A DNA stretch of 64,000 nt from Paraburkholderia sp. PGU19 (GTDB taxonomy: Bacteria > Pseudomonadota > Gammaproteobacteria > Burkholderiales > Burkholderiaceae). The position numbers and the translations under genes were made by a program. The stretch is from assembly GCF_013426915.1 (NCBI RefSeq), contig NZ_AP023179.1:2046001-2110000 (forward strand). Direction: 5' to 3'. This document shows, piece by piece, positions 1 through 64,000 of the stretch. Below the pieces are notes generated by a model, which was given only the letters and a program-made list of their open reading frames with translations, was not told the origin of the DNA and made no database searches. The stretch's first letter is position 1. Each line of letters opens with the position of its first letter.

Positions 1-152
1 TCCTCTCTTTTGTCTCAGATGAATGTCATGTGCTTCGTTGAAGATGCGCATGACCTTGCCCTACTGAACATACCCGAGTTGCCGGATCTCCGCGCTGAAT
101 CTGACGCCAGTGTGCTGCCGTGCTGGCGAACTGCGCGCGCTTCAGTGTGCGC
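1..152. other. Left-edge non-coding stretch
   Basis: This is the sequence downstream of the sugar kinase. On the minus strand an ATG at 52 opens a frame that runs off the left edge (about 17 codons, with rare Arg codons AGA and AGG), so a neighbouring gene could begin here. I cannot support it. No terminator hairpin is visible. Confidence 0.3.
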
Positions 153-1079
153 TCAGGCGCCGAGAAGCTTTTCGACCGTCGCGCGATCGGGGATCGGCGC
201 GACGGCGCCGAAGCCTTGCGTCGACAGCGCGGCCGCGACGTTCGCGTAGCGCGCGGCCTGGAACGGATCGTCCCCGGCAGCAATGCGCGCGATGAACGCG
301 CCACCGAAGCAGTCGCCCGCGCCCGTCGCATCGACGGCGTTGACGACGTGACCGGGCACGACGCGGCGCTCGTCAGGCGTCGCGATATACGAGCCTTCCT
401 TGCCGAGTTTCAGCGCGACGACGCGCGGGCCTTGCGCGAGCAGAAAATCGACGATGTCGTCGCGCTCCGTCAAACCCGTCAGTTCGGTGACGTCGTCCCA
501 GCTGGGCAGGCAGATGTCCGTCTGACGGATCGCTTCGAGCATCACGGCGCGCGCCCGCGCGAGCGGCCACAGCTTGAGGCGCAAGTTCGTGTCGAAGCTC
601 ACGAGCACCTTGTTCGCGCGCGCGTGCGTGATCGCGGCGAGCGCGGCATCGCAGGCGCTCACGCTGATCGCGAGACTGATACCGGACAGATGGATGACCT
701 TCGCGGCGGCGATCGCGTCGAGCGGCAGATCGCGCGGCGCGTAGCGGCTCGCCGCCGAACCCGCGCGCAGATAGTCGAACTGATGGCCGGACGGTCCGTG
801 CGACACAAAATACACGCCTGTCGGCGCCTGATCGTCGACGCGCACGAACGAGGTATCGACCTGCTCGCGCTGCCACAGATCGAGCAGCAAACGCCCGAAC
901 GGGTCACTACCGACAGCCGATACGAAACCCGTCGACGCGCCCTGCCGCGCAGCCGCGATGCAGAAGTTCGACGTGTCGCCGCCGAAGCCCTGCAGGTACG
1001 TGGGCTGGTCTTTGCCGGACTGGTTGAATTCGACCATTGCCTCGCCGAGCGCGAGGATGGACGGTGTGTTCGAGAGCAT
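153..1079 (-). CDS. PfkB-family sugar kinase (2-keto-3-deoxygluconate kinase-like)
   Basis: A 308-residue cytoplasmic kinase that phosphorylates a sugar or sugar acid with ATP. Visible family features are the N-terminal ALGEAMVEFN start, the substrate-side GGDTSNFCIAAARQGA segment near residue 33, and the C-terminal PfkB signature DATGAGDCFGGAF, whose GAGD aspartate is the catalytic base. The overall form resembles KdgK, which makes 2-keto-3-deoxy-6-phosphogluconate, but substrate cannot be read from sequence. The start has GAGG eight bases upstream. It lies 3 bp behind rimO on the same strand, so the two are probably cotranscribed although they are functionally unrelated. Ribokinase or fructokinase activity remains possible. 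Confidence 0.85.
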   Translation of the reverse strand: MLSNTPSILALGEAMVEFNQSGKDQPTYLQGFGGDTSNFCIAAARQGASTGFVSAVGSDPFGRLLLDLWQREQVDTSFVRVDDQAPTGVYFVSHGPSGHQFDYLRAGSAASRYAPRDLPLDAIAAAKVIHLSGISLAISVSACDAALAAITHARANKVLVSFDTNLRLKLWPLARARAVMLEAIRQTDICLPSWDDVTELTGLTERDDIVDFLLAQGPRVVALKLGKEGSYIATPDERRVVPGHVVNAVDATGAGDCFGGAFIARIAAGDDPFQAARYANVAAALSTQGFGAVAPIPDRATVEKLLGA

Positions 1080-1082
1080 TGC

Positions 1083-2474
1083 TTAGACCTCGCCCCACAG
1101 ATCGTGGCCGTCGGCACCCGTGATCTTCACCGACACGAAATCGCCGACCTTGTAGCGCTTCGACGCCTTGGTCGCGGGCGCGATATAGACGACACCGTCG
1201 ATCTCCGGCGCATCCGCCGCCGTACGGCCGATGCCGCCGTCGGGATTGATCTCGTCGACGAGCACCTTCAGCGTCTTGCCGATCTTGCGCGCGATGCGCT
1301 TCGCCGATACTTCTTCCGCGACTTCCATGAAGCGCGCGCGGCGTGCCTCGCGGACTTCATCGGGCAGCGCGCCGTCGAGTTCGTTCGCACCCGCGCCTTC
1401 GACAGGCGAATACGCGAAGCAACCGACGCGATCGAGTTCCGCCTCGCGGATGAAGTCGAGCAGCGTTTCGAACTGCTCTTCCGTCTCACCAGGGAAACCC
1501 GCGATAAACGTGCTGCGAATGGTCAGGTCCGGACAGATTTCGCGCCATGCGCGCACGCGCTCGAGCACTTTCTCGGCGTTCGCGGGACGCTTCATGCGCT
1601 TGAGCACTTCGGGATGCGCATGCTGGAACGGCACGTCGAGATACGGCAGCACGTGTCCCTTCAGCGCGCCTTCCGCCATCATCGGAATCACTTCGTCAAC
1701 GCTCGGATACGGATACACGTAGTGCAGACGCACCCACGCGCCGTACTGCGCAGCGAGTTCGCCGAGCGCGCCGACGAGGTCCGTCATGCGCGTCTTGATC
1801 GGCTTGCCGTTCCAGAAACCGGTGCGATATTTGACGTCGACACCATAGGCGCTCGTGTCCTGCGAAATGACGAGCAGTTCCTTCACGCCCGACTTGAACA
1901 GGTTCTCCGCTTCGAGCATGACTTCCGCGACAGGACGCGACACCAGGTCGCCGCGCATCGACGGGATGATGCAGAACGTGCAGCGGTGGTTGCAGCCTTC
2001 GGAAATCTTCAGATACGCATAGTGACGCGGCGTGAGCTTGACGCCGGCAGCGGGCACGAGATCGACGAACGGATCGTGCGGTTTCGGCAGGTGGCTGTGT
2101 ACGGCCTGCATCACTTCGCCGAGCGCATGCGGGCCTGTCACGGCGAGCACCTTCGGATGCACTTCCTCGATCAGGTTCGAGCCGCTCGCGCTCTGCTTCG
2201 CGCCGAGGCAGCCGGTGACGATCACCTTGCCGTTCTCCGTGAGCGCTTCGCCGATGGCATCGAGACTTTCCTGGACGGCTTCGTCGATAAAGCCGCAGGT
2301 GTTGACGACGACGAGGTCCGCGCCGTCATAGGTGCCGGAGATTTCGTAGCCCTCGGCGCGCAGTTGCGTGATGATCTGTTCGGAATCGACGAGGGCTTTC
2401 GGGCATCCGAGGGAAACGAACCCGACCTTAGGAGTCGAAGCGGTCGGCGCGGCGGGGGTGGAAGTCTGCGACAT
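1083..2474 (-). CDS. rimO: Ribosomal protein S12 methylthiotransferase RimO
   Basis: A radical-SAM enzyme of 463 residues that adds a methylthio group to the conserved aspartate of ribosomal protein S12. The N-terminal MTTase domain shows the three cluster cysteines in [22 protein letters not shown] and TGCLGAK. The radical-SAM CxxxCxxC motif is in [16 protein letters not shown], and a C-terminal TRAM-like segment ends the protein. The ATG at 2474 was chosen over an upstream in-frame start at 2567 because MSQTSTP followed by [12 protein letters not shown] is the normal N-terminus. The short Ala/Thr/Pro-rich leader is unremarkable. The related MiaB is less likely because of the [12 protein letters not shown] form, which is typical of RimO. 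Confidence 0.96.
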
Positions 2475-2762
2475 AGAGAATGGTCCGGCGAGAGCGATGA
2501 GTGACGCGATATAGGAGGGCTTGGGCGTGCAGCCCGGGCGCCGGAATCGCGGCAAACGTGGGTGCACCGTGCGACGGTGCCCTCGTGGCGAGGACCGTCG
2601 CGAAATGGGGCCATGTGGATCTTGTGGGAAGTCGGCTGGGCCCGCGCAAGCAACCTCGAATTATACCGTGAGAGGAGTTGAGCGGCGTGCGGTGCGGCGG
2701 TTAGTGGGCATCACGCCCGAAACGCGCGCGTGGAAAGTCACGTCGACATCCGGCACTGGGTC

Positions 2763-3050
2763 TTACGAAGCAAGTTCGAATCTGAACTTCTTTCCGAGCG
2801 CATTCGCGGCGCTTGCCAGCGTTGTCAGCGTGAGGCTCGTGTCGCTCTGATCCAACAACCGGTTCAACGCCGCACGACTCGTATTCATCTTTGCAGCCAT
2901 TCGGGTCTTGGTCAGATTCTGCGCCTTCATTTCCTGCTCGATCTGCCAGGCGATAACGCGCTTCATGGCCGTAGCCGTGACTTCCTCAAGCAGCGATTCC
3001 TCGGCAAGGAAATCGTCGAAATTCGCACCTACGTGCTTGCTTGCCATCAC
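2763..3050 (-). CDS. XRE/HigA-like antitoxin with helix-turn-helix
   Basis: A 95-residue DNA-binding protein. An N-terminal acidic segment is followed by a helix-turn-helix around residues 45-85 (LTKTRMAAKMNTSRAALNRL), ending in FRFELAS. It follows the toxin gene by 15 bp on the same strand, which is the toxin-first order of HigBA systems. By analogy it should bind and neutralise the toxin and repress the pair, probably at the palindrome at 3450-3467. The module lies between rimO and the PHB cluster, beside an AT-rich patch, which suggests insertion into a core region. Confidence 0.85.
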   Translation of the reverse strand: MMASKHVGANFDDFLAEESLLEEVTATAMKRVIAWQIEQEMKAQNLTKTRMAAKMNTSRAALNRLLDQSDTSLTLTTLASAANALGKKFRFELAS

Positions 3051-3065
3051 ACACCTCGTTCGTGC

Positions 3066-3407
3066 TTAACTGCTTTGCAACTGCCGTAATCTGTCTTTTG
3101 CAAGATCCAGATCTGCTTGCGGCGTAGCCCGCGATTTTTTGATGAAACCGTGTAGCAAAATCATCTTCGCGTCCGCCACGGTGAACAGCACACGCGCGAT
3201 CCGCTGCGGCAGCGTAATGCGAATCTCCCACAAATCACGCCCCATCTTGCGGACCAGCGGCATCCCAAGCGGGCAGCCGAACTGCACGGTCTTCACATCC
3301 TCACCGATCATTTTCCTGTCTTGGGCTTCGAGATCCCGAAGCCATTGACGCACAGGTTCATCGCCCGTGTCAGTCTGAAAAAAGCAAACGGAAAGGACAA
3401 TGACAAT
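3066..3407 (-). CDS. HigB/phage Gp49-like toxin, start codon unclear
   Basis: The protein (about 113 residues from the position used here) matches the RelE-superfamily Gp49-like toxins, ribosome-associated mRNA interferases. It has LSVCFFQTDTGDEPVRQWL at the N-terminus, IGEDVKTVQFGCPLGMPLVRKM in the middle, and the basic LLHGFIKKSRATPQAD near the end. Family homology begins at about 3401-3407, but no ATG, GTG or TTG lies there in frame. The only in-frame ATG is at 3590, upstream of the predicted promoter and operator, and would add 61 unrelated residues. I used the ATT codon at 3407. Either a rare ATT start, a leaderless start or a decayed start codon would explain this. Confidence 0.7.
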   Translation of the reverse strand: MVIVLSVCFFQTDTGDEPVRQWLRDLEAQDRKMIGEDVKTVQFGCPLGMPLVRKMGRDLWEIRITLPQRIARVLFTVADAKMILLHGFIKKSRATPQADLDLAKDRLRQLQSS

Positions 3408-3447
3408 CGATCGGGTGCGCGGAATCAGCCGCGCCTGTGACTTATCA

Positions 3448-3476
3448 ATCGTACCAACTTTGGTACGCTCCGTAAA
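3448..3476 (-). promoter_or_regulatory. Promoter and palindromic operator of the toxin-antitoxin pair
   Basis: On the minus strand TTTACG (3471-3476) and TACGAT (3448-3453) are separated by 17 bp, a fair sigma-70 match. Between and over them lies the perfect palindrome CGTACCAA-ct-TTGGTACG (3450-3467). A perfect dyad inside the promoter is the expected layout for autorepression by an XRE antitoxin. Seen directly: palindrome and spacing. Inferred: binding by the adjacent antitoxin. Confidence 0.65.
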
Positions 3477-3928
3477 CTGCCTTCCTATTCCGGAGCACAG
3501 CACGATCGAAGGCGGACACGCTCCAGGAGAAATACCGAGACGCGGATTATCCGTTAGCGACGAAGCCACTGAGGAATTGAATTTGACCATTCGCCGGATA
3601 AACCCGGCATTTCGTTTTGCTGATATTCGAGTTCCACGACAAACGTTTGATCTCCGTAAAATAGAAAACAGCCGCTTATGCGGCCGCTTCTTGATGGGGA
3701 CTCAGGCTTGTCGGGCTAATCAGCGATATTCGATGAGAGACTCGAGCCACGGTTGATGTCCAGGCTAATACTATTTTTTTGATCGGTCACCCATGTCAAC
3801 ACCAGCGACTCTGATTTTATATAGCTAAAAATCAGGAAACTCAAAATATCAAGAATTAATCTCAATCAGGCATCTCATGCGGATAAACCGTTTGAGACTG
3901 CATGCCGCAACATGCCGAAAACGACCCT
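3477..3928. other. Non-coding AT-rich interval between the toxin-antitoxin pair and phaR
   Basis: No supportable gene. The stretch from about 3750 to 3890 is clearly richer in A+T than the surrounding DNA. It holds a small dyad CTGATTTT (3811-3818) / AAAATCAG (3828-3835) and a run of seven T at about 3771-3780. The base composition contrast and the neighbouring toxin-antitoxin module suggest acquired DNA, but no repeats or attachment site are evident. Confidence 0.5.
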
Positions 3929-3953
3929 CTGCCCGGCGCGCACCGCCGGGCAG
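3916..3953 (-). terminator. Intrinsic terminator after phaR
   Basis: A perfect 10-bp stem CTGCCCGGCG / CGCCGGGCAG (3929-3938 and 3944-3953) with a 5-nt loop, followed on the minus strand by GTCGTTTTC. It lies 30 bp past the phaR stop codon. Confidence 0.75.
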
Positions 3954-3982
3954 ATTCGAGTATGCAGCCCGCTCGCGCAGCC

Positions 3983-4561
3983 CTACTTCTTCTCCGGCTC
4001 CGGATTCCCTTGCGGCGTCGGCTGCGTAAACGGGAACGTGCTGAACATCGTCTTCGCCTGGTTCTGCATCTGCTCCTGCATCTGCACGAACATGTTCTTC
4101 GACTGCTCGATATAGCTCGTCATCATCCCCTGCATCATCGGGGCTTGCATGTTCATGAACTGCGACCAGACCTCCGGATTCATCGTCTTGCCCTCGTACA
4201 GGCCCTTCGACTGATCCGCGAGTTTGCTCTGAATGTCGATGAACGCCTGGATGTTCTTTTCCAGGTACGTGCCCATCATGCCCTGCATCGCGTGCCCGTA
4301 AAAACGGATGATCTGCGACAGCATGATCGATGAGAACATCGGCAGGCCGCCGCTCTCCTCCTCGAGAATGATCTGAAGCAGGATGCTGCGCGTCAGGTCT
4401 TCGTTGCTCTTGGCATCGATGACCTTGAAATCCTCCTGATCCAGCACGAGCTGCTTCACATCGGTCAACGTGATGTAAGTGCTGGTCTCTGTATCGTACA
4501 GTCGACGGTTCGGATATTTCTTAATGAGTCGTTCGGCTGTTTTCTTTGTAGTAGTGGTCAT
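3983..4561 (-). CDS. phaR: Polyhydroxyalkanoate synthesis repressor PhaR
   Basis: A 192-residue cytoplasmic DNA- and PHB-binding regulator that represses phasin genes (and itself) until nascent polymer titrates it. The N-terminal PHB accumulation domain is plain (KKYPNRRLYDTETSTYITL through about residue 65). A second domain follows with MLSQIIRFYGHAMQGMMG and long Met/Gln-rich helices (MQEQMQNQAKTMF) suited to binding polymer. It is the last gene of phaC-phaA-phaB-phaR on the minus strand, about 148 bp from phaB, and is closed by a strong terminator. Confidence 0.96.
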   Translation of the reverse strand: MTTTTKKTAERLIKKYPNRRLYDTETSTYITLTDVKQLVLDQEDFKVIDAKSNEDLTRSILLQIILEEESGGLPMFSSIMLSQIIRFYGHAMQGMMGTYLEKNIQAFIDIQSKLADQSKGLYEGKTMNPEVWSQFMNMQAPMMQGMMTSYIEQSKNMFVQMQEQMQNQAKTMFSTFPFTQPTPQGNPEPEKK

Positions 4562-4709
4562 GTAACGCCTTTGAGCGCGAATGAAGCGCAGAAACGGCGT
4601 CCTGTCGCACGCACAGCGAAACGCTGCGCGTACGAGACGCCGCCAGAAACATCTGAACCATGTAGCATCCCGCTTCGTCCTTGCTGCGACAAAACAGGAC
4701 GCTCACGGA

Positions 4710-5450
4710 TCAGCCCATATGCAGGCCGCCGTTCAGCGAGAAGTCGGCCCCCGTCGAGAAGCCCGACTCGTCCGACGCCAGCCATGCAACGATCGACCCG
4801 ATTTCATCCGGCGTGCCCAGACGGCGCACCGGAATCGTCGCGACGATCTTTTCCAGCACATCGGCGCGAATCGATTTCACCATGTCCGTGCCGATGTAGC
4901 CCGGCGAAACGGTGTTGACCGTCACGCCCTTGGTGGCCACTTCCTGCGCGAGCGCCATCGTGAAACCGTGAATCCCCGCCTTCGCGGTCGAATAGTTCGT
5001 TTGACCGAACTGGCCTTTCTGGCCGTTCACCGACGAAATGTTGATCACGCGGCCCCAGCCACGCTCGACCATGCCGTCGATCACCTGCTTCGTCACGTTG
5101 AAAAGGCTGGTCAGGTTCGTGTCGATCACGGCCGTCCAGTCTTCATGCGTCATCTTGCGGAACACGACGTCGCGCGTGATGCCCGCGTTATTCACCAGTA
5201 TGTCGATTTCACCGACCTCGGCCTTCACCTTGTCGAACGCGAGCTTGGTCGACTCCCAGTCGCCCACGTTGCCTTCCGACGCAACGAAGTCGAAGCCCAG
5301 AGCCTTCTGATCTTCGAGCCATTTCACGCGACGCGGGGAATTCGGGCCGCAGCCTGCGATCACCTTGTAGCCGTCCTTCAAAAGACGCTGGCAAATGCTC
5401 GTGCCGATGCCACCCATGCCGCCCGTTACGTACGCAATTCGTTGTGACAT
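4710..5450 (-). CDS. phaB: Acetoacetyl-CoA reductase PhaB
   Basis: A 246-residue short-chain dehydrogenase that reduces acetoacetyl-CoA to (R)-3-hydroxybutyryl-CoA with NADPH, the second step of PHB synthesis. The nucleotide-binding TGGMGGIGTSICQRL is at the N-terminus, NNAGITRD is present, and the catalytic Ser-Tyr-Lys set is in ISSVNGQKGQFGQTNYSTAK. The C-terminus ends NGGLHMG as in known PhaB proteins. The ATG at 5450 has GGAG eight bases upstream, so a GTG nine bases further up is not needed. It lies between phaA and phaR on the same strand. Confidence 0.97.
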   Translation of the reverse strand: MSQRIAYVTGGMGGIGTSICQRLLKDGYKVIAGCGPNSPRRVKWLEDQKALGFDFVASEGNVGDWESTKLAFDKVKAEVGEIDILVNNAGITRDVVFRKMTHEDWTAVIDTNLTSLFNVTKQVIDGMVERGWGRVINISSVNGQKGQFGQTNYSTAKAGIHGFTMALAQEVATKGVTVNTVSPGYIGTDMVKSIRADVLEKIVATIPVRRLGTPDEIGSIVAWLASDESGFSTGADFSLNGGLHMG

Positions 5451-5629
5451 AACACACACTCCATTATCGTTTTACGAGACGCCAGCCGCCTCGTGCTTCG
5501 CCTTCCAATATCCGATGCGTTCGGCGCGTTCGATGCAGCCAACGGCGCGTAAGCATCGGACCGCGCCGCGCTGCCAGTCGCCGTCAGGCGACACCGGCAC
5601 GCGCGGCGGCCTCCTTGTGAAACGACCGC

Positions 5630-6811
5630 TTACGGACGCTCGAGCGCGAGCGCCACGCCCATGCCGCCGCCGATGCACAGCGACGCCAGGCCTTTCTTCG
5701 CATCGCGCTTCTGCATTTCGTGCAGCAGCGTGACGAGAATCCGGGCGCCGGACGCGCCGATCGGGTGGCCGATCGCGATCGCGCCGCCGTTCACGTTGAC
5801 CTTCGACGTGTCCCAGCCCATCTGCTTGTGCACGGCCAGCGCCTGCGCCGCGAATGCCTCGTTGATTTCCATCAGGTCGAGGTCGTTCACGCCCCAGCCC
5901 GCGCGCTCCAGACAGCGGCGCGATGCCGGCACCGGGCCCATGCCCATCACCTTCGGATCTACGCCCGCGTTCGCGTACGCCTTGATGCGCGCGAGCGGCG
6001 TGAGACCGAGCGCCTCAGCCTTCTTCGCCGACATCACGACAACCGCTGCCGCGCCGTCGTTCAGACCCGATGCGTTCGCGGCCGTCACCGTGCCTTCCTT
6101 CGAGAAGGCCGGCTTCAGGCTCGCCAGCGATTCGGCCGTGACGCCGTGGCGCACGAATTCATCCGTTGCGAACGACAGCGGATCGCCTTTACGCTGCGGA
6201 ATCTGGATCGGCACGATTTCATCATCGAAACGACCGGCCTTCTGTGCGGCTTCCGCCTTATTCTGCGAAAGCGCCGCGAACTTGTCCTGGTCTTCGCGCG
6301 AAATGCCGTATTCCTTCGCGACGTTCTCAGCCGTCACGCCCATGTGGTACTGGTTGTACACGTCCCACAGGCCGTCGACGATCATGCTGTCGATCAGCTT
6401 CGCGTCGCCCATGCGGAAGCCGTCACGCGAGCCCGGCAGCACATGCGGCGCCGCGCTCATGTTTTCCTGGCCGCCCGCGATGACGATGTCCGCGTCACCC
6501 GCGATGATCGCGTTGGCGGCCAGCATCACGGCCTTCAGGCCCGAGCCGCACACCTTGTTGATGGTCATGCCGGGCACTGCCATCGGCAGACCGGCCTTGA
6601 TCAGCGACTGACGCGCCGGGTTCTGTCCCGAACCCGCCGTCAGCACCTGACCCAAGATCACTTCGCTTATCTGCTCGGGCTTGAGGCCCGAACGCTCCAG
6701 CACGGCGCGGATCACCGTGGCGCCCAATTCCGGCGCCGCAATCTTCGCCAGCGACCCACCGAATTTGCCGACAGCCGTGCGGGCCGCCGATACGATCACT
6801 ACGTCAGTCAT
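5630..6811 (-). CDS. phaA: Acetyl-CoA acetyltransferase (beta-ketothiolase) PhaA
   Basis: A thiolase of 393 residues, the usual PhaA length, that condenses two acetyl-CoA into acetoacetyl-CoA for PHB synthesis. The nucleophilic cysteine is Cys88 in [11 protein letters not shown]. The histidine is in [17 protein letters not shown], and the second cysteine is in [16 protein letters not shown] near the C-terminus. The start at 6811 ([15 protein letters not shown]) was chosen over an upstream in-frame ATG because it is the conserved thiolase N-terminus and has AGGAAAC upstream. phaC lies 191 bp upstream and phaB 179 bp downstream, so this is likely one transcription unit. Confidence 0.97.
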
Positions 6812-7002
6812 TTTCGTTTCCTCCGGGGCTGCGGCGACATGCTCCACAGTACCCCGTCAAAAGTTGTTAATCCGGTCAAGTCAGCATTACTGCGATACAG
6901 CGTCTGTCTCACTCCATCCGTCGTCACTCGTTATCCGTCAGGCGGAGGTCGCTCTTTTCACTTCGACGGCGACCGTATGCGAATGATTCGGCACCCGAAC
7001 GA

Positions 7003-8991
7003 TTATTCGCGCTGCTGCACATAGCGGCCAGGCGCGGGCTCAATCACCGGGAACTCCGCCGAGCCCGCTTGCGCCGCGGGCTTCACCTTCTTGCCGCCAA
7101 ACTGGTCGAGCCAGCTCGTCCATTCGGGCCACCAGCTGCCGGGCGTTTCCGTCGCGCTTTCGAACCAGTCGGCGGGATTCTCGGGCAGCGTTTTATCGTC
7201 GCCCGCTACCGACCAGAAGCTGCGCTTCTTCTTCGACGGCGGATTGATCACGCCGGCGATATGGCCCGACGCGCCAAGCACGAACTTGCGCGGCCCCGCC
7301 AGCAGCGGCACCGACGCATACGCCGTTTCCCACGGCACGATGTGGTCTTCGCGCGAGCCGTAGATGAACGTCGGCACGTCGATGCGCGACAGGTCGACCT
7401 TCTCGCCGCACGTGGTCAGCGCGCCCGGTTCGCGCAGCCTGTTTTCCAGATACGTGTTGCGCAGATACCAGCAGTACATCGGACCCGGCAGGCTCGTCGA
7501 ATCGCTGTTCCAGTACAGCAGATCGAACGGCATCGGCGTGCGGCCCTTCAGGTAGTTGTCGACCACGTAGTTCCACACGAGATCGTTCGGACGCAGGAAC
7601 GAGAACGTGTTCGCGAACTCCAGGCCGCGCATCAAACCAGGCGGCGTGCCGTTCTTGCCACCGATGGTCTGCTCGCGCATCTGCACATGCGCTTCGTCGA
7701 CGAAGATGTCGAGGATGCCCGTGTCGGCGAAGTCGAGCATCGCCGTGAGCAGCGTCATCGATGCCGCGGGATGCTCGCCACGCGCCGACGCCACGGCCAG
7801 TGCCGTGGCGAGCAGCGTGCCGCCAATACAGAAGCCTAGCGTGTTGATCTGCTCGCGGCCGCTGATCTGGCGCGTGGTTTCGATCGCGGCCAGCACGCCG
7901 TCACCGATGTAGTCGTCCCATCCCTTCTCGGCGATCGACTGGTCCGCGTTGCGCCACGAAATCAGAAACACCTGATGGCCCGACTCGACCGCGTGCGCGA
8001 CGAGCGAGTTCTCAGGCTGGAGATCGAGGATGTAGTACTTGTTGATGCAAGGCGGCACGATCAGCAGCGGCCGCTCGTACACGGTCGCCGTGCGCGGCTT
8101 GTACTGGATCAGCTGCATCAGTTCGTTCTCGAACACGACGGAGCCTTCCGACATCGCGAGATTCTTGCCGACGACGAAACGCGATTCGTCCGTCTGCGAG
8201 ATCTTGCCGCGCTGCATGTCGTTGAGCAGGTTCATCACGCCCTGGCGCAGGCTTTCGCCGTTGCTTTCGAGCAGCGTCTTTTGCGCTTCGGGATTCAGCG
8301 CGAAGAAGTTGCTCGGCGAGGCGGCCGCCGTCCATTGCTGCACGGCGAAGCGGATGCGCTCGCGGGTTTTCTGGTCGGTTTCGAGCGCATCGACCAGTTC
8401 CTGCAGATAACGCGCGTTCAGCAGATACCACGCCGCCGTGTACGCGTAGACGGGCGTCGTCTTCCACGCATCGGAACTGAAGCGCCGGTCCTTGAGCTCG
8501 ATGCCCGATGAGCTTGTCTGCGTCGACTGCTGCAGCAACTGCATCGCTTCGCGCGAATAGTCTGACTGCAACTGCTGAAGACGCGTGGACGGGATCGATG
8601 CGCTCGGCACCTTCAACCCGGCGAGCTGCTGCGTGAACTGTTGCGCGAACTGAGGATTGAACGCCTGTCCGAAGAATGCGTTGAACGGCTGGCCTTCGGC
8701 CGGACCGTTCGGTTGAGCTTGCGTTTGCGCAAACTGTTTGGCTAGTTGCTCGAAGAAGGGATTCGCAAACGGCAGCGAACCGGCCTGCGCCGTCGCCGCT
8801 TTCGCGAGGTCGGGCATAGCAGGGACACTAAAAGGATTGCCGTTCGCTGCAGCCTGTGCGCCTATCGAACGCCATGCGTTCATCCAGGCATCGAACCATT
8901 GATGCACCCCTGCCGCATCCGCTTGCTGCTGCGTGCGGTCCGACGAGGTGTCCGTGCGAGAAGAAGTCGAGGAAGTTTGAGATGCAGCCAT
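7003..8991 (-). CDS. phaC: Class I poly(3-hydroxyalkanoate) synthase PhaC
   Basis: A polymerase of 662 residues that joins (R)-3-hydroxybutyryl-CoA units at the granule surface. The lipase-box cysteine nucleophile is Cys388 in LGFCIGGTLL. The catalytic aspartate region is YGSREDHIVPW and the histidine is in GASGHIAGVINPPSKKKR. The N-terminal ~110 residues are Ser/Gln/Ala-rich (MAASQTSSTSSRTDTSSDRT) and make the protein longer than the well-known ~589-residue synthases. The start at 8991 was preferred over one 42 codons upstream, which would place translation inside the putative promoter region. It is the first gene of the pha cluster. Confidence 0.96.
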   Translation of the reverse strand: MAASQTSSTSSRTDTSSDRTQQQADAAGVHQWFDAWMNAWRSIGAQAAANGNPFSVPAMPDLAKAATAQAGSLPFANPFFEQLAKQFAQTQAQPNGPAEGQPFNAFFGQAFNPQFAQQFTQQLAGLKVPSASIPSTRLQQLQSDYSREAMQLLQQSTQTSSSGIELKDRRFSSDAWKTTPVYAYTAAWYLLNARYLQELVDALETDQKTRERIRFAVQQWTAAASPSNFFALNPEAQKTLLESNGESLRQGVMNLLNDMQRGKISQTDESRFVVGKNLAMSEGSVVFENELMQLIQYKPRTATVYERPLLIVPPCINKYYILDLQPENSLVAHAVESGHQVFLISWRNADQSIAEKGWDDYIGDGVLAAIETTRQISGREQINTLGFCIGGTLLATALAVASARGEHPAASMTLLTAMLDFADTGILDIFVDEAHVQMREQTIGGKNGTPPGLMRGLEFANTFSFLRPNDLVWNYVVDNYLKGRTPMPFDLLYWNSDSTSLPGPMYCWYLRNTYLENRLREPGALTTCGEKVDLSRIDVPTFIYGSREDHIVPWETAYASVPLLAGPRKFVLGASGHIAGVINPPSKKKRSFWSVAGDDKTLPENPADWFESATETPGSWWPEWTSWLDQFGGKKVKPAAQAGSAEFPVIEPAPGRYVQQRE

Positions 8992-9097
8992 GCCTGCTTT
9001 TAACCGAAAGGTCCTCGCGGACGGGTTGAGAGGCAGGTACTCGCGCGGCAGGCGCGAATGGATCGCGACCGCGTTACGCCCTTGCCCGGTGGAGAAC

Positions 9098-9127
9098 ATT
9101 CTTGCGCCCCATCGCAAGGCATGTCAA
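9098..9127 (-). promoter_or_regulatory. Putative sigma-70 promoter of phaC
   Basis: On the minus strand a consensus TTGACA (9122-9127) is followed after 18 bp by AAGAAT (9098-9103), about 105 bp before the phaC start. The -35 is perfect and the -10 matches 4 of 6. Confidence 0.5.
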
Positions 9128-9232
9128 TGCTTGTTCCCGATTTTGCCGCACTGCGATAATTTTTTCATCATCGTTTTCCCGATGTATATGAAAGCGAATT
9201 GCCGATGGAAGAAACGATCGTGCTGTGCAATG

Positions 9233-9260
9233 CAAAACGAGCCCGTTACTACGGGCTCGT
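9233..9260 (-). terminator. Intrinsic terminator of the rluD-pgeF unit
   Basis: A perfect 10-bp stem ACGAGCCCGT / ACGGGCTCGT (9237-9246, 9251-9260) with a 4-nt loop, followed on the minus strand by TTTTGC. It lies about 160 bp beyond the pgeF stop. Confidence 0.75.
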
Positions 9261-9418
9261 CTGGCTGATGGGGGAATGCGCGGAACGCTTATGCACTGCG
9301 CAACCGCGTAGGTCTTCTCATTTTCGCGCAGTGCAGCATAAGACTGCATAAGACCCCTCTCGACGTCGGGCCGCGTGCAGCAAAATTGTCTTTGCCCAGC
9401 GGCAGTTAGCCGCGCCTC

Positions 9419-10258
9419 TCATTGATCCGCGAGCCAGATCAGCGCGGCCATCCGGCCCGTCTCGCGATCGCGTCGATAGGAGTAAAAACGCTCGCGTTCG
9501 GTGACCGTGCAGTGATCGCCGCCTGTCACGTTCGTGATGCCGATCTGCGCGAGACGCCAACGCGCGAGCCGCGGCAGATCCGCGAGGAACTTGCCGGCGT
9601 TCAGCGGGTGCTCGACGAAGGCGCTGGCGACGATATCGCGTTGTGCGCCGCCGACACCCTTCATGAAGGCGTCACGCACGTCTGGTCCAACCTCGAAGGC
9701 CTGCGGGCCGATGCATGGGCCGAGATAAGCATGCAGCACTGACATGTCAGTGCCCGCGAGCGACGCGACACGCTGCGCCGTATTCTCCACGACACCCGAC
9801 GCGAGACCGCGCCAGCCCGCGTGCGCGGCGCCCACCGCGCGGCCTTGCGGATCGCACAGCAGAACGGGCATGCAATCGGCGATCATCACCACGCATACCG
9901 TGCCCGTCCGGTCGGTCACGCTGGCGTCGGCTTGCATCAGCGGCTCGCCCCGCTGTGTGGCGGCCAGCACATCGTCCGCATTCACGACGGTCGCGCCATG
10001 AACCTGCGAGAGCCATGCGGCCTCATCGCGCGCTGTCAGCGTCATCAGACGCGCGCGGTTTGCTTCGACATGCGCGGGATCGTCGCCCGACTTCCTGCCG
10101 AGATTCAGCCCGCCGGGTCCATCGACGCCATCGCGCCATGTGCCGAACGGCGGCAGGCTCACGCCGCCGTTGCGCGTCGTGACGAGCGCCCGCACGCGTG
10201 GCGACACGGACCACTCGGGGCGCAGCACGTCGTTCGTGGTCAGTTCAGGCAGCGTCAT
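9419..10258 (-). CDS. pgeF: Peptidoglycan editing factor PgeF (YfiH/multicopper-oxidase-like family)
   Basis: A 279-residue protein of the YfiH family. Members hydrolyse mis-made UDP-MurNAc-L-Ser and also act on purine nucleosides; older annotation calls them polyphenol oxidase or laccase domain proteins. The zinc ligands are visible as His in [10 protein letters not shown], Cys in [11 protein letters not shown] and His in [15 protein letters not shown]. The C-terminus has [18 protein letters not shown]. Its start overlaps the rluD stop by 4 bp (ATGA), the standard translational coupling of this pair in proteobacteria. A short N-terminal extension precedes the core domain. Confidence 0.93.
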
Positions 10259-11538
10259 GCGCGGTCGTCCTTGTCGGGTGAAGCTTCGTCGTCGGCATCG
10301 TCTTCATCGTCGTAGTCATCTTCGATCGATGCTTCGGCTTCATCATCGTAGTCGTCGTCATACTCGTCGAAATCTTCCTGGTACGCGGCTTCGTGCTCGC
10401 GGCCGAGGCCCAACGCTTCGGACAGTTCAGCGATATCGTCCGGCACGTCGGCGCGCCATTGCATCGTGCGGCCCGTGCGTGGATGAACCAGCGCGAGCCG
10501 CCATGCATGCAGCGCCTGGCGCGCGAAACCGCCGGGCAGCGGCGCCACCGAACGCTTGCCGCGCGCGCGTCCATACACCGGGTCTCCCAGCAGCGGATGG
10601 CCGATGTGCGCGCAATGCACTCGGATCTGATGCGTGCGTCCCGTCTCAAGATCGCAGTGAATCGCCGACACGGGCTGGCGCTCCCATATCGCCGAATCGA
10701 TGCGCCGGAAGTGCGTTCGCGCCGGCTTGCCCGATGCGCCCGTCACCACGGCCATGCGCGTGCGCTCGCGCGGATCGCGGCCGATCGGCGCGTCGATCGT
10801 GCCTTCGTCGCGCATGTTGCCCCACACGAGCGCGAGATAACGGCGTTTCACGGTGCGCGCCTGCAGCTGGCGCACGAGATCGGTTTGCGCTTCGAGCGTG
10901 CGCGCGACGACCATCAGCCCGGACGTTTCCTTGTCCAGCCGATGCACGATGCCCGCGCGCGGCAAGCCCGCCGCCGCGTCGCCATAGCGATGCAGCAGGC
11001 CGTTGAGCACCGTGCCGCTCCAGTTCCCGGCAGCGGGATGCACGACGAGGCCGGCCGGCTTGTTGATCACGACGAGCGTGTCGTCTTCGTAGACGATATC
11101 GAGCGGCACGGGTTCCGGCGTGAACGCGAGCTGTTCGGGCAGCAGATCGGGCACGAGCTCGATCGATGCGCCAAGCGGCACCGGCTGCCGGATTTTCGCG
11201 GGCTGTCCGTCGACGCGCACACGCTGCGCCTCGATCCAGCTTTGCAGCCGGCTGCGTGAAAACTCCGGAAAGACTTTGGCGAGCACCTTGTCGAGCCGCT
11301 CGCCGGCAAGCTCGGACGGCACCGTGACGACGCGCGGCGTTTCGTCTGCGCGCCGCGCGGAGCCTTGCTCCGCGGCGGATACAGACGGTGTGGCGAGCGC
11401 ATCATCGACGAGATCGTCGTCAAGGGTATCGGCGCCCGGGTCACCTGCCGATACGTTGGCGGGGTCGGCGCTTGGGCTATAATCTTTGTTGCTCTTCCGC
11501 GCGCCCTGACCGGGGCGCGGAGTATTGGAACGGGTCAT
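10255..11538 (-). CDS. rluD: 23S rRNA pseudouridine(1911/1915/1917) synthase RluD
   Basis: This enzyme isomerises three uridines of helix 69 in 23S rRNA. An N-terminal S4 RNA-binding domain ([20 protein letters not shown]) spans about residues 75-135. The catalytic domain has the active-site aspartate in [16 protein letters not shown]. At 427 residues it is about 100 longer than E. coli RluD: the N-terminal ~70 residues are low complexity and the last ~50 form a very acidic tail (runs of Asp/Glu/Tyr). It diverges from bamD, with only 38 bp between the two start codons, an arrangement common in beta- and gammaproteobacteria. Confidence 0.95.
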
Positions 11539-11576
11539 CGAGACTGGGTCACCTGGACGTAAAGCTAGACTGGAAA

Positions 11577-12434
11577 ATGCGAGCCTTGAACATCATTACT
11601 CAAACTGTTCGAAAGACGGTGGCCCAAAAGCTGGCCAGGAAAGCAGCCCTCTATGGCGCTTCCATGGCGGCCGTTACGCTGGTGGCGGCCTGTCACGGCC
11701 TGCCGGAAAAGACCGACGAAACGGCCACGTGGACCAACAATAAATTATATACGGAGGCGCAAGACGCCTTGAGCGGCGGCGACTTCGGCAAGTGCGCGAA
11801 ATACTTCGAAGCACTCGAAGGCCGCGACCCGTTCGGCCACTTCGCGCAGCAGGCGCAGATCAACGTCGCGTACTGCAACTGGAAGGACAGCGAAACGGAC
11901 GCCGCCGACCAGGCCGTCAACCGCTTCATCCAGCTTCACCCGGATCACCCGGACATTCCCTACGCGTATTACCTGAAGGGCATGATCCACTTCAACGACG
12001 ATCTGGGCCTGTTCGGCCGCTTCTCGGGCCAGGACATGAGCGAGCGCGATCCGAAGTCGCTTCGCGAGTCGTATGACGCGTTCAAGGTCGTCGTCGACAA
12101 GTATCCGCAGAGCAAATACGCACCGGACGCGGCCCAGCGCATGCGCTATATCGTGAACGCGCTCGCGTCGCACGAAGTGCACGCGGCGGACTACTACTAC
12201 CGCCGCGGCGCCTATGTGGCCGCCATCAACCGTGCGCAGCTCGCGATCAAGGAATACAAGAACGCGCCCGCGATCGAAGACGCGCTGCACATCATGATGC
12301 TGTCGTATCAGAAGCTGGATCAGCCGCAGCTTGCGGACGACACGAAGCGCATCCTGGCGGGCACCTTCCCGGACAGCCCGTACATCACGGGCCATGCCCG
12401 GCCGGGCAAGGAAAAGTCTTGGTGGCAGTTCTGA
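11577..12434 (+). CDS. bamD: Outer-membrane assembly lipoprotein BamD
   Basis: An essential lipoprotein of the BAM complex that inserts beta-barrel proteins into the outer membrane, 285 residues. The signal peptide ends in a lipobox, [15 protein letters not shown], with the lipidated cysteine at about residue 41. The rest is tetratricopeptide-like helices ([21 protein letters not shown], then [15 protein letters not shown] and [16 protein letters not shown]). The ATG at 11577 was chosen because it places a basic n-region ([18 protein letters not shown]) directly before the hydrophobic core. An earlier in-frame start would run into the divergent rluD gene. Confidence 0.97.
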
Positions 12435-12451
12435 GCCGCCTGACCGCATAG

Positions 12452-12483
12452 AAAAACGCCACGGTTCATACCGTGGCGTTTTT
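12452..12483. terminator. Bidirectional terminator between bamD and rlmD
   Basis: A perfect 14-bp stem AAAAACGCCACGGT / ACCGTGGCGTTTTT (12452-12465, 12470-12483) with loop tcat. A-tract and T-tract on the two sides allow use by both convergent genes. Confidence 0.92.
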
Positions 12484-12542
12484 GCTTCTGGCGTCCACGT
12501 TTCCGCCTTTACACATATGGCGGACGCTTCAGCCCGTCACGT

Positions 12543-13967
12543 TCAGTCACGCTCGAAGAGCGCAATCGACTCGACGTGCGACGTGTGCGGGAACATATTC
12601 ACGACGCCCGCACCCTTCAACCGGTAGCCCGCTTCGTGCACGAGCAGACCCGCATCACGCGCGAGCGTAGCCGGGTTGCACGATACGTAGACGATGCGCT
12701 TCGGCAACGGCCCTTCGCCGCTCTGCGCAATGTCCGCGAGCGCCTTCGACACCGCGAGCGCGCCTTCGCGCGGCGGATCGATCAGGTACTTGTCGAAGTG
12801 ACCGAGCGCGCGAATGTCGTCGGCGGTGACTTCGAACAGGTTGCGGGACGCGAACGACGTGTGGCTGTCGACGCCGTTTTCCTTCGCGTTGTCGAGCGCG
12901 CGCGAAGTCAGCACTTCACTGCCTTCGATACCGACCACTTCGCGCGAGATCCGCGCGAGCGGCAGCGTAAAGTTGCCGATGCCGCAGAACAGATCGAGCA
13001 CGCGGTCCGTCTTCGCGGGCGCCAGCAACCGCAGCGCGCGGCCAACCAGCACACGGTTGATCTGGTGATTGACCTGCGTGAAGTCGGTGGGACGGAACGG
13101 CATCCGGATGCCGTATTCGGGCAGCGTGTAATCGAGTTGCGCATCGAGCGGGTAGAACGGATAGACGGTATCCGGACCCTTCGGCTGCAGCCAGAACTGG
13201 ACGTTGTGCTGATCGGCGAAATCGCGCAGGACCTGTTCGTCGGCCTCGTTGATCGGCTCCAGAACGCGCAGCACGAGCGCCGTCACCGACGAGCCGACAG
13301 CGAGTTCGATCTGCGGCATGCGGTCGCGAATCGACAGCGCTTCGACCATGTGCCGCAGCGGCACCAGCATGTCGGACACGTGCGGCGGCAGCACTTCGCA
13401 GCTCGTCATATCGGCGACGTAGCTGCTCTTCTTTTCGTGGAAACCAACCAGCACGCCGCCCTTCTTCGCGACGTTGCGCACGGTCAGACGCGCGCGGTAG
13501 CGGTAGCCCCACGACGGACCGTGGATCGGCCGGAACACGGTTTCCGGGCGCAGCTTCGACAGATGCATCAGATTGTCTTCGAGCACGCGCTGCTTGACGG
13601 CGATCTGCGCGCGAACGTCGAGATGCTGCATCGAACAACCGCCGCAGATGCCAAAAAACTTGCACTGCGGGCGGGTACGGATCACGCTCTCTTTAAGGAT
13701 ATCGACGACCTGCGCCTGTTCGAAGCTCGGCTTCTTCCGGTAGCTCGAATAGGTGACGCGTTCGCCGGGCAGCGCGCCCTCGACGAAGATGACCTTGCCG
13801 GGCGAGCCGTCTTCCGTGACGGTGCGGCCGACGCCGCGCGCTTCCATGTCGAGCGACTGGATATCGAGTTCGGGCGCCTTGAAGGGGCCAGCGGCTGCGT
13901 CTTCGCGCGCCTGCTTGCTCTTTCTGGACGAGCGCGTTTTACCAATGTGGGGGACAGTTTCGGACAC
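12543..13967 (-). CDS. rlmD: 23S rRNA (uracil(1939)-C(5))-methyltransferase RlmD
   Basis: A SAM-dependent enzyme that methylates U1939 of 23S rRNA, 474 residues. It has a TRAM domain after a short basic leader ([16 protein letters not shown]), an iron-sulfur cysteine cluster in [14 protein letters not shown], the SAM motif [16 protein letters not shown], and the catalytic cysteine in [17 protein letters not shown] placed the start at a GTG (13967) with AGGAAG upstream at good spacing. An ATG at 14030 is the alternative and would add 21 residues ([11 protein letters not shown]...) of no family resemblance. It is divergent from the adjacent EEP-family gene. Confidence 0.93.
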
Positions 13968-14050
13968 CTGCGACTTCCTGACAGACTGTGTAAAAGTGGG
14001 ACCAAACACGAGATTGTAGACGAACGACACACACCGACGGAGATTTGACG

Positions 14051-14914
14051 ATGCGACTGATCAGCTGGAATGTCCAGTGGGGACGCAGTGCGCACGGGGA
14101 CGTGAACCTGTCGCGCACGATCGACGAGGCGCGGCGGCTCGTCGATTTCGACGTGCTGTGCCTGCAGGAAGTCACGCGCGGCTTTTCGGTGCTGGCGGGA
14201 CATCCGGGCGACGACCAGTTCGCCGAGATCGCCGACGCCCTGCCCGGCTTCACGGTGCTGGAGGCGATCGGCGCGGATTTGCCCGCACTGAAGCTCGATG
14301 CGCCGGCTGCGCCGCGGCGGCAGTTCGGCAATGCGATCGCGACGCGGCTGCCTGTCGAGCGTGTGATCCGGCATTCTTTGCCGTGGCCTGCGGATTCGGA
14401 AGCACCGTCGATGCAGCGGGTCGCGCTTGAGGCTGTGCTGCGTGCTCCGGGCGGTTCGGTACGGGTGATCGTTACGCATCTGGAGTTTTATTCGCTTAAG
14501 CAGCGGCTTGCGCAGGTTGATCGGCTGCGGCAGTTGCAGCAGGAGGCCGCGGGGCATGCGGCGCACCCTGTACCCGCCGAGAACGCTATTGGGCCTTTTG
14601 CTGATACCGGGCGGCCCGTCAGCGCGATCGTGTGTGGGGATTTCAATAGCGCATACGATAGTGAAGCCTACCGGCGGATGCTTGAGCCGCTCGACGGTAG
14701 TCCTTCTTTTATCGATGCGTGGACTGCGCTTCATCCTGGGGAGATGCCGCCGATGACGGCGGGTGTCTATGACAAGGTCCAGTGGGCGGATGGGCCCCTG
14801 ACGTGCGATTTCGCATTTGTCACCGAGGATTTGCGGACGCGGTTACGCAAGTGTGAGGTCGATGGCGCGACCCGCGCTTCGGATCATCAGCCGATTGTGG
14901 TGGAGTTGGGTTGA
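14051..14914 (+). CDS. Endonuclease/exonuclease/phosphatase family protein
   Basis: A 287-residue metal-dependent hydrolase of the EEP (DNase I/exonuclease III-like) superfamily. Family signposts are ISWNVQWG at the start, LCLQEV with the metal-binding glutamate near residue 37, the VTHLEFYS histidine block, [14 protein letters not shown], and the terminal catalytic [11 protein letters not shown]. Substrate is not predictable: members cleave DNA, RNA, phospholipids or phosphoinositides. The ATG at 14051 has GGAG at eight bases. The third quarter of the gene has looser codon use than the start. It ends at a giant palindrome that fills the gap to the convergent exonuclease gene. Confidence 0.85.
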
Positions 14915-14920
14915 GTTTTG

Positions 14921-15081
14921 GTGTTTGCGACGCTGGGGTGGTTTGCTTGTGTTTGCGCTGGCATCCGCGATTCGTTAGCGTGCTTCAGGCGTCGCCCCGC
15001 ACAGGGGCGACGTTTGAAGCACGACGACATAACGCGGATGCCATCGCCAACACCAGCAAACCACCCCAGCGTCGCAGACAC
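14921..15081. repeat. Large imperfect palindrome between convergent genes
   Basis: Two arms of 78 bp (14921-14998 and 15004-15081) pair with 66 of 78 positions identical around a 5-nt loop. It fills almost the whole gap between two convergent stop codons. Its sequence (GCTGGCATCCGCG ... GTGCTTCA ... GTCGCCCC) is shared with the element at 54590-55403, so this is one member of a dispersed repeat family. Confidence 0.9.
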
Positions 15082-15090
15082 CCAAACCCA

Positions 15091-15867
15091 CTAATTATCG
15101 AACGCAGCGAGATACTCGGCCCAGTGCGGCGCCGCCTCCTGCGCCAAGGAGTTCTTCACGAGTACGATTTCATCCGCATACTCCTCCGGAGAAAACCCAC
15201 CCCGCATCAACTGAAACCGGCAATAAAGCAGATACGTATTCACGACATCCGTCTCACAGTAGTTACGAATCTCATCGATCCGTCCCGCCTGAAACGCGTG
15301 CCACACCTGCCCGCCATCCATCCCGAGCTTGCCGGGGAAACCACACAGCTTGGCAAGCGCATCGAGCGGCGCATTCGCCCGCGCCTGATACATCGCGAGC
15401 ACATCCATCAAGTCAGTATGCCGCGCGTGGTATCGGCTGATGTAGTTGTTCCACTTGAAATCGCGGTCGTCCTCGCCAAGATCCCAAAACCGGTTCGCGC
15501 GAATGCCGTTCACCAGCGCCCGGTAATTCAGCACCGGCAAATCAAAACCGCCGCCATTCCACGACACGAGCTGCGGCGTGTACTTCTCGATCGTGCGATA
15601 AAACGACTGCACGAGCGAAGCCTCGCCATCCGAAGTCGTGCCAAGCGAGCGCACCCGAAAACCATTGCTATCGCGGAACACGCATGAAATCGCCGCGACG
15701 CGCTGCAGGTGATGCGGCAGAAAATCACTGCCCGTCTTCTCGCGCCGCGCCGCGAACGCGTGCTCGGCCACTTCTTCGTCGGACATCGTTGCGGGAAGAC
15801 TTTCAAGCCGACGAATGCCGGCGACATCGGGAATCGTCTCGATGTCGAATACCAGAATAGGAGTCAT
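15091..15867 (-). CDS. DEDDy 3'-5' exonuclease, PolB-like
   Basis: A 258-residue predicted 3'-5' exonuclease of the RNase H-like PolB exonuclease family. Exo I is VFDIETIP near residue 6 (catalytic Asp and Glu). Exo II is VSWNGGGFDLPVL near residue 102, and Exo III ends with NYCETDVVNTYLLYCR, in which Tyr and Asp complete the DEDDy set. It stands alone without polymerase domains, so the role is repair or RNA/DNA trimming by inference only. It lies 6 bp downstream of rpoS and is probably the last gene of the surE-pcm-nlpD-rpoS unit. The palindrome beyond its stop may end transcription. Confidence 0.85.
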   Translation of the reverse strand: MTPILVFDIETIPDVAGIRRLESLPATMSDEEVAEHAFAARREKTGSDFLPHHLQRVAAISCVFRDSNGFRVRSLGTTSDGEASLVQSFYRTIEKYTPQLVSWNGGGFDLPVLNYRALVNGIRANRFWDLGEDDRDFKWNNYISRYHARHTDLMDVLAMYQARANAPLDALAKLCGFPGKLGMDGGQVWHAFQAGRIDEIRNYCETDVVNTYLLYCRFQLMRGGFSPEEYADEIVLVKNSLAQEAAPHWAEYLAAFDN

Positions 15868-15873
15868 CAGTGT

Positions 15874-16968
15874 CTAGAGAACAGCGTCCTTCCGAACGCC
15901 ATTGGACGCAAAGAAGCGCTTCAGACGCACCAGCGCCTCTTGCTGGATCTGGCGCACACGCTCGCGCGTGAGGCCCATTTCGTCGGCGAGTTCTTCGAGC
16001 GTGGCCGGTTCAATGTGATTCAGCCCGAAGCGGCGCTCGATCACATGACGGTGCTTGTCCGACAGCCGCGCGAGCCACGCGCGCGTCAGCGTCTCGAGCT
16101 CGCGGTGCTGCACCTCGGCATCGGGCGACTGGCTCTGGTCGTCCGACAACAGATCGAGCAGGCTGCTCGCCGGGTCGAGATCGAGCGGCGCATCGAGCGA
16201 CGCGGTGTGCTCGTTCAACGCCAGGATATCGGTGACTTCGTCCGTCGTCTTGCCCGTCAGATACGCAATGTCGTCGATGCTCGCGTCGCGGCGCTCGGCC
16301 GCTTCGCCCGAATTCATCGAATTCTTTTCGAGGTGGCGCTTCGCGCGCAACACCTGGTTCAGCTCGCGGATCACATGCACGGGCAAGCGCACCGTACGCG
16401 CCTGATTCATGATCGCGCGCTCGATGCTCTGGCGTATCCACCAGGTGGCGTACGTCGAAAAGCGGAAGCCGCGCGTCGGATCAAACTTCTCGATGGCGTG
16501 CATCAGGCCGAGGTTGCCCTCTTCGATCAGATCGAGCAGCGGCACGCCGCGATTCAAATAGCCCTTCGCGATGCTGACCACGAGCCTCAGATTGCGCTCG
16601 ATCATCACCTGGCGCGCTTCGAATTCGCCCGCCTTCGCGAGGCGCGAATAGCGCTGCTCTTCCTCGACGGTGAGCAGCGGCTTCACGCTGATCCGGTTCA
16701 GGTAGTGCTGGATCGTGTCAGCCGTGAGCTCGGCCTGCAGCAGCGCGCGGAAATCATCGGCGTCGGGCGCGGAATCGTTTGCGCTTTCGCGCCCCTCAGA
16801 TTCCTCGTCGCGACCCGACGCACGCTCTTCGGGATCGTTCGCGTTATCGAGGTCTTCGACGTTGTCGTCGTCGACCTCCGAAGCGCCAGCGTCGTCCACC
16901 GAAACAGGCGTGGCACGGCTCACGGACTCAGTCTCTGCTTGCGACGGGCGGCGCTTCGATTTCGGCAT
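15874..16968 (-). CDS. rpoS: RNA polymerase sigma factor RpoS
   Basis: The stationary-phase and general stress sigma factor, 364 residues. An acidic N-terminal extension of about 90 residues rich in Asp/Glu/Ser precedes region 1.2 ([16 protein letters not shown]). Region 2 is clear ([34 protein letters not shown]), and region 4 carries the -35 helix-turn-helix [20 protein letters not shown]. It follows nlpD by 16 bp, the classical arrangement. In related bacteria a major rpoS promoter lies inside nlpD; I did not find a motif here that proves it. Confidence 0.97.
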
Positions 16969-16984
16969 GGTCGTATCGCTTGGC

Positions 16985-17923
16985 TTATTGCGGCGGCAAA
17001 TACTTCATTGGGTCGACAGGCTTACCCTGGCGGCGAACTTCGAAATGCAACATCACGCGGTCCGAATCACTGTTGCCCATTTCGGCGATCTTCTGACCTT
17101 TGGTCACCGCGTCACCCTCTTTTACCATCAAAGCACGATTATGTGCATACGCTGTGAGATACGTCGCGTCATGTTTGATGATAATGAGATTGCCGTAACC
17201 GCGCAGCCCATTTCCTGCATAAACCACGCGACCATCAGCGGAAGCCTTTACCGCTTCGCCCGCCGATCCGCCGATGTTCACGCCTTTGTTCTTCGAATCA
17301 TCAAAGCCGTTCAACAACGGACCACGCACGGGCCATGCAAATGTCACGTTGCCGTTCGACGCCGTCGCGTCGCTGGCGGCGGGCGGCGGCGTGAGCGCCT
17401 GTGCACCTGACGCGCCCGGCGCCGCACCGTAAATGGGCGGCTGGTTGGCCGCACCCGCCGACGGCGCCGGCTGCACGCCCGCAATCGGCGCGCTCTGCAC
17501 CGCGCCACCGCCAATCGGCGCCGTCGCGACACCCGGCACGACAGGTCCGCCGTTCGCGCCCGGCGGCGCCACGCGCAGCAACTGGTCGACTTCGATCTGG
17601 TTCGGGTTCGTCAGGTTGTTCCACGCGGCAATGTCGCGATAGTTTTGACCGTTTTCGAGCGCGATCCTATACAAGGTGTCGCCAGGCTTCACTCGGTAGT
17701 AGCCCGGAGGAGGCGGCCCGAGCGGCACGGCCGGCTGCGCGCCGGGCGCAGCGCCCGCCTGCGTGACGGTGCCGAGGGTGCCGGAGCGATCGACGACGGG
17801 CGCGTTATCGAGCCGCGTTGCACATGCGGCCAGGACGGACAGCATGGCCACGCAAACGCTGCGCTGAGCGACGGACAACGGGACATTCAGGCTTGTTCTT
17901 TGCATCGCGCGAAACATACTCAT
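16985..17923 (-). CDS. nlpD: NlpD-like lipoprotein with LysM and degenerate M23 domain
   Basis: A 312-residue envelope lipoprotein that in relatives activates cell-wall amidases at division. The signal peptide ends in the lipobox [12 protein letters not shown] LysM domain follows ([17 protein letters not shown], about residues 77-120), then a Pro/Ala/Gly-rich linker and a C-terminal M23 (LytM) domain. In that domain the active HxxxD site is replaced by NKGVNIGG, while YAHN and LHFEVRRQG remain, so it probably has no hydrolase activity, as in E. coli NlpD. It lies between pcm (5 bp) and rpoS. The start could be two to six codons further in. Confidence 0.93.
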
Positions 17924-17928
17924 CGGGG

Positions 17929-19005
17929 TTAAATCACTCCGGATTTTAAGGGGACAAAGAAAACGCGATCAAGCCGCGATTCGCGCCACTGCGCGGGCCC
18001 CGTGCGCTCGACGAGCGTGAGTACCTGCGACTGTCCGTCCTGCGATCCGACAGGCGCCACGAGCCGCGCGCCGATGGCCAACTGCTCCAGCAGCGCCTGC
18101 GGCACATCGAGTCCAGCGGCCGCGATCACGATCGCGTCGAACGGTGCCGCGGCCGGCAAACCGATCCGTCCGTCGCCGTAGTGCAGACGGATGTTCGGGA
18201 TGCGCAGCGGACGCAGGTTCGTCTTCGCGCGCTCGTAAAGCGGCTTGATGCGTTCAATCGAATACACGTCGCGCGCGACGTGGCTCAGCACCGCGGCCTG
18301 ATAGCCGCAGCCGGTGCCGATTTCCAGCACGTTCGCGAGCGTGCGGCCCTGCGCGGCCAGCTCGATCATCCGCGCGACCACGGAAGGCTTCGAGATCGTC
18401 TGGTGATGGCCGATCGGCAGCGCCGCGTCCTCATAAGCCTGCGTGGCAAGGCCGGGATCGACGAACATATGGCGCGGCACCATCGCCATCGCGTCGAGCA
18501 CGCGCGGGTCCGTGATGCCGTTCGCCCGCAGCCTTTCGACCATCCGCTCGCGCACGCGTTCGGACGTCAGCGTGACCGCGCTCGTCAACGCGACGTTGGG
18601 CGCGCCCGTACGCTCGAACACCGCCGTCACGGGACGCGGCAACTGGTTGCGCGCCCCGTCATTGCGGATCGTGGTTGCGCCTTTCGTATTGACGATTGCG
18701 GACGGACTTTTTGCAATCGCGGGCGTGCGCGCTGACGAACCGGCCGCTTTCGCGTTCGAATTGAGGATGCCTGTCGCGCCCTTCGCGCCCGCCGGTGTTT
18801 TCCCTGCTACGGTGCCGCTCACGCCGCTGCGCGTGCGGCCTGATGCCTGCGCATTCAGATTAGGGATGGCCGCCTTGGACGCGGCAGGCTTGGACGCAGC
18901 CGGCTTGGCCGCACCCGCTTTCGCGCCGCGCGCGTCCGCCCGGCGCGGCTCGCGCACCAGGTCTTCGAGTCCAAGCGGAAAGCGCTTTGCGCGCTCGCCC
19001 GTCAT
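17929..19005 (-). CDS. pcm: Protein-L-isoaspartate O-methyltransferase Pcm
   Basis: This enzyme methylates isoaspartate in damaged proteins with SAM so that they can be repaired. The catalytic domain fills the last ~220 residues: [11 protein letters not shown], the [10 protein letters not shown] substrate segment, the SAM motif [15 protein letters not shown], and [20 protein letters not shown]. The total of 358 residues is far above the usual 210 because the first ~140 residues form a low-complexity Ala/Lys/Ser/Pro-rich extension. The ATG overlaps the surE stop by 4 bp, so translation is coupled and the extension is probably real. Its function is unknown. Confidence 0.94.
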
Positions 19006-19760
19006 GAAGTGCCGCTCCCGGCGCTCAGCCAGTCGCGCGCCGCGGGCAGCATAGCCGTATGGGTCAGATCGAGTTGCAGCGGCGTGATCGACACGAAGCC
19101 GTTGGCCACCGCGTGGAAGTCGGTGCCTTCGCTGGCGTCGCGCGCGCTGCCGGACGGTCCGATCCAGTAGATCGGCTCGCCGCGCGGATTGCTCTGCCGG
19201 ATCACCGGCTGAGACGGATGCCGCTTGCCCAGGCGCGTGATGCGCCACTCGCGCAACTGCTCGTAAGGCAGGTTCGGAATGTTGACATTCAGCAACGGAT
19301 AGCCGGGCAACGGACGCTCGAGGTAATGCGCGACGATTTCGGCGGCGACGCGCGTCGCGTCTTCGAGATGCACCCAGTCTTTATCGACGAGTGAAAACGC
19401 GATGGCGGGCACGTTGAACATGATGCCTTCCGTCGCCGCGGCGACGGTGCCCGAGTACAGCGTGTCCTCGCCCATGTTCTGCCCGTTGTTGATGCCGGAC
19501 ACGACGAGATCGGGCGTGTGATCGAGCATGCCCGTCAGTGCGATGTGGACGGAATCGGTCGGCGTGCCGTTCACGTAGTAGAAACCGTTGGCCGAGCGCA
19601 GCACCGACAGCGGGCGCGACAGCGTCAGCGAATTCGACGCGCCGCTGCAATTCTGTTCGGGGGCCATCACGGTGACATCGGCGAGCGGCTTCAGCGCTTC
19701 GTAAAGCGCAGCAAGGCCTGGCGCCAGATAACCGTCGTCATTGCTGAGTAGGATTCGCAT
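19002..19760 (-). CDS. surE: 5'/3'-nucleotidase SurE
   Basis: A 252-residue metal-dependent nucleoside monophosphate phosphatase important in stationary-phase survival. The metal-binding [11 protein letters not shown] lies at residue 6. The middle of the protein carries [15 protein letters not shown] and [20 protein letters not shown], both diagnostic. The ATG at 19760 was chosen because [10 protein letters not shown] is the universal N-terminus; a start ten codons upstream is spurious. It is the first gene of surE-pcm-nlpD-rpoS-exonuclease on the minus strand, so stress survival functions are grouped. Confidence 0.97.
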
Positions 19761-20061
19761 CCGGCGATTGTAACCGAGGAAACAAGGCACGCGAACGACA
19801 CAGGGGCCGTGCGCATGCCTATGCTTTCATGCAGCGCGGTATGTGTGCAGCAGCATGGTGAAAGCGCACGGTCGTTCGAGCTTGCTTTACACTGCTTCGC
19901 TATAAGGGTTCGCCAAGATGGCGACTGCTGCGTGGTTGCGTTGCTTCGCTGCGGCACACGCGTTGCATCGACCACGCGACCGGCACGCAGTCGGAAGCAC
20001 GCTTATGAACCACGCATGAACCCGCGAAGCCTGCAACGCACATTGACCGATGGGAGACACG
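19761..20061. other. Divergent intergenic region, surE / quinone oxidoreductase
   Basis: About 300 bp between divergent starts. It must hold both promoters. TATAAG at 19901-19906 on the plus strand is a possible -10 but has no good -35. No RNA gene or repeat was recognised. Confidence 0.4.
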
Positions 20062-21036
20062 ATGCGCGCAATCCGCTGCAACCAGTACGGCCCGCCTGAA
20101 AGCTTGAGTATCGAGGAACTGCCCGATCTCGTGCCGCAAGCCGGCCAGATCGTAATCGATGTCAAAGCGGCAAGCGTCAACTTTCCCGACGTGCTGATCA
20201 TCCAGAACAAATACCAGTTCAAGCCGCCGCTGCCCTTCACGCCCGGCGCGGAAGTCGCGGGCATCGTGCGCGCCGCCGGCGACGGCGTCACGCAGTTCAG
20301 GCCCGGCATGCGCGTGGTCGCTTATACGCAACAAGGCGGCTTCGCCGAGCAGGCCGTCGCGGATGCTGGCGCATGCGTGCCATTGCCTGATGACGCCGAT
20401 CTCGAGACGGCAGCCGTCTTCACCCTCGCCTATGGCACGTCGCATCATGCCGTGGTCGATCGCGCGGCGCTGAAAGCGGGTGAAACGATGCTCGTGCTCG
20501 GCGCGGCAGGCGGCGTCGGACTCGCCGCCGTCGAAATCGGCAAGGCGCTCGGCGCACGCGTGATCGCAGCGGCATCGAGCGATGAGAAACTCGCGACCTG
20601 CGTCGCGCACGGTGCCGATGCAACCATCAACTACGCGACGGAAGACCTGCGCGAGCGCATCAAGGCGCTCACGGGCGGCAACGGGCCCGATGTGATTTAC
20701 GACCCTGTCGGCGGCAGTTATGCGGAGCCGGCATTTCGCAGCATCGGTTGGCGCGGGCGCTATCTCGTCGTCGGCTTTGCGAACGGCGACATTCCGAAGC
20801 TGCCGTTCAATCTCGCGCTGCTGAAAGGCGCGAGCATCGTCGGCGTGTTCTGGGGCGATTTCGCGCGGCGCGAGCCGCAACGCAATGCCGCCGCGTTTCA
20901 ACAGATGCTCGGCTGGATTCGCGAGGGCAAGCTCACGCCGCTCGTGTCAGCGCGTTATCCGCTCGAAGACACGGCGCGCGCGCTCAACGACATGGCGCAG
21001 CGGCGCGTGCTAGGCAAGATCGTGATCACGCCGTAG
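20062..21036 (+). CDS. Zinc-independent NAD(P)H:quinone oxidoreductase, MDR family
   Basis: A 324-residue medium-chain dehydrogenase/reductase of the QOR type, which reduces quinones or other enones with NADPH. It has MRAIRCNQYGPPESL at the start, the substrate-side SVNFPDVLIIQNKYQFKP, PFTPGAEVAG, and the Rossmann motif LVLGAAGGVGLAAVEIG around residue 147. It lacks the cysteine and histidine ligands of zinc alcohol dehydrogenases. The start has GGGAG five bases upstream. It is a single-gene unit closed by a strong terminator. The physiological substrate cannot be named. Confidence 0.9.
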   Translation: MRAIRCNQYGPPESLSIEELPDLVPQAGQIVIDVKAASVNFPDVLIIQNKYQFKPPLPFTPGAEVAGIVRAAGDGVTQFRPGMRVVAYTQQGGFAEQAVADAGACVPLPDDADLETAAVFTLAYGTSHHAVVDRAALKAGETMLVLGAAGGVGLAAVEIGKALGARVIAAASSDEKLATCVAHGADATINYATEDLRERIKALTGGNGPDVIYDPVGGSYAEPAFRSIGWRGRYLVVGFANGDIPKLPFNLALLKGASIVGVFWGDFARREPQRNAAAFQQMLGWIREGKLTPLVSARYPLEDTARALNDMAQRRVLGKIVITP

Positions 21037-21057
21037 GCATGCGTGGAAATACCAGGC

Positions 21058-21096
21058 AAAACGGCGCGTGACCTTCGCAGGTCACGCGCCGTTTTT
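21058..21096. terminator. Bidirectional terminator, quinone oxidoreductase / ABC permease
   Basis: A perfect 17-bp stem AAAACGGCGCGTGACCT / AGGTCACGCGCCGTTTT (21058-21074, 21079-21095), loop tcgc, followed by T on the plus strand and flanked by A on the other. It sits between convergent genes. Confidence 0.92.
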
Positions 21097-21114
21097 GATT
21101 GGAACCTCTGGCGA

Positions 21115-21939
21115 TCAGAGCTTTTCGGTCTCGCCGCTCTTCGGTTGCCACTTCATCAAGCGCTTCTCCAGCGCGCCGACGATCGCATCGAGTATCAGCG
21201 CGAACGCAGTCAGCACGAGAATGCCGGCGAACACGGTGTTGATGTCGAATGTGCCTTCGGCCTGCAGGATCAGATAGCCGACGCCGCGCGCCGAACCCAG
21301 ATACTCGCCGACCACCGAGCCGACAAACGCCAGCCCCACCGACGTGTGCAGGCTCGAAAACACCCAGCTCATCGCGCTCGGCAGATAGACGTTGCGCAAT
21401 AGCTGCTTGCGGTTCGCGCCGAGCATGCGCGCGTTCGCGAGCACCACGGGGCTCACTTCCTTCACGCCCTGATAGACGTTGAAGAACACGATGAAGAACA
21501 CGAGCGTCACGCCGAGCGCGACTTTCGACCAGATGCCGAGACCGAACCACACGCCGAAAATCGGCGCGAGAATCACCCGAGGCATCGAGTTGGCGGCCTT
21601 GATGTATGGATCGAACAACGCGCTCGCGAGCGGCGACAGCGCGAGCCACAAGCCGACGCCCAGTCCGAGCACCGTGCCGAGCGCGAACGCGAGCACGGTT
21701 TCGATCAGCGTGATCCACAGGTGCAGATAGATCTCACCCGACGCGAACCATTCCCAGATCCGCGCGAGCACTTTCTGCGGCTCGCCGAAAAAGAACGCGG
21801 CCTTGTTCGCGTCGTCGAAATAGAACGCGGGTAACAACGTCGGGCTCGTCAGCACGTACCAGAGCACGAAGCACAACACCAGCAGCAGCCACTGCCAGAT
21901 CACGAGGTTCGCGCGGTTCGGGCGCAATGCTTTCCACAT
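21115..21939 (-). CDS. ABC transporter permease, NitT/TauT family
   Basis: A 274-residue inner-membrane permease with about six hydrophobic segments, beginning WQWLLLVLCFVLWYVLTS. The cytoplasmic coupling loop is clear (NARMLGANRKQLLRNVYLPSAM, the EAA motif), followed by VGEYLGSARGVGYLI. This form is typical of SsuC/TauC/ThiX-type importers for nitrate, sulfonates, taurine or pyrimidine precursors. It lies one base downstream of the ATPase gene, so the three genes are one operon with the binding protein first. The substrate is not predictable. Confidence 0.92.
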   Translation of the reverse strand: MWKALRPNRANLVIWQWLLLVLCFVLWYVLTSPTLLPAFYFDDANKAAFFFGEPQKVLARIWEWFASGEIYLHLWITLIETVLAFALGTVLGLGVGLWLALSPLASALFDPYIKAANSMPRVILAPIFGVWFGLGIWSKVALGVTLVFFIVFFNVYQGVKEVSPVVLANARMLGANRKQLLRNVYLPSAMSWVFSSLHTSVGLAFVGSVVGEYLGSARGVGYLILQAEGTFDINTVFAGILVLTAFALILDAIVGALEKRLMKWQPKSGETEKL

Positions 21940-21940
21940 C

Positions 21941-22765
21941 TCAGTTGCCCTCCGGCGCGACCGTCAGTTGCTGCTGATAACCCTTGAGTACTTCGTCGCG
22001 CAGCACGCTCCAGATCTGTGCGTGCAATTCAACGAAGCGTGGATGCGAGCGCACTTCGGCGACATCGCGCGGACGCGGCAGATCGATCGTGAACTCGCCG
22101 ATCGGCCGCGTGCCCGGCCCCGCCGACAGCACCACCACGCGATCCGACATCGCGATCGCTTCGTCCAGATCGTGCGTGATGAAGAGCACAGCCTTGCGCT
22201 TCGCGGCCCACAGATCGAGCAGTTCGTTTTCCATCAGCTGGCGCGTCTGGATGTCGAGCGCCGAAAACGGCTCGTCCATCAGGATGATGTCGGGATCGAG
22301 AATCAGCGTCTGCGCCATCGCGACCCGCTTTCTCATGCCGCCCGACAGTTGATGCGGATAACGGTCCCCGAACCCGCCGAGACCGACGCGCTTCAACCAT
22401 TCGTCGGCGCGTGCGAGGGCTTCCGTGCGCGGCACGTCGTGAAACTGCAGGCCCGCCAGCACGTTGTCGAGCGCCGAGCGCCACGGCATCAACGCGTCGG
22501 CCTGGAACATGTAGCCCGCGCGCCGGTTGATGCCCGTGAGCTTCTCGCCGAACACGGTCACTGCGCCCGAGGACGGCTCCAGCAGCCCCGCGCCGACGTT
22601 CAGCAAGGTCGACTTGCCGCAGCCCGTCGGGCCGACCACGGAAACGAATTCGCCCGGCGCGATGCGCAGCGTCGTGTCCTTGACGGCGGTGTAGCTTTGC
22701 CCGCGCTTCTCGCGCGACGCAAACGTGCAGGTGATATTTTCGAGCGCCAGGGCGGCAACGGTCAT
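21941..22765 (-). CDS. ABC transporter ATP-binding protein, NitT/TauT family
   Basis: A 274-residue ATPase energising the adjacent permease. Walker A is GPTGCGKSTLL, the Q-loop is in GYMFQADALMPWRSALDNV, the signature is LSGGMRKRVAMAQ, and Walker B is ILMDEPFSALDIQTR followed by the H-loop FITHDLDEAI. It has the usual SsuB/TauB length. It lies 136 bp downstream of the binding-protein gene and is essentially abutting the permease gene. Confidence 0.94.
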   Translation of the reverse strand: MTVAALALENITCTFASREKRGQSYTAVKDTTLRIAPGEFVSVVGPTGCGKSTLLNVGAGLLEPSSGAVTVFGEKLTGINRRAGYMFQADALMPWRSALDNVLAGLQFHDVPRTEALARADEWLKRVGLGGFGDRYPHQLSGGMRKRVAMAQTLILDPDIILMDEPFSALDIQTRQLMENELLDLWAAKRKAVLFITHDLDEAIAMSDRVVVLSAGPGTRPIGEFTIDLPRPRDVAEVRSHPRFVELHAQIWSVLRDEVLKGYQQQLTVAPEGN

Positions 22766-22901
22766 CGTTCGGCTCGCTTGTTTCGATGCTTCGGTGGTTC
22801 GATGTCGCTACGTCGTGACACGGCGGGGCTTGCGCCCGCACGCGCGTCGCCGGGCGAAAGCCCGGCACGGATCGAGGTTGAATCGAAGTTTAGATCGCGC
22901 G

Positions 22902-23939
22902 TTATGCCTTGACCGTCGCGAGCGCCTTCTTCACGAAGTCGTTCGTCCAGGTCTTCGACAGATCGATCGGCTTGCCCTTTATCGTCTCGTCGAAAGCCTG
23001 CAGCGTCTTCAGCGACGTCGCGGGACCGTCGGCGGGCATCAGGCCATCGGGCGACATTGCCTCTTTCACGTGCTGCCACGCATCCAGATACAGCGCGCGG
23101 TCGCCGAGCAGGTACGACTCGGGCACGGTGTTGATCAGCTCGGTGCCCGTCGCTGTCTGCAGCCACTTGAGCGCGCGCACCATCGCGTTGGTCAGCGCCT
23201 GCGTCGTGTTCGGATTCTTGCTGATGAACGATTGCGAGGCGTACAGGCAGCCCGCCGGCATATTGCCGCCGAACACCGTGCGCGTGTCGCTGAGCGTGCG
23301 CGTATCCGATACGACGCGAATCTCGCCCGAGCGTTCGAGCTTGGTCATCACGGGGTCGAGATTGGCGAGCGCGTCGATCTGGCCGGACTGCAACGCGGCG
23401 ATCGCGCCCGCGCCCGCACCGACGCCGATGAACGACACGTCCTTCGCCGTCAGCCCGGCTTTGGCGAGCACGAAGCTCGCCATGATCGACGTCGACGAAC
23501 CCGGCGCCGTCACGCCGATTTTCTTGCCCTTCAGATCGGCGATCGACTTGTAGTTCGCCATCGTCTTCTTCGACACGGCGAGCACGATCTGCGGCGCGCG
23601 GCCTTGCAGCACGAACTCGCGGAAGTACTGGTTCTTTGCCTGCAACAGCAGCGTGTGTTCGAACGCGCCCGACACCACATCCGCGCTGCCGCCGACAGCC
23701 GCCTTCAACGCCTGCGAGCCGCCCGCGAAATCGGAGATTTCGATTTCGAGCCCTTCGTCCTTGAAGTAATTGCGGCGCTCGGCGATGGTGAGCGGCAGAT
23801 AGTAGAAGAGGTTCTTGCCGCCGACAGCGATCGCGACTTTCGACGTCTCCAGCTTGCTTTGCCCGAACGCGAGCGGCGAGCCGACGAGCGAGGCGCCCGC
23901 GAGTGCCGCGCCGCCTGCGAGGAAGCTTCTTCGTTGCAT
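22902..23939 (-). CDS. ABC transporter substrate-binding protein, NitT/TauT family
   Basis: A 345-residue periplasmic binding protein. The signal peptide starts MQRRSFLAGGAALAGASL with a twin-Arg-like RRSF and ends near AFGQ; Tat or Sec export are both possible. The mature part is an NMT1/SsuA-like domain (YLPLTIAERRNYFKDEGLEI, ADLKGKKIGVTAPGSST, VGAGAGAIAALQSGQIDALA). Such proteins capture sulfonates, nitrate, riboflavin or pyrimidine precursors, and nothing here separates these. It opens the importer operon, with a CoA-transferase gene 72 bp upstream on the same strand. Confidence 0.92.
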   Translation of the reverse strand: MQRRSFLAGGAALAGASLVGSPLAFGQSKLETSKVAIAVGGKNLFYYLPLTIAERRNYFKDEGLEIEISDFAGGSQALKAAVGGSADVVSGAFEHTLLLQAKNQYFREFVLQGRAPQIVLAVSKKTMANYKSIADLKGKKIGVTAPGSSTSIMASFVLAKAGLTAKDVSFIGVGAGAGAIAALQSGQIDALANLDPVMTKLERSGEIRVVSDTRTLSDTRTVFGGNMPAGCLYASQSFISKNPNTTQALTNAMVRALKWLQTATGTELINTVPESYLLGDRALYLDAWQHVKEAMSPDGLMPADGPATSLKTLQAFDETIKGKPIDLSKTWTNDFVKKALATVKA

Positions 23940-24011
23940 GGTCCTGTCTCCGGTTTTTTGTTCTGTCGCGGGCTGATCCGCCCCGTCTTCGTGCGCTAGC
24001 GTGTGTGCCCG

Positions 24012-25256
24012 CTACACGATCTGTTGCGCGTGCAACCTTGCAATGTGGTCCGCATCATAACCCAGCGTTTGCAGAACTTCATCCGTATGTTCACCCAGTT
24101 CCGGCCCGAGCCAGCGCGTCTCGCCGGGCGTCTCCGAGAGCTTGGGCGTGACGTTCGGCAGCGTGATGTCGCGGCCGTCCTGCCACTTGAACGTCTGGAT
24201 CATCTGCCGCGCGACGTATTGCGGATCGGTGAACATGTCGGCCACGCTGTAGATGCGGCCCACGGGCACGTCGGCGGCGTTCAGCACGTCGAGCGCTTCG
24301 TCGATCGTGCGGCTGGCGAGCCACGCGGCGATCGCGCCGTCGATCTCCTGCGTGCGCGGCACGCGGCCGTCGTTATGAGTAAGCGCGGGATCGTTCGCGA
24401 GGTCCTCGCGGTCGATCGCGAGCATCAGGCGTTTGAAGATGGGATCGCTGTTGCCGCCGATCACGATGCTGCCGTCGCGGCAAGGATAGGTATTCGACGG
24501 CACGATGCCCGGCAGCGACGCGCCCGTGCGCTCGCGCACCATGCCGTACACGCCGTATTCGGGCACCACGCTTTCCATCATGTTGAACACGGCCTCGTAC
24601 AGCGCGACATCGACGACCTGCCCTTTGCCGCCGTTCACCTGCTTGTGATGCAGCGCCATCAGGGCCCCGATCACGCCGTGCAGCGCCGCGATCGAATCGC
24701 CGATCGAAATGCCGATGCGCGGCGGCGGCAGGTCCGGATAGCCGGTGATATGGCGCAGCCCGCCCATCGATTCGGCAATCGCGCCAAAGCCCGGACGATC
24801 GCGATACGGGCCCGTCTGCCCGTAGCCGGACAGGCGCACCATCACGAGACCGGGATTTTCCGCAGACAGCACGTCATAACCGAGCCCGAGCTTTTCAAGC
24901 AGCCCAGGCCGGAAATTCTCGACCACGATGTCCGCTTCCTTCGCGAGCTTGCGGACGATTTCCTTGCCTTCGTCGGCCTTCAGATTGATCGTCACGGACT
25001 TTTTGTTGCGCGCCTGCACGGCCCACCACAGCGACGTGCCGCCCACTTCGGGATACAGCTTGCGCCATTTGCGCAGCGGATCGCCGCCCTTCGGATCTTC
25101 GATCTTGATCACGTCCGCGCCGAACTCGCCGAGGAAGCGCGCGGCGAACGGCCCCGCGATCAGCGTGCCGAGTTCGAGCACCTTGACGCCCGCGAGCGGT
25201 CCCTTGGGCTTTTCCGCTTCGTTTTTTTCCGTTGGCGTTGAAGTGGATGCGCTCAT
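24012..25256 (-). CDS. Family III CoA-transferase (CaiB/BaiF)
   Basis: A 414-residue enzyme that moves CoA between an acyl-CoA donor and a carboxylic acid. It has the family start LAGVKVLELGTLIAGPFAARFLGEFGADVIKIE, the central RPGFGAIAESMGG, and the region ISIGDSIAALHGVIGALMAL; the family's catalytic aspartate lies near here. CaiB-type enzymes act on carnitine, formate/oxalate, succinate or aromatic acids, and this one cannot be assigned. It is on the same strand as the ABC importer, so a shared catabolic role is possible but unproven. Confidence 0.9.
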   Translation of the reverse strand: MSASTSTPTEKNEAEKPKGPLAGVKVLELGTLIAGPFAARFLGEFGADVIKIEDPKGGDPLRKWRKLYPEVGGTSLWWAVQARNKKSVTINLKADEGKEIVRKLAKEADIVVENFRPGLLEKLGLGYDVLSAENPGLVMVRLSGYGQTGPYRDRPGFGAIAESMGGLRHITGYPDLPPPRIGISIGDSIAALHGVIGALMALHHKQVNGGKGQVVDVALYEAVFNMMESVVPEYGVYGMVRERTGASLPGIVPSNTYPCRDGSIVIGGNSDPIFKRLMLAIDREDLANDPALTHNDGRVPRTQEIDGAIAAWLASRTIDEALDVLNAADVPVGRIYSVADMFTDPQYVARQMIQTFKWQDGRDITLPNVTPKLSETPGETRWLGPELGEHTDEVLQTLGYDADHIARLHAQQIV

Positions 25257-25337
25257 GTGTCTCCTGATCTTCGCTGATCTTCGTTGTGCTGGCCGGGCGA
25301 TCCTGCTGTCACGCGTCGTGGTTCGGACGAGGCGCCG

Positions 25338-25934
25338 TTATATCGAACGCCTGTCGAGCATCGCGCGCGCGATGGTGCCCGCGTCGACATATTCGAGTTC
25401 GCCGCCCACGGGCACGCCGCGCGCGAGACGCGTGACGGACAGGCCGCGTGCCTTGAGCGTCTGGCCGAGATAATGGGCCGTCGCCTCGCCTTCGTTGGTG
25501 AAGTTGGTCGCGAGCACGACTTCCTTGACGACGCCGTCGGAAGCGCGCCTGACGAGCCGGTCGAAATGGATTTCTTTGGGGCCGATGCCGTCGAGCGGAC
25601 TGAGGCGCCCCATCAGCACGAAATACAGGCCGCGATAGGTCATGGTCTGTTCGAGCATGATCTGGTCGGCGGGGGTTTCGACGACGCACAGCAAGGTTGG
25701 ATCGCGTTCGCTGTCGCTGCAGACCTCGCAGATCTGCGCTTCCGTGAACGTGTTGCACTTCTCGCAGTGCTGCAGATGCTCGGTGGCGAACAGCAGCGAG
25801 CGGCCGAGCTTTTCGGCGCCTTCCCGATCGTGCTGCATCAGGTGATACGCCATGCGCTGCGCGGACTTCGGACCGACGCCGGGTAGCGCGCGCAGCGCTT
25901 CGACGAGCGCCGACAAGGCGGAAGGTTGTTTCAT
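25338..25934 (-). CDS. recR: Recombination mediator RecR
   Basis: A 198-residue DNA-binding protein that with RecO/RecF loads RecA at gaps. It has the N-terminal helix-hairpin-helix [17 protein letters not shown], a C4 zinc finger ([18 protein letters not shown]), and a Toprim domain beginning [17 protein letters not shown]. The ATG at 25934 ([14 protein letters not shown]) fits the family; an upstream start would add a basic non-conserved leader. It lies downstream of ybaB, completing dnaX-ybaB-recR, an order conserved across many bacteria. Confidence 0.96.
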
Positions 25935-26076
25935 GCTGGTACGGCGGCGTCGACGTGTAGTGGGTTGAATCGCGGATGCGTTCCGGCGCGCGAAGCCGCG
26001 CCGTTCGTCAATGAACGGCGGACGCGCGGGCACAAGGCCATGAGGCCATGCGCCGCGCGCGACACGCTACGCGCTT

Positions 26077-26403
26077 TTAGAACGGCAGCTTGAATCCCGG
26101 CGGCAACGGCAGGCCGGAAGTCATACCGCCCATTTTTTCCTGCGCGGTGGCTTCCGCCTTGCGCACGGCATCGTTGAAGGCAGCGGCGACGAGGTCTTCG
26201 AGCATGTCCTTGTCGTCGGCGAGCAGGCTCGGATCGATCGATACGCGGCGCACGTCGTTCTTGCAGGTCATCGTCACCTTGACGAGGCCCGCGCCCGACT
26301 GCCCCTCGACTTCGATCAGCGCGAGTTGCTCCTGCATCTTCTTCATGTTTTCTTGCATCTGCTGGGCCTGCTTCATCAGCCCGGCGAGTTGACCTTTCAT
26401 CAT
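26077..26403 (-). CDS. YbaB/EbfC nucleoid-associated protein
   Basis: A 108-residue dimeric DNA-binding protein of the YbaB/EbfC family, thought to help organise the nucleoid. The long N-terminal helix is Met/Gln-rich ([18 protein letters not shown]), followed by a beta core ([21 protein letters not shown]) and the helix [20 protein letters not shown]. The ATG at 26403 has AAGGAG seven bases upstream; a second ATG follows at once. Sits between dnaX and recR. Confidence 0.95.
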
Positions 26404-26476
26404 GGACTTGCTCCTTCGTAATAGTGGATTCGGTTGGGCGCGTGCGCGTCGGCGTGACGGGAGGCGCGCGCGGAAA

Positions 26477-28846
26477 TCAGTGGCCGGCCGCGCTCTGGCC
26501 GCCTTCGGCGCCCGGCGCGAGCGGGCGAACGGAGCCCGGCACGATGCTCGCGCCGAATTCGCGGATCAGCGACTGCACGAACGGATCGGCGCCGATCTCG
26601 CGCTCGGCTTCCTGCTGGCGTTTCGCGCGTTCGATCGAGTCGAGCACGGCGGCCGTGCGCCGCACCGGGCCGACTTCGACCTGCACGTCGATTTCGCTGC
26701 CCAGCCGCTCGGCGAGCGCCGCCTTGAGCTTCGCAATCTGCGCGGACTCGGTGTAGAGCTGGACCGCGACGTTGAGCTTGAGGGTCTTGCCCTCGACGGC
26801 CATCAACTCGCTGTTGAACGCGAGCTGATAGGAGATACCCTTGAGCGGCAGCGTGACGGCGAGCGCCGGCCAGTCGCCATCGAAGCCGATACCAGCGAGT
26901 GGCACGGCGGGCGGCAGCGTGCGGATATCGACGACGGGCGCGGCCGTCGCGGCGGGCGCAGCGGGCGCATTGCCACGCCCGACCAGCATGTCGTCAGGGC
27001 CGCTGTCGAACACGGGAATGAAGCTGTCGTCGGGAGCCGCGAAGAACGCATCGTCCGACGATGCAGGCATGTAGTCGTCGGGCGGAATGTCATCCCACGG
27101 CGGAACGCCAGAAGCGCCCTGCGGCTGTGCGGCGCGCGGCGTCTGCGTGCGCGCGGCGGTTTCCTGCTGTGCGGCGGCTGCGGCGCGGCGGGCGGGATCG
27201 GGCGTCGGCACGCGCACGGCGACGCGCGGGGCGGCAGGTTTGGCAGGTGCCGCAGGCGTCGCTGACGCGGGCGCGGCCGAGGCCGGACGGCTTCCCGCCG
27301 ATACCTTCAGGCCGGCGTTGCGCAGGACGTCGAGCGCGGCGCTCGCGCCGCCTGCGCGGCGCGGAGTGGATTCGGTCTGCGTGGAGAAGTCGTCTGACGG
27401 CGCGGCGTTATCTTGTTGGGCGATCGAGGCAACCGGCGAATCGACGTTGGCTGTCGATTCGGCTGAAGTCGAGGCTGCGGCCACCGACAGCGGCGTGACG
27501 GCGGCATCGACGGGTGCGGCCTGAATTTCAGGCGCAGGCGCTGGCGACACGGCCGGCTCAGGAACGGCTTGCGGCTGAACCGGTGCCGGTTCGGGTTTCG
27601 CTACGGGAGCGACACGAGGCGCAACGGCAACGGTAGCCGCAGGCGTATCGCTCGCGCGAGCCTGCGGCGCCGCCGCGACAGGCGCGCCCGTCCGCTTCGC
27701 TCCAGCCGCCGGGACGCTCGAGCGCCCAGCCGGCGTCACGCCGCCTCCGCCGCCACCGTTCGGTGCCGGTTCGAACGCGAGCATGCGCAGCAGCGTCATC
27801 GTAAAGCCTGCGTATTCATCAGGCGCAAGACCCAACTCGCTTCGGCCGATCGTCGCGATCTGATAGAACAGTTGCACCTGCTCTGGACTCAGCGCGTCGG
27901 CGAAACGGCGCAGGTCGGCGGCTTCCGGCCACTCGTCCAGCACCGAAGACGGCGAAAACTGCGCCCACGCGATCTTGTGCAACAGCCCGGCGAGATCCTG
28001 CAGCGCGGTCGAGAACGACAGGCTGCGCAACGCCATTTCATCGGCAACCGACAGCACGGCCTCGCCCTCGCCCGCGACGAGCGCGTCGAGCAGGCGGATC
28101 AGATAGCTTTGATCGAGCGCGCCGAGCATGCCGCGCACAGCTTCCTCTGTGACCTGGTTCGCCGAATAGGCGATGGCCTGATCGGTCAGCGACAACGCAT
28201 CGCGCATCGAGCCGTCCGCGGCGCGCGCGAGCAGGCGCAGCGCCTGCGCTTCATGCGGAATGGTCTCTTCGCCGAGAATGTGCTCGAGATGCGACACGAT
28301 ATGCCCTGCCGGCATCTGCTTCAGGTTGAACTGAAGGCAGCGCGACAGCACCGTGACGGGAATCTTTTGCGGATCGGTCGTAGCGAGGATGAACTTGACG
28401 TGCGGCGGCGGCTCTTCCAGCGTCTTCAACATCGCGTTGAATGCATGGTTCGTCAGCATGTGCACTTCGTCGATCATGTAGACCTTGAAGCGCGCATCGA
28501 CGGGCGCGTACACCGCGCGCTCCAGCAGCGCAGCCATTTCATCGACGCCGCGATTGCTCGCCGCGTCCATCTCGACATAATCGACGAAGCGCCCTTCGTC
28601 GATCTCGCGGCACGCGCGGCACACGCCGCATGGCGTAGACGTGACGCCCGTTTCACAGTTGAGCGCCTTCGCGAAGATTCGCGACAGCGTCGTCTTGCCG
28701 ACGCCCCGCGTGCCGGTAAACAGATAGGCGTGATGCAGACGGCCACCGTCGAGCGCGTGCGTGAGCGCGCGCACCACGTGCTCCTGTCCGACGAGCGAAG
28801 CGAAATCCTTCGGCCGCCATTTGCGTGCGAGAACTTGATAGGTCAT
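26477..28846 (-). CDS. dnaX: DNA polymerase III subunit gamma/tau
   Basis: The clamp-loader ATPase of DNA polymerase III, 789 residues, longer than E. coli tau (643). It has Walker [15 protein letters not shown], a zinc-finger cysteine set ([17 protein letters not shown]), DExx box MIDEVHML, and the SRC-type sensor [11 protein letters not shown]. The C-terminal half is a long Pro/Ala-rich linker (about residues 370-640) before the tau-specific domain that contacts the polymerase core and helicase. I saw no E. coli-type A AAA AAG slippery site. It follows ffs, as in many bacteria. Confidence 0.97.
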
Positions 28847-29038
28847 CCGGAAATTGTATCAGCAAGACCGACGCGTAAAGACGAATCGACAACGCGCCCG
28901 ATAGCGCGTTCAAGCCAGGCGTGACAACGCTCTGACGCTTCATTGAATTTCGCTAAGCGGGCGATAGAAGATGCCGCGTTTCGAACGACGCCGCACGAGA
29001 ACAAACAGGGGAAATAAAGCGAAGGGGAAGAGAGGAAG

Positions 29039-29138
29039 GTGACGAGCCTGACCCTCGGCACTGGCGGAAAACGGCTGTGGCTGCTTCGTTCCCGACCTGA
29101 CCAGGTTGACCGCACCTCCATGCGAGGAGGCCCGTCAC
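29039..29138 (-). ncRNA. ffs: 4.5S signal recognition particle RNA
   Basis: A ~100-nt small SRP RNA on the minus strand that, with Ffh, targets proteins to the membrane. The conserved apical domain reads GGTCAGGTCGGGAACGAAGC followed by AGCC. The 5' and 3' ends pair (GTGACG at one end, CGTCAC at the other) and flanking arms can fold into the usual long hairpin. An extended -10 (TGtTAGAAT) is 6 nt before the 5' end. It lies upstream of dnaX on the same strand, an order also known elsewhere. Confidence 0.93.
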
Positions 29139-29143
29139 GTCGT

Positions 29144-29152
29144 ATTCTAACA
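29144..29152 (-). promoter_or_regulatory. Extended -10 promoter of ffs
   Basis: On the minus strand TG-t-TAGAAT lies 5 bases before the predicted RNA 5' end. No clear -35 is present, consistent with an extended -10 element. Confidence 0.65.
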
Positions 29153-29568
29153 TCGCTCGTTGCGCCGCGCGAGAGGCTCGCAGACAAAACGCGCAGAAAC
29201 CCCGTTCAAACTTCGTCGTTGCCCTCTTGTGTTCGCGCGCGCGGACGCCAGATAGGTGATGTCACGAGGGAGCTGCCGCGCTTCACATCGGCACAGGCAT
29301 CATCTGAGCGGTGTAAGGCGCGACGCGAAACCCTACTGTCGGAATGCGTACTATCACGACGGGCAACGCATAGCAATTTAGGCTAAACTGACGTTCAAGT
29401 GGCCCGCAAAGCCAAGCCAGCCCGCCCTCCTGAAGGTGTCCCCACGATACTTCCCGCGGCGCGTTTCATGGTTTGTCCTGTGGCAAAGCGAACGGAAAGT
29501 TTTCTGATTTTGTTGTATCGTGGCGGGCATTCAAAGCAGGCCTCGAACCGAAAGAGGTATTCACACAA

Positions 29569-29895
29569 ATGAGCGAACACATCAAGCATATTAGCGACGC
29601 GTCGTTTGAACAGGACGTCGTCAAATCCGACAAACCCGTGCTGCTCGATTTCTGGGCGGAATGGTGTGGCCCGTGCAAGATGATTGCGCCGATCCTCGAC
29701 GAAGTTGCGAAGGACTACGCTGATCGCCTGCAGATCGCCAAGATCAATGTCGACGAACATCAATCCACGCCCGTCAAGTTCGGCGTGCGCGGCATTCCCA
29801 CGCTGATCCTCTTCAAGAACGGCGCGGTCGCTGCACAGAAGGTTGGCGCACTGTCGAAATCGCAACTCACCGCGTTCCTCGACGGCAACCTTTAA
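29569..29895 (+). CDS. trxA: Thioredoxin 1
   Basis: A 108-residue cytoplasmic disulfide reductase. The active site is [13 protein letters not shown] and the cis-proline region is [13 protein letters not shown]. The ATG at 29569 ([13 protein letters not shown]) is the normal thioredoxin start and has AAAGAGG upstream at about twelve bases; an earlier in-frame ATG would add 32 unrelated residues. It lies just upstream of rho, a gene order common in proteobacteria. Confidence 0.97.
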
Positions 29896-29981
29896 TCTGC
29901 ATACACGGCACGCGCGAGCCAGCGCGTTGCCCGGCTCGCGCAGTGCGTCGGCAATGAAGCAACGCCGCGCATGAAGCGAGC

Positions 29982-30030
29982 CGCATGATTCTTGTTGTCG
30001 CTGGACAACAATGACAACAAGAATCATGCG
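29982..30030 (+). promoter_or_regulatory. Long perfect hairpin in the trxA-rho interval
   Basis: An 18-bp perfect stem (29982-29999 paired with 30013-30030) with a 13-nt loop. There is no T-run after it, so it is not a canonical intrinsic terminator. GACAACAA occurs twice (30004-30011 and 30013-30020), so a second, smaller hairpin with the same left arm is possible. Attenuation or mRNA stability are plausible roles. Confidence 0.55.
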
Positions 30031-30073
30031 TCGACAAAGAACCGGCCGCGCAGGCTGGTTTTGGCGTGTGCTA

Positions 30074-30082
30074 TGCTAGAAT
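30074..30082 (+). promoter_or_regulatory. Putative extended -10 promoter of rho
   Basis: TG-c-TAGAAT at 30074-30082, about 100 bp before the rho start, fits an extended -10 promoter. The -35 region is weak. Confidence 0.45.
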
Positions 30083-30181
30083 CCATAAAACGTCGAAAAG
30101 ACGAGTAAGTCCTTGAGCGGTTCCGCTCACTTCTCCTCCCAGATTTCATTTCAGGTCGCACCTTCTCTGCGGGTTCTCCGT

Positions 30182-31447
30182 ATGCATTTATCCGAGCTTA
30201 AGACTCTGCACGTGTCCCAATTGATCGAGATGGCCAATGGTCTCGAGATCGAAAGTGCGAACCGCCTGCGCAAGCAGGAACTGATGTTCGCCATTCTAAA
30301 AAAGCGCGCCAAAACGGGCGAAACGATCTTCGGTGACGGCACCCTCGAAGTGCTGCCGGACGGCTTCGGCTTCCTGCGCTCGCCGGAAACCTCGTATCTC
30401 GCCAGCACGGACGACATCTACATCTCCCCGTCGCAGATCCGCCGCTTCAACCTGCATACGGGCGACACCATCGAAGGTGAAGTCCGCACGCCGAAGGACG
30501 GCGAGCGCTACTTCGCGCTGGTGAAGGTCGACAAGGTCAACGGCCAGCCGCCGGAAGCCTCGAAGCACAAGATCATGTTCGAGAATCTGACGCCGCTGCA
30601 CCCGAACAAGGTGCTGCTGCTCGAACGTGAAATGCGTGGCGAGGAAAACGTCACGGGCCGCATCATCGACATGATCGCGCCGATCGGCAAGGGCCAGCGC
30701 GGCCTGCTCGTCGCGTCGCCGAAGTCCGGCAAGACCGTGATGCTTCAGCACATCGCGCATGCGATCAAGCAGAACCACCCCGACGTGATCCTGTTCGTGC
30801 TGCTGATCGACGAACGTCCTGAAGAAGTGACGGAAATGCAGCGCTCGGTGGCGGGCGAAGTCATTGCGTCCACCTTCGACGAACCGGCCGCGCGTCACGT
30901 GCAGGTCGCCGAAATGGTGATCGAAAAAGCCAAGCGCCTCGTCGAAATGAAGAACGACGTCGTGATTCTGCTTGACTCGATCACGCGTCTCGCGCGCGCC
31001 TACAACACGGTTGTCCCGGCATCGGGCAAGGTGCTGACGGGCGGTGTCGACGCGAACGCGCTGCAACGTCCGAAGCGCTTCTTTGGCGCGGCCCGTAACA
31101 TCGAGGAAGGCGGTTCGCTGACCATCATCGGCACGGCGCTGATCGAAACGGGCAGCCGCATGGACGACGTGATCTACGAAGAGTTCAAGGGCACGGGCAA
31201 TATGGAAGTGCACCTCGAGCGCCGTCTCGCGGAAAAGCGCGTCTATCCGTCGATCAACCTGAACAAGTCCGGCACGCGTCGCGAAGAACTGCTCATCAAG
31301 CCCGAGATCCTGCAAAAGATCTGGGTGCTGCGCAAGTTCATCCACGACATGGACGAAGTCGAAGCAATGGAATTCCTGCTCGACAAGATCCGCCAGACGA
31401 AGAACAACGCCGAGTTCTTCGACATGATGCGTCGCGGCGGCGGCTAA
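30182..31447 (+). CDS. rho: Transcription termination factor Rho
   Basis: A 421-residue hexameric RNA helicase that ends transcription. N-terminal Rho-N helices ([20 protein letters not shown]) precede the cold-shock-like RNA-binding fold with RNP1 GFGFLRSPE. The ATPase has P-loop [10 protein letters not shown] and Walker [18 protein letters not shown]- and R-loop parts are intact ([20 protein letters not shown]). The ATG at 30182 gives the family N-terminus. Its long leader contains a hairpin, and rho is autoregulated in other bacteria. Confidence 0.98.
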
Positions 31448-31482
31448 ATAGCCGTCGCACCCATCGCATTCGCGTCCACAAG

Positions 31483-31513
31483 AAACGCCTGCTTTCGAGC
31501 AGGCGTTTTTTTA
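31483..31513 (+). terminator. Intrinsic terminator after rho
   Basis: An 11-bp stem AAACGCCTGCT / AGCAGGCGTTT (31483-31493, 31498-31508) with loop ttcg and a run of seven T. Confidence 0.92.
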
Positions 31514-31564
31514 TTTTCCCGCCCTGCGCCTGCGCAAGCGACGATGCGATCGCGCACCTATCTC

Positions 31565-31570
31565 TATAAT
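31565..31570 (+). promoter_or_regulatory. -10 box upstream of merR-family gene
   Basis: A consensus TATAAT lies 33 bp before the start codon at 31604. The -35 region is not recognisable, which suggests weak or activated expression. Confidence 0.45.
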
Positions 31571-31603
31571 GCTTCACGTCCCGCCGACCAGTGAAGCATC
31601 ACC

Positions 31604-32104
31604 ATGCCGATCGCCGATTCCCCCACTCTGCTGACCGTGCGCGACGCCGCCGAACGCCTGGCCGTCACGCCGCGCACGCTCAAATACTACGAAGAACGCG
31701 GGCTCGTCACGCCCAGTCGCAGCGAGGGTCGCTATCGTCTGTACGACGAGAACGACCTCGAACGCTTTTCGCGCATCCTGCGTTTGCGCGCGCTCGGTTT
31801 TTCGCTCGCGGGCATTACCGAAATGCTGAAGCGGCCGCTTGAAAACACCGAAAGCGGACGCCGCGGCTATTCGATGGAATCATTGCAGCAGATACGCGAC
31901 GGTCTCGCGCAGCAGGTCGAGTCGCTCGATGCGCGGATCGAATCCGTGCAGCGCGAACTGAAGGAAGCGCAGAAGCTCAAAGCCGAACTGAGCGACGATC
32001 TGGATTACGTGCAGCGCCGTCTCGCCGGCGAAAGCGCCGACGATCTGATCCAGAAGCGGCGCGCATCGGCCGCATTGAAGCGCACCAAAAGCACGAAAGC
32101 CTGA
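31604..32104 (+). CDS. MerR-family transcriptional regulator
   Basis: A 166-residue regulator. The N-terminal winged helix-turn-helix is typical (TVRDAAERLAVTPRTLKYYE, GRYRLYDENDLERF, LRLRALGFSLAGITEML). A long coiled-coil follows (about residues 105-150) with no cysteines suited to metal binding. The C-terminal tail is basic. It belongs to the MerR subset without an obvious effector domain. No divergent target gene is adjacent; mtfA lies 71 bp downstream on the same strand and may be cotranscribed. Confidence 0.88.
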   Translation: MPIADSPTLLTVRDAAERLAVTPRTLKYYEERGLVTPSRSEGRYRLYDENDLERFSRILRLRALGFSLAGITEMLKRPLENTESGRRGYSMESLQQIRDGLAQQVESLDARIESVQRELKEAQKLKAELSDDLDYVQRRLAGESADDLIQKRRASAALKRTKSTKA

Positions 32105-32175
32105 ACGCCGCAGGTGCGGCCCGGCATGTCCCGCAACCGCCCGACATCGGTCACTCCAACGAATCCACGCACGCG

Positions 32176-33012
32176 ATGTTTTCGAAACTCACTCGATGGC
32201 TCGATACGCGCCGCCGCGACCGCGCGCTGCGCACCTACGCGATCGACGACGCGCTCTGGCAGGCGACGCTCGACGGCCTGCCGTTTCTGTCGCATCTCGC
32301 GCCCGCCGACCTGCAGCGCCTGCGCGAGATGACGAGTCTGTTCATCGCGCAAAAGGAATTCTCGACCGCGCACGAGCTCGAACTGACCGAACAGATCACC
32401 GTCGCGATCGCCGTGCAGGCCTGCCTGCCCGTGCTCAATCTCGGGCTGGAGCTGTATCGCGGCTGGGTCGGCGTGATCATCTATCCGGGGGAGTTCGTGA
32501 TCCGCAAGACGGTCGAGGACGAAGACGGCGTCGTGCATGAAGTCGAGCACGACGCGAGCGGCGAAGCGTGGGAAGGCGGACCCGTGATCCTGTCGTGGGA
32601 AGACGCGCAGATGACGGACGGCTCGGACGCCTACAACGTCGTGATTCATGAGTTCGCGCACAAGATCGACATGGTGACGGGCGAAGCGGATGGTCACCCG
32701 CCCCTTTTTCGCAAGCTGCATGCGCCGCTCGATTCCGCGCATTGGGCGGACGTGTTCGACCACGCTTACGACCAGTTCTGTGTGAAGGTGGACGCCGTGC
32801 CGGATCGCCGCTGGGCGCGCTTCGAGCGCGAATCGCTGATCGATCCGTATGCGACCGATCACCCATCGGAATTTTTTGCCGTTTGCAGCGAGGCGCTGTT
32901 CGTGAAGCCGCGCGAGTTCGAGGCGGAATATCCCGAGCTTTACCGGCTGCTCGCGCGCTATTACCGGCAGGACCCGGCGCGCACGGGCGCGCTGGGCGAT
33001 GCAAACGTCTGA
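32176..33012 (+). CDS. MtfA-family zinc-dependent peptidase
   Basis: A 278-residue gluzincin of the MtfA (DUF980) family. The zinc motif HExxH is in [15 protein letters not shown], and a downstream acidic segment [13 protein letters not shown] supplies the third ligand. In E. coli MtfA binds the glucose repressor Mlc and has peptidase activity; whether this one does the same is inferred. There is no signal peptide. It begins [21 protein letters not shown]. It lies between a MerR regulator and rpmE2. Confidence 0.88.
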
Positions 33013-33095
33013 TCCGAAAGGAAAAACGGCCGGAAACGAAGCCATGCCGCATCTGCCAGAAAACCTTCGCAAAGTTCGTCAAAGGTCTGATTTTC

Positions 33096-33104
33096 TGGCA
33101 TAAT
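33096..33104 (+). promoter_or_regulatory. Extended -10 promoter of rpmE2
   Basis: TG-g-CATAAT at 33096-33104 with TCGTCA 17 bp upstream (33076-33081, 4 of 6). It is about 88 bp before the rpmE2 start. Confidence 0.55.
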
Positions 33105-33191
33105 CCACGTTTTTCGACCTTAGGCAAGTGGCTCGCGGTTGCGGAATTCTCCGGCTCCCGGGTTGGCTACCGCCAGACTAAAGGAAAGACC

Positions 33192-33455
33192 ATGAAAGAA
33201 GGCATTCACCCGAATTACCGCGAAGTCCTGTTCGTCGATATGTCGATCGACTTCAAGTTCGTGACGCGCTCGACCATCCAGACGAAGGAAACGGCCGAAT
33301 TCGAAGGCAAGACGTACCCGCTGGCGAAGATCGAAGTCTCGTCGGAATCGCACCCGTTCTACACGGGCCAGCAGAAGATCATGGACACGGCAGGCCGCGT
33401 CGAGAAGTTCAACAAGAAGTTCGGCGCCCGCGCTTCGGGCAAGGCCGGCAAGTAA
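33192..33455 (+). CDS. rpmE2: 50S ribosomal protein L31 type B
   Basis: An 87-residue ribosomal protein of the C-minus type, without the zinc-binding CxxC cysteines of classic L31. Residues [18 protein letters not shown] and [20 protein letters not shown] are diagnostic. The start has AAGGAAAG upstream. It is a monocistronic unit with its own promoter and terminator. Organisms with a zinc-containing L31 use this paralogue in zinc scarcity, but a second copy cannot be assessed here. Confidence 0.96.
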
Positions 33456-33511
33456 TACCCCGAGAAGTGACACGTGCGTGGCCCCGACTCCCGTCCGGGC
33501 CGCTACGATGC

Positions 33512-33540
33512 AAAAAGGGCAGCGCGAGCTGCCCTTTTTT
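33512..33540 (+). terminator. Intrinsic terminator after rpmE2
   Basis: A perfect 12-bp stem AAAAAGGGCAGC / GCTGCCCTTTTT (33512-33523, 33528-33539) with loop gcga, continuing as T. Confidence 0.9.
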
Positions 33541-33752
33541 GTCGGTGGACGCTTTGTCGACACACCGCCCGGGTCCGCATCGACAATCCCCCCGACCCTC
33601 GCCTGTTTATCTGCTGTGCAACGGTCTGTAAGGCAGCGTGTGACGCGTACCGCGCCACCCGTCTACAATGCCGCATGCCTGAATCCGAGACGCCTCCTGC
33701 GCTCCACCAATAACTCACGGCTGCCACGCGCGCGGCCCCACACGAACACCGC

Positions 33753-35510
33753 ATGAGATCTGTCGTTCGCCTCACTGCCTCCGCCACCAGCGCGCTGCCG
33801 CGCTGGCTGCTGCTTACCATCTGCGTCGTGTATGCGTCGTTCGGCCTGTTCGGGCGCGACCCGTGGAAGAACGAGGATGCAGCCGGCTTCGGCGTCATGT
33901 GGACGATGGCCAACGGCTCGCTGCACGACTGGCTGCTGCCGAATCTGGTCGGCAAATACATGACGTCGGACGCGCCGCTCGGCTACTGGCTCGGCGCGAG
34001 CGCGATCCGCGTGCTGGACCCGCTGGTCGACGCAAGCAATGCGTCGCGCGTGTTCACCGGCCTGCTGTTCTGCGCGGCGTGCGCGTTCGTCTGGTACGCG
34101 GCCTATCTGCTCGGCCGCCGGCCCGAAGTGCAGCCGTTCAAATACGCATTCGGCGGCGAGCCCGAGCCGCGCGACTATGGCCGCACGCTCGGCGACGGCG
34201 CGCTGCTGATCCTGCTCGCCACCTTCGGCCTCGCCGAACGTGGCCACGAAACCACGCCGCAGATCGCGCAGTTCGTCTGCATCGCGATGCTCGTCTACGG
34301 CCTCGTGCGGATGGTCGACAAACCCGTGCAAGGCGCGCTGATCTGGGGTGGCGCGATCGGCCTCGTCGCGCTGACGAGCAGTCCTGTGCTGGTCGGCGCA
34401 CTGCTGATCGGCACCTTCGCGATGATGGTGATCGTCCACGAGACGCACTGGCGCACGCTGATGCTGGCCGGTCTGCCTGTCGCGCTGGCGCTGTCGGTTG
34501 CGTGGCCGCTCGCGGCCATCGCCCTCTTTCCCGACGATGCCGTCTGGTTCCTCCAGCAATGGATGCGCGGCAGTCTGCACGCGTTCGCGGGCCCGTATGG
34601 CTCGACGCTGCTCTACGCCGTCAAGAATCTGTCGCTCTACGCGTGGCCTGCGTGGCCGCTCGCGATCTGGGCGTGGTTCAGCTGGGCCGGGTTGCGACGT
34701 GCGCCGCACATTGCGATTCCGCTGTCGGTGATCACGCCGCTGCTGGTTCTCGTCGTGCTGCAAAGCCATGGGTCGAACCGTCTGTTCATCCTGCTGACGC
34801 CCGCGCTCGCGGTGATCGCCGCGTTCGCGCTGCCGACGCTCAAGCGCGGCGCGATCAACGCCATCGACTGGTTCGCGGTGCTCAGCTTCACCGTGCTCGG
34901 CTCGTTCGTCTGGCTGGTGTGGCTCGCGGGCATGACGGGCTTTCCGCATCAGCTGGCGCGCAACCTTGCGCGCCTCGCGCCGGGCTTCACGCCGCAGTTC
35001 AAGATCCTGTCGTTCGTCTGCGCGGTTGCCGTGACCGTCTGCTGGTTCGTGCTGGTGCAATGGCGCGTGGCGCGTCATCCGAAGGTACTGTGGCGCAGCG
35101 TCGTGCTGTCGAGCGCAGGCACGACGCTGATGTGGGTGCTACTGATGACGCTGTGGCTGCCCGTCGTCAACTACAGCCGAACCTACAAGGATGTCGCCCA
35201 GCAGATCGCCGCGCACCTGCCGTCCGACTACAACTGCATTTCGCCCGCGCGCCTGGGCGACGCGCAGATCGCCACGTTCGCCTACTTCGGCGACATGCAT
35301 TTTTCGTTCGACGATGACTGCGACGTGCTCCTGCGCCAGGACACGCAGGACTTCGGCGAGCCGAGCGCGATGTCGAACTTCGTCTGGAAGCTCGTCTGGG
35401 AAGGCCGCCGCGTTGCCGACCGCGACGAACGCTTCCGCCTGTACGTGCGTATCGACCGGCCGCAGCCGCCCGTCAAGCGCCACCCGTGGCGTCCGAAGAA
35501 AGCCGGCTGA
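33753..35510 (+). CDS. ArnT/PMT-like membrane glycosyltransferase
   Basis: A 585-residue inner-membrane protein with about 11 hydrophobic segments. An N-terminal GRDPWKNEDAAGFGVMWTMA, with an acidic pair after the first membrane helix, resembles the catalytic loop of GT39/GT83 enzymes, which move sugars from undecaprenyl-phosphate donors. The MTSDAPLGYWLGASAIR loop also fits. The C-terminus ends in a soluble ~130-residue domain with FAYFGDMHFSFDDDCD. Acceptor and donor are unknown. It is followed after 2 bp by a MATE exporter, so the pair is probably cotranscribed. A lipid A or glycan role is inferred only. Confidence 0.82.
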   Translation: MRSVVRLTASATSALPRWLLLTICVVYASFGLFGRDPWKNEDAAGFGVMWTMANGSLHDWLLPNLVGKYMTSDAPLGYWLGASAIRVLDPLVDASNASRVFTGLLFCAACAFVWYAAYLLGRRPEVQPFKYAFGGEPEPRDYGRTLGDGALLILLATFGLAERGHETTPQIAQFVCIAMLVYGLVRMVDKPVQGALIWGGAIGLVALTSSPVLVGALLIGTFAMMVIVHETHWRTLMLAGLPVALALSVAWPLAAIALFPDDAVWFLQQWMRGSLHAFAGPYGSTLLYAVKNLSLYAWPAWPLAIWAWFSWAGLRRAPHIAIPLSVITPLLVLVVLQSHGSNRLFILLTPALAVIAAFALPTLKRGAINAIDWFAVLSFTVLGSFVWLVWLAGMTGFPHQLARNLARLAPGFTPQFKILSFVCAVAVTVCWFVLVQWRVARHPKVLWRSVVLSSAGTTLMWVLLMTLWLPVVNYSRTYKDVAQQIAAHLPSDYNCISPARLGDAQIATFAYFGDMHFSFDDDCDVLLRQDTQDFGEPSAMSNFVWKLVWEGRRVADRDERFRLYVRIDRPQPPVKRHPWRPKKAG

Positions 35511-35512
35511 CC

Positions 35513-36892
35513 ATGTTCGCCGATGTGCGGAAAATCGCCGGGCTCGCGTGGCCCGTGCTGATCGGCCAACTGGCGATCATCGCGTTCGGCGTGATCGACA
35601 CGGCAATGGTCGGCCGTTTTTCGGCAACCGATCTCGCCGCGCTCGGCCTCGGCTCGTCGATCTACATTTCCGTGTATATCGGTTTGACGGGCATTCTGAC
35701 GGCGCTGCAGCCGATCGCTGGTCAGCTGTATGGCGCGGCGCGCTACGAGGAAATCGGCGAAGAAGTGCGCCAGGCGCTGTGGCTCGCGCTGGCGCTCGCG
35801 ACCATCGGCTTTCTGATTCTCTACTTCCCTCACCCGCTGCTGCAGCTTGCGCGCGCACCGGAAGCGCTGCGCGAGCGCACCGTGTCCTATCTGCAGATAC
35901 TCGCGTTCGGCTTGCCTGCGAGCCTCGCGTTCCGCGTCTATAGCTCGCTGACGAATGCCGTCGGCCAGCCGCGACTCGTGATGATCCTGCAGATCGGCGG
36001 GTTGCTGCTGAAGCTGCCGCTCAACGTACTGCTGATTTTCGGCAAGCTCGGCTTGCCGGCGCTCGGCGGTCCGGGCGCCGCGCTCGCGAGCATTCTGATC
36101 AACTGGACGCTTGCCATCGTCGGCATGACCGTGATGACGAAGCTCGACGTGTTCCGGCCGTTCGCGATCTTCCGGCATTTCTGCTGGCCCGTGTGGCGGC
36201 GTCAGGCAGCGCAGTTGAAGCTCGGCGTGCCGATGGGGCTGTCATATCTGATCGAGGTCACTTCGTACACGTTCATGGCGCTCTTTATCGCGCGCTTCGG
36301 CACGACCACGCTGGCGGGTCATCAGATTGCGGGCAACATCGGCGCGGTGCTGTACATGACGCCGCTGTCGATCGGCATCGCCACTTCGACGCTCGTCGCG
36401 CAGGCGCTCGGCGCGCATCGATACGAAGCGGCGCGCACGCTCGCGCGGCACGGCATCGCGATGGCGGTTGCGATCGCGTGCTGCTACGGCGTGATCGTGC
36501 TTGCGCTGCGGCCCGTCATCATCGCGGGCTACACGCCGAATGCGCATGTCGCGCAAGCCGCGATGCCGCTGGTGCTGATCGTTGTGTTCTATCACCTGTG
36601 CGACGCGTTGCAGATCACGTCGGCGTTCGTGCTGCGCGCGTATCGTGTGGCCGTCGTGCCAACCGTGATCTATGCAGTTGCGTTGTGGGGCGTCGGGCTG
36701 GGCGGTGGTTATACGCTTGGGTTCGATGTCGGCGGCTGGGTGCCCGAATCGTTCACGGGCGCGCGGGGGTTCTGGCTGGCGAATACGGCCAGCCTGCTGA
36801 TCGCGGGCATCGGTCTCGCCATCTATCTGCGTACGATAAGCGCGCGGTCGGCGCGGATGGGCGCCGTGCAGCAGGCGGACAGCACGGCCTGA
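35513..36892 (+). CDS. MATE-family efflux transporter
   Basis: A 459-residue inner-membrane exporter with about 12 helices that uses Na+ or H+ to expel drugs or metabolites. Family features are LAWPVLIGQLAIIAFGVIDT, MVGRFSATDLAALGLG and LQPIAGQLYGA in the first half, and the matching ARFGTTTLAGHQIAGN repeat in the second. The start at 35513 follows the previous stop by 2 bp. A GTG at 35486 inside the upstream gene is an unlikely alternative. Substrate is unknown. Confidence 0.92.
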   Translation: MFADVRKIAGLAWPVLIGQLAIIAFGVIDTAMVGRFSATDLAALGLGSSIYISVYIGLTGILTALQPIAGQLYGAARYEEIGEEVRQALWLALALATIGFLILYFPHPLLQLARAPEALRERTVSYLQILAFGLPASLAFRVYSSLTNAVGQPRLVMILQIGGLLLKLPLNVLLIFGKLGLPALGGPGAALASILINWTLAIVGMTVMTKLDVFRPFAIFRHFCWPVWRRQAAQLKLGVPMGLSYLIEVTSYTFMALFIARFGTTTLAGHQIAGNIGAVLYMTPLSIGIATSTLVAQALGAHRYEAARTLARHGIAMAVAIACCYGVIVLALRPVIIAGYTPNAHVAQAAMPLVLIVVFYHLCDALQITSAFVLRAYRVAVVPTVIYAVALWGVGLGGGYTLGFDVGGWVPESFTGARGFWLANTASLLIAGIGLAIYLRTISARSARMGAVQQADSTA

Positions 36893-37104
36893 TCTCATAA
36901 GCAGCCTGCGCTGACGTAACAGCGCTGACCCTCCGTGCCCGGTGAAACGCAGCACCGAACTGCTTAATCGCAATTCGACGATCTCCCCTTATAGACCGAG
37001 CTTTTGGAACGGCCTACAAAGGCCGCTTCGGAGAATGTCGGAAAAACAGACCGTTAGTTGCACTTTAACCCTTCTGCAAAACAGCCGCCAATCATCCCAA
37101 CGAC

Positions 37105-37515
37105 TCAGACGACAGCCTCCGCCGCTTCCTCCTCATCGCGCTGCTCGAACACTTCTCGCGCCGCGAACAGCGCATTCAACGCAGCCGGAAATCCCGCATA
37201 CACGGCCATCTGCATGAACACCTCGACGATCTCGTCGCGCGTGCAACCCACGTTCAACGCCGCCTCGATATGCACCTTGAGTTGCGGCTGCGCGTTGCCA
37301 AGAGCGGCCAGCGCGGCGATCGTCGCGATTTCCCGCGCCCGCAGGTCGAGCTGCGGACGGCTATACACATCGCCGAACGGAAACTCGATCAACAGCCGCG
37401 CGAAATCCGGCGCAATCGGCGCGAGCGATGCGATCACCTTCTCCCCTGCCGTTCCATCGATTTCCTTCAGCTTGTCCCAGCCGCGTGCATAGCGATCGTC
37501 GTGTCCGTGATTCAT
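37105..37515 (-). CDS. Carboxymuconolactone decarboxylase family protein
   Basis: A 136-residue AhpD-like protein. The PcaC-type core is visible (LDLRAREIATIAALAALGNA, LNVGCTRDEIVEVFMQMAVYAGFPAALNAL). There is no CxxC pair as in true AhpD peroxidases, so decarboxylase or undefined hydrolytic function is more likely. Its ATG overlaps the stop codon of the upstream merR-like gene by 4 bp (ATGA), so the two form a unit controlled by that regulator. The C-terminus ends in an acidic tail. Confidence 0.88.
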   Translation of the reverse strand: MNHGHDDRYARGWDKLKEIDGTAGEKVIASLAPIAPDFARLLIEFPFGDVYSRPQLDLRAREIATIAALAALGNAQPQLKVHIEAALNVGCTRDEIVEVFMQMAVYAGFPAALNALFAAREVFEQRDEEEAAEAVV

Positions 37516-37924
37516 GGCGAGTCCTTTACATATGAGTTGTCGATGTGTCCTGTCGATGCTTCACGTTCGGCCGTCTCGTAAAACACGATCTTGTCGCTGA
37601 TCGCTTCGAGGCTGGTCTGCAACTCGGCGATGCGCGCGAGCACGGCGTCGCGATGTTCGATCAGCATCGCGCGCCGCGCGCCGTATGTTGAGTCGCCTTC
37701 GGCACGCAACGCGGCGAAAGCCTGCATGCCCGCAATCGGCATCCCGTCGCTTTCAGACGCATCACGAATTGCAGCCAGTCGAGATCGGCGGGCGCATACA
37801 GGCGATGCCCCGCGTCCGTGCGGCCAATGGACCGCAACAATCCCGCCTGCTCGTAGTAGCGCAGCGTATGCGTGGAGACGCCGCTCGTCGCGGCGACCTG
37901 ACCGATGGTGAGAGCTTTCGACAT
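37512..37924 (-). pseudogene. MerR-family regulator interrupted by a single-base frameshift
   Basis: The first part (37924 to about 37745) encodes a MerR DNA-binding domain: TIGQVAATSGVSTHTLRYYE, GHRLYAPADLDWLQFVMRLK. It then goes out of frame. The continuing frame (37742 to 37512) gives GMPIAGMQAFAALRAEGD and a coiled-coil typical of the same family. Joining requires one extra base in GACGGGATG near 37743-37745, so a G is missing from a G-run. Either a real inactivating mutation or a sequencing error. Its promoter and the overlapping CMD gene are intact. Confidence 0.8.
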
Positions 37925-37934
37925 GACGGAACTC

Positions 37935-37965
37935 AGGTTAGGACTTCGAGTGAACTCTAAGTCAA
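37935..37965 (-). promoter_or_regulatory. MerR-type promoter/operator of the merR-CMD unit
   Basis: TTGACT (37960-37965) and TAACCT (37935-37940) on the minus strand are separated by 19 bp, the elongated spacer typical of MerR-activated promoters. In the spacer lies the dyad CTTcGAGT-ga-ACTCtAAG (37944-37961). It is 11 bp from the start codon of the regulator. Confidence 0.7.
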
Positions 37966-38026
37966 GTGCTATCTGACAATGCGTGACAATGCGCGGATTT
38001 CAGCGTGATCCTACCTGTGAAGCAGG

Positions 38027-38055
38027 TTGGGAACGTCATAAGCGTCAGTTAGAAT
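38027..38055 (+). promoter_or_regulatory. Putative promoter of the macroglobulin-like gene
   Basis: TTGGGA (38027-38032) and TAGAAT (38050-38055) with 17-bp spacing, 35 bp before the first start codon. Confidence 0.45.
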
Positions 38056-38089
38056 CGGCTGCGAATCGAAAGAAAATGAAGAAAGAAAA

Positions 38090-41000
38090 ATGAAACCGGG
38101 AGCGCAGCCAATGCCAAGCGGCACCATCAAACGTCAAGCGATATGGGCAGCCGCAGCGGCTGCGATGCTCGGTCTTCTCTTTAGCGTCGCATGGCGCGCC
38201 GATGCAGCGCGCATCACGCAGGTCACGCCACAAGGCAAGGTTGCACAGGTCCGCCAGGTGGTCGTCAAATTCGACGAATCGATGGTCGCGTTCGGTGCGC
38301 CTGATCTGCCCGCGCCCGCGCGCATCAAGTGCAACGACGCGTCGGCGAGCGCCGGCCAGCCGCGCTGGATCGACGACAAAACCTGGGCATGGGATTTCAC
38401 CGCCGATCTGCCGCCCGGTGTCGCCTGCTCGGTCGATCTGAACGACGGGCTGAAATCGTCGGCGGGTCAGGCGTTGACGGGGCCACGTCACTACGCGTTC
38501 GCAACGGGCGGCCCGTTCGTGCAGAACGTGCAGCCCTACGGCGGCGAAATCGAGGAAGACCAGGCGTTCGTCGTGCGACTCAACGGTCCGGCGACGGATG
38601 CGTCGGTGCAACAGCACGTCTGGTGCGAATCGAGCGGCTTGGGCAACCGTATTCCTGTGAAAAACGTCGATGCCGCGACGCGCACCGAACTGCTGAAGCG
38701 CTTCCGTCTGCAAAAGGAAGCGGCGCGCGTGCTGACGCTGCAATGCCAGCAAACGCTGCCGTCCGGCGCGAAGGCGCAACTCGTCTACGGCAAGGGTGTA
38801 GCGAGTCCGAGCGGCATTGCGAACGACGTCGAGCGCCGCTTCGACTTCAATGTGCGCGAGCCGTTCGCCGCGAGCTTCAGCTGCGAGCGCGAGAACGCGA
38901 AGGCGCCCTGCACGCCGTTGCGGCCGTTGCGCGTCCAGTTCAACGCGCCCATCCTGCGCACCGAGGCGGAAAAAATCCGCATCAAGGGCCGAACGGCGAG
39001 ATCAAACCGACCTTCTCCCCTGACGACAAAGACCCGCAAACCAGCACCGTCGAATTCGCCGCGCCGCTGCCCGAACGCACCGACCTGACCATCGAGCTGC
39101 CTTCGAATCTCAAGGACGTTAGCGGCCGCGCGCTGACGAATGCAGACCTCTTTCCGCTGAAAACCGCGACGGCACCGATGCCGCCGCTCGCGAAGTTTTC
39201 GTCGGGCACGTTCGGCATCATCGAGCGTTTCGCGGAACCGGACATGCCTGCGCTCGTGCCCGTTACGCTGCGCAACGTCGAGGCCGATCTGCATATCGCG
39301 GGCCTCAACGCGGGTAACGCGCAGTTCACGGAACTGCGCGTCGACGCCGACAGCGATATCCGCCATTGGATGCGCAACGTCGACCGTTTCGACGGTTTCA
39401 TGATGGACCGCCAGTCGATCAACCAGCAGATGCCGCAACTGCTCGCGCACAATCCGCATCCCGTGATCGTGCCGCGCAAGGCCGACGACTCGGACCCCAA
39501 GGAAGACCGCAAGAATCCGCTGATCGACGTACGCTCGCTGTCGCTGCTTGCGGGACAGTCGAATGTCGAAACGCTCGCGCTGCCCAAGGCCGATCCGAAA
39601 GCGCTGCGGCCTTTCGAAGTGGTCGGCGTTCCTGTGACGAAGCCCGGCTTCTATGTGATCGAACTGGCGTCGCCCGCGCTCGGCGCGTCGCTGCTCGGCA
39701 AGCAAGCGCCCATGTACGTGCGCACGGCCGTGCTCGTCACGAACCTCGGCGTGCACTTCAAGCAAGGCCGCGAGAATAGCGTCGTGTGGGTGACGACGCT
39801 CGACAAGGGGCAGCCCGTGCCGAACACGGATGTCCACGTGAGTGATTGCAACGGCGACGAACTCGCGTCGGGAAAGACCGACGCGCACGGCGTGTTGACC
39901 ATCAACCAGTCGCTGACGTCCCGCAACGAGTGCAAGGAAGATAGCTTCGAAGGCTTCTTCGTGTCGGCACGCATCGACGATCCGAAGACGGGCCACGACA
40001 TGGCGTTCGTGCGCTCGGACTGGAATCGCGGCATCGAAGCGTGGCGCTTCAACGTGCCGACGGATACCAGCATCGAGCAGACAGTGCGCGCGCATACCGT
40101 GTTCGACCGTACGCTGCTGCGCGCGGGCGAAACGGTGTCGATGAAGCACATGATCCGCGTCGAGACGATGCACGGCCTCGCGTTCCCGAAAACCTACCCG
40201 ACGCGCCTGACGATCCGCCATCTCGGCAGTGGACAGACGTGGCATATGCCGCTGAAATGGACCGCCGATCACACGGCGGATTCGACCTTCGCGATTCCCG
40301 CTGCGGCGAAGCTCGGCGAATACAGCGTGTCGCTCGATGATGGCGACGCGAGCGCAGCGTCGAACGACGACAGCGACGACGACAGCAGCGCAGACTCGGC
40401 CCGCCATAGCTATTCATCCGGCAACTTCCGCGTCGAAGAGTTTCGCCTTCCGGTATTCAAAGGCACGATAGCCGTACGCGACGAAAAAAATCACCCGCTC
40501 GTCGCCGCGAGCGAAGCGCCCGTCACGCTGCAGATCGACTATATGTCGGGCGGCGGCGCGTCGGGTCTGCCCGTGCAGGTGTCGGCGCTGATGAAGAGCA
40601 CCACGCCCGCTTTTGCAAGCACGTATCCGGAGTTCAGCTTTGCGCCGTACAAAAAGCGCAACGACGCCAACACGTCGTCTTCCGATGACGAAGAAAGCGA
40701 ACAGGCCGCCGAGGACGATACATCGAAGCTGATCGCCGACAAGGAACCCGTCACGCTCGACCGCAACGGTTCCGGCAGCCTGAGCCTGAAGAACCTGCCG
40801 CAAGTCGACGCGCCGAAGCGTCTCGCGCTCGAAGCCACGTTCGCCGATCCGAACGGCGAAGTGCAGACCATCAGCGGCAACGCGACGCTGTGGCCCGCCG
40901 CCGTCGTCGCGGGCGTGAAGTCGGGGCAATGGGTGTCGGTCGGCAGCACGGTGCCCGTGAAGGCGCTCGCCGTCGATCTGCAAGGCAAGCCGCGCGCGGG

Positions 41001-44000
41001 CGTACCGCTCGAAGTGCACGGCATCGCGCGCATCACGATCACGTCGAGAAAGCGCATGGTCGGCGGCTTCTATGCGTACGACAACCACACGGAAACCAAG
41101 GACCTCGGCACGCTGTGCAGCGGCAAGAGCGACGACCACGGCCTGATGACCTGCGACGCGAAGCTCAAGGAAGCGGGCAACGTCGATCTCGTCGTCACCG
41201 CGAAGGACGGCGAAGGCCATGCATCGACGGCCGCGACGTCCGTGTGGGTCACACGCGAGGAAGACCTGTGGTTCGGCGGCGAAAACACTGACCGAATCGA
41301 CGTGTTGCCCGAAAAGAGCGCCTACGAACCGGGCGAAACGGCACGCTTCCAGGTACGCATGCCTTTCCGCTTCGCGACGGCGCTCGTGGCTGTCGAGCGC
41401 GAAGGCATCGTCGAAACGCATGTCGTAAAACTGGACGGCAAGGACCCGACCGTCGAACTGAAAGTCAGCGAAGCATGGGGGCCGAACGTGTATGTGTCGG
41501 TGCTCGCGCTGCGCGGACGCATCCGCGAAGTGCCGTGGTACTCGTTCTTCACGTGGGGCTGGAAGGCGCCGCTCGAATGGGCGCGCGCGTTCTGGTACGA
41601 AGGCCGCTACTACGAAGCGCCGACGCCGCTCGTCGATCTGTCGAAGCCGGCGTTCCGCTACGGTCTCGCCGAGATCAAGGTCGGCACGGCCGCGCATAAG
41701 CTCGCCGTGACAGTCACGCCGGACGCGAAGTCGTACACGGTGCGCGGCAAGGCGCATGTGAAGCTGCGCGTGCAGATGTCGGGCGGCAAGCCCGCGCCCG
41801 CCGGCACGCAGATCGCCGTCGCCGCCGTGGACGAAGCGCTGCTCGAACTGATGCCGAACAACAGCTGGGACGTGCTCGACGCGATGCTGCAACGGCGCGC
41901 GTACGGCGTCGAAACGTCGACTGCGCAGATGGAGATCGTCGGACGCCGGCACTTCGGCCGCAAGGCCGTGCCCGCGGGCGGCGGCGGTGGACACAGCTCG
42001 ACGCGCGAACTGTTCGACACGCTGCTGCTGTGGAATCCGCGCGTGACGCTCGACACGAACGGCGAAACGTCTGTCGATGTGCCGCTCAACGACGCATTGA
42101 CGAGCTTCCGTATCGTCGCGATCGCCGCAGTTGGCGACGGCACGTTCGGCACGGGCAGCACGTCGATCCGCAGCACGCAGGACCTGCAACTGATCTCCGG
42201 CTTGCCGCCGCTGGTGCGCGAAGGCGACCAGTACCGCGCGCAGTTCACGCTGCGCAACACGACCACGCGGGCGATGAAAGTGGTCGTCACGCCAAACGTG
42301 CCAGGACTGTCGTTGCAAACGCAAACCGTCGATCTCGCCGCCGATTCGGCGCGCGAAGTCGCCTGGACGGTCACGCCGCCCGACGGTCTTTCCGAGGCGA
42401 ACCCGGCAGCGTTGACCTGGAACATCAGCGCAGCGGAACAAGGCGCATCGCACGCGACGGACGCGCTCAAGGTCACGCAGCGCGTGACGGCCGCCATTCC
42501 GATCACCGTGCAGCAGGCGACGCTCACGCAATTCGACGGCACGTTCTCGCTGCCCGTCGCCGCGCCGCCGAACGCCACGACCACGCAAGCGGGCACGCTG
42601 CGTGGCGGCATCGCGGTATCGCTGCAATCGAAGCTGTCGGACGGCATGCCGGGCGTGCGCCGCTGGTTCGAGCGTTACCCATATAGCTGCCTCGAACAGC
42701 AGACATCGGTTGCACTCGGCTTGCGTGACGCGACGCGCTGGCAAGGCGTGCTCGCGCGCATGCCCGTCTATCTCGACAAGGACGGTCTCGCGAACTACTT
42801 CCCGCCCGGCGACGACAGCGGCAACACAGGCAGCACCACGCTCACCGCGTATCTGCTGTCCGTCACCGACGAAGCCGCGAAGCTCGACCCGCGCTTCGCA
42901 TTGCCCGACGATCTGCGCGCGAAGCTCGAAGGCGGCCTGGTGAACTTCGTCGAAGGCCGGCTCGAACGCAACGTCTGGGCACCGCGCAAGGACCTCGATC
43001 TGCGCAAGCTCGCCGCGCTCGAAGCGCTGTCGCGTCACGGCGCCGCACGCGCGAGCATGCTCGGTTCGATCGAAATTGCGCCGAACCAGTGGCCAACGTC
43101 GGCCGTGCTTGATTACTACGCGGTGCTGTCGCGCGTGAAGGACATTCCACAGCGCGACGAAAAGCTCGCGCAGGCCGAGCAGATCATCCGCGCGCGGCTC
43201 ACGTATCAGGGCACGCGTCTCAACTTCTCGACGGCCGACAACGACGATCTGTGGTGGCTGATGTCGGGCACGGAAACCAACGCGGCGCGCACGGCGCTCA
43301 CGTTCGTCGATATGCCCGGCTGGAAGGACGAGATGCCGCGCCTCGTCGCGGGACTGCTCGCGTTGCAGAAGAACGGCGCATGGCAGACGACGACGGCTAA
43401 CCTGTGGGGATCGATTGCCGTGCAGCGCTTCTCGCAGGCGTTCGAGAGCGTGCCTGTGACGGGGCAAACGAAACTGCAACTCGGCTCGACGGACAAGACG
43501 ATTTCGTGGAGCCAGCCCGCTGCCGCCGCCGCGAACTATGCGTCCGCAACGGCCATCACGAAGACGGCCGACACGCGCAGCCAGCTGCTGCCGTGGCCGC
43601 CCGAAACGCGCAGCGCGCCCGTGTCGCTGACACTGACGCACGACGGCACGGGCAAACCGTGGGCGACCATCGAAAGCCTCGCCGCTGTCGCGCTGAAAGC
43701 GCCGTTCGCGGCCGGCTACCGGATCACGAAGACGGTCACGCCGATCGATCCCGCTGTGAAGGGCGTGAACACGCGCGGCGATATCGTGCGCGTGCATCTG
43801 GATATCGACGCGCAAACGGACATGACCTGGGTCGTCGTCAACGATCCCGTTCCCGCCGGCGCGACGATACTCGGCTCGGGCCTCGGCCGCGATTCCGAAG
43901 TCGCGACACAGGGCGAGAAGTCGAAGGGCGAGGCGTGGCCGGCGTTCGTCGAGCGCGGTTTCGACGGCTATCGCGCGTACTACGATTACGTGCCGAAGGG

Positions 44001-44151
44001 CAAGTTCTCGGTTGAGTACACGGTACGGCTGAACAACGTCGGCACGTTCGGCCTGCCGCCGACGCGCGTCGAAGCGCTCTACGCGCCGTCGACATTCGGT
44101 GTGCTGCCGAATGCCGCCGTCGTCGTGAAGCCGGCGGCGGCAGCGAAGTAA
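38090..44151 (+). pseudogene. Alpha-2-macroglobulin family protein, frameshifted near the N-terminus
   Basis: A ~2,020-residue bacterial alpha-2-macroglobulin-like periplasmic protein (YfhM/YfaS type) that traps proteases. The signal region is IKRQAIWAAAAAAMLGLLFS. The thioester motif is intact: YSCLEQQTS, CLEQ at 42688-42699. The opening frame (38090 on) is open to 39088; the rest is in the -1 frame from before 38986 to 44151. The two join at about 38984-38991 (AAGGGCCGAAC), where one base is missing: RIKG then PNGEIKPTF. ATG at 38090 or at 38111, the latter with GGGAG at eight bases. pbpC follows by 9-12 bp, the usual pairing. Confidence 0.85.
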
Positions 44152-44163
44152 GGAGAACGCGTG

Positions 44164-46563
44164 ATGTCCAAAAGCTCGAACCCGATGGCCCGCCAGATGC
44201 CGCGCTGGTCCATCGCGTTCGCGCGTATCGCGCTATGCGTTCTGCTGCTCGCCGAACCGCTCGCCGCGCACGCACTGCCTAAGTTCGACGACGTACGCAC
44301 GCAATGGCGCAGCTCCGACTGGCTGCTGCTCTCACGCGACGGCGTGCCGCTGCAACGCACGCGCATCGACAAAACCGAGCGGCGCGGCGACTGGGTCGCG
44401 CTTGCGGACGTCTCGCCAGCGCTCCGCGAAGCGATCGTCGTATCGGAAGACAAGCGCTTTTACGAACACCGCGGCGTCGACTGGCGCGGCGCGGCGGCCG
44501 CCGCGTGGGCGAACCTGTGGAACACGCGCACGCGCGGCGCATCGACGGTCACGATGCAGTTGACGGGTCTGCTCAACGACGACCGGGAGCGTTCGGGGCA
44601 ACGCTCGATCACGCAGAAAGCGAATCAGGCCGTCAGCGCGCTGTGGCTCGAACATACGTGGCGCAAGGACCAGATTCTCGAAGCCTATCTGAACCTCGTG
44701 CCGTTTCGCGGCGAGACGATTGGCCTGTCCGCGCTGTCGATCACGCTGTTCGGCAAGGCGCCCTCCGGTCTCGACGAGCGCGAAGCCGCCGTCGCCGCTG
44801 CGCTGATCCGCGCGCCGAACGCCTCATACGCGAAGGTCAGCGAACGCGCGTGCCGTATCCTGCGCGACATGAACGCGCCCGAGCGCTGCGCGAATCTCGC
44901 GGCGTTCGTGCAGCTTGCGTTCGCGCGCCCTGCTCCCGCCTTGCTGTCCGTCTCGCCCGATGCGCCGACGCTCGCGCCGCATTTCGCGCGGCGCATCGCG
45001 AGCGAAACGCATCCCGCTGCGGGCGCGCGCGTGACGAGCACCCTCGACGCAAAACTCCAGCGCTTCGCAAGCGATACGCTCACGCGCACGCTGATCGAAC
45101 TCAACGCGCCCGCGCATCCGCGCAACGTGCACGACGGTGCCGTCGTCGTGCTCGATAACGCGACGGGCGACGTGCTTGCGTGGGTCGGCTCGTCGGGCGG
45201 ACTGTCGGGCGCGCGCGACGTCGATGCCGTGCTCGCGCGCCGCCAGGCGGGCTCGACGCTCAAGCCGTTCCTCTACGCGCAGGCCATCGACGAACGGCGG
45301 CTCACCACGGCCTCGCTGCTCGACGACGCGCCGCTCGATCTCGCGGCGGGCGGCGGCCTCTATATACCTCAAAACTACGACAAGGACTTCAAGGGCTGGG
45401 TCAGCGTGCGCACGGCGCTCGGCTCGTCGCTGAACGTGCCTGCCGTGCGCACGCTCGTGATGGTCACGCCGCATCGCTTCGCGAAGACGCTCACTGCGCT
45501 CGGCTTGCCGCTTGAACAAAGCGGCGACTACTACGGCTATTCGCTCGCGCTCGGCAGCGCAGATGTGACGCTGCTGTCGCTGACCAATGCGTATCGCGCG
45601 CTCGCCAACAGCGGCGTCGCCACGCCCGTCTTCGATCTGCCGCGCCGTACGCCGTCCGCTACGCCTCCACAGCAACGCGTCTTCAGCGGCGACGCAAGCT
45701 ACATCATCACGACGGTGCTGTCCGACAACAACGCGCGCACGCGCACCTTCGGCTTCGACAGCCCGCTCGCGACGCGCTTTTTCTCGGCGGTAAAGACGGG
45801 CACCAGCAAGGACATGCGCGACAACTGGACGGTCGGGTATACGTCGCGCTACACGGTCGGCGTGTGGGTCGGCAACGCGGACGGCCAGCCGATGTGGGAC
45901 GTGTCCGGCGTGACGGGCGCCGCGCCGATCTGGGCCGCCATCGTCGGCTATCTGCACCGGCAGGTGCCGAGCGTCGCGCCGCGTGCACCGGCAGGTGTCG
46001 TGCAGGCGCGCGTGAAATTCGACGGCAATATCGAGCCCGCGCGCAACGAATGGTTCGTCGACGGCACGCAAACGCAGACCGTCGGACTGGCCTCGAACGC
46101 CATTTCAACGGACAACGTGAACGCCATAGCGCGCGCGGCGCAGGCATCGGGCAAAGCGGCCGTATCGTCTTCGGATGCCGCGCCGCGCATCGGCTCGCCG
46201 ACGGACGGCACGCTGTTCGCGCTCGATCCCGACATTCCCGCCACGCGCCAGCGCATCGTGTTCGAACGCGCGAGCGGCTCGTCCGGACGCGCCAGCTGGC
46301 GGCTCGACGGCAGGCCGCTCGGCCGCGAAGCACGCGTGCTGTGGCTGCCGTGGCCGGGCCGCCACGTGCTCGAACTCGTCAATGCGGATGGATCGAGCGC
46401 CGATTCAGTGCGCTTCGAAGTGCGCGGCGCGACCGCGCACCCGGCCGTGCCGCCGCGCGTCGGCAAGCCGGGTACGGCACGCGCCCACGCGGCGTCACAG
46501 CCGAATCCCACTCCTCTGACATCCACACTGCAAGACAGCACAACGAACGGGCAAAAACTTTAA
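44164..46563 (+). CDS. pbpC: Penicillin-binding protein 1C
   Basis: A 799-residue bifunctional peptidoglycan synthase. After a signal anchor the transglycosylase domain has VSEDKRFYEHRGVDW with the catalytic glutamate and RGASTVTMQL. The transpeptidase domain has the nucleophilic serine in GSTLKPFLYAQ, SSLNVP, and KTGTSKDMRDNW. A C-terminal PBP1C-specific domain follows (VRFEVRGATAHP region). ATG at 44164 has AGGAG at eight bases; GTG at 44161 is an alternative. It is paired with the upstream macroglobulin gene, as yfhM and pbpC are elsewhere. The two are thought to combine protease trapping with cell-wall repair. Confidence 0.93.
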   Translation: MSKSSNPMARQMPRWSIAFARIALCVLLLAEPLAAHALPKFDDVRTQWRSSDWLLLSRDGVPLQRTRIDKTERRGDWVALADVSPALREAIVVSEDKRFYEHRGVDWRGAAAAAWANLWNTRTRGASTVTMQLTGLLNDDRERSGQRSITQKANQAVSALWLEHTWRKDQILEAYLNLVPFRGETIGLSALSITLFGKAPSGLDEREAAVAAALIRAPNASYAKVSERACRILRDMNAPERCANLAAFVQLAFARPAPALLSVSPDAPTLAPHFARRIASETHPAAGARVTSTLDAKLQRFASDTLTRTLIELNAPAHPRNVHDGAVVVLDNATGDVLAWVGSSGGLSGARDVDAVLARRQAGSTLKPFLYAQAIDERRLTTASLLDDAPLDLAAGGGLYIPQNYDKDFKGWVSVRTALGSSLNVPAVRTLVMVTPHRFAKTLTALGLPLEQSGDYYGYSLALGSADVTLLSLTNAYRALANSGVATPVFDLPRRTPSATPPQQRVFSGDASYIITTVLSDNNARTRTFGFDSPLATRFFSAVKTGTSKDMRDNWTVGYTSRYTVGVWVGNADGQPMWDVSGVTGAAPIWAAIVGYLHRQVPSVAPRAPAGVVQARVKFDGNIEPARNEWFVDGTQTQTVGLASNAISTDNVNAIARAAQASGKAAVSSSDAAPRIGSPTDGTLFALDPDIPATRQRIVFERASGSSGRASWRLDGRPLGREARVLWLPWPGRHVLELVNADGSSADSVRFEVRGATAHPAVPPRVGKPGTARAHAASQPNPTPLTSTLQDSTTNGQKL

Positions 46564-46579
46564 ATTTGGTGAGCTTGCA

Positions 46580-46608
46580 TTGCCTTGTCATGATCCGAAC
46601 GGTATAAA
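46580..46608 (+). promoter_or_regulatory. Putative promoter of the helix-hairpin-helix gene
   Basis: TTGCCT (46580-46585) and TATAAA (46603-46608) with exactly 17 bp between them, about 140 bp before the start codon at 46746. Confidence 0.5.
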
Positions 46609-46745
46609 TCGGCCGATTCGCGCCTCGTCTCGCGCCGTTCGGTGAAAGAGGACAGTAAATTGTCCTATGCTTGAACGCAGTGCTTGCTCAAATGAAAGCG
46701 TCGTCCGTTCCCGGCTACCTGTTTGCCCTCAATGGAGTGATTGCC

Positions 46746-47303
46746 ATGTTGAAAAAGCTGTTGATGTTATTCGTCGCGCTCGTCCTGTCGCTGTCGGCGG
46801 GATTCGCGGCCGCTGTCGAAGTCAATTCCGCTGACCAGGCCGCGCTCGAATCGGTCAAGGGCATCGGCCCCGTCCACGCCAAGGCGATCATCGACGAACG
46901 CACGAAAAACGGCCCGTTCAAGGATGCCGACGATCTCGCCAACCGGGTCAAGGGCATCGGGCAGAAGTCGGTGAAGAATCTCGAAGCGGCGGGCCTGACG
47001 ATCAACGGCTCGTCCGCGCCGCCGACAGGCGCACCCGCCAAGGCACCGGCGGGCACGATGTCGAAATCCACACCGGCGCCCGCCGCGACCACGGCGCAAA
47101 CCCCGGCACCTGCCGCGCCCGCCGACGCCGCATCGGGCGGCAAGGCGTCGAAGTCGAAGAAGAAGAGCAAGGCTGACGCCGCTGCGGCATCGGCGCCCGC
47201 TGCTACGGCGGCTTCCGCGCCGGCTACTGCATCGGATACGACCGCTTCGAAGTCGAAGAAATCGAAGAAGAGCAAGGCTGCGTCCGCTGCGTCGGGCGTA
47301 TAA
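46746..47303 (+). CDS. ComEA-like helix-hairpin-helix DNA-binding protein
   Basis: A 185-residue exported protein. The signal peptide is MLKKLLMLFVALVLSLSAGF, ending near AAA. A double helix-hairpin-helix domain follows (VNSADQAALESVKGIGPVHA, then VKGIGQKSVKNLEAAGL), similar to periplasmic ComEA, which binds incoming DNA. The C-terminal ~90 residues are unusual: Ala/Pro-rich with Lys/Ser repeats (SKSKKKSK, SKSKKSKKSK), probably disordered and able to bind DNA non-specifically. Start at 46746 has GGAG at eight bases. A role in DNA uptake is inferred. Confidence 0.85.
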   Translation: MLKKLLMLFVALVLSLSAGFAAAVEVNSADQAALESVKGIGPVHAKAIIDERTKNGPFKDADDLANRVKGIGQKSVKNLEAAGLTINGSSAPPTGAPAKAPAGTMSKSTPAPAATTAQTPAPAAPADAASGGKASKSKKKSKADAAAASAPAATAASAPATASDTTASKSKKSKKSKAASAASGV

Positions 47304-47458
47304 GGACGCGCAATCCATCAGCGTCCCGTGGCCGCACTGCCTCACGCCTGAATCAACAGCCATTGCTGTCACTACTGGTGCCGCGCTCCGCGCGGCGTTT
47401 CGTTCCCCGCCGGCGCACGCTTCACACGCGTCGCACCGGCTTCTCAAGAGAGATTGTC

Positions 47459-47902
47459 ATGAGCCTACTCGACTCCCTCGGTTCCATGCTCGGCGGCGGC
47501 GAGTCGCCGCAAGGCGGCGGCCAGGCGGCGCTGGTTTCCGCCGCGCTCGAATTCGTCAACAACCAGCCGGGCGGGCTGAACGGCCTGATCCAGCGCTTCC
47601 AGCAAAACGGCGCGGGCGACATCATCAACTCGTGGGTCGGCACAGGCGAAAACCAGCCGATTGCCGCCGACACGCTGCATAACGTGCTCGGCTCCGAAAC
47701 CGTGACCAATATCGCGGCGAAGGCCGGCGTCGAACCGTCGATGGTGACGGGCCTGCTGTCGCAAGTCTTGCCGCACGTGATCAACGCGGCGACACCGAAC
47801 GGCGAAGTGCCCGCCGACGGCAAGGTCGATGCAGGCGGCGTGTCCGGCGCATTGGGCGCACTCGGTCAGCTCGCGGGGCTGTTCGGCAACAAGAACGCCT
47901 GA
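47459..47902 (+). CDS. YidB-like DUF937 protein
   Basis: A 147-residue small protein of the DUF937/YidB family of unknown function. It shows SLLDSLGSMLGGG near the start, GGLNGLIQRFQQNGAGDIINSWVGTGENQPI and LHNVLGSETVTNIAAKAG, which are characteristic. No signal peptide or catalytic motif is evident. ATG at 47459 gives the family N-terminus MSLLDSL. Nothing in the neighbourhood indicates its role. Confidence 0.88.
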   Translation: MSLLDSLGSMLGGGESPQGGGQAALVSAALEFVNNQPGGLNGLIQRFQQNGAGDIINSWVGTGENQPIAADTLHNVLGSETVTNIAAKAGVEPSMVTGLLSQVLPHVINAATPNGEVPADGKVDAGGVSGALGALGQLAGLFGNKNA

Positions 47903-47948
47903 GCGCCGTCGTTCGCTACGCGCGGCCTCGTCGAAGCGCCGCGCATGA

Positions 47949-47982
47949 AAAAAGGGCAACGAATCGCTTCGTTGCCCTTTTT
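47949..47982. terminator. Bidirectional terminator, yidB-like gene / clpB
   Basis: A perfect 15-bp stem AAAAAGGGCAACGAA / TTCGTTGCCCTTTTT (47949-47963, 47968-47982) with loop tcgc. It is suited to termination of both convergent genes. Confidence 0.93.
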
Positions 47983-48036
47983 GCTTTTCATCCGGAACGG
48001 ATGCGTCGAGCTTCGACGCTCCGTTCCAGTGACGCC

Positions 48037-50634
48037 TTAGTGCACCACCCGGTCGAACACGAGCTTGCCGTTGTCCACCTCGACGGGGATCACGTCCTTC
48101 GGACCGAACTTGCCGGCCAGAATCAGCTTCGCGACCGGGTTCTCGATCTCCTGCTGGATCGCGCGCTTCAACGGCCGCGCGCCGAACAGCGGGTCGTAAC
48201 CGACCTTGCCGATCAACTCCAGCGCCGCATCCGACACGACCAGCTGCATGTCGAGCTTCGCAAGCCGCTCGTGCACGCGTTCCAGCTGGATCTTCGCGAT
48301 CGACTGGATGTTCGAGCGGTCGAGCGCATGGAACACGACGACGTCGTCGATCCGGTTCAGGAATTCTGGCCGGAAATGCAACTTCACTTCTTCCCAGACG
48401 GCATCCTTCACGGCGTCCTCCGGCTGGCCGATCATCGACTGGATCACCTGCGAACCGAGGTTCGAGGTCATCACGATCACCGTGTTCTTGAAGTCCACGG
48501 TGCGGCCCTGGCCATCCGTCATGCGGCCGTCGTCGAGCACCTGCAGCAGCACGTTGAAGACGTCCGGGTGCGCCTTCTCGATCTCGTCGAGCAGGATCAC
48601 GCTGTACGGCTTGCGGCGCACGGCTTCCGTCAGATAACCGCCCTCTTCGTAACCGACGTATCCGGGCGGCGCGCCGATCAGACGCGCGACGCTGTGCTTC
48701 TCCATGAACTCGCTCATGTCGATGCGGATGAGGTGATCTTCCGCGTCGAACAGGAACGCCGCGAGCGCCTTGCACAGTTCCGTCTTGCCGACACCCGTCG
48801 GCCCCAGGAACAGGAACGAGCCATACGGACGGTTCGGGTCCGACAGACCAGCGCGCGAACGGCGAATCGCATCGGCGACGGCGCTGATCGCTTCATCCTG
48901 GCCGACCACACGCTGATGCAGCTTCTCCTCGATCTGCAACAGCTTCTCGCGCTCGCCCTGCATCATCCGCGACACGGGGATGCCCGTGGCGCGCGACACG
49001 ACTTCCGCGATTTCCTCGGCGCCGACCTGCGTGCGCAGCAGGCGCGGACGGGTCGGATTGTTCTGCTCTTCCGCTTCCGCCTTCGTGACCGTCTTCAGTT
49101 GCGCTTCGAGTTGCGGCAGCTTGCCGTACTGAAGCTCGGCAACCTTCTCCAGCTTGCCTTCGCGTTGCAGACGCGTGATTTCGGCGCGCGTCTTCTCGAT
49201 CTCTTCCTTCAGTTGCGCGCTGCCCTGCACGGCCGCTTTTTCCGCCGTCCAGATTTCTTCGAGGTCCGAATATTCGCGGTCGAGCCGCTCGATTTCTTCC
49301 TCGATCAGTTGCAGGCGCTTCTGCGACGCTTCGTCCTTCTCCTTCTTGACGGCCTCGCGCTCGATCTTCAACTGGATGCGACGACGATCGAGCCGGTCCA
49401 TCTCTTCCGGCTTCGAGTCGATTTCCATCTTGATCTTCGATGCGGCTTCGTCGATCAGGTCGATCGCCTTGTCCGGCAGGAAACGGTCGGTGATGTAGCG
49501 ATGCGACAGTTCCGCCGCCGCGACGATCGCCGGGTCGGTGATATCGACGCCGTGGTGCAGCTCATAGCGCTCCTGCAAGCCGCGCAGGATCGCGATGGTC
49601 GCCTCGACGCTTGGCTCGTCGACGAGCACCTTCTGGAAGCGGCGCTCCAGCGCGGCATCCTTTTCGATGTACTTGCGATATTCGTCGAGCGTGGTCGCGC
49701 CGACGCAATGCAGTTCGCCGCGCGACAGCGCCGGCTTGAGCATGTTGCCTGCGTCCATCGCACCTTCGGCCTTGCCCGCGCCGACCATCGTATGAATTTC
49801 GTCGATGAAGACGATGGTCTGGCCTTCGTCTTTCGCGATGTCGTTGAGCACGGCCTTCAGCCGCTCTTCGAACTCGCCGCGATACTTCGCGCCCGCCAGC
49901 AGCGCCGCCATGTCGAGCGACAGCACGCGCTTGCCCTTGAGCGTCTCGGGCACTTCGCCGTTGACGATGCGCTGCGCGAGGCCTTCGACGATCGCCGTCT
50001 TGCCGACACCCGGCTCGCCGATCAGCACCGGGTTGTTCTTGGTGCGGCGCTGCAGAATCTGGATCGAGCGGCGGATTTCGTCGTCGCGGCCAATCACCGG
50101 GTCGAGCTTGCCCGCGCGGGCGCGCTCGGTCAGGTCGATCGTGTATTTCTTAAGCGCTTCGCGCTGGCTTTCGGCGTCCTGGCTGTGCACCTGCGCGCCG
50201 CCGCGCACGGCCACGATGGCCGCTTCGAGCGACTTGCGCGACAGGCCGTGTTCGCGCGCGAGACGGCCCGCTTCGCCTTTGTCGTCGGCGATCGCGAGCA
50301 GGAACATTTCGCTCGCGATGTAGGTGTCGTTGATCTTCTGCGCTTCCTTGTCGGCCTGGTTCAACAGACCCGTCAGATCGCGGCCGATCTGCACGTTGCC
50401 GTCCGTGCCCCGCACTTGCGGCAGGCGCGTGATGGCGTCGGCCAGCGCCGTTTGCAACGCCTGCACGTGAACGCCGGCGCGCGAGAGCAGCGAGCGCGCG
50501 GAGCCGTCCTGCTGCGCGACGAGGGCCGCTAGCAGGTGAACCGGCTCGATGTACTGATTGTCATGACCGACGGCAAGGCTTTGCGCATCGGCTAACGCTT
50601 CCTGGAATTTAGTGGTGAGTTTGTCGACTCTCAT
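48037..50634 (-). CDS. clpB: ATP-dependent chaperone ClpB
   Basis: An 865-residue hexameric disaggregase that works with DnaK. The N-domain (residues 1-150) is followed by NBD1 with Walker [14 protein letters not shown], a middle coiled-coil domain ([20 protein letters not shown]) and NBD2 with [15 protein letters not shown] and [11 protein letters not shown]. Length and order are normal. A strong sigma-32 promoter lies 32 bp upstream, so it should be heat-induced. Its terminator is shared with the convergent small gene. Confidence 0.98.
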
Positions 50635-50665
50635 CTTAGGAGACCTCCAATTTCGATTACCACCA

Positions 50666-50693
50666 AAATGAGGCGTTTTTTGCCAGTTTCAAG
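50666..50693 (-). promoter_or_regulatory. Sigma-32 heat-shock promoter of clpB
   Basis: On the minus strand CTTGAAA (50687-50693) and CCTCATTT (50666-50673) are 13 bp apart. This matches the heat-shock consensus at 7 of 7 and 7 of 8 positions and lies 32 bp before the clpB start codon. Confidence 0.9.
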
Positions 50694-50996
50694 CGCTTTT
50701 TTTGCATCAGGGGGAGAGAATTTACACGCAAACGGCACGATCGTGCGGGACGCGTGAACGGCGCAAGAAGTCCATCGACACAGCCGAGTGTAGCCCGGCG
50801 CAGGATCGGACGAAAGCGAGGTGCGGAGCAGGATGCGCGACCGGCACGGATAGCTGGCGGGCAGCTGGACAGCCGGCGAGCGCAGGCCGGCCCAGGCCTG
50901 CGGGCGTACTCAGCGCGACGTGCGCAGGATCGGACGAGCGTTCTGTAACGCCGCCGGACGGCGGCGCGCCCGGCTGCATTCTCCGACCCGGGGCGC
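50694..50996. other. Intergenic region clpB / nsrR with direct repeats
   Basis: About 300 bp, GC-rich and without a supported gene. A 16-bp direct repeat GCGCAGGATCGGACGA occurs at 50798-50813 and 50922-50937. No terminator for nsrR was recognised with confidence. Confidence 0.5.
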
Positions 50997-51494
50997 TCAG
51001 GTGCCCGTCGACACAGCGGGCACGATCGGCACGACGGTCGCCAATGGCTTCAGCCCGAGCAGCGACATCAGCGGCGACGCCGGCTCGGCAATGTCGCGGA
51101 TCGTATAGCTGTCGAGTTCCCGGAAGAAGGCCGTGCGTGCGGATTCGAAGATGTGCTTGAGCCGGCATTGCGACTGAATGACACATCCGCGATGCACGCC
51201 GCTTGTGTCGGCGCCGTTGAAGCAGGCGACCAGCGCGAAGTCGTTCTCGGCCGCCCGTACCACTTCGCCGACGGTCAGCGACGACGAATGTTCGTACAGC
51301 CGCAGACCGCCGTTGCGCCCCCGCACGGTCTCGACCCAGCCAAGTTCGGCGAGCCGCTGAACCACCTTCATCAGATGGTTCTTCGATATGCCATAAGCAT
51401 CCGAGATGTCTTGTATTGTTGCCAGTCCTTCGGAACGAACCGCGAGGTAAAGCAGCACGCGCAGCGAGTAATCGGTATAGTCTGTGAGTCTCAT
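50997..51494 (-). CDS. nsrR: Rrf2-family nitric-oxide-sensing repressor NsrR
   Basis: A 165-residue iron-sulfur repressor. The N-terminal winged helix (MRLTDYTDYSLRVLLYLA, ISDAYGISKNHLMKVVQRL, GRNGGLRLYE) matches NsrR. Three cysteines lie at 91, 104 and 110 (VACFNGAD, RGCVIQSQC), so C91 to C104 is more widely spaced than in classic NsrR (about 5 residues). Nitrosylation of the cluster relieves repression in relatives. Start at 51494 is the standard N-terminus. It is divergent from a haemoglobin gene, with an NsrR-type box in between. Confidence 0.85.
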   Translation of the reverse strand: MRLTDYTDYSLRVLLYLAVRSEGLATIQDISDAYGISKNHLMKVVQRLAELGWVETVRGRNGGLRLYEHSSSLTVGEVVRAAENDFALVACFNGADTSGVHRGCVIQSQCRLKHIFESARTAFFRELDSYTIRDIAEPASPLMSLLGLKPLATVVPIVPAVSTGT

Positions 51495-51570
51495 TGAAAG
51501 GCAAATCGCGACGGAATCAGCGTGCGGAATGTTCACGCCGGCTCCACTAACGCCGGTACTGCTGCGCAAT

Positions 51571-51593
51571 AACATGCGTACTTAACACATCTT
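51571..51593. promoter_or_regulatory. Candidate NsrR operator
   Basis: The 23-bp element from AACATGCGT to ACACATCTT is an imperfect dyad. Read on the minus strand it begins AAGATGTGTT, close to the AAGATGyATTT half-site of NsrR. It lies about 77 bp from the nsrR start and 138 bp from the haemoglobin start, and can serve either. Confidence 0.65.
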
Positions 51594-51731
51594 ATTGCCA
51601 CGTTTATCTCGTTATTTCGCGTAACTATAAACGGTAACTTTCCTTTTAAGCGCACTTTTTCTGATTTTAGAGCGCGTCAGCCTAAAACGATTGCGATGAC
51701 ACGTTTGCCACGACTCACTTTTGTTCCAGAT

Positions 51732-52292
51732 ATGAAGTCCGATATTTCTTCAGATATTCCCGCTATCGAACGACTCGCCCCGCGTTACGCCGAACCCACC
51801 GAGGACAACATCCGCGAGCTGGTCTACGCGTTCTACGACCGCGTGCGCGCCGACGCGCTGCTCGGTCCCGCATTCGAGCAGAAGCTCGCCGGTCGCTGGG
51901 ACGAGCATCTGCCGAAGATGTGCGTGTTCTGGGGATCGCTGGTGCTGGGCGCGAAGCAGTATCGCGGCAACGTGCAACAGGCGCACATGCCGCTTGCGGG
52001 CCTGGAGCCGCGCCACTTCAGCCGCTGGCTGTTTCTGTTCCTGGACACGGTCGAGTCACGTTACGAACCCGCAGCGGCCGTCCGTTTCATGGAGCCCGCG
52101 CTGCGTATCGCGCAGAGCCTGCAGCTGAGCAAGTTCGGCTGGGACTACCAAATTCCCGCCGAGCAGCAGGATTTGCTGGACCGCGTCGCGCCGCGCCGCC
52201 GCTCGCGCGAAGAGCACGCGGCCGACTATGCGCGGCCGCGTGGCGAGCCATTTCCGGCGAAAATCATCGGTAAATCGCACGACGAGGATTAA
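51732..52292 (+). CDS. Group III truncated haemoglobin
   Basis: A 186-residue haem protein, probably for nitric oxide or oxygen handling. It has the 2/2 globin form: YAFYDRVRADALLGPAFEQ, WDEHLPKMCVFWGSLVLGA, and HMPLAGLEPRHFSRWLFLFL, in which His of RHF is the likely proximal ligand. A ~50-residue basic C-terminal extension (RVAPRRRSREEHAADYAR) is longer than in minimal group III globins. Start at 51732; an ATG at 51696 is possible, and no strong ribosome site supports either. The upstream regulator gene suggests induction by nitric oxide. Confidence 0.85.
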   Translation: MKSDISSDIPAIERLAPRYAEPTEDNIRELVYAFYDRVRADALLGPAFEQKLAGRWDEHLPKMCVFWGSLVLGAKQYRGNVQQAHMPLAGLEPRHFSRWLFLFLDTVESRYEPAAAVRFMEPALRIAQSLQLSKFGWDYQIPAEQQDLLDRVAPRRRSREEHAADYARPRGEPFPAKIIGKSHDED

Positions 52293-52442
52293 GCTGATCG
52301 AACGGTCAGGATTAATCGTGGGATTCGAAAATTGGGACTCGAGAATCGTGATTTAACATTTCGACCGGGATTATCGCTTGCTCGTTAATTTTTGAAACGT
52401 TCAACGAATAACGCTTAATCCCGTTTCGAATTCGGCGCGAAT

Positions 52443-52913
52443 TCAGCGCGAATTCAGCGACTTCAGTCCCCAGCGCGCGAGTGCCTCGTCATCGGCCACG
52501 CGCGCATCGACCCAGCGCTCGCCGCTTTCCGTCTTCTCTTTCTTCCAGAACGGCGCCTGGGTTTTCAGGTAGTCCATGACGAACTCGCACGACGCGAACG
52601 CGTTCCCGCGATGCTTCGACGTCGTCGCGACCAGCACGATCTGGTCGAGCGGCAACAACTTGCCGACGCGGTGCACGATCAGCACCTCCGTCCCCGGCCA
52701 GCGCTCGCGCGCCGCATCGACGATCGCCTCCAGCGACTTCTCCGTCATGCCCGGATAGTGCTCGAGTTCCATTGTCTGGACGGTTTCGCCTTCGTTGATG
52801 TCGCGCACCGTGCCAACGAAGCACGCGACGGCGCCCACCTTCGGATTCTGCGCACGCAGCGCGGCCACTTCCGTCGACAAATCGAAGTCTTCGGTTTGAA
52901 CTCGGACGGTCAT
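52443..52913 (-). CDS. moaE: Molybdopterin synthase catalytic subunit MoaE
   Basis: A 156-residue subunit that with thiocarboxylated MoaD converts precursor Z to molybdopterin. Family features are VGAVACFVGTVRDINEGE, LELEHYPGMTEK, VHRVGKLLPLDQIVLVA, KHRGNAFASCEFVMDYLK, and the catalytic-lysine segment APFWKKEKTESGERW. The ATG at 52913 gives the family start. It lies 20 bp after moaD, and moeA precedes moaD, so moeA-moaD-moaE is one operon. The stop lies in a tandem 11-bp repeat (GCGCGAATTCA). Confidence 0.96.
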   Translation of the reverse strand: MTVRVQTEDFDLSTEVAALRAQNPKVGAVACFVGTVRDINEGETVQTMELEHYPGMTEKSLEAIVDAARERWPGTEVLIVHRVGKLLPLDQIVLVATTSKHRGNAFASCEFVMDYLKTQAPFWKKEKTESGERWVDARVADDEALARWGLKSLNSR

Positions 52914-52933
52914 TTCGTTCCTCGCTGGCTGCG

Positions 52934-53191
52934 TCAGCCGCCCGTGACGGGCGGAAAGAACGCGACTTCGCAGCCGTCGGTGATGCGCGTGCCCGCGTCC
53001 GTCATCACGTGATTGCAAGCCATGCGCAGCGCGCGGCCTTCGGCGAGCGTCTCCGCCCACACGTCGCCACGCACGCGCAACCACGCGCGCACCTCGCCGA
53101 CCGTCGCGATGCCCTCGGGCACGTCCACGGATTCGTGTGACCGGCCGAGCGCTTCACGCACGCTCGCGAAATATTTCAGCTGGATGTTCAT
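52934..53191 (-). CDS. moaD: Molybdopterin synthase sulfur carrier subunit MoaD
   Basis: An 85-residue ubiquitin-fold sulfur carrier. The conserved double glycine ends the protein (FFPPVTGG) and receives the thiocarboxylate. MNIQLKYFASVREALG is the usual start. It is 37 bp downstream of moeA and 20 bp upstream of moaE. Confidence 0.97.
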   Translation of the reverse strand: MNIQLKYFASVREALGRSHESVDVPEGIATVGEVRAWLRVRGDVWAETLAEGRALRMACNHVMTDAGTRITDGCEVAFFPPVTGG

Positions 53192-53228
53192 CGTCGGTAA
53201 CAGCCCAATTGCGGCCCCGGGGCCATGC

Positions 53229-54542
53229 TCAGTTCAGCAACTCGGAAAACGGGATGAAGCGCACGGTCTCGCCGGCGCTGATCGCATGATTCGGCGGATT
53301 GTCGATCAGGCCGTCGCCCCAAACCGTCGACGTGAGCACGGCCGAGCTCTGGTTCGGAAACAGATCGAGGCCACCCGCGGCGTTGACGCGCGCGCGCAGG
53401 AATTCGTTGCGGCGATCGGCCTTTTGCTGCGTGAAATCGGCGCGCAGCGACAGCGCGCGCGGCGTCACCGTGCGTACGCCGGCGAGGCGCAGCAGGAACG
53501 GGCGCACGAACAGCAAAAACGTCGCGAAGGTCGAGACGGGATTTCCCGGCAGGCCGATGAAAAAGGTTTCGTTCGAGCCGGTGTTTTGCCCGTCGGGCGC
53601 CACCGTGCGGCGAATCGCGCCGAACGCGAGCGGCTTGCCAGGCTTCATCGCGATCTGCCACATCGACAGACGCCCTTCCGCCTCGACGGCGGGCTTCACG
53701 TGATCTTCCTCGCCCACCGACACGCCGCCACAGGTCAGGATCAGATCGTGACCCTGCGCGGCCTCGCGCAGCGTTTTGCGCGTTGCGTCGAGCTTGTCGG
53801 GCACGATGCCGTAGTCGGTCACTTCGCAGCCGAGCTTGTGAAGGAGGCCCGTCAGCGTGAAGCGGTTCGAGTTGTAGATTGCGCCGGGCTTGAGCGGCTC
53901 GCCGGGCATGGTCAGTTCGTCGCCCGTGAAGAAGACGGCGACTTTCACGCGCCGCACCACGTCCAGATTCGCGCAACCGACGGACGCCGCGAGTCCCAGC
54001 GCCTGCGGCGTGAGCCGCGTGCCCGCGGGCAGGATCGTCGCGCCTTTGTGGATGTCGGCGCCCTGTTGCGTGATCCATTCGCCTGTTTTCGGCGTGTGCA
54101 GGATCGTGACTTCGTCGCCGGCCGCTTCCGTCTGTTCCTGCATCACGATGGCATCGGCGCCGGGCGGCACCGTCGCGCCTGTGAAAATGCGCGCCGCCGT
54201 GCCCTCGGCGAGCGGCTGTGGCGCGTGACCCGCGGGGATGCGCTGCGAGATGGGCAGACGGCGCTCGCCCTGCGATAGCTCCGCGACGCGTACTGCGTAG
54301 CCGTCCATTGCGCTGGTGTTCATCGGCGGAACGTCCAGGGGCGAGATGACGTCCGACGCGAGCACGCGGTTGATTGCTTCCAGCGTGGGCAACGTTTCGT
54401 TGCCGGCGATTTGTGCGGCGGCGCCAAGTAGGGTCGCTAGCGCGTCGGCTGTCGAGAGCATCGGTGCGCGCGGCGCAGGTGATCCCGGGGAGGTTGATGT
54501 GGACATCATCGGATCGGATGAGGACGATTCGGAAAGAATCAT
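53229..54542 (-). CDS. moeA: Molybdopterin molybdenumtransferase MoeA
   Basis: A 437-residue enzyme that inserts molybdate into molybdopterin-AMP. The conserved LDVPPMNTSAMDGYAVR lies near residue 70, with IFTGATVPPGADAIVMQEQ, the VFFTGDELTMPGEPL segment, and the GGVSVGEEDHVK motif. The first ~30 residues are low complexity (SSSSDPMMSTSTSPGSPAP) and the true start may be the ATG at 54542 or one 11-12 codons in; neither has a clear ribosome site. It is first in moeA-moaD-moaE. The region just upstream is a repeat element. Confidence 0.95.
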   Translation of the reverse strand: MILSESSSSDPMMSTSTSPGSPAPRAPMLSTADALATLLGAAAQIAGNETLPTLEAINRVLASDVISPLDVPPMNTSAMDGYAVRVAELSQGERRLPISQRIPAGHAPQPLAEGTAARIFTGATVPPGADAIVMQEQTEAAGDEVTILHTPKTGEWITQQGADIHKGATILPAGTRLTPQALGLAASVGCANLDVVRRVKVAVFFTGDELTMPGEPLKPGAIYNSNRFTLTGLLHKLGCEVTDYGIVPDKLDATRKTLREAAQGHDLILTCGGVSVGEEDHVKPAVEAEGRLSMWQIAMKPGKPLAFGAIRRTVAPDGQNTGSNETFFIGLPGNPVSTFATFLLFVRPFLLRLAGVRTVTPRALSLRADFTQQKADRRNEFLRARVNAAGGLDLFPNQSSAVLTSTVWGDGLIDNPPNHAISAGETVRFIPFSELLN

Positions 54543-54589
54543 TGTAGCGGGAGGGGACAGCGCGTGTAGGTGGCAGTGTTTTATATCTG

Positions 54590-55403
54590 CGATGCGGGTG
54601 GTCTGGTTTTTTTTTGCCTTTCGGTGGGCGGGCGTTGCCGGTCGGGGTTTTTGGCGTCTGCGCTGGCATCCGCGTTTCGTTAGCGTGCTTCAAGCGTCGC
54701 CCCTGTGCGGGGCGGCACCTACTTTTCTTTGCCGCCGCAAAGAAAAGTAGGCAAAAGAAAGCGGCTAACACCGCCAACATTTCTTCTTGCCTGAGGGCCC
54801 CAACCGGTCTTACGCCTCACACGGCAGCGCACTTGTTCGCGCGTGTTGCCAACGCGCTGAATGAGCGCCTCATCCGCTTCGAATACCCGTGCACGGGCCA
54901 GCGGCGGCGAATGGTTTGCCCCGCCCAGGTGGCAAACTGTGTGTAGGTTGTCGCGTCGTATAGCTTGGCGCTCTTACAGAGTGGAACGCGTGCGCTATCG
55001 GGTCCGAAGTGAGGCGTGTGGAGTACTACGGCCTACACACAGTTTGCCACCTGGGCGGCCGTGGAATGTCTGGCACGGCGTGCTGCAACGCGGGTGCGTG
55101 AAGCGGGTGAGGCGCTCATTCAGAGCGTTGGCAACGAACATGAGTCACGTGGTTGCCGTGTGAAGCGTAAGACCGGTTGGGGGCCCTCAGGCAAAAACTA
55201 GCACTGGCGGTGTTAGCCGCTTTCTTTTGCCTACTTTTCTTTGCGGCGGCAAAGAAAAGTAGGTGCCGCCCCGCACAGGGGCGACGCGTGAAGCACGCTA
55301 ACAAACCGCGGATGCCAGCGCAAACACAAGCAAACCAAACCACCCGCCCCGCGAAACCACAACCCCGGCTACGAGCACAAACCCCCACCAGCGTCGCAGA
55401 CAA
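54590..55403. repeat. Large nested inverted-repeat element between thrC and moeA
   Basis: Arms of about 287 and 289 bp (54661-54947 and 55032-55320) pair around an 84-bp centre. The inner 27 bp of each arm are a perfect match (54921-54947 and 55032-55058). Within each arm is a smaller perfect hairpin, CCTACTTTTCTTTGC / GCAAAGAAAAGTAGG (54718-54732/54737-54751 and 55230-55244/55249-55263). Weaker similarity extends out to about 54590 and 55403. The outer end shares sequence with 14921-15081. Short open frames that read AAFFCLLFFAAAKKS come from the inner hairpin and are not genes. Confidence 0.9.
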
Positions 55404-55415
55404 AAAAACAACCCC

Positions 55416-56864
55416 TTACCGAGTCCGCTCCGCGACAAACTCCTTCACCCGCTCCGCGTCATTCCCCAACACCTCGAACCGCTGCGGCAAATCCTCGATC
55501 CCGCTGAAGGCCGCCGGCCGCTCCGGCTCCCGCTCCAGCGCTTCGCGGATCGTCTCGCCGAACTTGATCGGCTGCGCCGTCTCCAGCACGATCATCGGAA
55601 TGCCCGCTTGCAGATGCTCACGCGCAACCTTCACGCCATCCGCAGTATGCGTATCGATCATCGTGTCGTACTGCTCGAACACATCGCGAATCGTATCGAC
55701 ACGATCATCGTGACTGCTCCGCCCGGAAACGAAACCAAACTCCTGCACACGCGCAAAATCACCGCTCGCCTGCAAGTCGAACCCGCCCTTCTCTTCGACA
55801 TCGCGGAACAGTTGCAATACACGCTTCGGATCACGCCCGAGCAGATCGAACACAAACCGCTCGAAGTTCGACGCCTTCGAAATATCCATGCTCGGGCTGC
55901 TGGTGTGATACGTCTCCGACGACTTGCGCACGCGATAAATCCCCGTACGGAAGAACTCGTCGAGCACATCGTTCTCATTGGTCGCGACCACGAGCTTTTC
56001 GACAGGCAAACCCATCATGCGCGCGATATGCCCCGCGCACACATTGCCGAAATTGCCCGACGGCACCGTGAACGACACGCGCTCGTCGTTGCTCTGCGTC
56101 GCCGCGAAGTAGCCCTTGAAGTAGTACACGACCTGCGCCACGACGCGCGCCCAGTTGATCGAGTTGACGGTGCCGATCTTCTGCTGCGCCTTGAACGCGT
56201 GATCGTTCGATACCGCCTTCACGATATCCTGGCAATCGTCGAATACACCCTCGATCGCGATGTTGAAGATGTTCGGATCTTGCAGCGAATACATCTGCGC
56301 CGTCTGGAACGCACTCATCTTTTTGTGCGGCGACAGCATGAACACGCGAATGCCCTTCTTGCCGCGCATCGCGTATTCAGCCGCGCTGCCCGTATCGCCC
56401 GAGGTCGCGCCGAGAATGTTCAGCGTCTGCCCATGCTTCGCGAGCGTGTACTCGAACAGGTTGCCGAGCAACTGCATCGCCATGTCCTTGAACGCGAGCG
56501 TCGGACCGTTCGACAGTTCCAGCAGCGACAGCGGCGCGCCGCCTTCGACGCCGAGCGTCTTCAGCGGCGTGATCTGCGCGGCGTTCTCCTCGTCGCGCAC
56601 GTTGCAGTACACCTGCGCCGTGTAGGTGCGGCGCGTGAGTTCGCGCAGGTCGTCGGCGGGAATGTCGTCGCTGAACTTGCGCAGGATTTCGAACGCGAGA
56701 TCGGCGTACGGCAACGCGCGCCAGCGCGCGAGTTCATCCGCCGAGACCTTCGGATACTCGTTCGGCAGGTACAAGCCGCCATCCTTCGCGAGACCGCCGA
56801 GCAGGATGTCGGAGAACGTATGGCGCTCGCCGATGCCGGCGCCGCGCGTGGAAATGTAATTCAT
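55416..56864 (-). CDS. thrC: Threonine synthase
   Basis: A 482-residue PLP enzyme that turns phosphohomoserine into threonine. The PLP lysine is in GPTLAFKDMAMQLLG, the phosphate-binding segment is ATSGDTGSAAEYA, and the N-terminal MNYISTRGAGIGERHTF is typical. Length is that of the fungal/proteobacterial form. It follows hom by 30 bp. The stop at 55416 is next to the large repeat element. Confidence 0.97.
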   Translation of the reverse strand: MNYISTRGAGIGERHTFSDILLGGLAKDGGLYLPNEYPKVSADELARWRALPYADLAFEILRKFSDDIPADDLRELTRRTYTAQVYCNVRDEENAAQITPLKTLGVEGGAPLSLLELSNGPTLAFKDMAMQLLGNLFEYTLAKHGQTLNILGATSGDTGSAAEYAMRGKKGIRVFMLSPHKKMSAFQTAQMYSLQDPNIFNIAIEGVFDDCQDIVKAVSNDHAFKAQQKIGTVNSINWARVVAQVVYYFKGYFAATQSNDERVSFTVPSGNFGNVCAGHIARMMGLPVEKLVVATNENDVLDEFFRTGIYRVRKSSETYHTSSPSMDISKASNFERFVFDLLGRDPKRVLQLFRDVEEKGGFDLQASGDFARVQEFGFVSGRSSHDDRVDTIRDVFEQYDTMIDTHTADGVKVAREHLQAGIPMIVLETAQPIKFGETIREALEREPERPAAFSGIEDLPQRFEVLGNDAERVKEFVAERTR

Positions 56865-56894
56865 GAGCTAGCCTCTTTACGTGTGTGCGGTGCG

Positions 56895-58226
56895 TCAGTT
56901 CAGCGCTTCCATGCGCAGCTTCGTCACCTTCGACACGACCGTCTTCAGCGCCTCGATGTTCGCGATCGCCGCGTTGACGTTCTTTTCGACCGTCTCGTGC
57001 GTAATCAGGATGATGTCCGTCTCGCCCTTCTTCGATACATCCACCTGCTCCGATTCCTTCTGCAGCAGAGCGTCGATCGAGATGCCCGTGTCGGCCAGAA
57101 TGCGCGTGATGTCGGCCAGCACGCCCGTCACGTCGGCGACGCGCAGACGCAGGTAGTAACCGCTCGTCACTTCGTCGATGGGGAGAATCGGCGTGCTCGA
57201 CAGGCGGTCCGGCTGGAACGCCAGATGCGGCACGCGATGCTCCGGGTCAGCCGTATGCAGGCGCGTCACGTCGACCAGATCGGCGACCACGGCGGAAGCC
57301 GTCGGCTCCGCGCCCGCACCCTTGCCGTAGTACAACGTCGTCCCGACGGCGTCGCCATGCACCACCACGGCGTTCATCGCGCCTTCCACGTTCGCGAGCA
57401 GACGCTTGGCAGGGATCAGCGTGGGATGCACGCGCAGTTCGATGCCGTTGTCGGCGCGGCGCGCGATGCCCAGCAGCTTGATGCGATAGCCGAGTTCTTC
57501 CGCATACTTGATGTCGATCGCGGCAAGCTTGCTGATGCCTTCGACGTAGGCCTTGTCGAACTGCACGGGCACGCCGAACGCGATTGCGCTCATGATCGTC
57601 GCCTTGTGCGCGGCGTCGACGCCTTCGATGTCGAAGGTCGGGTCCGCTTCCGCGTAGCCGAGTTCCTGCGCGGCCTTCAGCGCCGTCGCGAAGTCGAGCC
57701 CACGGTCGCGCATCTCCGACAGAATGTAGTTCGTCGTGCCGTTGATGATGCCCGCGATGTACTGGATGCGGTTGGCCGTCAGCCCTTCGCGCAGTGCCTT
57801 GATGATCGGGATGCCGCCCGCGACGGCCGCCTCGAATGCGACCATCACGCCGTTGGCGCGCGCCGCTTCGAAAATTTCCGTGCCGTGCACGGCGAGCAGC
57901 GCCTTGTTGGCCGTCACGACATGCTTGCGGTTCTTGATCGCGCGCAGCACGAGCTCGCGCGCGATGCCCGTGCCGCCGATCATTTCAGCGACGATGTCGA
58001 TAGTGGGATCGTCGACGACCGAACCGAAGTCATCGGTAATCGCGACGGTGCCCGCTTCGCTGCCGAGCGCTGCCGTTGCCTTGGCGGGATTGCGCACGGC
58101 AATGCGCGCAATCTCGATGCCGCGGCCTGCGCGTCGGTTGATTTCTTCCTGGTTGCGGCGCAGTACCGTGAAGGTGCCGCTGCCTACCGTGCCGAAGCCC
58201 AGCAGTCCAACTTTGATCGGTTCCAT
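56895..58226 (-). CDS. hom: Homoserine dehydrogenase
   Basis: A 443-residue monofunctional enzyme that reduces aspartate semialdehyde to homoserine. It has the nucleotide-binding LLGFGTVGSGTFTVL, AGIINGTTNYILSEM, and a C-terminal ACT domain (YYLRLRVADVTGVLADITRI) for feedback by threonine. The ATG at 58226 was chosen because MEPIKVGLLGFGTVGSG is the family start. It lies between the aminotransferase (58 bp) and thrC, so threonine synthesis genes are grouped. Confidence 0.97.
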   Translation of the reverse strand: MEPIKVGLLGFGTVGSGTFTVLRRNQEEINRRAGRGIEIARIAVRNPAKATAALGSEAGTVAITDDFGSVVDDPTIDIVAEMIGGTGIARELVLRAIKNRKHVVTANKALLAVHGTEIFEAARANGVMVAFEAAVAGGIPIIKALREGLTANRIQYIAGIINGTTNYILSEMRDRGLDFATALKAAQELGYAEADPTFDIEGVDAAHKATIMSAIAFGVPVQFDKAYVEGISKLAAIDIKYAEELGYRIKLLGIARRADNGIELRVHPTLIPAKRLLANVEGAMNAVVVHGDAVGTTLYYGKGAGAEPTASAVVADLVDVTRLHTADPEHRVPHLAFQPDRLSSTPILPIDEVTSGYYLRLRVADVTGVLADITRILADTGISIDALLQKESEQVDVSKKGETDIILITHETVEKNVNAAIANIEALKTVVSKVTKLRMEALN

Positions 58227-58284
58227 GCAGCGTGTGTGTCGAGTGAGAGATTGGTAAATCGGTTCGGGCGCGGATGCTCCGCGC

Positions 58285-59523
58285 TCAGGCCGCGTGGCGT
58301 TTGCGATAGCCGTCGAGGAAGCGCGCGATCCGGTGGATCGAATCGGCAAGATCGTCGACGTTCGGCAGGAACACGACGCGGAAGTGATCCGGCGTTTTCC
58401 AGTTGAAGCCGCTGCCCTGCACCAGCAGCACGCGCTCCTCCAGCAGCAAATCCAGGATGAACTGCTGGTCGTTTTCGATCGGGTACAGCTTCGGGTCCAG
58501 ACGCGGGAACATGTACAGGGCCGCCTCGGGCTTCACGCAGGTGACGCCGGGAATCGCCGTCAGCATGTCGTACGCGAGTTCGCGCTGCTTGTACAGCCGT
58601 CCGCCCGGCGCGATCAGCTCGTTGATGCTCTGATAGCCGCCCAGCGCCGTCTGGATCGCATACTGGCCCGGGACGTTCGGGCACAAGCGCATCGACGCCA
58701 GAATGCCGAGCCCTTCGAAATAATCTTTCGCGCGGCGGCGGTTTTCGCCCGTCAGCCCCGACACCCACATCCAGCCCGCGCGATAGCCGCACGAGCGGTA
58801 GCTCTTGGACAAGCTGTTGAAGGTGACGGTGAGCACGTCTTCGGACAACGACGCCATCGACGTATGCGTCTTGCCGTCATAAATGATCTTGTCGTAGACC
58901 TCGTCGGCGAAAATCACGAGGCCGTGCTCGCGCGCAATCGCGATCAGGCCGAGCAGCAGTTCGTCCGAGTACAGCGCGCCCGTCGGGTTGTTCGGGTTGA
59001 TGACGACGAGCGCCTTCGTGTTCGGCGTGATCTTCGCGCGGATGTCGTCGAGGTCGGGCATCCATGCGTTCGACTCGTCGCAGATGTAGTGCACGGGCGT
59101 GCCGCCCGACAGGCTCACGCCCGCCGTCCACAGCGGGTAGTCGGGCGCGGGCAGCAGCACTTCGTCGCCGTCGTTCAGGAGCGCCTGCAAGGCCATCACG
59201 ATCAGCTCGGAGGCGCCGTTGCCGATGTAGATGTCGTCCAGTTCGACGCCCACGACGCCCTTTTGCTGCGCGTAATGCATGATCGCCTTGCGCGCGGCGA
59301 ATACGCCCTTCGAGTCCGAATAGCCCGACGACGTGGGCAGATTGCGGATCATGTCCTGGATGATTTCATCCGGCGCTTCGAAACCGAACGGCGCCAGATT
59401 GCCGATGTTCAGCTTGATGATGCGATGGCCTTCCTCTTCGAGGCGCTTCGCATGCTCGAGAACGGGCCCGCGAATGTCGTAGCAGACGTTCAACAGCTTG
59501 TTGGATTTGAGTATCGGTTTCAC
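58285..59523 (-). CDS. alaA: Alanine-synthesising aminotransferase (AlaA-like)
   Basis: A 412-residue class I PLP aminotransferase. NVCYDIRGPVLEHAKRLEEE and LNIGNLAPFGFEAPDEI match AlaA/AlaC-type enzymes that make alanine from pyruvate. The PLP lysine is in FNSLSKSYRSCGYRAGW. The start is a GTG at 59523 (KPILKSNKL), supported by family length; a GTG at 59532 with AGGA close upstream is possible. It is directly before hom, in an operon with thrC. Alanine aminotransferase and amino-donor use are inferred from family. Confidence 0.92.
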   Translation of the reverse strand: MKPILKSNKLLNVCYDIRGPVLEHAKRLEEEGHRIIKLNIGNLAPFGFEAPDEIIQDMIRNLPTSSGYSDSKGVFAARKAIMHYAQQKGVVGVELDDIYIGNGASELIVMALQALLNDGDEVLLPAPDYPLWTAGVSLSGGTPVHYICDESNAWMPDLDDIRAKITPNTKALVVINPNNPTGALYSDELLLGLIAIAREHGLVIFADEVYDKIIYDGKTHTSMASLSEDVLTVTFNSLSKSYRSCGYRAGWMWVSGLTGENRRRAKDYFEGLGILASMRLCPNVPGQYAIQTALGGYQSINELIAPGGRLYKQRELAYDMLTAIPGVTCVKPEAALYMFPRLDPKLYPIENDQQFILDLLLEERVLLVQGSGFNWKTPDHFRVVFLPNVDDLADSIHRIARFLDGYRKRHAA

Positions 59524-60114
59524 GACGGGCACTTCGTCCTGGGTAAATGAGCGGGACCACCGGGTGAGCGGGACCACGGAGCACTCGCCCCACGCAGCGG
59601 GCAAGCGATGAGACGGGATTGCGCGGCGGGCGGTCCCGGACCGCGCGGCGCGGGCCGGACCGGCACCTGGCATGATACGGGACGTGGGCGGCGCGCGGCC
59701 ATCGGGAGGCCGGACAGGCGTTCGGGTAGCGCCTTTCGCCGACGCTTTCCGGGTAGCCCGCGGGCATCCGCGGAGCACCCCGCGATGCACCCCACTGGCT
59801 GCGGCGGGCGCGGTCGCCAGCCTTGCGGGCGCGGCTTGTGGCAGCGCGCGAACCTGAAGGGAGCCGCCGGGCGGCTAAAAAGTTATAATTTAGCGGATTT
59901 TGACCGACTTCCGCAATGCACCACGCAAGGCTCTGCAAGCCTCGAGCCGGCGGCAGACCGGCGGCAGCAAGCGCCCGCCCGCGCGCGCGACCTGCAGCCG
60001 CCGCCGTTCGTGCGGGTGCCCGGAGTCTCGACTGTCCCTGTGGCATTGAACCCGAGCTTGCGCATGCCGGTCGAACCGCGACTGCATGTCTAACGACGAC
60101 CACGGAAAACCAGT
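59524..60114. other. Long GC-rich region between alaA and a Mth938-like gene
   Basis: About 590 bp between divergent genes. A TATAAT occurs at 59884-59889, with ATTATAAC on the other strand, in an AT-rich spot inside GC-rich DNA, and could serve either direction. A 13-bp direct repeat TGAGCGGGACCAC lies at 59548-59560 and 59565-59577, just upstream of the alaA start. No gene is supported. Confidence 0.5.
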
Positions 60115-60489
60115 TTGAAATTACACCAGGATTCAAGCGGCGCCCTGAACACCGTCACGGGCTACGGCGCCGGCTATGTCGACATCAATCTCGAACGTCA
60201 TACGGGCAGCATTATCGTGATGCCGGAAAGCCCCGTCATCAGCTGGCCGGTGTCGTCGTTCGATGCCCTCACGCCCGAGCACTTCGCGCTGCTGATCGAG
60301 CCCGCGCCGGAAGTCGTCATCTTCGGCAGCGGCGAACGCCTGCGCTTTCCGCATCCGCGCCTCACGGCCGCGCTCGCCGCCCACCGCATCGGCGTCGAGA
60401 CGATGGACTTCAAGGCCGCTTGCCGAACCTACAACATCCTGATGGCGGAAGGCCGCAAGGTCGCCGCCGCGCTGCTGATCGAAGGCTGA
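60115..60489 (+). CDS. Mth938-like domain protein (DUF498)
   Basis: A 124-residue protein of the Mth938/DUF498 family, whose eukaryotic members are mitochondrial assembly factors and whose bacterial function is unknown. It has ITVTGYG-like NTVTGYGAGYVDINLE, IVMPESPVISWPVSSFDAL, VVIFGSGERLRFPHPRL and GVETMDFKAACRTYNILMAEGR, all characteristic. The start is a TTG at 60115; there is no ATG close by that fits. No catalytic motif is seen. It stands alone before the arn genes. Confidence 0.85.
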   Translation: MKLHQDSSGALNTVTGYGAGYVDINLERHTGSIIVMPESPVISWPVSSFDALTPEHFALLIEPAPEVVIFGSGERLRFPHPRLTAALAAHRIGVETMDFKAACRTYNILMAEGRKVAAALLIEG

Positions 60490-60845
60490 ACGCTGCGTCT
60501 GCGCCCGTTCGTCCACTGGACGCCACGGCGTTTTTGGATTGGCTGTCTTGCGGATCAAGTACACTGCGCGGCCCGGCGCCGAAAGCGGGCGACGGCAGGC
60601 TACGCAGCACGCCTCCGGTCACGTTGCATAAGGCTGTGTTAAGGACCGCGCACTGACAATGCGCGCCGGCGGGCTGCGCAGCATCGGCTGCACCGCAGGC
60701 ACGCCACACCCTGCCCGCGCGCCCTGCGACATGCCGGCAGCGGAATTCGCGCTGCGCGTCGTCTCAACGGGCCGCAGCAAAGACTCCGTCCGAACGGAAT
60801 AAGAAAGAAGCCGCGACAGCGGCGCCGAAAAAGGTTGAAAAACAC
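60490..60845. other. Intergenic region before arnT
   Basis: About 355 bp with no supported gene. It should carry the arn promoter; no convincing -35/-10 pair was found. The sequence before arnT (60795-60845) is A/G-rich with AAAAAGGTTGAAAAAC as a possible ribosome site. Confidence 0.4.
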
Positions 60846-62678
60846 ATGAACGACAAGCCGTCCGGGCTGACGCTCAATCGCACGACGGTCCTGCTGCTCG
60901 TGCTCACGCTCGCCGTAATCTGGTTCGTGCCGCTCGGCTGGCGTCATCTGCTGCCGAGCGACGAAGGCCGCTACGCGGAAATGGCGCGCGAAATGTTCGT
61001 CACCGGAGACTGGATCACGCCCCGCTACAACGGCTACAAGTACTTCGAAAAGCCGCCGCTGCAAACCTGGCTTAACGCGCTGTCGTTCGCGTGGTTCGGC
61101 ATCGGCGAATGGCAGGCGCGCCTCTACACCGCGCTGACGGGCTTCGCGGGCGTACTGCTGATCGGCTACACGGGCGCGCGCGTGTTCAATGTCGCGACGG
61201 GTTTCTTCGCCGCGCTCGTGCTCGCGAGCGCGCCATACTGGTATCTGATGGGCCACTTCAACACGCTCGACATGGGCCTGTCGTTCTGGATGGAAGTGAC
61301 GCTGTGCGCGCTGCTGCTCGCGCAACGCGCGGGGCTCGCCGCGCGCGAGCAGCGGCTGTGGATGTGGCTCGTGTGGGCATCGATGGCGCTCGCGGTGCTG
61401 TCCAAGGGCCTCGTCGGGCTGATCCTGCCGGGCGCCGTGCTCGTGCTGTACACGGTGGTCGCGCGAGACTGGGCGCTCTGGAAGCGTTTGTACCTCGTGA
61501 GCGGGCTGATCGTATTTTTTGCGGTCGTCACGCCGTGGTTCGTGCTCGTGCAGGACCGCAACCCCGAATTCTTCAATTTCTTCTTCGTCGTCCAGCAGTT
61601 CCGGCGTTATCTGACGCCCGAGCAGAATCGTCCCGGCCCGCTCTGGTACTTCGTGCCCGTGCTGCTGGTCGGCTTCCTGCCGTGGCTGTCGGTCACGTTT
61701 CAGAGCGCGCGCCATGCGCTGCGCATGCCGCGCCAGGCGAACGGCTTCGCGCCCGTCACGCTGCTGTTTGTGTGGACCGCGTTCATCTTCCTGTTCTTCA
61801 GCGCGTCGCATTCGAAGCTGCTGTCGTACACGCTCCCCATCGCGCCCGCAATCGCACTGGTGATCGGCATGTATCTGCCCCTCGTCACGCGCGATCAGTT
61901 TCACCGGCATCTGACGGGCTACGCCCTGTTCCTCGTGGCGGGCGGCTTCGGCGCGGTGTTTCTCGGGCACCTGGGCGACCGGCGCAATCCGAATGCGTTG
62001 TACCTGGAATTCCGCACATGGGTGTTCGCGGCGCTCGCGATCGGGTTCGTGTTGACGCTCGTCGCGATCTGGATCAACCGGCGCAAGCGCAGCGCCGCGA
62101 TGGGCGCGCAGAACGGCCTGCCCGCTGGCGCCATGAACATCACGCCGGGCACGGCGAGCGGGAGCGCGACGTCGACGGGCATCGTCGGCGCGGCGACGGC
62201 GTTCGGCATCGGCTGGGTGCTGCTCGCGACCATCGCCGGCACGGGCCACGATGCGTTCGGGAAGCTGTCGTCGGGCGCGCCGCTGGCGCCGGACATCAAG
62301 GCGGCGCTCGCAAAGCTGCCCGCCGACACGCCGTTCTACTCCGTCGGCGTGCTCGATCACACGATGCCGTTCTACATCGACCACACGATGATCATGGTCG
62401 AGCATGCGGACGAACTGGCATTTGGCGTGTCGGTTGAACCGCAAAAATGGGTACCGACGATCCCGCAATGGGTCGAGCGCTGGAAGGCCGACCGCTACGC
62501 CATGGCGCTGATGTCGCCGGACCGCTACAAGGCATTCAGCGAGCAGCACCTGCCGATGACCGTCGTCGCGCGCGATTCGCGCCGCGTGATCGTCGAAAAG
62601 CCGCTTCCCGCCGAAGCGGGCGCCGGCTCGCAAGGCGCCGCGCCGGCCGCGGCCTCAGCGCCACAGCCGCAGCAATGA
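60846..62678 (+). CDS. arnT: 4-amino-4-deoxy-L-arabinose lipid A transferase-like ArnT
   Basis: A 610-residue inner-membrane GT83 glycosyltransferase that moves L-Ara4N from undecaprenyl-phosphate to lipid A, giving polymyxin resistance. The periplasmic catalytic loop LLPSDEGRYAEMAREMF follows the first helix, with YFEKPPLQTWLNALSF. About 12 helices follow and a Pro/Ala-rich C-terminus closes the protein. An SMR-like gene and arnB follow on the same strand. Ara4N modification is essential in some Burkholderia. Another sugar acceptor is possible but unlikely given the neighbours. Confidence 0.92.
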   Translation: MNDKPSGLTLNRTTVLLLVLTLAVIWFVPLGWRHLLPSDEGRYAEMAREMFVTGDWITPRYNGYKYFEKPPLQTWLNALSFAWFGIGEWQARLYTALTGFAGVLLIGYTGARVFNVATGFFAALVLASAPYWYLMGHFNTLDMGLSFWMEVTLCALLLAQRAGLAAREQRLWMWLVWASMALAVLSKGLVGLILPGAVLVLYTVVARDWALWKRLYLVSGLIVFFAVVTPWFVLVQDRNPEFFNFFFVVQQFRRYLTPEQNRPGPLWYFVPVLLVGFLPWLSVTFQSARHALRMPRQANGFAPVTLLFVWTAFIFLFFSASHSKLLSYTLPIAPAIALVIGMYLPLVTRDQFHRHLTGYALFLVAGGFGAVFLGHLGDRRNPNALYLEFRTWVFAALAIGFVLTLVAIWINRRKRSAAMGAQNGLPAGAMNITPGTASGSATSTGIVGAATAFGIGWVLLATIAGTGHDAFGKLSSGAPLAPDIKAALAKLPADTPFYSVGVLDHTMPFYIDHTMIMVEHADELAFGVSVEPQKWVPTIPQWVERWKADRYAMALMSPDRYKAFSEQHLPMTVVARDSRRVIVEKPLPAEAGAGSQGAAPAAASAPQPQQ

Positions 62679-62706
62679 CCCCCTCCCTCACTCGAACCGC
62701 CCTTCG

Positions 62707-63078
62707 ATGAACCCGATTTCGCTTTTCTGCATCCTCGCGGGCGTCGCGCTGAACGCGACGGCCCAACTGCTTCTGAAGGCCGGCACGAACGCTGTCGGCC
62801 ATTTCGATTTCACGATGGCCAACGTGATTCCGATCGGTTGGCGCATCGCGACGCAGCTGCCCATCATCGGCGGCCTCGCCTGCTATGTGCTGAGCGTGGT
62901 CGTGTGGATCGTCGGACTGTCGCGTGTGGACGTGTCGATCGCCTATCCGATGCTGTCGCTCGGCTATGTTGTGAACGCGTTCGCCGCGTGGTATCTGTTC
63001 GGCGAGGTGTTGTCGGCGCAACGCCTGATCGGCATTGGCGTGATCCTGGTCGGCGTGGTGCTCGTCGCGCGTAGCTGA
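62707..63078 (+). CDS. SMR/ArnE-ArnF-like small membrane protein
   Basis: A 123-residue four-helix membrane protein of the small multidrug resistance/EamA type (LFCILAGVALNATAQLLLKAG, LACYVLSVVVWIVGLSRVD, YPMLSLGYVVNAFAAWYLFG). In Ara4N operons a pair, ArnE and ArnF, flips undecaprenyl-phosphate-Ara4N. Only one is present before arnB here, so it may work as a homodimer or with a partner beyond the window. It follows arnT by 28 bp. Confidence 0.85.
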   Translation: MNPISLFCILAGVALNATAQLLLKAGTNAVGHFDFTMANVIPIGWRIATQLPIIGGLACYVLSVVVWIVGLSRVDVSIAYPMLSLGYVVNAFAAWYLFGEVLSAQRLIGIGVILVGVVLVARS

Positions 63079-63322
63079 CGGCACGGCCGCCCGGCGCTGT
63101 TCGGACGTAGAAGAAACGCCCCTGGCAAGCACGCCGGCGTCTGCTAACGTATTCCAAATTGTTTCGAGCGCTGGACATTAGGGCGGAACTCGCACATTAT
63201 CGCCGCCGCATTCCGGCACTGATCAGCGCAGCCGCGGCAAATTTAGCCTAATGAAAGCAAAATGTCGGGCTTCGTCGAGAAAAGCAGCCAGTGACCCTTT
63301 TTAATATCGAGCAAAACCATCC

Positions 63323-64000
63323 ATGACCCAGTCATCCGTTCCGTTTTTGCCGTTCGTCCGTCCCGAGATCGATGAAGAAACGATCCGCGGTGTAGTCGAC
63401 GTGCTCCGCTCCGGCTGGATCACGACGGGCCCGCAAAACCAGGCGTTCGAAAAGGCATTGTCGGAATACTGCGGCGGCCGCCCGGTGCGCACGTTCAACT
63501 CGGGCACGGCGACGCTGGAAATCGGTCTGCGGATCGCGGGCGTCGGCGCTGGCGACGAAGTCATCACGACGCCGGCGTCGTGGGTATCGACCAGCAATGT
63601 GATCCTGGAGGTGGGCGCGACGCCCGTGTTCGTCGATATCGACCCGGCCACGCGCAACATCGATCTGGATCTGATGGAAAAGGCGATCACGCCGCGCACC
63701 AAGGCGATCATTCCCGTGTTCCTGTCGGGTCTGCCCGTCGACATGGACCGCCTCTACGCAATCGCCCGCGCGCACAAACTGCGCGTGATCGAGGACGCCG
63801 CGCAGGCGTTCGGCTCGACGTGGCACGGCGAGCGCATCGGCAAGCTCGGCGACATCGTGTCGTTCAGCTTCCACGCGAACAAGAACCTGACCTCGATCGA
63901 AGGCGGCGCACTCGTGCTGAACAACGAGGAAGAAGCCGTCCTCGCGCAGAAATACCGGCTGCAGGGCATCGTGCGCACGGGTTTCGACGGCATGGATTGC
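63323..64000 (+). CDS. arnB: UDP-4-amino-4-deoxy-L-arabinose aminotransferase ArnB (partial, runs off right edge)
   Basis: The first 226 residues of a PLP sugar aminotransferase that forms UDP-L-Ara4N. It has the DegT/DnrJ/EryC1 fold (PFLPFVRPEIDEETIRGVVD, RSGWITTGPQNQAFEKAL, NSGTATLEIGLRIAGVG) and the catalytic lysine region FSFHANKNLTSIEGG. ArnB is the best match given arnT upstream. The 3' end is missing. It lies 244 bp after the SMR-like gene. Confidence 0.9.
   Translation, partial: MTQSSVPFLPFVRPEIDEETIRGVVDVLRSGWITTGPQNQAFEKALSEYCGGRPVRTFNSGTATLEIGLRIAGVGAGDEVITTPASWVSTSNVILEVGATPVFVDIDPATRNIDLDLMEKAITPRTKAIIPVFLSGLPVDMDRLYAIARAHKLRVIEDAAQAFGSTWHGERIGKLGDIVSFSFHANKNLTSIEGGALVLNNEEEAVLAQKYRLQGIVRTGFDGMDC

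Follow-up and report, generated by a model that had tools for sequence, protein, structure and literature searches.

The quasi-palindrome described here lies in the intergenic gap between thrC and moeA, within a window of 64,000 nucleotides (the whole stretch of DNA that was analyzed, bases 2046001-2110000 of contig 1 in a genome of 11,246,397 bases). We confirmed the identities of both flanking genes; the thrC product has 95% similarity to the P. diazotrophica threonine synthase, which, with the near full-length matches on replicons of this genus given below, is the basis for placing the genome in Paraburkholderia. A first-pass annotation had placed between these genes a pair of long arms around an 84-bp centre, each arm with a perfect 15-bp hairpin, and had seen no supported gene and no transposase belonging to the element. 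All of this stands. The inverted repeat is real: the outer arms (54640-54801 and 55180-55341, 162 nt) match at 89%, the next pairs at 94% (54795-54826 and 55154-55185) and 87% (54845-54889 and 55091-55135), and the innermost arms at 100% around an 84-nt loop (Table 1). The hairpin stems occupy 54718-54751 and 55230-55263. We call the core a quasi-palindrome because over its full length, with the loop counted, it shows a 78.7% match to its reverse complement. A coding element was rejected: reading frames cross the arms, but the hairpin is conserved at all positions and the loop varies in length.

The thrC product ends in ...ERTR here (stop at window position 55416) and in ...AAHTGA in relatives such as P. 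diazotrophica; its last codons look as if they were replaced by element flank.

The outermost parts also match a second site in the window, as had been reported, and this site is itself a short palindrome (the short form in Table 1). We count 32 instances of its junction hairpin genome-wide, including one in a long-element locus (L139).

Table 1. Features of the thrC-moeA element and of its short form (window positions)
Feature	Position	Strand	Basis
Short form: one hairpin flanked by both outer parts of the element, no triplex module	14908..15080	.	sequence comparison
Core palindromic element, ends facing each other	54656..55330	.	arm comparison, genome copies
Left GC-rich REP-like hairpin stem, adjoins GTAG (outward reading)	54694..54718	-	sequence; conserved over 125 ends
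Left module, pyrimidine strand Y TTTTCTTT	54723..54730	+	sequence, module comparison
Left module, purine strand R AAAGAAAA	54739..54746	+	sequence, module comparison
Left R-R' spacer; IS30-like target in other copies	54747..54752	+	sequence, IS copies
Left module, third strand R' AAAAGAAA, mirror of R	54753..54760	+	sequence, module comparison
Inner arm, 27 nt, perfect complement of 55032-55058	54921..54947	+	conserved in copies
Central loop, 84 nt	54948..55031	.	arm comparison
Inner arm, 27 nt	55032..55058	-	arm comparison
Right module, third strand R'	55221..55228	-	sequence
Right module, spacer	55229..55234	-	sequence
Right module, purine strand R	55235..55242	-	sequence
Right module, pyrimidine strand Y	55251..55258	-	sequence
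Right GC-rich REP-like hairpin stem	55263..55287	+	sequence; conserved ends
Right outer box AGCGTCGCAGACAA	55390..55403	+	such box in 54/128 ends

Copies, relatives and age of the sites

The terminal-hairpin pattern matches the genome 250 times and the reversed pattern 0 times. Terminal hairpins are usually paired about 512 bp apart and, at two per element, they indicate roughly 125 elements; an absence of other copies, which the first-pass annotation would have counted against its reading, is clearly not what we find. A search of the genome with the element returns at least 40 near full-length places at 86-100% (best 40 of 242 candidates). The paired hairpins are 480-540 apart in 58 of 67 own loci examined; atypical distances occur in L009-L013 (1638-1990) and L014 (386), and L016-L018 have a single hairpin at the stringency used. 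The longer distances in L009-L013 are due to transposon-like insertions inside the element, and we rejected the reading of the pairs about 1640 and 1990 apart as autonomous transposons. Among the copies read, no parent transposon sharing the element ends was found. The element ends are ragged, and no target-site duplication was recognized by eye.

Read outward, the 125 ends show GTAG, then a 25-nt GC hairpin, then conserved words to about 60 nt, beyond which similarity fades. The outer box is present in 0/128 reversed controls (two mismatches or fewer).

The thrC-moeA site is occupied in 7 of 10 relatives searched (G047, G021, G053, G107, G134, G011, and G078) and lacks the element in G116 and G133, so the comparison with empty sites that had been proposed finds both states; the G097 contig ends inside the element. 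In P. diazotrophica the gap between the two genes measures about 180 bp and lacks the element; in P. solitsugae, P. madseniana, and P. aspalathi it contains one short hairpin unit. In G011 there is a transposon with a 318-aa DDE transposase at the right-hairpin edge of the thrC-moeA copy (L187:5149-6337). G021, G047, and G134 also have the element at six more own sites, and all 22 site-genome combinations examined contain the element (20 aligned through the flank, 2 by the hairpin pair). As these combinations are common to relatives, the copies are old, though their hairpins are undecayed. The thrC-moeA insertion is old.

Conservation between orthologues was measured over seven own sites. In the 20 orthologous alignments the hairpin is identical at 1277/1277 positions; the REP stem agrees at 97.6%, the inner flank at 93.5%, the outer 26-65 nt at 82.4%, the interior at 78.3%, and sequence outside the element at 92.2%. 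Orthologues of thrC and moeA are 82-89% identical at their third codon positions. Since hairpins guided the choice of own sites, this choice can bias all but the changes on the branches of the relatives; on these branches we estimate that about 80 hairpin changes would still be expected at the third-position rate. The interior has decayed at about the third-codon rate or faster, and the end modules are unchanged at the old sites compared.

Near full-length matches occur on replicons of P. caribensis, P. largidicola, and strain 22B1P; a 50-kb region compared from a P. largidicola replicon has no hairpin. The hairpin is present in 82 of 144 same-genus genomes (1 to 365 per genome) and was not detected in 62 at the sensitivity used, which indicates that the element is not essential. 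A core search of 97 genomes found similarity in at least 83 (best five candidates per genome scored), and most partners among the matches listed share the terminal 85-105 bp only. Of 19 other-genome loci (L152-L170), 18 show either a complete palindrome (570-851 bp) or a pair of inverted arms (123-274 bp), and L170 shows the hairpin alone. The interiors of 17 loci, including the thrC-moeA copy, form two groups with no detectable similarity between them.

In a genus that is probably Burkholderia-like (g12) the pair lies between genes for an AraC-type regulator and an astC-type aminotransferase in 9/9 loci, with hairpin distances of 577-662 in five loci and longer in four. Three of the four longer loci (L208-L210) have a PAAR-motif gene between the inverted arms. 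The arms of this locus evolve in concert: they are sisters in 5 of 7 loci (two of the nine, L208 and L211, are omitted because inserts cut their arms), and over all nine the within-locus mean is 0.893, compared with 0.830 between loci.

Motifs related in sequence occur in distant bacteria and in viral sequences. The exact 42-nt form of the module is found in 12 of 369 class-level genomes (the source genome plus 11 genomes spread over 8 further families; none in the control), a count that is uninformative on the mirror rule described below because the pattern included the third strand. A 54-nt module is found in 20 PLSDB records: Burkholderia 7, Paraburkholderia 6, Pasteurella 3, Pseudoalteromonas 2, Ilyobacter (Fusobacteriota) 1, and Aeromonas 1. 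An E. coli collection (20,395 records) gave no module match, and phage records gave none to a 222-nt query.

The location of the element leans to gene 3′ ends, with exceptions. A GC3-based ORF heuristic, which left 16 of 64 own sites unassigned, places 24 of the 48 others between co-directional genes, 19 between convergent, and 5 between divergent genes. In viral contigs the outer-side gene points toward the module 19 times and away 8 times (13 of the 43 modules are inside heuristic ORFs and 3 more have no near outer gene). The Ilyobacter module is upstream of a gene start.

The three-strand module

The hairpin seen by the first-pass annotation is two strands, Y and R, of a module of three; the mirror third strand was missed. 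After R there is a spacer of 5-6 nt and then, immediately inward of the hairpin, a second purine strand R' that is the mirror image of R. The purine motif is defined by antiparallel A.A-T and G.G-C triads, and its triplexes are said not to form in RNA (PMC4666352). Judged by its letters, the Y-R-R' order with a mirror third strand fits the rule for an intrastrand purine-motif DNA triplex. In the genome, R' AAAAGAAA follows at spacer 6 in 115 of 126 own ends; among the remaining 11, 3 are IS-interrupted and 3 have R' within 14 nt.

Modules of 54 of 55 loci suggested the rule of a purine arm followed 5-6 nt on by its mirror. The test set was 58 perfect hairpins from IMG/VR, picked by the hairpin alone with the third strand ignored, and the test is therefore non-circular. 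Within 24 nt of the 35 asymmetric cores, we found a mirror copy only in 23, both a mirror and a direct copy in 6, neither in 6, and a direct copy only in 0. The symmetric cores have a copy in 14 of 23, so that the third strand is absent in 15 of the 58 (6 asymmetric, 9 symmetric). Shuffled windows give an expectation of 0.63 copies per 58, and windows 60-84 nt further on contain none. The mirror-only cores are AAAGAAAA (6), AAGAAAA (4), AAGAGAAA (4), AAAAGAAA (4), AAGAAAAA (3), AAAAAGAAA (1), and AAAGAAAAA (1). The 43 positive modules come from 36 distinct contexts, with a spacer of 6 nt in 27 and 5 nt in 16. Viral contigs L376 and L404 have three and four mirror modules, some of them inverted pairs about 0.4-1.7 kb apart.

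An A-to-G variant in Paraburkholderia G005 and G008 is mirrored in 17/17 modules. In a P. multocida element R and R' are swapped between the ends, and each end has the mirror, not the direct copy. The three-strand mirror covariation across seven core variants, together with unchanged orthologous hairpins amid decaying interiors, gives a comparative test of the putative DNA triplex.

The spacer between R and R' is also an insertion target. The genome contains 10 full copies of an IS30-like element with HTH_38 and rve domains (L192-L201), of which 8 share a single insertion point between R and R' and have a duplication of 3 bp; of the other two, one is elsewhere in an element and one is outside. 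IS4-like and IS5-like are labels that we assigned; Pfam gives DDE or rve domains.

Function and alternatives

The best explanation of the whole, which we hold with middling confidence, is a palindromic repeat, non-autonomous and dispersed through the genome, in which conservation is concentrated at the two ends. On this reading each end joins a GC-rich REP-like hairpin to a putative intrastrand triplex module of the purine motif, class II (Y-R-R'), the ends face each other, and the element probably spread in one piece before its host and the close relatives separated. When single-stranded or underwound, the Y-R-R' strand would most likely fold into a hairpin plus third strand, and the folded module may act as DNA, serving near gene ends as a roadblock or structural landmark. 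The roadblock role is our inference: in E. coli, PIT elements are reported to block DNA polymerase in vitro but to show no in vivo, promoter, or terminator effect (PMC4666352). More tentatively, Y-R-R' could be a DNA triplex that is kept by natural selection, recognized by a conserved cellular reader, and common to Proteobacteria, Fusobacteriota, and phage or prophage genomes; the module pairs that bracket palindromes could then serve at gene ends as domain borders or as DNA roadblocks acting in both directions, with an IS30-family element homing into the spacer. With roughly 125 natural copies in a single genome and an IS that is site-specific, a function can be put to the test.

We consider it unlikely that this is a purely selfish mobile element (MITE- or REPIN-like), whose ends would be transposition ends, folded as single strands, bound by a trans-acting Y1/RAYT-type or other enzyme, and conserved only because intact ends spread. 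The range of 0 to 365 hairpins per same-genus genome, the unrelated interiors beneath the same ends, and the REP-like GTAG beside a GC hairpin are as this would predict. The genome also encodes a single RAYT-like protein (235 aa, L031:1126-1833) that scores 53.4 bits against NF047646, below the cut-off of 80; compared with the RAYT motif, its catalytic histidine motif appears to be lost. Against selfish spread are the 22/22 shared combinations, with old copies and undecayed hairpins, and the lack of a clear target duplication. The genome has three PF01797 (Y1-type) genes and the element is absent from all three loci; a RAYT link was rejected, as none of these genes is flanked by it. The non-autonomous mobile element raised in the first-pass annotation survives in part: the copies are intergenic, repeated, without their own transposase, and variable in site occupancy, but recent mobility is not supported.

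An RNA element, either a transcribed hairpin at mRNA 3′ ends or a small RNA, is quite improbable. A strong RNA structure had been proposed early on and is possible, with a very strong predicted fold on either strand (-544.1 kcal/mol compared with a shuffled mean of -290.3, sd 8.0, n=20, and -536.7 compared with -270.0, sd 6.6). RF02421 (Bp1_684, “Burkholderia sRNA”), whose founding candidate Bp1_Cand684 is reported as RT-PCR-validated in B. pseudomallei (PMC3521395), matches the outer ends at 54632-54728 and 55253-55361 with 42.2 and 40.2 bits (gathering cut-off 44); elsewhere in the genome it exceeds the cut-off, with a best score of 53.9 bits. Its matches are often inverted pairs, are also found in L208 and L212, and occur in at least 32 of 120 family genomes (best 28 candidates per genome scored). 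Rfam at a relaxed threshold gave nothing in the class-level loci except one chance-level match. The excess of convergent over divergent sites and the 215 double compensatory cells (162.8 when shuffled, sd 9.5) would also suit an RNA. However, strand-specific RNA selection is not seen, the G-U (393) and A-C (407) counts showing no strand bias, and broken pairs exceed double compensations in the orthologue comparisons (27, 36, 44, 31, and 67 compared with 5, 7, 12, 3, and 11). The sequence has no U run after the hairpin, and a mirror rule with G.G-C triads is one that applies to DNA triplexes (PMC4666352). We suggest that the RF02421 “sRNA” family may describe a repeat edge.

The weakest alternative, which we think very improbable, is that there is no function and that short-tract gene conversion among the roughly 125 copies, aided by palindrome breakage, keeps the hairpins identical: near-identical donors are many and the arms of the single-copy g12 locus evolve in concert, but own copies show no arm-arm homogenization (p-q 0.712 within and 0.710 between elements), interiors remain 17% diverged, conserved blocks are separate words and not a smooth gradient, and the mirror rule also holds in viral contigs, which usually have a single module.

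Comparison with known systems

A REP unit is 20-40 bp and a REPIN pair about 100 bp; the element, with hairpins about 512 bp apart, is far larger, is palindromic over a long range, and has no flanking RAYT that we found. It shares with GTAG REPs, BIMEs, and REPINs the GTAG tag beside a GC hairpin, repetition in units of opposite orientation (inverted pairs), and a location mostly near gene 3′ ends (PMC3733652). Burkholderia has 0 mentions in that source. Like MITEs, the element is non-coding, with inverted ends and many copies; unlike them, it is palindromic over nearly its whole length, and neither a parent transposon nor a target duplication was found. The founding RNA of RF02421 is a 114-nt single RNA between pdhB and lpdA (PMC3521395), whereas the matches in the element are inverted pairs at palindrome ends.

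We found no published description of the element in searches for the module letters, Burkholderia or Paraburkholderia repeats, and palindromes elsewhere (by titles and abstract starts, with few subscription journals). The closest system is PIT/BoxC (TMECO in PMC4666352), which is likewise intergenic and repeated with the class II order Y-loop-R-loop-R', and which occurs in E. coli MG1655 partly as tandem inverted pairs. For such bacterial triplex-forming repeats, in vitro folding and no function is reported in the available text, and neither Burkholderia nor Pasteurella is mentioned in its main text (PMC4666352). By its letters the element would belong to the same class, having Y, R, and R' in order on one strand and an antiparallel mirror R'. 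Its module is A/T-rich, in contrast to the G/C-rich PIT (PMC4666352), and lies next to a REP-like hairpin at either end of a palindrome about 0.6-0.8 kb long; in addition, we show that its three strands covary and that it is conserved between the orthologous sites compared. Triplex-motif repeats are known from BoxC/PIT; what is new is their pairing at the ends of giant palindromes.
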